A stretch of DNA of 64,000 bases from the NCBI RefSeq assembly GCF_001278075.1, contig NZ_CP011340.1, positions 186,001 to 250,000 on the forward strand, read 5' to 3'. Positions 1 through 64,000 of this stretch are shown here, in pieces (within the stretch, counting starts at the first letter, position 1; the number at the start of each line of letters is the position of its first letter). The position numbers and the translations under genes are program-made. The notes under the pieces were generated by a model. The model was not told the DNA's origin, did not search any database, and worked only from the letters and a program-made list of their open reading frames with translations. This DNA comes from Streptomyces pristinaespiralis (GTDB taxonomy: Bacteria > Actinomycetota > Actinomycetes > Streptomycetales > Streptomycetaceae).

Positions 1-1
1 G

Positions 2-97
2 GGGCGGATGACGGCGGACGCGCTGGACCCGCTGCTGATGGGAGCGTTCGAGGCACTGACACCACCGCCCGCGGTGGCGCCGCTGCCGGCACGCTGA
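2..97 (+). CDS. C-terminal end of an unidentified protein (partial at left edge)
   Basis: An open frame enters from the left edge and stops with TGA at 95-97. It encodes about 31 residues, including MTADALDPLLMGAFEAL. This could be the tail of a helical regulator, but the piece is too short to assign. A damaged copy of its start (24 of 25 bases) recurs at 301-325, so the end of this gene appears to have been duplicated. Confidence 0.3.
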   Translation, partial: GRMTADALDPLLMGAFEALTPPPAVAPLPAR

Positions 98-540
98 TCC
101 ACCCCGACGCCGGGCGGCCCGGCACCCTCCAGGTGCCGGCCCGCCCGGCGTCGGCATGCGCGCGCACCGCAGCGCGGGCGGCGGGGGCTCGCCGCCCGCG
201 AGCCGGCGGTCCGCGCCGGCCGCCGTGACCGAGCAGACGTGGAATCGGCCCCAGGCCGGGGGGTGAGCTCGCCGCATCGTCCGCCGGGCCCCGCCGGGCA
301 GATGACGGCCGACGCGCTGGACCCGTTCGAGCCGTCGGCCCGCCCTGGGGCCCAGGGACAACGCCGCCGGGTACGCGGCCCGGTGGCGGCGGTTCCACTC
401 CCCCGTACCGGCGGCCGAGCCCCCGCCCGGGCGGCGGGCGCCGACGTGGCGGGTCCCTGGCCGGGCGGGCCCGGCGCCGTCCAGGTGCCGGGCCACCCGG
501 CGTCGGCATGCGCGGCGCACCGCAGTGCGGGCGGCGGGGC
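7..540. repeat. Decayed tandem duplication in gene-free DNA
   Basis: Two blocks occur twice in the same order. Positions 7-31 match 301-325 at 24 of 25 bases, and about 109-187 matches about 460-540 with scattered substitutions and small indels. The offsets (294 and about 350) differ, so the second copy has gained sequence. The stretch 98-649 holds no gene I can support, only this duplication and the terminator at 594-630. Confidence 0.6.
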
Positions 541-593
541 GGGGCCGGGCCCGTGGGGGGCGGGTCGGCGCGGGCACGCGGAGACGTGGAAGC

Positions 594-630
594 GGCCCGC
601 GGCCCCCCGGTCGAAGGGGGGCGGCGGGCC
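594..630 (-). terminator. Hairpin terminator after the SDR gene
   Basis: Arms 594-608 and 616-630 pair over 15 bp with one mismatch around a 7-nt loop. The hairpin lies 20 nt beyond the SDR stop codon on the minus strand. There is no U-tract, as is common in Streptomyces. Confidence 0.6.
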
Positions 631-649
631 GCCGGGCAGCGGGGGGTGG

Positions 650-1405
650 TCAGGTGATGGAGACGCCGCTGTCGATGCTGATCACCTGGCCCGTCATGCA
701 GTCCTGGTCGAGGAACAGGGACGCGCTGCGGGCCACCTCCTCCACGGTCACGAAGCGCGGGATGGGGGCCTTGTCCTCCATGCCCTCGACGACGCGGTCG
801 GGGAGGTCCTTGGTCATGCCGGTGATCATGAAGCCCGGGGAGAGGGCGTTGACGGTCACCCCGCGCCGGCCGCACTCGGCGGCCAGCGTGCGGGTGAAGC
901 CGATCAGGCCCGCCTTGGAGGCGGAGTACGCCGTCTGTCCCGCGGTCGCGATCAGGCCCGACGGCGAGACCACGTTGATGACGCGGCCCCATCTCTGGCG
1001 CAGCATGTGCGGAACGGCGACGCGGGCGGTGTGGAACGAGCCGATCAGGTTGGTCCGGATGACCTGGGCCCAGTCGTCCGGGTTCTGCATCGCCATCAGC
1101 GCGTCCTTGCGGATCGCGCCGTTGTTGACGAGGACGTCGACGGGGCCGAGGCGTTCGCCGATCTCCTGGTACAGCGCGGTGACGGCGGCGTAGTCGCCGA
1201 CGTCGCCGCTGACGAGGACCGAGTCGTTCGTGAGTTTGTCCTGCACGGCGCGGGCCGCGTCCTTCGAGCTGTTGTAGTGGACGGCGACCCGGCAGCCCAG
1301 CGCGTCCAGTTCGAGGGCCAGGGCCTGGCCGAGGCCTCCCGAGGCGCCGGTGACCAGGGCCACCGGCTGCTCGGGGCGGTTTCCGGTCTGTGGGCCCTTA
1401 CTCAT
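650..1405 (-). CDS. Short-chain dehydrogenase/reductase, FabG-like
   Basis: This 251-residue protein has the classical SDR pattern. The dinucleotide motif TGASGGLG lies near residues 20-27, NNGA near 93, a Ser in NVVSPSG, and the catalytic YSASK near 160. The family reduces 3-oxoacyl-ACP/CoA or oxidises secondary alcohols with NAD(P)H. The ATG at 1403-1405 has the ribosome binding site GGAGGT at 1411-1416, which lies in the end of an IS-like remnant. It is the last gene of a minus-strand group with the monooxygenase and methyltransferase, and the divergent group carries ACP and KAS III. A ketoreductase acting on an ACP-bound intermediate is therefore the likely role (inference). Confidence 0.85.
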   Translation of the reverse strand: MSKGPQTGNRPEQPVALVTGASGGLGQALALELDALGCRVAVHYNSSKDAARAVQDKLTNDSVLVSGDVGDYAAVTALYQEIGERLGPVDVLVNNGAIRKDALMAMQNPDDWAQVIRTNLIGSFHTARVAVPHMLRQRWGRVINVVSPSGLIATAGQTAYSASKAGLIGFTRTLAAECGRRGVTVNALSPGFMITGMTKDLPDRVVEGMEDKAPIPRFVTVEEVARSASLFLDQDCMTGQVISIDSGVSIT

Positions 1406-1410
1406 CGCAT

Positions 1411-1490
1411 ACCTCCGTGGATACTCCGCCCTTCACGGCGGAACCGACTCCTGCCGGGCAGGGCAGGGAAAAGTGATCCGCCGTCAGGGC
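1411..1490. mobile_element. Solo left-end-like remnant of an IS605/IS1341-type element
   Basis: This gap between two genes resembles the left end of the tnpB element at 23811-23895. Both carry CGTGGATAC followed by a small hairpin with CTTCA in its loop (here TCCGCC/GGCGGA at 1425-1442). About 20 nt further both have GCAGGGCAGGGA, then a run ending in CAGGGC. No transposase and no right end are present, so this is a solo end or a very short palindromic derivative. It overlaps the ribosome binding site of the SDR gene. Confidence 0.5.
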
Positions 1491-1536
1491 CGGCCGCCGC
1501 GCGGGACGGGCCCGCGGGCCGGCCGGCCGCGTGGCG

Positions 1537-3102
1537 TCAGGCGTGGTCCAGCGCCGGACGGCCGGCGTTGACGGTGGTGGCGAGCTGGTACTCGCCCAGG
1601 TCGAAACGGCGCGTCGCGCGGCGGAACCGCCACGTGTAGGTGGGCCAGATCGACGGGTTGCGGCCGTGCTCGTCCAGGTACCAGCTCTTGCAGTTCCCGG
1701 CGTTCCACACGGTGCCCTCGAGCCGGCCCTGCAGCTGCTCGTTCCACTGCTGCTGGGCCTCGGCGCGGACCTCGACACTGGCCAGGCCGCGCTTGTCCAT
1801 GTGCCCCAGCGCGTCGATGACGTAGCCGATCTGCGCCTCGATCATCACCACCTGCGAGGAGTGCCCCAGCGTGGTGTTGGGGCCCAGCAGCAGGAAGAGG
1901 TTCGGGAACCCGGCGACCGTGGTGCCGCGGTGCGCGGCCATGCCGCCCTCGCTCCACACGTCCCGCAGCAGCCGGCCCTCGCGGCCCGTGATCCGGCCGG
2001 CGACGGGCCGGTCGGTGGCCTTGAAGCCGGTGCCGAGGATGATCGTGTCGACCTCCCGCTCGGTGCCGTCGCGGGAGACGATCGACTTGGCCCGCACATG
2101 GTCGATGCCGTCGGTGACCAGGTCCACGTTGGGCTGCTGGATCGCCGGGTACCACGTGTTGGAGAACAGCAGGCGCTTGCACGCCATCACGTAGTCGGGC
2201 GTCAGCTTCGCCCGCAGCTCCTCGTCCGCGACGGACTTCGCCAGATGGTCGCTGGCCATCTTCTGCATCTTGCCCGCGACCTTGGGCCGCTTCATCACGA
2301 ACGCCAGGACCTCACGGCCCCACATGTTGAAGTTGCGGCGGAAGCGCTGGTAGCCGGGGACGTTGTGCAGCAGCTTCGACTGCAGCGCGCTGGTCGGCTT
2401 GTCGTTCTTCGGCCCGATCCACGCGGGGGTGCGCTGGTACAGGTCCAGCCGCCCCACCTCCGGCTGGATCTTCGGCACGAACTGGATCGCGGAGGCGCCC
2501 GTGCCGATGACGGCGACGTTGCGGCCCGTGAGGTCGTGCCCGTGGTTCCAGCGCGAGGAGTGGAACACGGTCCCCTCGAAGTCCTCCAGGCCGGCGATGG
2601 CGGGCACGGCCGGCTCGGAGAGATAGCCGGTGCCCGACACCAGCACCTGGGCGGTGTAGTCACCCTGGGAGGTGCTCACGTGCCAGCGGCGGGCGGTCTC
2701 GTCCCAGCGGGCGGCGAGCAGTTCGTGTCCGAAGCGGATGTAGGGGCGTACCCCGAACCGGTCGGCGACGTCGCGCAGGTACTCGTACAGCTCCGCCTGC
2801 TTGCCGAACGTGGACTTCCAGCCCGGGTTCTGCGCGAAGGAGAACGAGTACAGGTGCGACATCACGTCGCACGCCGCGCCCGGGTAGGAGTTGTCCCGCC
2901 AGGTGCCGCCGACCTCGTAGGCCCGCTCGAAGACGAGGAAGTCGTCGATGCCCTTCTGCAGCAGGCGCACCGCCATGCCGAGGCCGGAGAAGCCGCTGCC
3001 GATGACCGCGACGCGCAGATGCCGGGTGGGGCCGCCGCCCGTCGCCCGCCCGCCGGGCGAAGGACTCCCGTCGCTGCGCGCGGGTTCCAGAATGCTCGTC
3101 AC
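1537..3102 (-). CDS. Flavin-containing (Baeyer-Villiger type) monooxygenase
   Basis: This 521-residue FAD/NADPH monooxygenase has a first Rossmann motif VIGSGFSGLG near residue 33 and a second, VIGTGASA, near 196. The Baeyer-Villiger fingerprint FxGxxxHxxxW is met exactly by FEGTVFHSSRW near 174-184. The family inserts oxygen next to a ketone or oxidises N/S centres. The gene starts 11 nt after the methyltransferase stop and is probably co-transcribed with it. The substrate is unknown. In context it could act on a ketone produced by the KAS III/ACP system encoded divergently (inference). Confidence 0.88.
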   Translation of the reverse strand: MTSILEPARSDGSPSPGGRATGGGPTRHLRVAVIGSGFSGLGMAVRLLQKGIDDFLVFERAYEVGGTWRDNSYPGAACDVMSHLYSFSFAQNPGWKSTFGKQAELYEYLRDVADRFGVRPYIRFGHELLAARWDETARRWHVSTSQGDYTAQVLVSGTGYLSEPAVPAIAGLEDFEGTVFHSSRWNHGHDLTGRNVAVIGTGASAIQFVPKIQPEVGRLDLYQRTPAWIGPKNDKPTSALQSKLLHNVPGYQRFRRNFNMWGREVLAFVMKRPKVAGKMQKMASDHLAKSVADEELRAKLTPDYVMACKRLLFSNTWYPAIQQPNVDLVTDGIDHVRAKSIVSRDGTEREVDTIILGTGFKATDRPVAGRITGREGRLLRDVWSEGGMAAHRGTTVAGFPNLFLLLGPNTTLGHSSQVVMIEAQIGYVIDALGHMDKRGLASVEVRAEAQQQWNEQLQGRLEGTVWNAGNCKSWYLDEHGRNPSIWPTYTWRFRRATRRFDLGEYQLATTVNAGRPALDHA

Positions 3103-3113
3103 GTGGGCCTCCT

Positions 3114-3992
3114 CTAGCGGCGCGCGATGGTGACGCGGAAGTTGTTGAAGAACTTGTCCTCGAGGGTGTACGCGAAGATGTCGAGGTAGCGCTCGAAGCG
3201 GGCCACGACCTCCTCGCCCTCCAGGGCGACGGCCTCGTCCCGGCGGGCGGCCAGCAGCTCCAGCCAGGCGCGGCAGGCGACGGCGAACGACTCGCGCTCG
3301 TTGACGATCTCGACCACGTCGAACAGGCCCTCAGCGGCCTGGGTGAGCTCGTGCAGGTGCGGGATGTGGCAGTTCTCGAACTCGGAGCGCTGGAGGAACT
3401 TCAGGTCGTCCAGCAGCTGCCGGTTCATCGGCAGCGCCTCCGCGGTCATGGTGTGCAGCACGAAGCGGCCGCCCGGCTTGAGGGCCGCGCCGACCTTGTT
3501 GAAGAACACCCGGTACTTCTTGGTCCGCTCGCGCGGCGGGAGCGTGGAGGACACGAAGTGCTCCAGCGCGTTGATGCAGAACGCCGCGTCGTAGGGGTCG
3601 TCGGTGGTGTGGTCCTCCCACGACTCGACGCGGGTGGTGATGCGGGGGTTGTCCAGGCCGGCGATGAACGCCTCCTGGGTGCGGCTCAGCGTCAGGCCGA
3701 CGGCCTGCTCGACGCCGTGGACGGTGGTGAGCCGGTTGAGCATGGTGCCCCAGCCGCAGCCCACGTCCAGCACCCGCCGGCTGCCGGCGGCGCCGGCGAG
3801 CTCGACGAACCGGTCGAGCTTGCGCTCCTGGGCCTCGTCGAGCGCCTCGGTGAGGCCCTCGCCCTCCTCCCAGTAGCCGCCCGAGTACATCATCGTCGGC
3901 CCCAGCAGGAGGCGGTAGAAGTCGTTGCTCACCTCGTAGTGGTGCCTGATCGCGTCGACCTCGGGGACCGACCTGTCAGCGACCGTCGTCAT
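3114..3992 (-). CDS. SAM-dependent methyltransferase, cyclopropane-fatty-acid-synthase-like
   Basis: The 292-residue protein begins with the CFA-synthase signature HYEVSNDFYRLLLGP near residue 17 and has SAM motif I VLDVGCGWGT near 73. CFA-synthase relatives methylate or cyclopropanate acyl chains; small-molecule C-, N- and O-methyltransferases of this subgroup also exist. I chose the ATG at 3990-3992 because GAGGAAG precedes it; an upstream in-frame start would lengthen it by 21 residues. It is the first gene of the minus-strand arm and is divergent from the ACP gene. Its length is shorter than full CFA synthases (about 380-420), so a specialised substrate is likely. Confidence 0.82.
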   Translation of the reverse strand: MTTVADRSVPEVDAIRHHYEVSNDFYRLLLGPTMMYSGGYWEEGEGLTEALDEAQERKLDRFVELAGAAGSRRVLDVGCGWGTMLNRLTTVHGVEQAVGLTLSRTQEAFIAGLDNPRITTRVESWEDHTTDDPYDAAFCINALEHFVSSTLPPRERTKKYRVFFNKVGAALKPGGRFVLHTMTAEALPMNRQLLDDLKFLQRSEFENCHIPHLHELTQAAEGLFDVVEIVNERESFAVACRAWLELLAARRDEAVALEGEEVVARFERYLDIFAYTLEDKFFNNFRVTIARR

Positions 3993-4164
3993 CTCTTCCT
4001 CAACTCCTGTCGGGGTGCGCGGCTGTCGGGGTCGAGGAAAGCGAAGTGCTCGCAACAGATGTGCAAGACGGCGCCGGGCCGGCGCTGTTGCGCCCCGCTT
4101 GCGCGGCTGCCGGTTCGATTCCTAGGCGTAACACCCCAAGCCTTGCGAGAGAGGACCGAACCCC
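3993..4164. promoter_or_regulatory. Divergent promoter region of the small cluster
   Basis: These 172 bp separate the methyltransferase and ACP genes. Two direct copies of CTGTCGGGGT lie at 4007-4016 and 4023-4032. An 8-bp inverted repeat, CGCAACAG (4051-4058) and CTGTTGCG (4085-4092), could be an operator. The ribosome binding site GAGAGGA precedes the ACP start. No clear -35/-10 pair is visible. Confidence 0.45.
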
Positions 4165-4419
4165 ATGTCGCTGCCCACCGTCGAAGAACTGGCGAGCCAG
4201 CTCGAGGCCGTCTCCGGCGCCCAGAAGGTCGACCCGGACCAGCCGCTCCAGCACATCGCCGACGTCGACTCGCTGGACCTGATGGAGTGGTTGTACGGGT
4301 TCCAGAACCAGTACCCGCACATCCCGGCCGACGAGTCGCTGTTCGCCGACATCGACGACACCACCACGCTGCGCGTCGTCCACGACCGGATCGTCCAGCT
4401 CGTGCCCGCCCAGGCCTGA
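4165..4419 (+). CDS. Acyl carrier protein
   Basis: This is an 84-residue carrier protein with the phosphopantetheine serine in DVDSLDLMEWL near residue 35. It is acidic and helical, as expected for an ACP. It has the length of a free-standing type II ACP, and lies 15 nt before the KAS III gene. It is therefore the probable tether for intermediates of this small cluster. Its first helix is divergent, so I cannot say whether it resembles fatty acid or aminoacyl carriers more closely. Confidence 0.85.
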   Translation: MSLPTVEELASQLEAVSGAQKVDPDQPLQHIADVDSLDLMEWLYGFQNQYPHIPADESLFADIDDTTTLRVVHDRIVQLVPAQA

Positions 4420-4434
4420 TCAGGGGAGAGTCCT

Positions 4435-5421
4435 GTGAACGGCTTCGACATCACCGGGTGGGGCATGGCCGTACCCGAACGCGTGGTCTCCAGCACGGAG
4501 CTCGCGCAGCGCTTCGGCGTCGACGAGAACTGGATCGTCAGCCGGTGCGGGATCCACGAACGGCGGGCCGTCGGGCCCGGCCAGACGACCGCCTCCCTCG
4601 CTGTCGAGGCCGGCCGGCGCGCATTGGACAAGGCGGGGCTGAGCGGCGGCGACATCGCCCATCTGATCGTCGCCACCGCCACCCCCGAGCAGCCGTCGCC
4701 GGCGACGTCCGCGTTCGTCCACCACGAACTGGGCATCGCCGGCAGCGCGCACGACGTCAACTCCGAGTGCGCGGGCTTCGTCTACGGCCTCGTCCAGGCC
4801 ATGGCCCTCATCAAGATCGACCCGCGGCCGATCCTGCTGATCGGCTCCGACACCCACACCCTCACCGCCAACCCCGCCGACCGGGACCTGTCGATCCTCG
4901 TCGGCGACGGCGCGGGCGCGGTGGTGCTCCGGCCGGCCCCGTCGGACCCGGTGCTGGGCTGGAACCTGGGCGCCGACGGCAGCTGCGCCGGCAGCCTCAA
5001 GGTCCTGGCCGGCGGCAGCCGGATGCCGACCACGGAGGAGACCGTCCGCCAGGGGCTGCACTACGCACAGATCAACGGCAACGAGATCTACCTCAACGCC
5101 GTGCGCTACACCGTCCGCACGGTGCGGGAGACGCTGACCAGCGCCAAGGTCGAGGCGGCCGACGTCCGCCACGTCATCCCGCACCAGGCGAACATCCGGA
5201 TCATCAACTCGATCCTCAGCCACACGGGCCTGCGGCCCGAGGCCCTGGTCACCAATCTGCACAAGTACGGGAACACCGCGTCCGCGTCGATCCCGATCGC
5301 CCTGACCGAGGCACTCGACGAAGGCCGCATCAACGACGGCGACCTGGTCCTGCTGGCCGGCTTCGGCGCGGGCATGACCTGGGGATCGGTCCTGCTGGAA
5401 TGGGTCGGAGGACAGAAATGA
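4435..5421 (+). CDS. 3-oxoacyl-ACP synthase III (KAS III/FabH-like)
   Basis: The 328-residue protein has the complete KAS III triad: Cys in NSECAGFVYGL (near residue 109), His in HVIPHQAN (near 246) and Asn in KYGNTASAS (near 280). KAS III condenses an acyl-CoA with malonyl-ACP, or, in some secondary pathways, transfers acyl groups to form esters or amides. The start is GTG at 4435 behind AGGGGAGAG. The stop overlaps the next start (ATGA). With a dedicated ACP but no KAS II or acyltransferase nearby, it probably performs a single initiating condensation or acyl transfer (inference). Confidence 0.88.
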   Translation: MNGFDITGWGMAVPERVVSSTELAQRFGVDENWIVSRCGIHERRAVGPGQTTASLAVEAGRRALDKAGLSGGDIAHLIVATATPEQPSPATSAFVHHELGIAGSAHDVNSECAGFVYGLVQAMALIKIDPRPILLIGSDTHTLTANPADRDLSILVGDGAGAVVLRPAPSDPVLGWNLGADGSCAGSLKVLAGGSRMPTTEETVRQGLHYAQINGNEIYLNAVRYTVRTVRETLTSAKVEAADVRHVIPHQANIRIINSILSHTGLRPEALVTNLHKYGNTASASIPIALTEALDEGRINDGDLVLLAGFGAGMTWGSVLLEWVGGQK

Positions 5422-6911
5422 ACAACGCACTCTCGCGGCGCAAGGTACTGGGCGGCATCGCCGCAACGGTGGTCGGCTGGAGCGTCGCCAACCAGTCGTG
5501 GGCGACGGCCGCCGAGGTCGACGCCGGCCACCGGATCGACGTCCGGCAAGTGCCCGCCCTGGACGGGACGCTGACCACGTCGGCTACCGACCTGGACAGA
5601 TTCCGCCAGGACTTCGGGCGGCTGAAGCCGTCCGCGCCGTGGGCGGTCCTGCGTCCTGGTTCCGACCAGGACATCGTCAAAATGGTCAACTACGCCCGGA
5701 CCAACAAGCTGAAGATCGCCGTCAACGGGCAGGGCGGCACCGGCGACGACATGGAGTCGCACTCCGTGTACGGCCAGGCGGCCGTGCCGCAGGGCGGCAT
5801 ATCCATCGACGCCCGCGCCATGTCGAAGATCCTCAGCATCAACTCGACCAACGCGGTCGTCGAGGCCGGTGTCACCTGGGGACAGCTGACAGACGCCGCG
5901 CTGAAGGTCGGCAAGACACCGCCGGCGCTGCCCGACTACCTGCACCTGTCCATCGGCGGCACCGTCTCCATCGGCGGCATCGGCGGCACGGTGCAGAAGT
6001 TCGGCCTGCTGGCCGACACCGTCCACTCCATGGATGTCGTCACCGGCACCGGTGAGCTCGTCACCGTCTCCGCGTCCGCGCGGCCGGACCTGTTCCACTC
6101 GATCCTCTCCGGCGGCGGGCAGACGGCGATCATCCTGCGGGCCAAGGTGAAGCTCGCCCCCGCACCCCAGCGGTCGGTCGTCTTCAGCCTCTTCTACGAC
6201 GACCTGGCCACCTACCTCGCCGACGGCGAGAAGGTCATGGCGGAGAACCGGTTCCACATCCAGGCCGGCGAGATGCTGCGCCGCGCCGACGACACCGGCT
6301 GGCGCTACAAGATGGAGGTCGCCGCCAACTACTCCGGCACCGCCGTCCCCGACCGGGCGGCCCTGCTGGCCGGACTGCGCGACAACCGGGCCCAGGCGGT
6401 CATCGAGGACGTCGCCTACCGGGACTACATGTTCCGGCTCGACGGCTACGAGGTCTACCTGAAGGAGACCGGCCACTGGTACCAGCCCAAGCCGTGGCTG
6501 AGCCTGTTCCTGCCGGCGTCCAAGACCAAGGCGTTCATGCAGATGGTGGAGCAGGAGCTGACCGTCGGCGACCTGGGCGGCGGGTTCCTGCTGTTCTACC
6601 CGTACTACACCGGCAAGATCACCCGGCCGCTGGCGGTGCAGCCGAACGAGTCCGTCGGCTACCTCTTCGACCTGCTGCGGTTCCCCGACCCGGGCGACCC
6701 GAACATCTCGCAGATGCTCGAGCAGAACCGCCGCCTGTACGACAAGGCCGTGGCGCTGGGTGCCAAGCGGTACCTGGTCGGCGCGATCCCCCGGATGACC
6801 CAGGCCGACTGGAGGACGCACTTCGGCTACCGCTGGGAGGAGTTGTGCCGGGCCAAGCGGCGCTACGACCCGGCGAACATCCTCACCCCCGGTCAGGGCT
6901 TCTTCGGCTGA
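5418..6911 (+). CDS. Cytokinin-dehydrogenase-like FAD oxidase with Tat-like leader
   Basis: This 497-residue FAD-linked oxidase has a PCMH-type FAD domain (about 55-240). HSVYGQA near residue 115 is the region where cytokinin dehydrogenases bind flavin through histidine. DYLHLSIGGTVSIGG follows near 187, and the C-terminus has YDPANILTPGQGFF, also cytokinin-dehydrogenase-like. The N-terminus reads LSRRKVLGG then a hydrophobic run, a twin-arginine leader with likely cleavage near SWATAA. Such enzymes oxidise C-N or C-O bonds using O2. Export would be odd beside cytosolic ACP-linked enzymes and suggests a late step outside the membrane. A ribosome binding site (GGAGGAC) precedes the ATG. Confidence 0.85.
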   Translation: MNNALSRRKVLGGIAATVVGWSVANQSWATAAEVDAGHRIDVRQVPALDGTLTTSATDLDRFRQDFGRLKPSAPWAVLRPGSDQDIVKMVNYARTNKLKIAVNGQGGTGDDMESHSVYGQAAVPQGGISIDARAMSKILSINSTNAVVEAGVTWGQLTDAALKVGKTPPALPDYLHLSIGGTVSIGGIGGTVQKFGLLADTVHSMDVVTGTGELVTVSASARPDLFHSILSGGGQTAIILRAKVKLAPAPQRSVVFSLFYDDLATYLADGEKVMAENRFHIQAGEMLRRADDTGWRYKMEVAANYSGTAVPDRAALLAGLRDNRAQAVIEDVAYRDYMFRLDGYEVYLKETGHWYQPKPWLSLFLPASKTKAFMQMVEQELTVGDLGGGFLLFYPYYTGKITRPLAVQPNESVGYLFDLLRFPDPGDPNISQMLEQNRRLYDKAVALGAKRYLVGAIPRMTQADWRTHFGYRWEELCRAKRRYDPANILTPGQGFFG

Positions 6912-6958
6912 CGTCCGGCCGCGGACCCCTGACCCGCACACCGACAGGAGAAGGTGGC

Positions 6959-7447
6959 ATGACAGGTTACGACCTGATCGACGAGGCGGTCCTCGACGCT
7001 CCGCCGGACGTCGTCTGGGACGCGCTGCTCGCCGAGTTCCGCGGCGGCGCGCAATGGTGGGTGCCGGCCAACACCTTCGCCGCCACGTCCGGTTCACCGG
7101 ACGAGGTGGGCGGCGAGGTCAAGGTGACGGTCCACACCAAGGGCGTCGACAAGGGCGGTCCGAAGCTGCGGTTCACCTCCCGCACGACGGCTGTCGAGAC
7201 GGGCAGGCGACTGTCGGTCGAGTACGTCGAGGGGGTCTTCCGCGGGCCGAGCGACTTCCTGCTCGAACCGCTGGACGGCGGGCGCCGCACCCGGCTCGGC
7301 ATGCACTTCCGGGGCCGTCCGCACGGCTGGCTGAAGGTGCTCGCCAAGGTCGCCGACATCGGCGCGGAGCACTCCAAGGCCACCAGCGCCGCGTTCACCG
7401 CCCTGAACGGCGTGCTGGCGGCGAGGGAGAAGGAGGCGGCGCGATGA
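6959..7447 (+). CDS. SRPBCC (START-like) family protein
   Basis: The 162-residue protein begins VLDAPPDVVWDALL, the usual start of a polyketide-cyclase/START helix-grip fold. It includes the FRGPSDFLLEPL strand region and a C-terminal helix. Members bind hydrophobic small molecules and sometimes catalyse cyclisation or aromatisation. The ATG at 6959 has AGGAGAAGG upstream, and the stop overlaps the hydrolase start (ATGA). It probably binds or cyclises the intermediate made by its neighbours, but no catalytic residues can be named. Confidence 0.75.
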   Translation: MTGYDLIDEAVLDAPPDVVWDALLAEFRGGAQWWVPANTFAATSGSPDEVGGEVKVTVHTKGVDKGGPKLRFTSRTTAVETGRRLSVEYVEGVFRGPSDFLLEPLDGGRRTRLGMHFRGRPHGWLKVLAKVADIGAEHSKATSAAFTALNGVLAAREKEAAR

Positions 7448-8286
7448 CGACGACGACGGCGCCGCCCGCCACGGAGAGCGCGCTCGTCACCGACGACGGC
7501 GCCCGCCTGGCGGTGAGCGTCCTCGCCCCGCTGGGCGCGCCGTCGGGCCGCACGGTGGTCCTCGCGCACGGCTGGGCCGCGGCCCGGCGGGTGTGGGGCA
7601 CGGTCGCGGACCGGCTGATCCGCGAGGGGCACCGGGTCGTGCTGTACGACCTGCGCGGTCACGGCGCCTCCACGTCCGGCCGGGAGCCGTTCTCGGTCCC
7701 CCGGCTGGGAGCGGATCTGGGCGCGGTCCTGGAGCATGTCGGGGCGCCCGGCGACACGATCGTCGTGGGGCACTCGGGCGGCGGGTTCGCGGCGATGGCG
7801 TACGCCGTCTCGCCCGCGGCCCGGCTGGGCGCTCTGGTGCTGCTGGGCACCGCCGCGCACGACCAGGACACGCCCGACAGCGAAGTGAAGATGATGGGCA
7901 GCGCCCTGTTCTCGTGGGCGGTGGGCCGGCCCGCGCTGGGCCGTCTGCTGCTGGGGCAGAACATGCTCGGCAAGCGGGCCGACGCCCGTGCCGGGGAGGT
8001 CAACCGGCAGATGTTCGCGGCCGCTTCGCCGCAGGTGCGGGCCGAGGCGTTCGCCTCCTCGCGGGGCATGGACCTGCGCGAGGAGCTGGCCCGGGTCCGT
8101 GTCCCGGCGGTGGTGCTGGCCGGCAGCGCCGACAAGGTCATCGCCCCGGCACTGGGCCGGGCGGTGGCGAAGGCCCTGCCGGGCGCCCGGTTCGAGGAGA
8201 TCGAGGGCGCCGGTCACATGCTGCCGCTGGAGGCCCCCGACGCGGTCGTGCGGGCGGTGGGCGAGGTGGCCGGCCGGCCGGGTTGA
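7444..8286 (+). CDS. Alpha/beta hydrolase
   Basis: The 280-residue protein has an oxyanion motif AHGWAA near residue 41, DLRGHG near 69, nucleophile elbow GHSGGG near 109, acid Asp in GSADKVI near 226 and His in GAGHMLPLE near 258. The catalytic triad is therefore complete. It may release a product from the ACP, hydrolyse the ester or lactone expected from a Baeyer-Villiger step, or act as an esterase. It is the last gene of the plus-strand operon and is followed by a strong hairpin. Confidence 0.85.
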   Translation: MTTTTAPPATESALVTDDGARLAVSVLAPLGAPSGRTVVLAHGWAAARRVWGTVADRLIREGHRVVLYDLRGHGASTSGREPFSVPRLGADLGAVLEHVGAPGDTIVVGHSGGGFAAMAYAVSPAARLGALVLLGTAAHDQDTPDSEVKMMGSALFSWAVGRPALGRLLLGQNMLGKRADARAGEVNRQMFAAASPQVRAEAFASSRGMDLREELARVRVPAVVLAGSADKVIAPALGRAVAKALPGARFEEIEGAGHMLPLEAPDAVVRAVGEVAGRPG

Positions 8287-8305
8287 GCGGGACGTCGTAC
8301 CGGGC

Positions 8306-8353
8306 GCGCGGGCGCCGGGCCGCCGGAGGATTCCGGCGGGCCGGCGCCCGCGC
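8306..8353. terminator. Bidirectional hairpin terminator
   Basis: Arms 8306-8327 and 8332-8353 pair over 22 bp with one mismatch and a 4-nt loop (GGAT). The hairpin lies between convergent genes: 20 nt after the hydrolase stop and about 50 nt beyond the AraC gene stop. Confidence 0.8.
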
Positions 8354-8404
8354 CGCTGTCTGCACCCCTCCCCCGGCCGCCCCGGGGGCGGGAGGCGCGG
8401 CGGG

Positions 8405-9409
8405 TCAGCCGGTGCCCAGGACGACGGTCTGGGCGGGGGTGCCTGTGGGCATCTCCTGTTCGCCGGCGCGGCTGGTGCGGTACTCCTGCGGGCTCATGCC
8501 CCGTACCCGTTTGAACGCCGAGCTCAGCGCGAACGCGCTGCTGTAGCCGACGCGGTGGGCGACGCCTGCCACCGTGGCGTCCGGTTCGCGCAGCAGGTCG
8601 GCGGCGAGGGTGAGCCGCCAGGTGGCCAGGTAGGACATCGGCGGCTCCCCCACCACGGTGGTGAAGCGGCGGGCCAGGCCCGCGCGGGAGACGCCGACCT
8701 TGCGGGCGAGCAGTTCCACCGTCCAGGGCTGGCCCGGGTTGTCGTGGAGCAGGCGCAGCGCGGGGCCGACCGTGGGGTCCGACTGGGCCCGGTACCAGGC
8801 GGGGGCGCCGGCGCCCGGTGCGGCGAGCCAGGCGCGCAGCACGCTGACGAAGAGCAGGTCCAGCAGCCGGTCCAGGACGAGTTCCTGGCCGGGTTCGTCG
8901 CGGCCTATCTCGTCGGCGAGGAGGGCGACGAGCGCGTTGTCCTCGGCGCCGGCGGGCCGCACCAGCAGGGCGGGCAGCGCGTTCAGCAGCCGGCGGCCGA
9001 TTTCGCTGGGCGCCTGGTAGGTGCCGCTGAGCATCACGGACGATCCCTGGCCGAGTGTGTCGCCCCAGGTGCGCACCCCGAGCGCCATGGTGTCGGTGAC
9101 GTCCTCGCCCTCGGTGGTGTTGCAGCGCTGTTCGGGGCCGACGACGATCTGCACGCCGGTGCCCTGCTCGTCGGCGATGGTGTACGGGTCGGGGCCGCGC
9201 AGCACGGCGACGTCGCCGGGCCGCAGCAGCGCGGGCGTGGAGCGGTCGGGCAGGACCCAGGCGTCGCCGCGGACCATGGTGACCAGGGAGATGGGGGCAC
9301 GGTCCTCGACGCGCAGCGCCCACGGCGGGCTGAAGACCGATTTGATCAGGAACGCGCCGCGGGCCTTGGGGCCTTCGAGCAGGCCGGTGAGAGCATCCAC
9401 GTGTGTCAA
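8405..9409 (-). CDS. AraC-family transcriptional regulator
   Basis: This 334-residue regulator has an N-terminal cupin-like sensing domain (about 10-190, with RPGDVAVLRGPDPY) and a C-terminal AraC/XylS DNA-binding pair of helix-turn-helices. Helix sequences include LLARKVGVSRAGLARRF (near 235) and the signature VAHRVGYSSAFALSSAFKR (near 283). The start is uncertain: TTG at 9409 or GTG at 9400 are possible, neither with a good ribosome binding site, so it may be leaderless. A likely target is the DUF1772/hemerythrin pair upstream (inference from position). Confidence 0.85.
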   Translation of the reverse strand: MTHVDALTGLLEGPKARGAFLIKSVFSPPWALRVEDRAPISLVTMVRGDAWVLPDRSTPALLRPGDVAVLRGPDPYTIADEQGTGVQIVVGPEQRCNTTEGEDVTDTMALGVRTWGDTLGQGSSVMLSGTYQAPSEIGRRLLNALPALLVRPAGAEDNALVALLADEIGRDEPGQELVLDRLLDLLFVSVLRAWLAAPGAGAPAWYRAQSDPTVGPALRLLHDNPGQPWTVELLARKVGVSRAGLARRFTTVVGEPPMSYLATWRLTLAADLLREPDATVAGVAHRVGYSSAFALSSAFKRVRGMSPQEYRTSRAGEQEMPTGTPAQTVVLGTG

Positions 9410-9459
9410 CCCATCGGCTGGGAGCGAGGCGTGGGAGGCCTCTGGGGACGGAAGGGGTC

Positions 9460-9502
9460 GCGCCCGCCCTGCCGTGCGGGGGACGTCCGGCAGGACGGGC
9501 GC
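9460..9502 (-). terminator. Hairpin terminator after the DUF1772 gene
   Basis: Arms 9460-9474 and 9488-9502 pair over 15 bp with a single G-T pair and a 13-nt loop. It lies 28 nt beyond the DUF1772 stop, ahead of the AraC gene. CTTTT follows on the plus strand, so it could also work in that direction. Confidence 0.6.
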
Positions 9503-9529
9503 AGCTTTTCGGGGGCGCGTGCGCCGGTG

Positions 9530-10021
9530 TCAGTGGCGCAGCGTCGACAGTGCACGGCCGAGGCAGAGCAGGGCGGCGGTGCAGGCGAGGGTGCGGGCGG
9601 CGTTGGAGGGCGCCCAGGTCTTCTTGAACGTGTCCCGCAGGGCGGCGAGTTCGCCCGCCGCCTCGGGCAGGCCGCCGGCGGCGAGGCGCTTGTTGAGGGG
9701 GACGTTGATGCGCATGGTGAGGACCACGGCGGCGGTGTAGAGGGCGAGCGCGGCCCAGGTCCAGCGGGCGGCGGTGCGCTGTCCGATGCGGGTCAGGCGG
9801 GCGCCGGCGATGCCGGTGGCGAGGAAGGCGCCGAAGAAGACAAGTCCGAACAGCCCGTTCTCGATGGCTTCGTTGATGTTCTGCATGGCGGCCACGTAGG
9901 TGTGGTCGTCGCCGCGGTCGAGGCCGGGCAGGACGGAGACGTCGAAGGAGAAGTACAGGCCGGCGCTCAGGCCCATGGCGATGGTGGCGGCGTGGAGCGC
10001 GGGCTGGGCGGCCGTGGACAT
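9530..10021 (-). CDS. DUF1772 family membrane protein (anthrone-oxygenase-like)
   Basis: The 163-residue protein has four hydrophobic segments (about 8-28, 60-80, 86-105 and 140-158) and the family pattern AAMQNINEAIENGLF after the first. Distant members include anthrone oxygenases, but most have unknown roles. The conserved NVPLNKRL follows the third segment. It lies 55 nt after the hemerythrin gene and is probably in one operon with it. Here I would call it only a small integral membrane protein. Confidence 0.75.
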   Translation of the reverse strand: MSTAAQPALHAATIAMGLSAGLYFSFDVSVLPGLDRGDDHTYVAAMQNINEAIENGLFGLVFFGAFLATGIAGARLTRIGQRTAARWTWAALALYTAAVVLTMRINVPLNKRLAAGGLPEAAGELAALRDTFKKTWAPSNAARTLACTAALLCLGRALSTLRH

Positions 10022-10076
10022 CAGGGGCTTCCTTCCGGCGGGCGGGGCGGGGGTGGTCCCGGGCGGGGTGCGCGGG

Positions 10077-10727
10077 TCAGCGGGGGTCGAGGACGGCGCC
10101 GAGGCCGCGTTCGTAGCGGCGGCGCAGGACGGTGCGGCCGAGCAGCCGCACGGGGGGCGGCATGGTGGCGGCGACGAGGTCGACGGAGCGCCGGTCGGCG
10201 CCGTCGAACATCCACGGCGGCAGGTAGGTCAGGACGCCGGGCGGTGCGGTGCGCACCAGGCGCTGTTCCAGGGCGAGGTACTCGCGGGCGGGCAGTTGCG
10301 CGAAGAGGGGGAAGACGGTCTTCTCCTCGTCGGCGAGGTGGTCGCTCAGGACCTGGCCGAAGTGCGCCGCGGCGCCGCTCAGGCCGGCCGGGCCGGCCGC
10401 GGTGGTGAGGGCGGCGGTGACCTGGTCCATGGCCCGGTCGAGTTCGGTGTGGTCGCCGGCGAGTTGTTCGGCCTGGGGCCGGAACTGCGGGAGTTTGCGG
10501 AGCAGTTCGGGCCACAGGAAGGTGTCCTCGCTGCGGTGGTGCCAGTCGATGACGTCGCGCAGGCGCTGCCACCAGGTGGCGGCGGGTGCCAGGCCGCGGG
10601 CGGTGAGCCGGGGTGCGGCGGCACTCAGGCGGTTCGCGTCGCGGCGCATGGCGATGTGCATCAGGGCGAAGCCGTGGAAGTGGCCGGGCAGGGTGTCGAG
10701 GCGTTCGCTCGACATGGGGGTGCTCAT
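10077..10727 (-). CDS. Hemerythrin HHE-domain protein
   Basis: The 216-residue protein contains the diiron-binding pattern of hemerythrin-like proteins. There is an early His (HGFALMHIAMRRD), then HHRSEDTFLWP near 62, DHTELDRAM near 92 and HLADEEKTVFP near 127. Such proteins bind O2 or NO, or sense redox state. The gene leads the operon with DUF1772. The start is ATG at 10727 with GGAGGCGG upstream. A second hemerythrin-like gene begins at 63825, but there is no evidence that the two work together. Confidence 0.83.
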   Translation of the reverse strand: MSTPMSSERLDTLPGHFHGFALMHIAMRRDANRLSAAAPRLTARGLAPAATWWQRLRDVIDWHHRSEDTFLWPELLRKLPQFRPQAEQLAGDHTELDRAMDQVTAALTTAAGPAGLSGAAAHFGQVLSDHLADEEKTVFPLFAQLPAREYLALEQRLVRTAPPGVLTYLPPWMFDGADRRSVDLVAATMPPPVRLLGRTVLRRRYERGLGAVLDPR

Positions 10728-11123
10728 GGCCGCCTCCTCGGGGGTTGGAGCTGTTTGCCGCTGAGCGTGTATGAGGTCGACTCAGCTCGTTCGTGTGATG
10801 GTCGGCTTCGTGGCGTGCGGCGTCGTGGGCTGTCCGGGTGAGCGTGATCGTGCGATCTGGGACGCCGGGTGCGGTGCCGGTGAGCGGGGCCCCTGCTCCA
10901 CCGGAGCGATGGTTCAGGGCCTCCCCGTCACCTCTGGCCGTACCCAGCTGGTCAGGTCGCGCAGGGAACCGGCCTCCCGGGCCCGGACCGCGCACCCGAT
11001 GCGTGGAGCCGTCCCGGGGTCGAGTACGCCGGGGACCAGTGCGCCCAAGACCGTTCGGGGCGTGCGACTGAGCAGATCACTCCTGCTCAGTCCAGAGGAA
11101 CGGTGGCTGTGTCTCGGGCTGGT
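10728..11123. other. Gene-free interval upstream of the hemerythrin operon
   Basis: I find no convincing gene here; open frames lack ribosome binding sites and family sequence. An imperfect inverted repeat, GCTGAG (10760-10765) with CTCAGC (10781-10786), lies 33-59 bp upstream of the hemerythrin start and could be an operator. Confidence 0.4.
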
Positions 11124-11173
11124 CCGGTGCCGCGGCCGCGGGTGCGTCCGTCGGTCCGCGGTCGCGGCACCGG
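11124..11173 (-). terminator. Hairpin terminator after the NmrA-like gene
   Basis: Arms 11124-11141 and 11156-11173 pair over 18 bp with one G-T pair and a 14-nt loop. It begins 15 nt beyond the stop codon. Confidence 0.65.
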
Positions 11174-11188
11174 GGCAGGGGCTCCGGG

Positions 11189-12028
11189 TCAGACGTTCCA
11201 GACGCCGGAGGCGGCGGCTTCCCTGGCGTAGTCGGCGAAGTCCTTCGGCTTGCGGCCGAGGGCCTCCTCGACGCCGTGCACCAGGTGGGCGTTGCGGCCG
11301 TCGAGGACGTTCTCGAACAGCTCGGCGAAGTCGGCCGGCAGGCCGTGCTCGACCAGGGCGGCCCGGTATTCGTCCTTGGTGATGGGGATGTACTGGATCT
11401 GGCGGCCGGTGGCCTTGGTGAGCTCGTCGGCGACGTCGCGGAAGCTCAGCAGGCGCGGGCCGGACAGCTCGTAGGTCTTGCCGATGTGCGCCGGGTCGGT
11501 GAGGGCGGCGACGACGACGTCGGCGATGTCGTCGGCGTCGACGAACGCCTCGACCGCGTCGCCGGTGGGCAGGGCGATCTCGCCGGCCAGGACGGGCTCG
11601 AGGAAGAAGCTCTCGTCGAAGTTCTGGTTGAAGAAGCTGGAGCGCACGATCGTCCAGTCGGCGCCGGACTCCTTGAGCTTGTTCTCGCCGATCACGGCGC
11701 CCTCCTCGCCGCGGCCGGAGAGCAGCACCAGGCGGGTGGCGCCCTTGGCGACGGCGAGCTTGGAGAAGGCGGCGATGTGCTCGTCGGCGCCGGGGAAGGC
11801 GAGGTCGGGGTAGTAGGTGACGTAGACGGCGCCGACGCCCTCGAGCGCGGCCTCCCACGTGGAGGAGTCCTCCCACACGAAGCGCGGCTCGCCGGAGCGT
11901 GACCCGACGCGCACCGGAAGGCCTCGTGCGGTGAGCCGCTCCGCGACCCTGCGGCCGGTCTTGCCGGTGCCGCCGATCACGAGCGTCGTCCTGGTTCCGG
12001 TCGTCTGCGTGTTCTGTGTGTTCGTCAT
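11189..12028 (-). CDS. NmrA-like NAD(P)-binding reductase
   Basis: The 279-residue atypical short-chain dehydrogenase starts with LVIGGTGKTGRRVAERL (near residue 16), the NmrA/isoflavone-reductase dinucleotide motif. It continues with VGSRSGEPRF and VYVTYYPDLAFPG. The canonical Tyr-Lys pair of SDRs is not evident, as is usual for NmrA relatives, which may sense NADP or quinones. It stands alone, between a terminator and a long upstream region, so its role is unknown. The ATG is at 12026-12028. Confidence 0.8.
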   Translation of the reverse strand: MTNTQNTQTTGTRTTLVIGGTGKTGRRVAERLTARGLPVRVGSRSGEPRFVWEDSSTWEAALEGVGAVYVTYYPDLAFPGADEHIAAFSKLAVAKGATRLVLLSGRGEEGAVIGENKLKESGADWTIVRSSFFNQNFDESFFLEPVLAGEIALPTGDAVEAFVDADDIADVVVAALTDPAHIGKTYELSGPRLLSFRDVADELTKATGRQIQYIPITKDEYRAALVEHGLPADFAELFENVLDGRNAHLVHGVEEALGRKPKDFADYAREAAASGVWNV

Positions 12029-12626
12029 GGTGATGAGTCAACTCCAGTGCGGTGAGACGAGCCATAGCCCAAACGCTCAACCCCATAAGCGTGCGTCTCA
12101 GGAGGAGCGGGGCGCGGTGTGCGGCCCGGTCAGGCTAGGCATCGGGCCCTGTCCGAGGCCACCACCCGGGGCCCGTTCTCGAGCGTGTCGAGGCGGGGTC
12201 TCGAGGGCGGGGCGGAGGCTGTCGGCCGTCCGAGGCGGGCGCGACGGGCCGCGCCGGCGGGCCGTACTTCGGTGCCCGGCGCCTTCTCCGCGCCTCCGGC
12301 GCCCAACTCGCGAAGTTCGCTGGGTAGTTCTTCTGCTTCGGATGTCCGCATCACTCCGGGGAGGGCCGGCTCCACCTGGCCGCTGTCAACGGCACCGCCT
12401 CCGTGTCGTCGGCTGCGCCGGCGCCGACGGCCTCCGCACCGAGCCGGTCGTCAACGCCCTGCGGCCTGTCTGCCGCACTCGCTGTCCGGCCGGGTCCGGT
12501 GATCTTCCACTCGGCGGTCCGGCGGGCCGGGGACGGGTGCCGGACCGCCCGTACTGCAGGCAGTAGGCGTACCGCGTCACTCGAGCACCTCCCACACCAG
12601 GGAGGATAAGAGGTAGGATCAGCAGC
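12029..12626. other. Gene-free interval before the toxin-antitoxin pair
   Basis: About 600 bp have no gene I can support. A TAGGAT hexamer at 12614-12619, eight nucleotides before the antitoxin ATG, looks like a -10 box. If used, the antitoxin mRNA would be nearly leaderless. Confidence 0.4.
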
Positions 12627-12890
12627 ATGAATGAGCCTACCGGCAAGTACTCGATCACCATGCCGCGCGACATCGCCGAAGCCGCCAAGGCCCGCGGCGG
12701 TCCTTCCGGCCTGTCCGCCTACGTGGCCTCAGCCGTCGCCCGCCAGATCGAGCGAGACAACCTGAACGAACTCATCCAGGTCGCCGAAGCCGAGCACGGC
12801 CCGGTCACGGACGAGGAGATCCAGGCGCTCCGCGACCAGCTCCAGCAGGCTCGCAGTGAGCAGCGACAGGGTGGAGCGAACGCCGCGTGA
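12627..12890 (+). CDS. Antitoxin, CopG/VapB-like
   Basis: The 87-residue protein has an N-terminal strand-helix-helix pattern (KYSITMPRDIAEAAKARGG) like ribbon-helix-helix antitoxins. Its acidic C-terminal helix (PVTDEEIQALRDQLQQAR) would wrap the toxin. It overlaps the PIN-domain gene by four bases (GTGA), the usual arrangement of VapBC pairs. Such antitoxins normally repress their own promoter. Confidence 0.8.
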   Translation: MNEPTGKYSITMPRDIAEAAKARGGPSGLSAYVASAVARQIERDNLNELIQVAEAEHGPVTDEEIQALRDQLQQARSEQRQGGANAA

Positions 12891-13300
12891 CCCGCTCCCC
12901 CGCCACCCCTGGCGGCACTCTGGTCCTCGACAGCGAAGGACTGGCCAAGGCTGTCCTGCGCGACCGCACAGTGACCGGCTGGCTCGCTTTGGCCCGCGCC
13001 GACGACCTGCGGGTCATCACGTCGGCGGCCACGCTCGTGGAAGTGGTCCACCCTCGGATCAACCGCCCGGCTCTGGAGTGGACACTCTCCCGCCTCGTCG
13101 TGGAGCCGGTCAGCGAGTCGATCGCACGGCATGCTGCCACGCTCCTCGCCGACGCCGGTCTCCACGGCCACAAGTACGCCATCGACGCCATGCTCAGCGC
13201 CACCGCGCTGGCCGCGCCCGGCCCCGTCACTGTCCTCACTTCCGATCCCGAGGACCTCGCCACGCTGTGCGCCGGACGCGTCACCGTCGTCAAAGTCTGA
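12887..13300 (+). CDS. PIN-domain toxin, VapC-like
   Basis: The 137-residue PIN domain has acidic residues in the expected order. Asp is in LVLDSEGLAK (near 15), Glu in TLVEVVHPR (near 52), Asp in YAIDAML (near 101) and Asp in LTSDPEDL (near 119). PIN toxins are Mg-dependent RNases inactivated by their antitoxin. The start is GTG at 12887, inside the end of the antitoxin gene. The active site looks intact. Confidence 0.83.
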   Translation: MTRSPATPGGTLVLDSEGLAKAVLRDRTVTGWLALARADDLRVITSAATLVEVVHPRINRPALEWTLSRLVVEPVSESIARHAATLLADAGLHGHKYAIDAMLSATALAAPGPVTVLTSDPEDLATLCAGRVTVVKV

Positions 13301-13334
13301 CTGCAACCGCCGAGGGGCTGCCGGCACGGAGAGG

Positions 13335-13673
13335 TCATGCCTGGCCGCGGCCGAGGGCGATCTCCGTTTCGTCGCCGCCCCAGCTGCCTGGAGAGCGCCA
13401 CAGGACGTGGACGCCGAAGATGTCACGGACGGTGTCGGCCGACCAGTCCTCGGCGGGCGGTTCACACAGGACCAGGTAGAGGCGGGTGGCCGGCGAAGGC
13501 AGGGTGTGGTTGATCTCGAGGAGGCGGGTGGCGCCCGAGCGGAGGTCTGTGTACGTGGAGCGGCCGGCGCCCAAAACCTCGTAGACGAACAGGCCGTCGC
13601 CCACGGTGCAGCTGACGTCGACAATCTCGGAGTCGGTGGGCTGGAGGTCGGCCCACAGCAGCTCCGACTTCAA
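13335..13673 (-). pseudogene. C-terminal fragment of an unidentified protein
   Basis: About 112 residues (ELLWADLQPTDSEIVDVS... DIFGVHVLWRSPG) read well in this frame. The frame continues upstream through sense-like codons (HEAVRHALKSELL) with no ATG or GTG; the first possible start is a TTG without a ribosome binding site. The tail resembles nuclease-associated (DUF3883-type) proteins, with low certainty. It is convergent with the PIN gene and next to a truncated TnpB-like gene, so insertion and deletion probably removed its 5' part. Confidence 0.4.
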
Positions 13674-13909
13674 CGCGTGGCGGACCGCCTCGTGCTTCCG
13701 ACAGGGGCGGTCGGCGGCCGCGAGGGTTGTGAACTGCTGCTGCGTGACCGTGCATGAGTGAGTGCTGGCGTGTAGGGGTGAGTTGTTGTGGGCTGTGGTG
13801 TGTGAGGGCTCGCGGGGTGGACGGGGGTTCGTGTGTCGAATGGGTGACCTTTGCGGATGGTGGTCGTTGGGGCGGTGGCGGTTGTGTGTGGTCCAGGACA
13901 GGAGGGGTG

Positions 13910-14941
13910 GTGAGCACGGTGGGCGGTCTGCGGGAGGTGGCGGCGCCGTTCGTGGTCACCGGACCTTCGGGTGTGGCAGTGCGTACGCGGCTCAAGGGCC
14001 TGACAGCCGGGGACGAGGAGGTGTTGCGGCTGGTGGGTGCGCATCTCGGGTCGCTCGCCTCGCGGGACTTGAAGGCCCGCTGCGCTGACGGGCTGGAGCA
14101 CTCAGCCGAGTCGTGGGCGGCCCGGAAGCGGGAGTTGACGGGGGTGTCGTCGTCGAGGTGGGCGGGGTCGATCACGAAGGCCACGCACGATCAGTGGGCG
14201 CTCGCCCGGCGCGGGCAGGCCGCGCACATCCAGGGCCTCGAAGCCGGGATCAGGACGATCGCTCACCGGCTGTCGCTGCCGGTCGGACAGAAAGGCACCC
14301 GGCGGGTCCCGGGCGGCTACCGCTCCGCGCACGAGTGGTTCCACAAAACCCGGCGCCTGCGGGTGCTGGAGGACCGGCTCGAGCGGGCACGAGCCGACCG
14401 TGCGGCCGGTGTCGTGCGTGTGGTGCGCGGCGGCCGACGTCTGACCCGTACCCGGCATCACCTTGCCGATGCGGGGCTGACCGCAGCCCAGTGGCGCCGG
14501 CGGTGGGAGGCCGAGCGCTGGTTCCTCCAGGCGGATGGTGAGTCGGGGAAAAGGTTCGGCAACGAGACGATCCGCATCACCCCCGAAGGCGACGTCAGCA
14601 TCAAGCTCCCGGCCCCGCTGGCGTATCTGGCGAACGCCGCGCACGGACGGTACGCACTCGCCATAAAGGTCTCCTTCGCGCACCGGGGCTCCGAGTGGGC
14701 GGACCGGGTGGTCGCGCACCGGGCGGTGGCCTACCGCATCCACCACGACACCGGACGCGGCCGCTGGTACGTCACCGCCTCCTGGCAGATCCCGGCCGCC
14801 CAGGCCGTTCCGCTCGAAGCCGCCCTCGCCCACGGCGTGATCGGCGTGGCAGTGAAACAGCTTTTCGACAAGCAGCAGGCCGCGAAGGAGGGCCCGCGTC
14901 GGTGCGAGCCCTCCTTCGCGGGTGCCGACAGGCGTCAGTAG
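13910..14941 (+). pseudogene. Truncated TnpB-like transposon protein
   Basis: The frame begins at GTG 13910 behind AGGAGGGG and reads like the long Streptomyces TnpB-related proteins up to AHGVIGV (about 14850). There, by my recollection, intact members continue with the first RuvC aspartate and about 200 more residues. Instead the frame runs 30 codons into unrelated sequence and the ahcY terminator. The whole nuclease half is therefore missing and the protein cannot cut DNA. No end sequences were found beside it. The break lies about 85 bp from the ahcY stop codon, marking where a deletion joined foreign DNA to the biosynthetic block. Confidence 0.7.
14881..14920 (-). terminator. Terminator of the SAM-recycling operon
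   Basis: Perfect 13-bp arms 14881-14893 and 14908-14920 with a 14-nt loop lie 14 nt beyond the ahcY stop. It ends the long minus-strand block of biosynthetic genes. Confidence 0.8.
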
Positions 14942-16353
14942 CGGTAGTGGTCCGGCTTGTACGGACCCTCGACCTCGACGCCGATGTAGGCGGCCTGCTC
15001 CGGGCGCAGGGTGGTCAGCTTGACCCCGAGGGCGTCCAGGTGGAGCCGGGCGACCTTCTCGTCCAGGTGCTTGGGCAGCACGTAGACGTCGGTCGGGTAC
15101 TCCTGCGGCTTCGTGAACAGCTCGATCTGCGCCAGGGTCTGGTCCGCGAACGAGTTGGACATCACGAAGGAGGGGTGACCGGTCGCGTTGCCCAGGTTCA
15201 GCAGACGCCCCTCGGACAGCACGATCAGGACCTTGCCGTCGGGGAACGTCCAGGTGTGGACCTGCGGCTTGACCTCGTCCTTCACCACACCCGGCAGCTG
15301 CGCCAGACCGGCCATGTCGATCTCGTTGTCGAAGTGCCCGATGTTGCCCACGATCGCCTGGTGCTTCATCCGGGCCATGTCCGAGGCCATGATGATGTCC
15401 TTGTTACCGGTCGTGGTGATGAAGATGTCCGCGCTCTCCACCACCTCGTCCAGCGTGGTCACCTGGTAGCCGTCCATCGCCGCCTGCAGCGCGCAGATCG
15501 GGTCGATCTCGGTGATGATCACCCGGGCGCCCTGGCCGCGCAGCGACTCCGCACAGCCCTTGCCCACGTCGCCGTAACCGCACACGACCGCCGTCTTGCC
15601 GCCGATCAGGACGTCGGTGGCCCGGTTGATGCCGTCGATCAACGAGTGCCGGCAACCGTACTTGTTGTCGAACTTCGACTTGGTGACCGCGTCGTTCACA
15701 TTGATCGCGGGGAAGAGGAGTGCGCCGTCGCGGTGCATCTCGTAGAGACGGTGCACACCGGTGGTGGTCTCCTCCGTCACACCGCGGATCTCGGCGGCGA
15801 GAGCGGGCCAGTCGAGGGTGGAGCGGTGCAGGAGTTCGAGGATGACGCGGTATTCGTCGTTGTCGGCGGTGGAGGGGTCGGGGACGGCGCCGGCCTTGGT
15901 GAACTCGACGCCCTTGTGGACCAGGAGGGTCGCGTCGCCGCCGTCGTCGAGGATCATGTTGGGGCCCGCGTGGCCGGGCCAGGTCAGGGCCTGCTCGGTG
16001 CACCACCAGTACTCCTCCAGCGTCTCGCCCTTCCAGGCGAAGACGGGGATGCCGGCGGCGGCGATCGCGGCGGCGGCGTGGTCCTGGGTGGAGAAGATGT
16101 TGCAGGACACCCAGCGGACCTCGGCGCCGAGCGCGACCAGCGTCTCGATGAGGACCGCGGTCTGCACGGTCATGTGCAGGGAGCCGGTGATGCGCGCGCC
16201 GGCGAGCGGCTGGGCCTCGGCGTACTCCTTGCGGATCGACATCAGGCCGGGCATCTCGTGCTCGGCGAGAGTGATCTCCTTGCGGCCGAATTCGGCCAGG
16301 GAAAGGTCCGCGACCTTGAAATCCGTGAAATCAGCGGCCGGCTGCGAGGGCAT
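14935..16353 (-). CDS. ahcY: S-adenosylhomocysteine hydrolase
   Basis: The 472-residue enzyme splits S-adenosylhomocysteine to homocysteine and adenosine, removing the inhibitor left by methyltransferases. It has the NAD-binding motif [15 protein letters not shown] near residue 255 and the C-terminal [25 protein letters not shown] holds the NAD- and substrate-contacting Lys, Asp, Asn and Cys. I chose the ATG at 16351-16353 because AAGGAG lies five bases before it. It overlaps the metF end by 23 bases and closes the methionine-cycle operon. No SAH riboswitch leader is present; it depends on upstream transcription. Confidence 0.95.
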
Positions 16354-17233
16354 GTGCACTCCTTGAGTTCTGGATGTTCTGGTGGATCTCGAGCGTCGCG
16401 GTGGAGCGGTTGAGGGTGATGTAGTGCAGTCCCGGGGCGCCTTCCGCCAGCAGCCGGTCGGCCATCGCGGTGGCGTACTCGACGCCGATGCGGTGGCCTT
16501 CGGCCGGGTTGTCGCGGGCCGCCTCGAGGCGGCCCGCGAGGTGGGCGGGGAAGGTGGCGCCGGACAGCTGGGCGAAGCGGGCGATCTGCTTCACGTCGGT
16601 GGCGGGCATGATCTCCGGGATGATCGGGGTGTCGCAGCCCGCGGCGGCGACCTTGTCGCGCAGCCGCAGGTAGTCCTCGGCGTGGAAGAACATCTGGGTG
16701 ATCGCGTAGTCGGCGCCGGCCTTGCATTTGGCGACGAAGTGGCGGATGTCGTCGTCCCAGTCGGCCGAGCGGGGGTGGCGCTCGGGGAAGGCGGCGACGC
16801 CCACGCTGAAGTCGCCCGACCGGCGTACCAGGGAGACGAGTTCGTGGGCGTGGGTGAAGCCGTCGGGGTGGGCGGTCCAGGGCGCGTTCGGGTCGCCGGG
16901 CGGGTCGCCGCGCAGGGCGAGCACGTCGTGCACGCCGGCGTCCGCGTACTGGCCGATGATGTGGCGCAGTTCGGCGACCGAGTGGCCGACGGCGGTCAGG
17001 TGGGCGACGGGACGCAGGGTGGTCTCGGCGGCGATGCGTTTGGTGACGGCGACGGTGCGGTCGCGTGAGGAGCCGCCGGCGCCGTAGGTGACGGACACGA
17101 ACGCCGGTGCCAGCGGCTCGATACGGCGGATCGCGTTCCACAGGGTGCGTTCGCCCTGGGCGGTCTTCGGGGGGAAGAACTCGAAGGAGAACGAGGGTCC
17201 CGGCGCGGCGAGGATCTCGCGCAGGGTGCTCAT
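16331..17233 (-). CDS. metF: 5,10-methylenetetrahydrofolate reductase
   Basis: The 300-residue FAD-dependent reductase supplies 5-methyl-THF to MetH. The N-terminal [10 protein letters not shown] (near 15) contains the family's catalytic Glu, and further family motifs are [16 protein letters not shown] (near 46), [10 protein letters not shown] (near 106) and [15 protein letters not shown] (near 165). Its start overlaps the metH stop (ATGA). Its length is normal for the bacterial enzyme, and its position next to metH and ahcY marks a dedicated methyl supply. Confidence 0.93.
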
Positions 17234-20200
17234 GCTCTTCCTCCGGCGTTGAAGTAGCTCGCCTCGGGGTGGTGGACGACGATCGCGTCGGTGGACTGCT
17301 CGGGGTGGAGCTGGAACTCCTCGGAGAGCTGGACGCCGATGCGTTCCGGTTCGAGCAGGGCGGCGATCTTGGCACGGTCCTCGAGGTCGGGGCAGGCGGG
17401 GTAGCCGAGCGAGTAGCGGCAGCCCTGGTACTCGGTGCGGAGCATGCCGTCGAGGCCGGTGGGGTCGGCGGCGGCGATCGACAGTTCGGCGCGCACCCGT
17501 GCGTGCCAGTACTCGGCGAGCGCCTCGGCGAGCTGGACGGACAGGCCGTGCAGTTCGAGGTAGTCGCGGTAGGAGTTGGCCTCGAACAGCTTGGCGGTCT
17601 CCTCGCCGATCCGGGAGCCGACGGTGACGACCTGGAGGGCGACGACGTCCGTCTCGCCGGATTCCTCGGGGCGGAAGAAGTCGGCCAGGCACAGGTGCCG
17701 GCCGCGGCTCTGGCGGGGGAAGGTGAAGCGGGTCCGCTCTGAGCCGTCGTCGCCGAGGATGATCAGGTCGTCGCCCTTGGAGACGCAGGGGAAGTAGCCG
17801 TGGACGACGGCCGCTTCGAGCAGGTTGTCGGTCTGCAGCCGGTCCAGCAGGCCGCGCAGCCGCGGCCGGCCCTCGGACTCCACCAGCTCCTCGTAGGTGG
17901 GGCCGGTGCCGCGGGCGGCCTTCAGTCCCCACTGGCCCTTGAACAGGGCGCTCTCGTCGAGCCAGGAGGCGTAGTCCTTCAGCGGGATGCCCTTGACGAC
18001 GCGGCTGCCCCAGAACGGCGGTGTGGGGACGGGGTTGTCGTCTGCGACGTCGGAGCGGGTGGGCTGCTCCGGGGGGCGTTCGTCGACGACGGCCGGGGTG
18101 GCCTTGACGCGGCGCTGTTTGAGTTCGGGCAGGGCGGCGCCGGGGACGCCGCGTTTGATGCCGATGAGGGCGTCCATCAGGCGCAGGCCCTCGAACGCGT
18201 CACGGGCGTAGCGGACTTCGCCGTCGTAGATCTCGTGGAGGTCCTGTTCGACGTAGGCGCGGGTGAGGGCGGCGCCGCCGAGGATGACGGGGTAGTCGGC
18301 GGCCATGCCCCGCTGGTTGAGCTCCTGGAGGTTCTCCTTCATGATCACCGTGGACTTGACCAGGAGGCCGGACATGCCGATGACATCGGCCTTGTGTTCC
18401 TTGGCCGCGTCGAGGATCGCGGAGACGGGCTGCTTGATGCCCAGGTTGACCACGTTGTAGCCGTTGTTGGACAGGATGATGTCCACGAGGTTCTTGCCGA
18501 TGTCGTGGACGTCGCCGCGGACGGTCGCCAGCACGATGGTGCCCTTGCCGTCGGCGTCCGTCTTCTCCATGTGCGGCTCGAGATGAGCGACGGCGATCTT
18601 CATGACCTCGGCGGACTGCAGCACGAACGGCAGCTGCATCTGCCCGGAGCCGAACAGTTCGCCGACGACCTTCATGCCCGCCAGGAGGGTGTCGTTGACG
18701 ATGGCGAGGGCAGGCGTGTCCTTCAGCGCCTCGTCGAGGTCGGCTTCCAGGCCGTTCTTCTCCCCGTCGATGATGCGGCGCTGCAGGCGCTCCTCCAGCG
18801 GCAGGGCCGCCAGTTCCTCGGCCTTGCCGGCCTTCAGGGACGTGGTGGAGACGCCCTCGAAGAGCTCCATGAGCTTCTGCAGGGGGTCGTAACCCTCGGC
18901 GCGGCGGTCGTGGATGAGGTCGCGGGCGACCGTGACCTGCTCCTCGTCGAACCGGGCGATGGGCAGGATCTTGGAGGCGTGGACGATCGCCGAGTCGAGG
19001 CCCGCGTTGACGCACTCGTCGAGGAAGACGGAGTTGAGCAGGACGCGGGCGGCCGGGTTGAGGCCGAAGGAGATGTTCGACAGGCCCAGCGTGGTCTGCA
19101 CGTCGGGGTGGCGGCGCTTGAGTTCCCGGATGGCTTCGATGGTGTTGAGGCCGTCCTTGCGGGACTCCTCCTGCCCGGTGCAGATGGTGAAGGTCAGGGT
19201 GTCGATGAGGATGTCCGACTCGTGGATGCCCCAGTTGCCGGTCAGGTCCTCGATCAGCCGCTCGGCGACGGCGACCTTGTGCTCCACCGAGCGGGCCTGG
19301 CCCTCCTCGTCGATCGTCAGCGCGATCAGCGCGGCGCCGTGCTCCTTCGCGAGCGCGGTGACCTTCGCGAAACGCGACTCCGGGCCGTCGCCGTCCTCGT
19401 AGTTGACCGAGTTGATGACCGCACGGCCACCGAGCTTTTCCAACCCCGCCTGAAGGACCGGGAGTTCGGTGGAGTCCAGCACGATCGGCAGGGTGGAGGC
19501 GGTGGCGAAGCGTCCGGCCAGCTCGGCCATGTCGGCGACGCCGTCGCGGCCCACGTAGTCGACGCACAGGTCGAGCATGTGGGCGCCCTCGCGGATCTGG
19601 TCGCGCGCCATCTCCACGCAGTCGTCCCAGCGGCCCTCGAGCATCGCCTCGCGGAACTTCTTCGACCCGTTGGCGTTCGTCCGCTCGCCGATCGCCATGT
19701 ACGCGGTGTCCTGACGGAACGGCACCGCCTGATAGAGGGAGGCGGCACCCGGATCGGGCCGCGGTTCGCGGGCCGGTGGGGTCAGGTCACGGACGCGTTC
19801 GACGATGCGGCGCAGGTGCTCCGGGGTGGTGCCGCAGCAGCCGCCGACCAGGGACAGACCGTAGTCGGCGACGAACTGCTCCTGCGCGTCGGCGAGTTCG
19901 GCGGGGGTCAGGGGGTAGTGGGCGCCGTCCTTGCCGAGGACGGGCAGTCCGGCGTTGGGCATGCAGGACAGCGGGATACGGGAGTGGCGGGCGAGATGGC
20001 GCAGGTGCTCGCTCATCTCGGCCGGGCCGGTGGCGCAGTTGAGGCCGATCATGTCGATGCCGAGCGGTTCGAGCGCGGTGAGCGCCGCGCCGATCTCGGA
20101 GCCGAGCAGCATGGTGCCGGTGGTCTCGACCGTCACCGAGCAGATCAGCGGCGGGCGGCTGCCGGTGGCGTCCATGGCGCGGCGGGCGCCGATGATCGCG

Positions 20201-20718
20201 GCCTTGGTCTGCAGCAGGTCCTGCGTCGTCTCCACCAGCAGCGCGTCCGCGCCGCCGGCGATGAGGCCCTCGGCGTTCGCCTGGTAGGCGTCGCGCAGCA
20301 GGGTGTAGGGGGCGTGGCCGAGGGTGGGGAGCTTGGTGCCGGGGCCCATCGAGCCCAGCACCCACCGCTGCTGCCCGGTGGAGGCCGTGTAGGCGTCGGC
20401 GACCTCGCGGGCGATCCGGGCGCCCGCCTGGGACAGTTCGTGGACCCGCTCGGGGATGTCGTACTCCCCCAGTGCGGCGTGGTTGGCGCCGAAGGTGTTG
20501 GTCTCCACGCAGTCGACGCCGACGTCGAAGTACGCCTCGTGGACGGAGCGGACGATGTCGGGGCGGGTGACATTGAGGACCTCGTTGCAGCCCTCGAGGT
20601 TCTCGAAGTCCTCCAGCGTCGGATCCTGCGCCTGGAGCATGGTGCCCATCGCGCCGTCGGCCACCACGACCCGGGTGGCGAGCGCTTCGCGCAGGGCGTC
20701 GATACGGGTGCCGGTCAC
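17230..20718 (-). CDS. metH: Cobalamin-dependent methionine synthase
   Basis: The 1162-residue enzyme has four domains: homocysteine-binding (about 1-310, with [11 protein letters not shown] as zinc-site end), methyl-THF-binding (about 335-600, [13 protein letters not shown]), cobalamin-binding (about 630-870) and a C-terminal reactivation domain (about 930-1160). The cobalamin domain includes [13 protein letters not shown], the DxHxxG cobalt ligand motif. It remethylates homocysteine from 5-methyl-THF. It overlaps the kinase gene by ATGA, so no cobalamin riboswitch lies directly before it. Confidence 0.95.
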
Positions 20719-21698
20719 AGCTGGTCCCCCAGTCCTGAGACGAGCAGACGGGCGGCGTCAAAGCCGTAGGCGCGTTCCGCGGTGGCCAGCAGGCGGGTCC
20801 GGTCGGTGCGGTAGGACTGCGAGCCGACCGCGCCGAGGGCCTCGGCGGCAAGGACGCAGCCCAGGCGGGCGGCGCCGGTGAGGTCCAGGCCGCGGGCGGT
20901 GCCGGCGAGGAACCCGGCCCGGAAGGCGTCGCCGACTCCGGTGGGGTCGGTGGCGGGCGCGTCGGGGACGGCGGGGACGGTCAGGGGTTCGTGGCCGGCC
21001 CGGTCGATGCGGACGCCGGCGGCGCCGAGGGTGGTGATCCAGGCGCCGACCTTGGCGAGGACGTCGGCGTGTTCCCAGCCGGTGCGTTCCAGCAGCAGGG
21101 CGGCCTCGTACTCGTTGGTGAAAAGCCAGCGGGCGCCGTCGACGAGGTCGCGTACCTCGCTGCCCTCCAGGCGGGCGAGCTGCTGGGAGGGGTCGGCGGC
21201 GAACGGCAGGCCCAGTTCGCGGCACTCCGCCGTGTGGCGCAGCATCGCCGCCGGGTCGTTCGGGCAGACCAGGACGAGGTCGGGGCGGACGCTGCCGGTG
21301 GTCAGGTGCCACAGGTCGATGTCGCGGGCCTCTTGCATGGCGCCCGCGTAGAAGGAGGCGATCTGGTTGGAGTCCTGGTCGGTGATGCACATGAACCGGG
21401 CGGTCTGCCGCTCGGTGGAGACCAGGACGGGGCCGGTGTCGACGCCGTGTTCCTTGAGCCAGACCTCGTACTCGGCGAAGTCGCTGCCCACGGCGCCGAC
21501 CAGCTGGGGGGTGAGGCCGAGGCCGCCGAGGCCGAAGGCGACGTTGGCCGCCACTCCGCCCCGGCGCACCTCGAGTGCGTCGACCAGGAAGGAGAGCGAG
21601 ACATGAGCGAGCTGGTCGGGGATCAGCTGATCCGCGAACCGGCCGGGGAAGACCATCAGATGGTCGGTGGCGATGGAACCGGTGACAGCGATGCGCAC
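20715..21698 (-). CDS. PfkB-family kinase, probable adenosine kinase
   Basis: The 327-residue ribokinase-fold protein begins IAVTGSIATDHLMVFPGRF and ends with the PfkB signature DPTGVGDAFRAGFLAG near residue 265, including the catalytic Asp. Adenosine kinase is inferred from its place between metK and metH. It would remove the adenosine released by AhcY, which otherwise holds that reaction back. The start is GTG at 21698 with AGGAG upstream. A sugar-kinase role is possible but less likely in this operon. Confidence 0.83.
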   Translation of the reverse strand: MRIAVTGSIATDHLMVFPGRFADQLIPDQLAHVSLSFLVDALEVRRGGVAANVAFGLGGLGLTPQLVGAVGSDFAEYEVWLKEHGVDTGPVLVSTERQTARFMCITDQDSNQIASFYAGAMQEARDIDLWHLTTGSVRPDLVLVCPNDPAAMLRHTAECRELGLPFAADPSQQLARLEGSEVRDLVDGARWLFTNEYEAALLLERTGWEHADVLAKVGAWITTLGAAGVRIDRAGHEPLTVPAVPDAPATDPTGVGDAFRAGFLAGTARGLDLTGAARLGCVLAAEALGAVGSQSYRTDRTRLLATAERAYGFDAARLLVSGLGDQL

Positions 21699-21726
21699 GT
21701 CAGGTCTCCTCACAGGTCCGGCCGGC

Positions 21727-22935
<1,209 letters not shown>

Positions 22936-22967
22936 GACTCTCCAGGAAGCAGCGGGCGGACGGGTCG

Positions 22968-23801
22968 TCAGGCGGTGGTGAGGGCGTGGCGGCTCTCGGG
23001 GCGGGCCAGGCCCAGGCGTTCGCGCAGGGTGGTGGCCGCGGTGCGGTCCGGGCGGCCGGGCCGGGCGGCGAGCGCGGCCAGGACCGGGTCGTCGGAGCCG
23101 GTGAGCGCCACCGTGAAGCCGTCCGCGGGGCTGTCGGCGGGCAGTTCGGCGGCCGGGCCGGGCAGCGGCAGGAGGATCTTGGCGTGCGGTGCCTGCTGCT
23201 TCACCGAGGCGGCGTCGGCCGCCTCGTCGAGCAGGACGAGGTCGGCGGCCGCGGCGAGGGCGGGGCCGGTGACGGCGACGACGGGGTGGCCCTGCGGCGG
23301 GCGGGCGACGTTGAGGGGGCCGGCCACGTCGAAGTGCCTGCCCTGGTGGTCGAGTTGGTGGACGGCGGGCAGCCGCCAGTACAGGCCGTCGGCGCGGTCG
23401 TGGACGAAGGCGTCGTCGTCGAAGCTGTCCCACAGGCCGCGGACGACGTCGATGAGTTCGCCGGTGCGGCCCTCGGGGTCGGTGGTGTCCGTGCTCGCGA
23501 GCCAGCCGGTGCGGCCGTGGGCGAGGTGGTCGAGCGAGGCGGTGATCCGGGACACGTGGTAGGGGGCCTGGTCGGCCGGGAGCGGGGCGGTGATCAGGCC
23601 GATGTGCTCGGTGACGGCGGCCAGCGCGGCGGTCAGCGTCGTCGTCTCGAACCGGCCCTGGACGCCGGCGGCGGCCCGGTCGTCGATCAGGACGGCGTCG
23701 AATCCGGCGGCCTCCGCGGCCCGCACGGCGCGGGTGATCGTGCCGAGGGTGGCGGCGGGGCCGCGGGTGTCGAGGGTGGCGACGAGGATGGGCGCGGTCA
23801 T
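22968..23801 (-). CDS. snaB: Luciferase-like flavin monooxygenase subunit, SnaB-like
   Basis: The 277-residue protein has a shortened luciferase-fold sequence: [13 protein letters not shown] near 32, [13 protein letters not shown] near 62, [18 protein letters not shown] near 80 and [16 protein letters not shown] near 165. I recall about 277 residues for SnaB, the small subunit of pristinamycin IIA synthase. That enzyme, with SnaA and a flavin reductase, oxidises the D-proline of PIIB to dehydroproline. The ribosome binding site AAGGAA adjoins the left end of the inserted tnpB element, so the gene is now separated from snaA by 1.38 kb of foreign DNA. The C-terminal 70 residues are Ala/Pro-rich and weakly conserved. 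Confidence 0.85.
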
Positions 23802-23810
23802 CAGAATTCC

Positions 23811-25184
23811 TTCGTGGATACCCCGGCCTTCAGACCGGGGAGGAGACGAAGCTCTTGCGGAGCAGGGCAGGGATGGGCGAATCGCCGCCAGGGCGGTTCG
23901 GCGTCTGCAACCACCGGCAGACACCCGCCGCTCACACGGGAACTGATAGCGTGTGAGGCGTGATGCAGCAGGTCAAGCGGGCTTTCAAGTACCGCTTTTA
24001 TCCCACGGACGAGCAGGCGGCTGAGCTGTCCCGCACGTTCGGCTGTGTCCGCCTCGTGTACAACAAGGCGCTTGAGGGGCGCACGCGAGCCTGGTACGGC
24101 GAGCAGCGCCGGGTCTCCTACGTGCAGTCGTCCGCCGCGCTGACGGAGTGGAAGAAGACCGAAGAACTCGCCTTCCTCTCGGAGGTGTCCTCCGTCCCGC
24201 TCCAGCAGGCGCTGCGGCACTTGCAGACGGCGTTCGCCAACTTCTTCGCCAAGCGGTCGAAGTACCCGCGGTACAAGTCGCGGAAAAAGTCCAGGGCGTC
24301 GGCCGAGTACACCCGCAGCGCCTTCACGTGGCGTAACGGACAGCTCACGCTGGCGAAGACCGCGGAGCCCCTGGACATCCGCTGGTCCCGTCCCCTTCCC
24401 GAAGGGGCGGAGCCGACGACGGTGACCGTGTCCCGCGACCGTGCGGGCCGCTGGTTCGTGTCCCTGCTGTGCGAGGACACCATCACCCCCGCGCCCGCCA
24501 CCACGGCGGCCGTCGGCATCGACGCCGGGATCACCTCCCTGGTGACCCTGTCCACCGGGGAGAAGATCACCAACCCCAAGCACGAGCGCCGTGACCGCGC
24601 CCGCCTCGCGAAGGCTCAGCGGGAGCTGTCGCGCAAGGCGAAGGGGTCGGCGAACCGGAAGAAAGCCCGCCGCAAGGTCGCCCGCGTCCACGCCCGGATC
24701 ACCGACCGGCGCTGCGACTTCCTCCACAAGCTGTCGACTCGACTCGTCCGTGAGAACCAAACGGTCGTGATCGAGGACCTCACCGTCCGCAACCTGCTGA
24801 AGAACGGCAAGCTCGCGCGCGCCATCTCCGACGCGGCCTGGACGGAACTGCGCTCCATGCTGGAGTACAAGTGCGCCTGGTATGGGCGCGAACTCGTCGT
24901 GATCGACCGCTGGTTCCCCAGCTCCAAGCTGTGCGGAACCTGCGGCACGGTCCGCGGGAAGCTGCCGCTGAACGTCCGGGAGTGGACGTGCGACTGCGGC
25001 GCTGTGCATGACCGCGACGTGAATGCGGCACGCAACATCCTGGCCGCCGGGCTGGCGGCGTCGGCCTGTGGAGACGGTATAAGACCTCAACGGGAGTCCT
25101 CCCGGACGGGGCGGTCGTCGGTGAAGCAGGAACCCCAGCGGGCGACCGCTGGAATCCCCCGCCTTTAGGCGGGGGAGGAAGTCA
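23811..25184 (+). mobile_element. IS1341-type (IS605 group) element carrying only tnpB
   Basis: The left end carries a hairpin CCCCGG/CCGGGG (23821-23840) and the right end a strong hairpin (25156-25163 with 25168-25175, loop TTTA) followed by GGAAGTCAA, typical of this group. No TnpA is present, so mobility would need one in trans. Boundaries are approximate. The element separates snaA from snaB, points against them, and its right edge supplies the snaA stop codon. No target-site duplication is expected for this family. Confidence 0.75.
23960..25168 (+). CDS. tnpB: TnpB RNA-guided nuclease (IS605 OrfB family)
   Basis: The 402-residue protein starts with KRAFKYRFYPTDEQAAELSRTFG, the usual TnpB N-terminus. 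The RuvC triad is intact: Asp188 (VGIDAGI), Glu272 (VIEDLTV) and Asp353 (HDRDVNAARNI). A zinc-binding segment with CGTCG and CDCG lies between the last two. TnpB uses RNA from the element's right end to cut DNA next to a short flanking motif. The stop TAG is inside the right-end hairpin. Nothing suggests inactivation, so it may be functional. Confidence 0.92.
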   Translation: MMQQVKRAFKYRFYPTDEQAAELSRTFGCVRLVYNKALEGRTRAWYGEQRRVSYVQSSAALTEWKKTEELAFLSEVSSVPLQQALRHLQTAFANFFAKRSKYPRYKSRKKSRASAEYTRSAFTWRNGQLTLAKTAEPLDIRWSRPLPEGAEPTTVTVSRDRAGRWFVSLLCEDTITPAPATTAAVGIDAGITSLVTLSTGEKITNPKHERRDRARLAKAQRELSRKAKGSANRKKARRKVARVHARITDRRCDFLHKLSTRLVRENQTVVIEDLTVRNLLKNGKLARAISDAAWTELRSMLEYKCAWYGRELVVIDRWFPSSKLCGTCGTVRGKLPLNVREWTCDCGAVHDRDVNAARNILAAGLAASACGDGIRPQRESSRTGRSSVKQEPQRATAGIPRL

Positions 25185-25204
25185 AGCCGCTGCACCTGCC
25201 TTCC
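25050..25204 (+). ncRNA. Predicted TnpB guide RNA (omega/reRNA)
   Basis: In this family the guide RNA is made from the 3' end of tnpB through the right-end hairpin, and its guide is the flanking DNA just beyond the element. Here the scaffold would cover the tnpB tail and the hairpin at 25156-25175, and the guide would be about 25185-25204, inside the 3' end of snaA. Placement is by family rule; no promoter was identified. Confidence 0.35.
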
Positions 25205-26450
25205 GGGGGGCGTCGATGCCGAGGTTGGCCCGCAGGGTGGTGCCCTCGTAGCCCGAGCGGTACAGGCCGCGGCGCTGCAGTTCGGGCACCACGTGGTCGA
25301 CGAAGTCGTCGGCGGAGCCCGGCAGGTACGGGAAGTCGATGTTGAAGCCGTCGGCGCCGCGGCCGGTGAACCAGCTCTCCATGTGGTCGGCGAGCTGCTC
25401 CGGTGTGCCGACGACGATGTCGCCCATCAGCCGCAGGGCCAGCTCGCGGATGCTGAGGTTCTCGCGCCTGGCCAGGCCGATCAGCCGCTCGGTCGTCGAC
25501 TGGGACTGGTTGGTGTACGGGATGTCGGGGACGGGCCCGTCGATCGGGTACGCGCTCAGGTCGACGTCGCCGAGGTGGTCCTGAAGGGTGCGCAGGGCGA
25601 CATGGTCGTGGGTGAGGTCCTGCAGTTCCTGCAGGCGCTGCTTCGCCTCGGTGTCGGTGGCGGCGACGATCGGCGCGAGGGTCGGCCACACGAGGACCTT
25701 CTCGGGGTCGCGGCCGTGCCGGGCGACGCGTGCCTTGAGGTCGCCGTAGAAGTCCTGGGCGTCGGAGAGCCGGTTGTGCCGGGTGAAGATGACCTCGGCG
25801 TGCCGGGCGGCGAACTCGCGTCCCACCGGCGAGGAGCCGGCCTGGATGATGACGGGGCGGCCCTGCGGGGGGCGGGCGATCCCGAGCGGGCCGGGGGCCT
25901 CGAAGTGGGTGCCGCGGTGGTCGACGGGGCGGCCGTCGCTGTCCCACAGTTTTTTGACGACGTCGATGAACTCCTCGGCCCGCTCGTAGCGTTTGCCGTG
26001 CTCCAGGTGCTCGGGGAAGCCGAAGTTGGCGGACTCCCACGGTGCGGCGGAGGTGACGACGTTCCAGCCGGCCCGGCCGCCGCTGAGGTGGTCGAGGGAG
26101 GCGAAGCGGGCGGCGATGTGCGCCGGTTCGTTGTACGTGGTGGTGGCGGTGGCGCACAGGCCGATGTGCTCGGTGACCGCGGCGTAGGCGGCGAGCAGGG
26201 TGAGCGGTTCGAAGTGCTCGGTGCGCGAGGTGCGGCACAGGGAGTCCAGGCGGGTGCCCCACACGGCGACGATGTCCGCGATGAACACGGCGTCGAACAG
26301 GCCGCGTTCGAGGGTGCGGGCGTTGTCGCGGTGGAATTCGAAGTCGAGCTGGGCGTCCGCCTTGGTCGCCGGGTGGCGCCAGGCGGCCACATGGCCGCCG
26401 GGGCCGTCGATGATGCCGGCGAGGGTGATGCGCCGGCGGGGTGCGGTCAT
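25182..26450 (-). CDS. snaA: Luciferase-like flavin monooxygenase, SnaA-like
   Basis: The 422-residue protein is of the NtaA/SnaA/DszA group. Visible motifs are LFDAVFIADIVAVWGTRLD near 50, TEHIGLCATATTTYNEPAH near 91, ASLDHLSGGRAGWNVVTS near 116, GPLGIARPPQGRPVIIQAG near 199 and YRSGYEGTTLRANLG near the end. Its length equals the size I recall for SnaA, the large subunit of pristinamycin IIA synthase, which needs FMNH2 from a reductase not encoded here. It starts 18 nt after snaD with AGGAG before the ATG. The stop TGA falls at the edge of the inserted element, so its last residues may differ from the ancestral form. Confidence 0.88.
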   Translation of the reverse strand: MTAPRRRITLAGIIDGPGGHVAAWRHPATKADAQLDFEFHRDNARTLERGLFDAVFIADIVAVWGTRLDSLCRTSRTEHFEPLTLLAAYAAVTEHIGLCATATTTYNEPAHIAARFASLDHLSGGRAGWNVVTSAAPWESANFGFPEHLEHGKRYERAEEFIDVVKKLWDSDGRPVDHRGTHFEAPGPLGIARPPQGRPVIIQAGSSPVGREFAARHAEVIFTRHNRLSDAQDFYGDLKARVARHGRDPEKVLVWPTLAPIVAATDTEAKQRLQELQDLTHDHVALRTLQDHLGDVDLSAYPIDGPVPDIPYTNQSQSTTERLIGLARRENLSIRELALRLMGDIVVGTPEQLADHMESWFTGRGADGFNIDFPYLPGSADDFVDHVVPELQRRGLYRSGYEGTTLRANLGIDAPRKAGAAA

Positions 26451-26468
26451 GGTGGGTGTCTCCTCGGT

Positions 26469-29400
26469 TCAGTTCTTGACGGCGGACGCCAGGATCCGGG
26501 CGAGGCTGCGCACGTTGTCGCCGGTCAGCATGGTCACGTGGTTGCCCGGCACGACCCGGATGGTGAGGTCTTCGACGTGGTCCTCCCAGCCGAGGCCGGG
26601 ACGGCCGTGGAACCGGTCGCTCTCGTCGTAGTCGGTGCCCTTGCCGAAGCTGGTGTCCCCCGCGCGCAGCACGACGACGGGACCGGCGTAGGAGCAGGGC
26701 CGGTAGCGCTGGATCGCCTCGACGCTGTCGCGCATCAGCGCGACGAGGTCGCCGCCGCCGTCGCCGCGCATCCATTCGGCGATCTGGGAGATCTCGGCGA
26801 GGTAGGCGGCCGACCCGGCGGGCTCCGCGGTGGCGGCGGCCCGGTCGTCGTCCGTGGCGGGGGGTTCGGGGTCGGTGGTGGTGGACGCGGGGTCGGGGGT
26901 GCGGCCTTCGGCGACCGCCCGCAGTTGACCGGCGAACGAGCCGTCGGCCTCCGCGTCGGTCAGTTCACCGTCCGGCGCGCCCGCGTCGACCATCACCACC
27001 AGCGGCGGTGTGCCGCCCTGCGCGGTGATCCGCTGGGCGATCTCGTAGGCGATGACGCCGCCGCCGGAGAAGCCGCCCAGCACGATCCGCTCCCCCGATT
27101 CCAGGGCGGGGGCGAGCGCCTGGAGGTAGTGCTCTGCCAGCTGCTCCGTGGAGCGGTACTCGGGCTCGGGGTCGTCGACGCGCGGGTCGCGGATGCCGAC
27201 GAGCGCCTCGGGGCCGGGGTAGCCGGCGGCGAGCTGCGCGTAGCAGGCGACCTGACCGCCCGGGGGGTGGACGAGGTGGACGGTGCCGGCGCCGGGCTGC
27301 CGGGCGGGCCGCAGCGGTACGAGGACCGATGCGGCGCCGTCGGCGTCCGCGCCGTCGTGCGGGGTCTCGGCGAGGAGGCGGGCGAGCATGCCGGCCCGGG
27401 GGTTGGCGAGCAGTTCGTCCAGGCGCAGGGTGCGGCCGGTGCGCAGGCTGATCTCGCGCAGCAGCCGCATGGCCAGCAGGGAGTGGCCGCCGGCTTCGAA
27501 GAAGTGCTCGCCGGGGTCGACGTCGGTGGTGCCGAAGACGGTCTGCCACGCCTGCCTGACCAAGTCCGCCTCCGGGCCCTCGGGCCAGTCGGCGGGCGTT
27601 TCGCCGGTGTCGTCCGGCTGCTCGGAGCGTTCGGCCATGCGCGGCAGGTCCGCGTCGGTGACGGTGGCCAGCACGTCGGCGACGGTGGTGGCCTCGTCGT
27701 CGGTGGCGGGCAGTTCGCGCAGCAGCCGGGCGCACTGGGCGACCAGCTTCTCCGCCTCGGCGTCGGCGATCCGGCCGCGGTCGTGGACGGCGGCGAGGAC
27801 CAGGCTGCCGTCCACGTCGCGGTAGGCGAGCAGGGTGACGGGGAACGCGGTCTGCGAGCCGGCCGCGTCGGGCAGTTCGACGCGGATGCCCTGGGCGGCG
27901 AGGGCGGATTCCAGGTCGCCGGAGGAGCGCGGGTAGTTCTCGAAGACGATGAGGCTCTCGACGAGCTTCTCGCCCGGCCTGCGGCCGCTCCACTCGTGGA
28001 TCTGGCCGGTGGAGACCCACTCGTAGGCCGCCATGTCCAGAGCCTGGTCGCGCAGTTCCGTCAGCAGCCGGGGAAGGCTGTGGCCGGGGTCGACCTGGAT
28101 GGTCATGGGCAGCGAGTTCATCAGCAGCCCGGGCAGCCGCTCGACCGCGTCGAGGGCGATGCCGCGGCCGGAGACGGTCACACCGAAACCGACCGGCGCC
28201 GGGCCGCTGGTGCCGCCCGCCCGGTACAGCAGCAGCGCCCACACGGCCTGCAGGGCACTGGACTCGGTGGCGGCGCGGGCCGCGGCCCAGGCGCGCAGCC
28301 GGTCGGCCTCCGCGGCGCTGAGCCGGCACTCCGCACGGCCCGAGCCGCTCTGGCCGGTCGCCGGGCCGGGGATGGCGGGCTGGACGACGGGCGCGGCGGC
28401 CGGGACGGCGTCGGACCAGAACTCCCGGGCGGGGGCGGTGTCCTGCTCGGACAGCCATTGCGAGTAGTCGCGCACGTCGGGGCGCCGCTCGCCGCCGGGC
28501 AGCGCACCGCCGGCGAGGTAGGCGCGGTAGAACTCCTGGAGCAGGATGGACACGCTCCAGCCGTCGAGCAGGACGTGGTGGAAGGTGAGCAGGATCCGTA
28601 CCGACAGCGGCTCTCGGCCGTCGGCGGGCGCCGGGTCGTCGACGAGGGTGACGCGCAGCAGTCCGGGGGTGCGCAGGTCGAAGCCGCGCAGCCGGTCGCG
28701 TTCCATCAGCGCGTCGAAGTCGGCGGGGCCGGCGGGGCCCGCGGCGTGGCGGGTGACCTCGGCGGTGACGTGGTCGTGCAGGACCAGGCAGGGCTCGTCC
28801 TGCCAGTCGAAGGAGGCCCGCAGCACGGTCTCGCGGTCGAACACCGACTGCCAGGCGGCGGTGAACCGGTCGGTGTCCAGGGGGCCGTGCCAGCGCCAGA
28901 ACAGCTGCTCCACGTAGCGGCCGGTGCCGGGGTGGGCGAGGGCGTCCAGGAGCAGGCCGTGCTGCTGGGGGGTGACCGGCACGGTCCCGGGGCCGTCCCC
29001 GGCGCCGCCGTGGTCGCTCCCGTCGTCGCCGCTGTGGGCGAGGACGGCGGGAGGGGCGGTGGGACGGGCGGGGCGCGGGGCGGGGCCGGTGGCGCCGGGC
29101 GCGGTGATCTCGGCCGGGGTCACGGCGTGCGGGTCGGCGCCCGCGAGCGTGGCCAGCACCCAGCTCATCTGCTCCACGAGCGCGTCGACGCCGGCCTCGT
29201 CCACACCGTCCGCCGGGCTCGGCACCCAGGTCAGGCCCATGCGCAGGCGGCCGCCGTGGACGATGCCGTACACCTCGATGCCGTAGACGCGCTCGCAGCG
29301 GGCGGAGTGCTCGCGCGGGATGGGACGGCCCGACATACGGAAACCGCCGTTCGGGCTCAACTGGTCGGCCTGACCGTAGTAGTTGAAGCACACCAGGGCG

Positions 29401-32400
29401 GGCGGCAGGTCACGCAGCAGAGTGCGCAGCCCGGCGTCCGGGGAGAACTCGCGGCAGGCGCCGAAGCCGACGCCGCCGTCCGGTACGGCGGTCAGCGCCG
29501 CGCCGATCTGGGCGAGGTACTGCTCGGGGTGCACGGAGCGGTCCGCGCCCAGGACGACGGGGTGGATGGAGGTGAACCAGCCGACGGTACGGAACAGTTC
29601 GTCGCGGCCGTGCCGTCCGTGGGTCTCCACGTCGAAGGTGACGGCGCGGCTGCCCCGCCAGCGGGCGAGGGCCTGCGCGAACGCGCCCGTCATCACCTGG
29701 TGCACCTGGAGGCCCAGCCGGCGCGGCAGCGGGCCGATGAGCCGGGCGGTCGCCTCCTCGTCGAGGCTGAACTCGACCCGGCGGATGTGCTCCTCGTCCG
29801 GCGCGGGCGTGGTCAGCAGCAGGGTCTGGGCCTCGGCACGTGCCGCCGCGAGGGCGCGCCAGTAGTCGGCCTCGCCGGGCCGGGCGGCCACGGCGGGCAG
29901 TGAGGCGACCCAGTCCTCGTAGCGGCACGCCTCCTCGGGCAGGGCGGGCAGGGCCCCGTCGGCGAGGGAGGCGAGGGCGTGCTCGAGGTCCTCCAGCAGG
30001 ATGCGCCAGGAGACCCCGTCCACGACGAGGTGGTGGACGGCGATCAGCAGATGGGTCGGGGCGGCGTCCGGGGAACGCCGGTCGTGGGCGAGCAGGGCCC
30101 GCACATGCACGCCGCGCAGCGGGTCCAGGCTGCGCTCGAGGTCCTCCATCACCCGGTCGAGCTCCGGGTCGCTGGTGATGTCCCGCTCCCACAGCACCTC
30201 CCGTGCCGGGTAGGCGGTGAACGGTGCCGCGCGGACCATGAGCCGGCCGGGGCCGTCGGGGTCGTCCGGGTCCTCGTCGAAACGGGCCGACAGGGCGGGA
30301 TGCGCGGCGACGACCGACTGCAGGGCGAGCCGCAGGACGGTGGGGTCGACGGCTTCGTTCAGCTCCAGCAGGACGGACTGGTTCCACTGGTGGAGGTCGG
30401 TCCTGATGTGCCGGAAGAACCACGACTGCACGGGCGCGAGCGGTGACACCGGCCCGGCGGCCCGCGCGGCGGGCCGGGTCCCGTCGCCGCCGCTCTCGTC
30501 GGCCTGCGGCGCGTCCGGGACCCCGGCGCCGAGGTGCGCGGCGAGGTCGGCCAGGACGGGGTTGCGGTAGATGTCGCGCATGGCGAGCGTGAACCCGGCG
30601 CGGCGCAGCCGGGACACGAGCTGCATGGCGAGGATGGAGTCCCCGCCGGCCTCGAAGAACTGCGCCTGGTCCCCGGCGTCCCCGAGCAGCTCCGCCCATA
30701 CGCCGCGCACGCGCTCCAGCACCTGCGCCGAAGGCGCGGGCGTGGGCGTGGGCGAGGTGGCCGGCACCGGCTCACCGGCCCCGTCGGGGGCCCGGGAGAC
30801 GACCGGCTGCGCCGGGGCGGTGGCGGCCGTGGCCGCCTCCAGCGGTGCACCACCCGATGCGAGCGGGGTGTCGGCGGCCGGGGCGTCTGCCGTGGCCGGC
30901 GCGGTGGCGGCCACAGCCGCCCGGTCGACGGCGCCCGGGGTCGCCTCCCGCGGTGAACCACCCGCCGTGGGCAGGACGGTGGCGTCCGCGACCGGCGCGG
31001 ACGCCGGGGCGGTCCCCGCCGCCATGGCCGCCCGGTCGACGGCGCCCGGGGCCGCCTCCTGCGGTGAACCACCCGCTGTGGGCGAGGTGTGGGCGGCCGG
31101 GGCCGGCGCGGGCGCCGGGGCCGGGGCGGTGGCGGCCGAAGCCGCCCGGTCGACGGCGGCCGTGACCGCCTCCCGCGGTGAACCACCCGCCGTGGGCAGG
31201 ACGGTGGCGTCCGCGACCGGCGCGGGCGCCGGGGCGTCCGCCGTCGTGGTCAGGCGGGCGAGGGTCTGGCGGTCGGTCTTGCCGTTGGGCAGGAGAGGGA
31301 TGCGCGGGACGTGGTGGAGGCGGGCCGGGAGCATGTGGGACGGGAGCAGGGGCTTCAGGGCCTGGCGGATCGCCGCCGTGTCCGTCGCCGGAGCCACCAC
31401 GTGGGCCACGATCTGGAGGCTGCCGTGGGTGTGGCGGACGGCCTGGACCGTGGCGTCCTCGACGCCGTCGAGGCACAGCAACGCGGCCCGGACCTCGCCG
31501 AGTTCGACCCGGTTGCCGTTGATCTTCACCTGGTCGTCGAGGCGGCCCAGGTGGGTGAGCGTGCCGCCCGGCAGCAGCCGGACCAGGTCGCCGGTGCGGT
31601 AGACGGTCTCGGTGCGGCCGCCGAGGTCGAGCGTGCGGTAGCGGTCGGCGGTGCGTTCCGGGTCGCCGATGTAGCCGTCGGAGACGGTGCCGCCGCCGAT
31701 CCACAGCTCGCCCGGCGCGCCGGGCGGCAGGGGCCGCTGGTGTTCGTCGAGGACGTGGCAGCGGATGTTGTCGAACGGCACGCCGATCGGCACCTCCGCG
31801 CGGCGTGTCCAGAACGCGTCGTCGCCGCGGGCCCAGGAGAAGACCGTGGAGTAGGAGGTCTCGGTCGGCCCGTAGGCGTTGTGCAGCCGGGCCGGGTGGG
31901 CGGCCTCGAAGGCGGTGCGCAGTTCGTTGGGCAGGGACTCGCCCGTCGAGACGACGGTGCGCAGGCTGCGGTTGGCGCCGAAGTTCTCCGCCTCCAGGAG
32001 CAGGCGGAGCTGGGAGGGCACCGCGTGCAGCAGCGTGACGCCGTACCGGTCGAGGGTCTCGGCCAGCAGGTCGGGGTCGCGTTCCGCGTCGGGCGGTGCG
32101 ACGGCGAGCCGGGCGCCCGCGACGAGGGCGACGAGCATCTCGTGGGCGCTGACGTCGAAGGTGAACGGCGCCTTGAGGAGCATCGTGTCGCCGGGGCCGA
32201 TGCCGAAGTGCCGTATCGCGGCGAGCACATCGGTGACCAGGGCGCGGTGGCTGAGCTGGACGCCCTTGGGGGTGCCGGTGGAGCCGGAGGTGTAGAGGAT
32301 GTGCAGGGCGCTGGAGGGGGCCGGTCCGCGCACCGCGGCCGCCGTGCCGGGCTGGGCCAGTTCGGCCGCCGGCACCTGCTGCGGGCCCGGGGGGCAGGCC

Positions 32401-34154
32401 GCTGCCGTCGAGGGGTCCACGACCGCGAGCCGCATGCCGCTGCTGTCGGCGATGTGGCGGCGGCGCGCCTCGGGGTGGGCGGCGTCCAGGGGGACGTAGG
32501 CCGCCCCGGTGCGCAGGACCGCGAGCATCACGGCGACGGCCTCGTCGCTGCGGGGCAGGAGGATGCCGACCCGGTCGCCGGCGCGCACGCCGCGGGCGGT
32601 GAGCCCGGCCGCGTACGCCTCGATGCGGGCGTCCAGGTCGCGGTAGGTCCAGCTGCGGTCGGCGAACCGGACGGCGACGGCGTCCGGCCGGGCCTCGACG
32701 ACGCCGCGGATCAGGGTGTCGATGTCCGTGTCGGCGACGGGGTGGTCGGTGGCGTTGAGGTGGTCGAGGGTGGCGCGGGCGCGCGGGCCGATGCCCTCGA
32801 GTCCGGTCACGGGGGCGTCCGGTTCGCGGACCAGTTGGCGGGCGAGGGTGGTGACGTGTTCGGTGAACGCCTCGGCGGTGGCGGCCTCGATGCGGGAGGC
32901 GTCGTACTTGAGGCGTCCGCGCAGCCGGCCGTCGCCCTCGTACAGCTCCAGGGTGAGCAGCCCCAGGCCCGGGGTGGGCACGTCCTGGCGCCAGTGGGCG
33001 CGCAGGCCGCCGCGCAGTGCGACGCCGTCGGTCGCGGCGGCGGTGGCGTCGGCCCAGCTGTGCAGGACGAAGGTGCAGTTGAACGGGGCGCCGGAGCCGG
33101 TGCGGGGGGCGAGTTTGGCGATGCGCGGGAACGGCAGCCGCGAGTGGTCGACGGCGCGGGCCAGTTCCCGCTGCACGCCGGTGACGAACCCGGCGGCGGT
33201 CAGGTCCTCGTCCTGGGCGGGGGCGCGCACCAGGAGGGTGCGTACGAAGTAGCCGACGGTGCGGTCGTAGCGCGGGTCGGTGCGGGCGCCGAGCGGCACG
33301 CCGACGGTGGGCGCGCTCTGCCGGCCGTACGTGCCGAGGGCCTTGAGGTAGGCGGCGAGCAGGACGGCGGCGGCTCCGGCGCGGTGGGTGCGGGAGAACG
33401 CGGTGATCTCACTCCAGAGCCGGCTGTCCAGTTCCAGCGGTACGGCCGCCTCGCGGCGCCCGTCGTCTCCGGCGGGGGTGTCGAGGGGGACGTCGACGGT
33501 CAGGTCGGCGCCGTCGAGGTGTTCGCGCCAGTACGTCTCCGCGGCGGCGGTGTCCTTCTCGGCCTCGCGGGCGCGTTCGCCGACGTAGGTGGCGAAGGCG
33601 GCGGGGGCGGGGCCGGGGACGTCCCCGTGCTCGTAGGCGGCGAGCAGGTCGGCGAGGAGCAGGCCGGTGGACTCGCCGTCGACGACGAGGTGGTGGACGA
33701 CGAGCAGCAGGGTGTGGTGCTCGGGGCCGTGGCCGAGGAGGACGGCGCGCAGCACGCCGTCCCGTTCCAGGTCGAGTTCGCGGCGGGCCTCGGCGAGCAG
33801 CGTGCCGGCGTCCGCGCCGTCGTCGGCGGCGGTGCGGCGCTCCAGGCGGGGGGCGCGGCCGGGGTCGATGTCGAGGAAGGGCGGGCCGTCGCCGTGGTCG
33901 TCGTCGGCGACGCGCGCGGACAGCATCGGGTGGCGGGCGACGAGCCGGCCGAGCGCCGCCTCGAGCGCGGCGGCGTCGAGCGGGCCGCGCAGGTCGAGGG
34001 CGAGGGGCACGTTGTACGGGGAGGCGGCGGGGTCGGCGCGATGCTGGAGCAGCAGTCCCAGCTGCTCCTCGGTGAGCGGTGTGCGGCGTGCCTCGTCCGC
34101 CCCCGGTCCGGCGGTCGCGGGGTTCTGCGCGCCTGGGGTCTGGAGTGTGGTCAT
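26469..34154 (-). CDS. snaD: Nonribosomal peptide synthetase C-A-T-E-C-T-TE, SnaD-like
   Basis: The 2561-residue protein has, in order: C (about 25-450, HHLVVDGES), A (about 470-970, [17 protein letters not shown]), a repetitive linker (about 970-1140), T (GGDSIL, near 1165), E (about 1230-1675, [14 protein letters not shown]), C (about 1725-2165, HHVLLDGWS), T (GGHSLL, near 2215) and TE (about 2280-2558, GFSGGG). The A-pocket reads D-V-H-H-V-T-A-Y-S, which is not a standard proline code. Its place before snaA suggests the terminal group A synthetase, and the E domain suits a D-residue such as D-proline (inference). The final C-T has no A domain. AGGAG precedes the ATG, and a SARP-type promoter lies upstream. 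Confidence 0.85.
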   Translation of the reverse strand: MTTLQTPGAQNPATAGPGADEARRTPLTEEQLGLLLQHRADPAASPYNVPLALDLRGPLDAAALEAALGRLVARHPMLSARVADDDHGDGPPFLDIDPGRAPRLERRTAADDGADAGTLLAEARRELDLERDGVLRAVLLGHGPEHHTLLLVVHHLVVDGESTGLLLADLLAAYEHGDVPGPAPAAFATYVGERAREAEKDTAAAETYWREHLDGADLTVDVPLDTPAGDDGRREAAVPLELDSRLWSEITAFSRTHRAGAAAVLLAAYLKALGTYGRQSAPTVGVPLGARTDPRYDRTVGYFVRTLLVRAPAQDEDLTAAGFVTGVQRELARAVDHSRLPFPRIAKLAPRTGSGAPFNCTFVLHSWADATAAATDGVALRGGLRAHWRQDVPTPGLGLLTLELYEGDGRLRGRLKYDASRIEAATAEAFTEHVTTLARQLVREPDAPVTGLEGIGPRARATLDHLNATDHPVADTDIDTLIRGVVEARPDAVAVRFADRSWTYRDLDARIEAYAAGLTARGVRAGDRVGILLPRSDEAVAVMLAVLRTGAAYVPLDAAHPEARRRHIADSSGMRLAVVDPSTAAACPPGPQQVPAAELAQPGTAAAVRGPAPSSALHILYTSGSTGTPKGVQLSHRALVTDVLAAIRHFGIGPGDTMLLKAPFTFDVSAHEMLVALVAGARLAVAPPDAERDPDLLAETLDRYGVTLLHAVPSQLRLLLEAENFGANRSLRTVVSTGESLPNELRTAFEAAHPARLHNAYGPTETSYSTVFSWARGDDAFWTRRAEVPIGVPFDNIRCHVLDEHQRPLPPGAPGELWIGGGTVSDGYIGDPERTADRYRTLDLGGRTETVYRTGDLVRLLPGGTLTHLGRLDDQVKINGNRVELGEVRAALLCLDGVEDATVQAVRHTHGSLQIVAHVVAPATDTAAIRQALKPLLPSHMLPARLHHVPRIPLLPNGKTDRQTLARLTTTADAPAPAPVADATVLPTAGGSPREAVTAAVDRAASAATAPAPAPAPAPAAHTSPTAGGSPQEAAPGAVDRAAMAAGTAPASAPVADATVLPTAGGSPREATPGAVDRAAVAATAPATADAPAADTPLASGGAPLEAATAATAPAQPVVSRAPDGAGEPVPATSPTPTPAPSAQVLERVRGVWAELLGDAGDQAQFFEAGGDSILAMQLVSRLRRAGFTLAMRDIYRNPVLADLAAHLGAGVPDAPQADESGGDGTRPAARAAGPVSPLAPVQSWFFRHIRTDLHQWNQSVLLELNEAVDPTVLRLALQSVVAAHPALSARFDEDPDDPDGPGRLMVRAAPFTAYPAREVLWERDITSDPELDRVMEDLERSLDPLRGVHVRALLAHDRRSPDAAPTHLLIAVHHLVVDGVSWRILLEDLEHALASLADGALPALPEEACRYEDWVASLPAVAARPGEADYWRALAAARAEAQTLLLTTPAPDEEHIRRVEFSLDEEATARLIGPLPRRLGLQVHQVMTGAFAQALARWRGSRAVTFDVETHGRHGRDELFRTVGWFTSIHPVVLGADRSVHPEQYLAQIGAALTAVPDGGVGFGACREFSPDAGLRTLLRDLPPALVCFNYYGQADQLSPNGGFRMSGRPIPREHSARCERVYGIEVYGIVHGGRLRMGLTWVPSPADGVDEAGVDALVEQMSWVLATLAGADPHAVTPAEITAPGATGPAPRPARPTAPPAVLAHSGDDGSDHGGAGDGPGTVPVTPQQHGLLLDALAHPGTGRYVEQLFWRWHGPLDTDRFTAAWQSVFDRETVLRASFDWQDEPCLVLHDHVTAEVTRHAAGPAGPADFDALMERDRLRGFDLRTPGLLRVTLVDDPAPADGREPLSVRILLTFHHVLLDGWSVSILLQEFYRAYLAGGALPGGERRPDVRDYSQWLSEQDTAPAREFWSDAVPAAAPVVQPAIPGPATGQSGSGRAECRLSAAEADRLRAWAAARAATESSALQAVWALLLYRAGGTSGPAPVGFGVTVSGRGIALDAVERLPGLLMNSLPMTIQVDPGHSLPRLLTELRDQALDMAAYEWVSTGQIHEWSGRRPGEKLVESLIVFENYPRSSGDLESALAAQGIRVELPDAAGSQTAFPVTLLAYRDVDGSLVLAAVHDRGRIADAEAEKLVAQCARLLRELPATDDEATTVADVLATVTDADLPRMAERSEQPDDTGETPADWPEGPEADLVRQAWQTVFGTTDVDPGEHFFEAGGHSLLAMRLLREISLRTGRTLRLDELLANPRAGMLARLLAETPHDGADADGAASVLVPLRPARQPGAGTVHLVHPPGGQVACYAQLAAGYPGPEALVGIRDPRVDDPEPEYRSTEQLAEHYLQALAPALESGERIVLGGFSGGGVIAYEIAQRITAQGGTPPLVVMVDAGAPDGELTDAEADGSFAGQLRAVAEGRTPDPASTTTDPEPPATDDDRAAATAEPAGSAAYLAEISQIAEWMRGDGGGDLVALMRDSVEAIQRYRPCSYAGPVVVLRAGDTSFGKGTDYDESDRFHGRPGLGWEDHVEDLTIRVVPGNHVTMLTGDNVRSLARILASAVKN
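30840..31235 (-). repeat. Four tandem 36-38-residue repeats in the SnaD linker
   Basis: The linker between the A and first T domain contains four imperfect copies of a unit starting TAGGSPREA (the last ASGGAPLEA) and including VDRAA. They start every 36-38 codons (about 108-114 bp). On the plus strand the copies are marked by GGTGAACCACCCGC-type sequence near 30843, 30953, 31066 and 31180. The Ala/Pro-rich unit is probably a flexible spacer, and copy number may vary between strains. Confidence 0.8.
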
Positions 34155-34232
34155 CGGGTGTCTCCTGAATCGGATCCGAGGGCTTGCCGCGGGCGGGCCC
34201 CGGCCCGGCGGGGCCTGCGCCGTCCGGGCACG

Positions 34233-34275
34233 AGCGTGGCGGGGGCCGCCGACGTGCCGCTGACGTGCGGCTGAC
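34233..34275 (-). promoter_or_regulatory. SARP-type promoter of snaD
   Basis: Read on the minus strand, three heptamers start every 11 bp: GTCAGCC (34275-34269), GTCAGCG (34264-34258) and GTCGGCG (34253-34247). An 8-bp spacer GCCCCCGC and a -10-like CACGCT (34238-34233) follow. This is the layout of Streptomyces antibiotic regulatory protein sites, where the activator replaces the -35 box. The rest of the 333-bp gap (34155-34487) shows no gene. Confidence 0.75.
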
Positions 34276-34487
34276 GGGGCGGGCCGCGGTGCGGGGGCGG
34301 CCGGTGGCCGGGGCCGGGGCGGTGGGGCCCGGTGTCCGTTGCGCGGGCAGCCGTTCCCCGCCCTTGCGGGGCGCGGTGGCGCGCTTCGCGCGGTGTCCTC
34401 GGACTCCCCCTGCGGCCCGGCGGCCGTGGGCGTCCCCGCCACGGGCCGGGCGCCCGCCCCGCCGGGGCCGGCTCCCGCCGGCGGGTT

Positions 34488-35801
34488 TCAGCGGGGCGTG
34501 CGGGCGGCGACGAAGGCGGCGAGGCGGTCCAGGCCGGTGGTGATCTCGTCGGGGGTCAGCACGCTGTAGGACAGGCGCAGTTGGGTCAGGCCGCCGGTGC
34601 CCGCGTAGAAGTGGTACATCGGTGTCCACAGGACGCCGAAGCGGCCCGCCGACTCCTCCAGGGCCGCTTCGTCGGCGGTGAACGGCACGCTCAGCACGGC
34701 GAAGAGGCCGCCGGCGGGGGTGTTCCAGGTGACGCCGCTGCCGGGCGGGAAGCGGGTGGCGAGGCCGTCGAGGAGGACGTTCAGGTTGGTGCGGTAGACG
34801 GCGGCCTCGCGGGCGCAGGCTCGTTCCATGCTGCAGCCGTGCTCGAGGAGCAGGCCGCCGATGACGGCCTGGGCGAGGGCCGAGGTGTTGAGGGTGAGCA
34901 TGCTCTTGAGCTTGGCGAGCTGGTCGACGAGCAGGCCGCCCTCGGCGACGGGCTGGTCGGCGACGACGTAGCCGATGCGGGCGCCGGGGAAGGCGGTCTT
35001 GGCGAACGAGCCGATGTAGACGACGCGTCCGGAGCGGTCCATCGACTTCAGGGTCGGCGGCCGGCCCTGGCCGTCGTGGAACATCGAGTACGGGTTGTCC
35101 TCGATGAGGAGGATGTCCAGCTCGTCGGCGGCGTGCAGCAGCCGGCGGCGGTCGGCCTCCGACATGCGGGCGCCGCCGGGGTTGGAGAAGTCGGGGACGA
35201 CGTAGCAGGCGCGCGGTCGCAGTCCTTCGGCGCGGGCGGCGCGCACGGCGCGGGCGAGGTCCGCGGCGTCGAGTCCGCCGGGGCCTTCGGGGACCTGGCG
35301 GACCGTCATTTCGGTGAGGCGGGCGGCCCCGGTGAATCCCACGTAGGTGGGGGCGGCGGCGAGGACGGTGTCGCGTGCGTCGCGGCGCAGGGCGCGCAGC
35401 AGCAGGACCATGGCCTCCTGGCAGCCGGTGGTGACCAGGACCGCTTCGGGGTCGGCGGTGATGTGTTCGTCGGTGTGCAGCTGGCGTACGAGGAGGTCGT
35501 TGATGACGCCCTTGGTGGGCCCGTACTGGAACAGGGTGCGGCGTACCTGTTCCTCGCTGTGGCCGAGGTCCTGCTCGAGGTGGCGGGTGAAGCGCCGCAG
35601 GTGGTGGTGGAGGGCCTCGGTGTCGTAGTGGCCCTCGTAGGGCCGGCCCGCGGCGAACGACACGGCCTGGGGGTAGTTGCCGGTGATCTCGTTGAGGAGG
35701 GTCATCGAGGTCAGGGCCGGATCGGTGAGGCTGGCGTGCAGGTCGGCGGTGGTCAGCGGGGCCGCGGCCAGCCCGGGCGCCTCGAGCAGGCCCGCGGTCA
35801 C
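34488..35801 (-). CDS. pglE: PLP aminotransferase for phenylglycine, PglE-like
   Basis: The 437-residue fold-type I aminotransferase of the MocR/Aro8 group is like those that make hydroxyphenylglycine. Visible motifs are [10 protein letters not shown] near residue 90, [15 protein letters not shown] near 205, [11 protein letters not shown] near 233 and the PLP lysine in [17 protein letters not shown] near 265. It would turn phenylglyoxylate into phenylglycine, using an amino acid donor such as phenylalanine, which would regenerate phenylpyruvate. The start is GTG at 35801, overlapping the mbtH stop (GTGA). It is the last gene of the supply operon. Confidence 0.88.
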
Positions 35802-36016
35802 GCCGCCGTGCCGTTCATGGCGTCGATGAGGCTCTGGGGCCGCATGTCGGTCCACCGGTCGGTGATGTGGGCCAGGGCGCTCTCGCGGTCGGTGGCCGGC
35901 AGGGCGACGGTCCAGCCGGCCGGGACCTCGGCGAAGGACGGCCAGAGCGAGTACTGGCCCTCGTGGTTGACCAGGACGAGAAAGGTGCCCTCGGCGTCCT
36001 CGAAGGGGTTGCTCAT
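35798..36016 (-). CDS. mbtY: MbtH-like NRPS partner protein
   Basis: The 72-residue protein has the MbtH core: [31 protein letters not shown] and the C-terminal WTDMRPQSL. MbtH proteins bind adenylation domains and are often needed for their folding and activity. It probably serves SnbC, SnbDE and SnaD. It overlaps both neighbours by four bases, yet has its own SARP-type promoter inside the end of the thioesterase gene. Confidence 0.95.
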
Positions 36017-36867
36017 ATCGGTCTCCCGGTGTTCGGTGACGGTAGGCGTGTGGTGGTCCCCGTCCAGGCTGGCGGGGGCGGCTGTCGGCGGGCTGACGTG
36101 CCGCTGACGAGGCGGGCGGAGAGGTCGGCGGTGAGGTCGGCGGTGAGGTCGAGCAGGACGGGTGCCGGCTCGTGGGCGAGGTGGAAGTGGCCGCCGGGGA
36201 AGGTCTGTTCGCGGACGGGTCCGGTGGTGGCCGCGCGCCAGCCGGCCGCTTCCGCGGCGGTGAGCTCCGGGTCGCCGGTGGCGCGGTGCACGGTGAGCGG
36301 GGTGTGCAGGAGGGCGCCGGGGCGGGGGCGGTAGGTCTCGGCGAGGGCGTAGTCGGCGCGGGCGGTGCGCAGCACGATGTCGAGCATGTCGGGGTGGGCG
36401 AGGAGTTCGTCGGGGAAGCCGTCCAGGCGCCGCAGTTCGGCGATGAGTGCGCTGTCGCCGGCGCGGTGGACGGCGCCGGGGCGTACGAGGTGGGGTGCGG
36501 GCATGCCGGAGACGACGAGCCGCTGCGGGGGGCTTCCGGCGGCCTGGAGGCGCAGCGCGGTCTCGTAGGCGACCAGGGCGCCGAGGCTGTGGCCGTAGAG
36601 GGCGTAGGGGCCGCCGGTCAGGGGGCGGGCGGCCGCGGCGGCCTGGTCGGCGAGGGTGTGCAGGTCGTGCTGGAGGGGTTCGGTGATGCGGTCGGCGTGG
36701 CCGGGGTACTGGGCGGCGTGCAGTTCGACGCTGTCGGGCAGCAGGGCGGGCCAGTGGTGGTAGGCGGCGGTGGTGCCGCCGCCGTGCGGGAAGCACAGCA
36801 GTCGCACGGTGGCGCCGGGGCGGGGGTCGGGGCTGCGGTACCAGGGGCCGGTGGTGCGGGTGTTCAT
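36013..36867 (-). CDS. pglD: Type II thioesterase, PglD-like
   Basis: The 284-residue alpha/beta hydrolase has the type II thioesterase start [18 protein letters not shown] near 23, nucleophile [11 protein letters not shown] near 93 and a C-terminal [10 protein letters not shown] near 223. It may hydrolyse phenylglyoxylyl-CoA, as proposed for PglD, or clear stalled NRPS carriers. The ATG overlaps the E1-beta stop (ATGA). The last 30 or so residues ([13 protein letters not shown]...) are unlike the family and are encoded by the DNA of the mbtH promoter. Confidence 0.85.
36066..36108 (-). promoter_or_regulatory. SARP-type promoter of mbtH-pglE, inside the thioesterase gene
   Basis: On the minus strand, heptamers GTCAGCG (36108-36102), GTCAGCC (36097-36091) and GACAGCC (36086-36080) are spaced 11 bp. 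Then come the spacer GCCCCCGC, identical to the one at snaD, and a -10-like CAGCCT (36071-36066). Transcription would begin about 45 nt before mbtH. Confidence 0.72.
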
Positions 36868-37904
36868 GCGGCGGCCGTCCGGCGGGCGGGCCACTCCAGG
36901 GTGGCGACGGCGTCCAGGATGCGCTGGACGTCGGGCAGGTAGTGGCTTTCGAGGAGGGGTGCGGGGTAGGGCACGTCGAAGCCGGTGACGCGGCGTACGG
37001 GTGCTTCCAGGTGGTAGAAGCAGCGTTCGGTGATGCGGGCGGCGATCTCGGCGCCGGGGCCGGCGAAGCCGTGGGCCTCGTGGACGACGACGGCGCGGCC
37101 GGTGCGGTCGACGCTGGCGGCGACGGTCTCCTCGTCGAAGGGGGCGAGGGTGCGCAGGTCGATGACCTCCAGGCTCAGGCCGCTCTCCGCGGCGGCCTCG
37201 GCGGCGGCGAGGGCGGCGGGCAGGGCGGGGCCGTAGGTGACGAGGGTGGCGTCGGTGCCGCGGCGGCGGACGGCGGCCCAGCCCAGCGGGCCGGTGTCGG
37301 TGGGCAGCCCGGTCTTCTCCTTGTGCCAGTACAGGCGTTTGGGTTCGAGGAAGACGACGGGGTCGGGCCAGTCGATGGAGCGGCGCAGCAGGGAGTAGGC
37401 GTCGGCGACGGTGGCGGGGGTGACGACGGTGAGGCCGGGGGTGGCCATGTAGTAGATCTCGGAGGAGTCGCTGTGGTGTTCCACTCCCCCGATGCCGCCG
37501 CCGTAGGGGATGCGGACGGTCAGCGGCAGCGGCAGTTGGCCGCGGGTGCGGGCGCGGAACTTGGCGACGTGGCTGACGAGTTGTTCGAAGGCGGGGTAGG
37601 CGAAGGCGTCGAACTGCATCTCGACGACGGGCCGGTAGCCGTACATGGCCATGCCGACGGCGGTGCCGATGATGGCGGATTCGGCGAGCGGGGTGTCGAA
37701 GCAGCGGTCGTCGCCGAATTCGCGGGCCAGGCCGTCGGTGACGCGGAAGACGCCGCCGAGGGTGCCGACGTCCTCGCCGAAGACGAGGGTGTTCTCGTCG
37801 GCGCGCAGGGCGTCGCGCAGGGCGGTGTTGAGGGCTTTGGCCATGGTGACGGTGCCGTCGGCGGTGCTCTTGCCGGTGCGGGCGGCGGCGGGGTCGGTGG
37901 GCAT
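36864..37904 (-). CDS. pglC: 2-oxoacid dehydrogenase E1-beta-like, PglC
   Basis: The 346-residue transketolase-type subunit has [16 protein letters not shown] near 41, [18 protein letters not shown] near 69 and [18 protein letters not shown] near 128, with the His typical of E1-beta. With PglB it would decarboxylate phenylpyruvate and pass the phenylacetyl group to CoA. No E2 or E3 is in the window, so a housekeeping lipoyl complex must complete the reaction (inference). It begins one base inside the PglB stop (TGATG). Confidence 0.9.
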
Positions 37905-38962
37905 CAGGCGTCCTCCCCCGTCGCGGCGGCGGTCTCCGCGGCGAGCAGGGCGGCCTGGGACCTGAGGTGGGGCGGCGGCTGGTGGTAGACGTGCTGGAAC
38001 ATCTCGGCCGGGTCGCGCCGGGGCGGGGAGGCGAAGGTGCGGCGCAGGCGGGCGGTGAGGTCCTGTGCCTCGCGGGTGATGCCGGCGAGGGTGTCCTCGT
38101 CGAGGACGCCGTCGGCGAGGAGGCGGTGCTCGAGGCGGGCGACGGGGTCCTTGTCCGCCCAGGCGGCGACCTCTTCCGCGCTGCGGTAGCGGGTGTCGTC
38201 GTCGGCGTTGGTATGGGCCTCGATGCGGTAGGTGAGGGCTTCGACGACGGTGGGGCCGCCGCCGGTGCGGGCGCGGTGCGCGGCCCGGGCGACGGCGGTG
38301 TGGACGGCCGCGGCGTCGTTGCCGTCGATGCGCACGCCGGCGGCGCCGTAGCCGGCGGCCTTGTCGGCGAGGGTGCGGGCGGCGGTCTGTTTGGCGAGCG
38401 GGACGCTGATCGCGTACTGGTTGTTCTGGATCAGGAAGACGACGGGCGCGCGGCGTACGGCCGCGTAGTTGACGGCTTCGTGGAAGTCGCCCTCGCTGGT
38501 GGCACCGTCGCCGATGTAGGCGAGGGCGACGGTGTCGTGGCCGCGCATGCGGGCGGCGTCGGCGAGTCCGGCGGCGTGCAGGCACTGTGTGGCCAGTGGG
38601 GTGCACTGGGGGGCGGTGCGGTGGGCGTGCGGGTCGTAGCCGCAGTGGCGGTCGCCGCGGAAGAGGGTCAGGACCTCCACCGGGTCGATGCCGCGGGTGA
38701 GCAGGGCGACGCTCTCGCGGTAGGTGGGGAAGAGCCAGTCGGTGGGGCGCAGCGCGAGGACGGACGCGGTCTGGCAGGCCTCCTGGCCGTGGGAGGAGGG
38801 GTAGACGGCGAGGCGGCCCTGCCGGGTGAAGGCGGTGGCCTGCCGGTCGAAGGCGCGGCCGGTGACCATGGCCCGGTACAGCGCGAGCGCGGTCGCGGCG
38901 GGCAGCGGCGGGCCGGCCGGTGCGGCGGGCGGCGGGGCGGCGGGGGCGTCGAGCACGGTCAT
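37904..38962 (-). CDS. pglB: 2-oxoacid dehydrogenase E1-alpha-like, PglB
   Basis: The 352-residue E1-alpha has the thiamine pyrophosphate motif GDGATSEGDFHEA to QNNQ (about 148-180), RLAVYPSSHGQEACQTAS near 50 and EALTYRIEAHTNADD near 240. This is the branched-chain/pyruvate E1-alpha pattern. It would work with PglC to make phenylacetyl-CoA from phenylpyruvate. The start overlaps the oxygenase stop by ATGA. The Pro/Ala-rich first 22 residues are a leader outside the fold. Confidence 0.9.
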   Translation of the reverse strand: MTVLDAPAAPPPAAPAGPPLPAATALALYRAMVTGRAFDRQATAFTRQGRLAVYPSSHGQEACQTASVLALRPTDWLFPTYRESVALLTRGIDPVEVLTLFRGDRHCGYDPHAHRTAPQCTPLATQCLHAAGLADAARMRGHDTVALAYIGDGATSEGDFHEAVNYAAVRRAPVVFLIQNNQYAISVPLAKQTAARTLADKAAGYGAAGVRIDGNDAAAVHTAVARAAHRARTGGGPTVVEALTYRIEAHTNADDDTRYRSAEEVAAWADKDPVARLEHRLLADGVLDEDTLAGITREAQDLTARLRRTFASPPRRDPAEMFQHVYHQPPPHLRSQAALLAAETAAATGEDA

Positions 38963-40365
38963 CGGGATCCGCCGCGGTTCCGGTTGATCCAGGTGCGTTC
39001 GAGGGTGCTGATGAGGGCGGGGCTGTGGAGCAGGCGGGCCTGTTCGTAGGCGTACCGGGCGAGGTAGCGGCGGAAGAGGTCGGCGGGTTCCTCGACGAGG
39101 TTGAGCATGCGCCGGTTGGCGCCGACGGCGGGGTGGTCGAGGTGCTGGGCGGCGCGTTCGACGGCGCTGTCCATGGTGTCGGCGGGGGCGGTCTCGTCGA
39201 CGATCACGGCGGCTTCGGGGTCGCGGGCGTTCAGTTTGTGGCCCCAGAAGATGAGGCGTCGGGTGAGGCGGGAGCCGGCCGGGTGCAGCAGGCGCAGGTT
39301 GGAGACGCCGGGCACCAGTCCCTCTTCCATGGCGGGGAGGCTGAACCAGGCGTCGTCGGCGGCGACGACGCGGTCCATGACGGGCAGGATCTGCAGGCCG
39401 CCGCCGATGGCGAAGGCGTCGACGGCGCCGACCCAGGGCTTGTCGGCGTCGGGCCACCAGTTGTCGCCGGTGTCGCCCGTGCCGTCCTCGAGGCACAGGC
39501 CGCGGACGAACTTGGCGATGTAGCCGGCTTCGCGGCGCAGCAGGAAGCCGAGGAGGGAGATGTCGCCGTGGTAGAGGTGGGTGAGGTTGATGCCGGCGCT
39601 GAAGACGCGGCGGCCGGCGTGGGCGGGGTGGGTCTGGGCGGCGCCGCGCAGGACGCCGACGTGGCTGGCGGGGTCCAGGAGCACCAGGTCGCAGCCGGTC
39701 TCCAGGGCTTCGACGGCGGCGTCGTCCTCGGCGTTGAGGAACTCGTCGTTGCACAGTTCGAGGTGGGCGATGCCGTCGCGGCGGGTGACGGTGGCGATGC
39801 CCAGGTCGGCGCGGCCGGTGAGCTGGTAGTCCAGCAGGGCGGCCCGGGCGCGGGTGGTGGGGCGCAGCATGGAGCGCAGCAGGTGGTTGCCGGCGGCGGG
39901 GGCGCTGAGGACGGCCTGGAAGAAGATGCCGACGGCGATCTCCCAGCCTTCCTTGTTGCGCTGCATGTGGCGTGCGTCGTCGGCCAGTTGGGCGGGGGTG
40001 GGGACCAGGCCGGGGAAGTGGCGGGCGGCGAGGGCGGTCAGTTCGTCCAGGCGCGGGGTGCGGGTGAGGCCGTCGGTGAGTTCGGCGTAGACCCGTTCGG
40101 CGTGGGTGGCCAGGAAGCGGTGGCGCAGGGTGTGGGCGCCGTCGTGGACGGCGGCCGCGTCGCGCTGCCGGTCGGGGTCGCGTTCGGTGCGCGGCGGCAG
40201 GTCGGCGATGAGCCGCATGGTGGTGTCGAGGTAGGCGGTGACGGCCGCCCGGTCCTTGGTGAACTCGCCGGTCAGGGCGGGTGGCCGGGCGGGCAGAGCA
40301 CGCAGGAGGACGGCGGGGGCGGCGTCGGTCGCCGGGGCCTCGGCGGCGAGGGTCGGTGTGCGCAC
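38959..40365 (-). CDS. DpgC-family cofactor-free acyl-CoA dioxygenase (pglA position)
   Basis: The 468-residue protein matches DpgC, which oxidises 3,5-dihydroxyphenylacetyl-CoA with O2 and no cofactor. Its helical N-terminal region is as in DpgC. It then shows HLYHGDISLLGFLLRREAGY near 255, the crotonase-type VDAFAIGGGLQ near 312, EEGLVPGVSNLRLL near 346 and a C-terminal ALISTLERTW. DpgC gives the 2-oxoacid and CoA in one step, so here it could turn phenylacetyl-CoA directly into phenylglyoxylate. The published PglA step is, as I recall, assigned to a hydroxyacyl-dehydrogenase type; no such gene is in the window. The start is GTG at 40365 with GGAG upstream. Confidence 0.9.
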   Translation of the reverse strand: MRTPTLAAEAPATDAAPAVLLRALPARPPALTGEFTKDRAAVTAYLDTTMRLIADLPPRTERDPDRQRDAAAVHDGAHTLRHRFLATHAERVYAELTDGLTRTPRLDELTALAARHFPGLVPTPAQLADDARHMQRNKEGWEIAVGIFFQAVLSAPAAGNHLLRSMLRPTTRARAALLDYQLTGRADLGIATVTRRDGIAHLELCNDEFLNAEDDAAVEALETGCDLVLLDPASHVGVLRGAAQTHPAHAGRRVFSAGINLTHLYHGDISLLGFLLRREAGYIAKFVRGLCLEDGTGDTGDNWWPDADKPWVGAVDAFAIGGGLQILPVMDRVVAADDAWFSLPAMEEGLVPGVSNLRLLHPAGSRLTRRLIFWGHKLNARDPEAAVIVDETAPADTMDSAVERAAQHLDHPAVGANRRMLNLVEEPADLFRRYLARYAYEQARLLHSPALISTLERTWINRNRGGSR

Positions 40366-40382
40366 GGTGTGTCTCCGATCGT

Positions 40383-62701
<22,319 letters not shown>

Positions 62702-62752
62702 TCTTCCCCCAAGGTCCGGGCCGTCCGCGGCTGGGCGGCGAGAATCCCGCTC

Positions 62753-62795
62753 AGCCTCGCGGGAGGGGTTGACGGGGCGCTGACCCGCTCCTGAT
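62753..62795 (-). promoter_or_regulatory. SARP-type promoter of snbC
   Basis: On the minus strand, heptamers ATCAGGA (62795-62789), GTCAGCG (62784-62778) and GTCAACC (62773-62767) start 11 bp apart. They are followed by the 8-bp spacer CCTCCCGC and a -10-like GAGGCT (62758-62753). It lies in the 109 bp between the regulator gene and snbC and would drive the long operon. Confidence 0.75.
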
Positions 62796-62810
62796 GTGCC
62801 GGTGCGGGCG

Positions 62811-63560
62811 TCAGCGCAGGCCGGTCTCGAAGGCGTAGATGGCCACGTGCACGCGGTTGCGCAGCCGCAGCTTGTTCAGCAGGTTCTGCACATGGGTCTT
62901 GACGGTGTGTTCGGACAGCGTCAGCGACTGGGCGATCTCGGTGTTGGACAGTCCGCGGGCCACCAGGTCGAGGATCTGGCACTCGCGGCCGGTGAGCTGC
63001 TCGGGCGGCACGTCGGAGACGGTGGCGGCGGCCCGGGGCCGGGGTGCGGCCTTCTCCGGCGTGGCGGCCGGGGCGGGTTCGGTGGTGGTGGGGGGCAGCG
63101 GGCCTCGGGTCAGCGAGTAGCCGGCGGCGGCCAGTGAGACGGCGGCGGCCAGCTGCTGGGAGGTGGTGGAGTGGGGCAGATGGCCGTGCAGGACGGCCGT
63201 GGTCCGGCCCTTGGGCTCGGCCCCGCCGACGGTGAGCACCCGTATGCCGGGGTCGACCTCGCGCAGCAGCGCGTCGGCCTCGTGCGCCTCGCGCAGCCCG
63301 TGGACGACGAGCACGTCGGGCGCCTGGGCCCGCAACGCTGCCAGGGCCCGCGGGCCGGGCTCGTCCTCCCCTATGACACTGATGCCGCCCTGCCCGTCGA
63401 GCAGGGAGCGGATCCCGGCCCGGGCGAGCGCGTCACCGCCGACGAGGAACAGCCGCACTCCCGGTGCGGCGGTCGCCCCGCCGGGCAGCATGCGCAGGAC
63501 GGAGGCCTTGCCGCCGTGCGCGGGCGCCGTCCGGCCGAGGCCGGTTCCTGCTTCCGTCAT
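62811..63560 (-). CDS. NarL/LuxR-type regulator with degenerate receiver
   Basis: The 249-residue regulator ends in a LuxR helix-turn-helix (about 183-245): [25 protein letters not shown], then [20 protein letters not shown]. The N-terminal half keeps the receiver fold ([20 protein letters not shown]). However, the loop that should hold the phosphorylated Asp reads DVLVVHG, with no Asp in place, so it is an orphan pseudo-receiver. PapR6 of the pristinamycin cluster is described as such a regulator, and this may be its counterpart. It lies directly before snbC. The ATG is at 63558-63560. Confidence 0.82.
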
Positions 63561-63824
63561 GACCCGCCCCCTGTGCCGCACTTGTGGTCGTCAAGCACGA
63601 TCACGCTATCCGCCGCCGGTGGGGCGGCCCGGGCTTCTCCAGCCGGCTTCGAGAGGGCGCTGAGCTGTTCAGGAGTCAGGGGCCTCGCGCGGGGTGCCGA
63701 CCACGGGGCCGGGCAGAACCGCTCGAGGCCCGCTCGAGGCGCCGGGCCTGAAGGCGGGGGCGGGTTGACCGGGCCGGGCGGGCGGTGGTGGTATCGCGCT
63801 CCACGACGAGGGCATGGGACGATC
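63561..63824. promoter_or_regulatory. Divergent promoter region with direct repeats
   Basis: These 264 bp separate the regulator and the hemerythrin-like gene. Two direct copies of GCTCGAGGC lie at 63721-63729 and 63732-63740, 11 bp apart, the spacing of SARP sites. A lone GTCAACC with a C-rich tail is at 63769-63763 on the minus strand. GTCAGGG at 63675-63681 has no partner at 11 bp. Confidence 0.45.
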
Positions 63825-64000
63825 ATGGAGACATTCACCGGTCACGGCGACCGGCTCGCGGCATTCGGCAACCAGCTGATCGCGGTCCATCTGTGGCTGC
63901 GCGAGGAACTGGCGCGGCTCGCCGACGACGTCGACGCCTTCCTGGAGGGCGGCGAACGGCCGCGGGAGCTGCGGGCCCACTGCCTGACGTTCTGCTCCGC
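63825..64000 (+). CDS. Hemerythrin-like protein (cut by right edge)
   Basis: The first 58 residues of a gene running off the window include NQLIAVHLWLREELARLADDV and RELRAHCLTFCSA. This is the first two helices of HHE-type hemerythrin proteins, and the first iron-ligand His is in AVHLWLREEL. The ATG at 63825 follows a weak ribosome binding site (GGGACGAT). It diverges from the pseudo-receiver regulator. Confidence 0.7.
   Translation, partial: METFTGHGDRLAAFGNQLIAVHLWLREELARLADDVDAFLEGGERPRELRAHCLTFCS

Follow-up and report, generated by a model that had tools for sequence, protein, structure and literature searches.

Streptogramins act as a pair, so a producer must turn on two unrelated pathways together. 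For Streptomyces pristinaespiralis, passages of the published work describe PapR2 alone as the essential activator and say that it binds the pristinamycin I and II promoters (PMC7554373), give its consensus as GTCAGSS (PMC7040171) and state that snbC is under its control (PMC7089894). In general, SARPs occupy repeats that cover the −35 and compensate for a poor −10 (PMC10936776); the published rule is that the repeats are stepped by 11 bp and that 8 bp separate them from the −10 (PMC10936776, PMC7040171, PMC4393881). AfsR dimerizes side by side on repeats with this 11-bp step (PMC10936776), and for PimR the third repeat matters (PMC5930380).

The sites described here share with the AfsR-bound afsS promoter direct repeats at 11 bp that lie 8 bp from a poor −10 and overlap the −35 (PMC10936776), but have three repeats rather than two and a different heptamer. 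They share with OtcR and the oxytetracycline promoters the use of one SARP layout at many promoters of one cluster, with two or three repeats and an 8-bp distance to the −10 (PMC4393881), but differ in motif and antibiotic class. The PimR operators at pimM also have three heptamers at 11 bp, whereas PimR, as described in passages of PMC5930380, has a single target gene, a main operator that does not overlap the −35 and no 9-bp step that we could find (its secondary operator, at 10 bp, indicates that steps other than 11 are known). In gene content and GTCAGSS consensus, the locus matches the PapR2 regulon of S. pristinaespiralis, whose activator is said to bind the pristinamycin I and II promoters and to regulate snbC (PMC7040171, PMC7554373, PMC7089894). 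Promoter class, heptamer and regulator are already known, and co-activation of both streptogramin halves is already in print. A sequence-only reading of this DNA had proposed SARP-type promoters of one layout at three genes; this stands in kind, and the sites probably belong to one SARP regulon, but the parts claimed as new do not stand, the 8-bp gap to the −10 being part of the general SARP rule given above. Within the literature listings and passages searched, those on the PapR2 regulon included, we found no description of an internal mbtH (mbtY) promoter, of conservation across clusters or of a 9-bp variant, although Mast et al. (2015) may list base-level sites. From the observed layout, rarity and conservation, we put at roughly 0.88 the probability that these sites act as SARP-activated promoters within a single streptogramin regulon, with SARP binding, activation and transcription starts as predictions of that reading.

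Three sites of one layout

The window (the whole stretch of 64,000 nucleotides analysed, positions 186001-250000 of an 8.53-Mb contig) matches in gene content and order what passages of PMC7089894 report for S. pristinaespiralis. Its minus strand carries three predicted SARP-type promoters. The snbC site (62753..62795; heptamers 62795-62789, 62784-62778 and 62773-62767, spacer 62766-62759, −10 hexamer 62758-62753) reads ATCAGGA-4-GTCAGCG-4-GTCAACC-cctcccgc-GAGGCT; the mbtH (mbtY) site (36066..36108; heptamers 36108-36102, 36097-36091 and 36086-36080, spacer 36079-36072, −10 36071-36066) reads GTCAGCG-4-GTCAGCC-4-GACAGCC-gcccccgc-CAGCCT; and the snaD site (34233..34275; heptamers 34275-34269, 34264-34258 and 34253-34247, spacer 34246-34239, −10 34238-34233) reads GTCAGCC-4-GTCAGCG-4-GTCGGCG-gcccccgc-CACGCT. 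Re-reading confirmed, letter for letter, the positions and strand that the sequence-only reading had assigned to these sites, and its layout of heptamer steps of 11 and 11 bp, an 8-bp spacer and a hexamer was exact at all three. SARP promoters are recognized by two or more direct repeats 11 or 22 bp apart with the 3′ repeat 8 bp from the −10; each window site has three heptamers at 11-bp steps and this 8-bp distance. Matches to GTCAGSS, out of seven per heptamer, were 7, 7 and 6 at snaD and mbtH and 5, 7 and 6 at snbC. The hexamer, initially given as NASNCT, is better written NASNNT (CAGCAT, CACAGT and CAGGAT were seen among the 65 sites described below), with A2 and T6 favoured in scoring. 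An identical C-rich spacer, GCCCCCGC, does occur twice in the window, but among relatives its length is kept and its sequence is not; the spacer was rejected as a functional element, its eight columns carrying 0.01-0.66 bits and its sequences differing among relatives.

The snbC site starts 15 nt past the stop codon of a LuxR-type regulator gene (papR6-like; 62811..63581, minus strand, start uncertain; PF00196; ~70% to the response regulator beside snbC in plasmid NBC_01361), which adjoins the promoter upstream, and its hexamer ends 51 nt before snbC. That gene (54926..62701, minus strand, GTG start, open frame) encodes a group B peptide synthetase 79% identical to an annotated NRPS of plasmid NBC_01361, its name resting on homology and published gene order; its end is overlapped by the start of snbDE, a second group B peptide synthetase gene (40383..54929, minus strand). 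The mbtH site lies inside the 3′ end of the thioesterase gene pglD (36013..36894, minus strand; PF00975), whose stop overlaps the start of the mbtH-like gene mbtY (35798..36016, minus strand; PF03621), 49 nt from the hexamer end; the aminotransferase gene pglE is at 34488..35801 (start approximate, minus strand; PF00155; 80% to NBC_01361). At snaD, a group A peptide synthetase gene identified by homology (26469..34154, minus strand, ATG start, open frame), the corresponding distance is 78 nt. The genes 3′ of snaD encode two luciferase-like oxidases, a SAM synthetase, a PfkB kinase and a methionine synthase, and may share a transcript with it, to judge from their close spacing in NBC_01361; through these genes the snaD promoter may contribute to methyl supply as well. 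In plasmid NBC_01361 the two oxidase genes overlap by 4 nt; here the string of genes is split by an antisense TnpB-type IS605 OrfB gene (23960-25168, plus strand; PF01385, PF07282, PF12323) that separates the oxidase genes at 26450-25182 and 23801-22968.

Rarity and extent of the candidate regulon

Scores came from a matrix that combined the second and third heptamers with the hexamer and added the distal heptamer, for which a gap of 2-4 was allowed; its training set was 20 sites from eight other genomes, with none from the window. The control comprised 1,595,120 positions, taken on both strands from forty 20-kb stretches of the same chromosome outside 100-500 kb. That exact register at three places would be hard to get by chance was borne out: the snbC, mbtH and snaD sites scored 38.0, 35.5 and 35.2, against a control maximum of 18.0, and 29.4, 25.6 and 24.9 without the distal heptamer, against a control maximum of 17.0. 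When each promoter family in turn was left out of training, the window genome's own site exceeded every control position in five of five families, as did 60 of 69 regions over all clusters (snbC 14/14, mbtY 9/14, snaD 10/14, snbA 14/14, pipA 13/13). The snaD regions that did not beat all controls were those of YIM 130001, S. durbertensis, Micromonospora and SW4; with mbtY left out, five of its 14 regions were equalled by control positions (four of them by 4-6, SW4 by 14). Matches arising by chance in GC-rich DNA have in their favour that RTCAR words are frequent (3,871 in the control strands), but control scores came nowhere near those of the window and the layout is kept across 14 clusters, so that we give this explanation next to no weight. 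A degenerate form of the pattern matched 15 places in the whole genome, namely the five cluster sites in two mirrored copies and five others, and the reversed pattern one. The window lies inside a long terminal inverted repeat and is mirrored near 8.28-8.35 Mb of its contig; as the five sites and the neighbouring SARP genes each occur twice, mirrored, the chromosome as assembled has two copies of the region.

Scanning 100-500 kb of the chromosome with the matrix recovered the three window sites and two more, these being the only five above 17. The additional pair lies outside the window at 400.6 kb, between divergent genes for an AMP-binding enzyme on one side and an ornithine-cyclodeaminase-family protein followed by a P450 on the other, which we take to be SnbA, PipA and SnbF, consistent with homology. 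Both sites were predicted by a matrix with neither family in its training set. The expectation that the group A synthetase would fall under the same layout held for the snaD unit but not for other group A genes in 100-500 kb, which, given only five sites above 17, do not carry this exact layout (the snaE genes were not located). SnbA homologues at 13 loci outside the 14 clusters had no core of 14 or more; the one at 13.6 (L238) has a GTCAGCG pair, preceded at 8 bp by a third repeat, but lacks a −10 that fits. Isolated cores of 17.5 and 17.6 beyond the five promoters (G001 C26 32098 +, G006 C9 194512 +) are probably chance. The five transcription units of the streptogramin switch thereby gain base-level candidate promoters, and the matrix could be used to find and refactor streptogramin clusters.

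Conservation and a 9-bp variant

Fourteen streptogramin clusters were compared (the window, eight other genomes from a scan with PglE and five replicons from a plasmid collection), with sites counted at a score of 17 or more. Five orthologous promoters yielded 65 sites with 49 distinct cores, found in Streptomyces, Kitasatospora and Micromonospora and on linear plasmids: at snbC and snbA in 14 of 14 clusters each; at pipA in 13 of 13; at mbtY in 13 of 14 (in SW4 the site scores 16.5 and is one base shorter, and the gene matches are broken); and at snaD in 11 of 14. The snaD site is absent from YIM 130001 and Micromonospora, and is therefore not essential to every cluster, and the S. durbertensis contig ends there; pipA was not found in the three Micromonospora loci searched, although that contig has an unassigned site scoring 25.2 in another place. 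Because some of the clusters nearly duplicate one another, the set represents ~10 lineages, and the constancy of the 11-bp and 8-bp distances over the 65 sites is partly by construction because the scan was fixed on both. A count independent of the matrix, over 65 distinct upstream regions, gave 70 RTCAR pairs at 11 bp, 18 at 9 bp, two at 10 bp and one at 13 bp; in control DNA, pairs at 11 bp were rare (4) and those at 9 bp above average (34 versus 11.9), an excess taken for a reading-frame effect. Linear plasmids, 287-1037 kb in size, carry streptogramin cluster genes in Streptomyces NBC_01361, NBC_01445 and NBC_01294, S. xanthii and S. albogriseolus LBX-2 (L243-L252). Just downstream of the Micromonospora snbC site (L110) is a second, weaker heptamer triple (18/21 matches).

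A 9-bp step of the distal heptamer, spotted by eye and then scripted, marks a subset of clusters. At 18 of the 19 sites of S. durbertensis, Streptomyces BR123, Kitasatospora MBT63 and plasmid NBC_01294, the distal heptamer lies 9 bp above the middle one (four of four each at snbC, mbtY, snbA and pipA; two of three at snaD, where MBT63 has 11), and BR123 snbC has an equal heptamer also at 18, that is, a fourth repeat. The other ten clusters have a distal heptamer at 37 of 46 sites, 35 at 11 bp, two at 10 (YIM 130001 pipA and SW4 snaD) and none at 9; the nine sites that have none are the snbA sites of the window's group. The proximal heptamer pair, the 8-bp gap and the −10 are unchanged in the 9-bp clusters. 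In a tree of SnbC, PglE and SnbA, these four clusters group as a clade (93.2/89), and its sister (100/100) is Micromonospora, where the step is still 11 bp; on that midpoint-rooted tree, the shift to 9 bp would have arisen once. Spacers differ between promoters, which speaks against plain copying of a single promoter. A changed recognition helix was rejected as the cause, the T-to-N change in the gamma SARPs (see below) being present also in Micromonospora, which has 11 bp. The distal heptamer looks accessory, even though a third repeat matters for PimR, and the conserved part is what a SARP dimer needs.

A 9-bp step should bar the side-by-side contact made at 11 bp, and a third protomer would therefore have to sit differently. 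At somewhat less than even odds, we suggest that the streptogramin SARP regulon evolves as a unit, with the proximal dimer as a fixed activating core and the distal contact reshaped together with the activator. How SARP protomers assemble on operators with three repeats is a question beyond the reach of the AfsR structure, which has two; the 9-bp clade provides a natural experiment on it.

Candidate activators and competing readings

BTAD proteins are encoded near the window and on the relatives' cluster contigs, with SARP genes in the region and in eight of eight other genomes searched. A tree of 31 hand-picked BTAD proteins gave three cluster groups, alpha, beta and gamma, with alpha and gamma members in nine of nine genomes (two from Micromonospora look damaged or mis-framed) and close beta members in five. 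The recognition helix reads QTY.(L/M)QLR in beta and gamma (QSY in one gamma protein) and QAH in alpha. The likeliest activator is PapR2, probably a member of the SARP group located at chromosome position 392506 or 411911; the name papR2 was absent among the 120 matches listed in a protein search. Against PapR2, passages of the literature report that its overexpression lowered pristinamycin production (PMC6963833) and that it did not shift a weak-motif fragment (PMC7040171).

In the mechanism that we propose, the proximal heptamers, which cover the −35 and stop 8 bp short of a weak −10, would hold two SARP protomers lying side by side; the bound pair would recruit RNA polymerase, and a further protomer on the distal heptamer would strengthen binding. 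From the snbC site, transcription would run through the group B synthetase genes into the phenylglycine genes that follow; mbtY-pglE would gain a supplementary internal promoter in the mbtH site; and the last group A synthetase and downstream genes would be driven from the snaD site. Outside the window, the divergent snbA/pipA region adds two sites with this layout as further candidate targets.

With several SARPs present, one may not serve all sites, and the operators could be read by different cluster SARPs at different promoters without a single co-activator. The region does hold at least three SARP groups, and the nearly identical helices of beta and gamma mean that both could read the motif; but five promoters with one motif and a joint change in the 9-bp clade are most simply explained by one regulator, and PapR2 alone is called the essential activator in passages of PMC7554373, which together make a division of labour unlikely. 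A narrower doubt concerns the mbtH site. The claim of three operons did not survive published RT-PCR, which in passages of PMC7089894 places snbDE through pglE, mbtY included, on a single transcript, so that a promoter within pglD, at its 3′ end, would be internal. Given this read-through and the position within pglD, the site could bind a SARP yet be no working promoter, mbtY-pglE being already transcribed from upstream. Against such silence, the layout including the −10 is kept in 13 of 14 clusters, the site is intergenic in NBC_01294, and YIM 130001 retains it, behind a hairpin, though pglD was not found beside mbtY; we regard a silent site as improbable and favour an internal promoter within the shared SARP regulon.

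The SARP genes themselves differ in their upstream regions. Alpha and gamma showed no convincing heptamer pair there (best 5.8 and 11.5), and beta (338379-) has repeats at 11 bp in four of five genomes, with no −10 at 8 bp in the window genome. There, three GTCAG repeats at 11 bp lie at chromosome positions 339357-339315 (minus strand), ~200 nt from the gene start, and similar repeats precede the gene in three of four close relatives. If, as we infer, beta is PapR1 and gamma is PapR2, these repeats would fit the control of papR1 by PapR2 described in passages of PMC7554373. On contig C371 of S. durbertensis (L209), three further sites of 18.5-22.9, at 6582 +, 1772 − and 3514 −, lie in a stretch beside another SARP gene.
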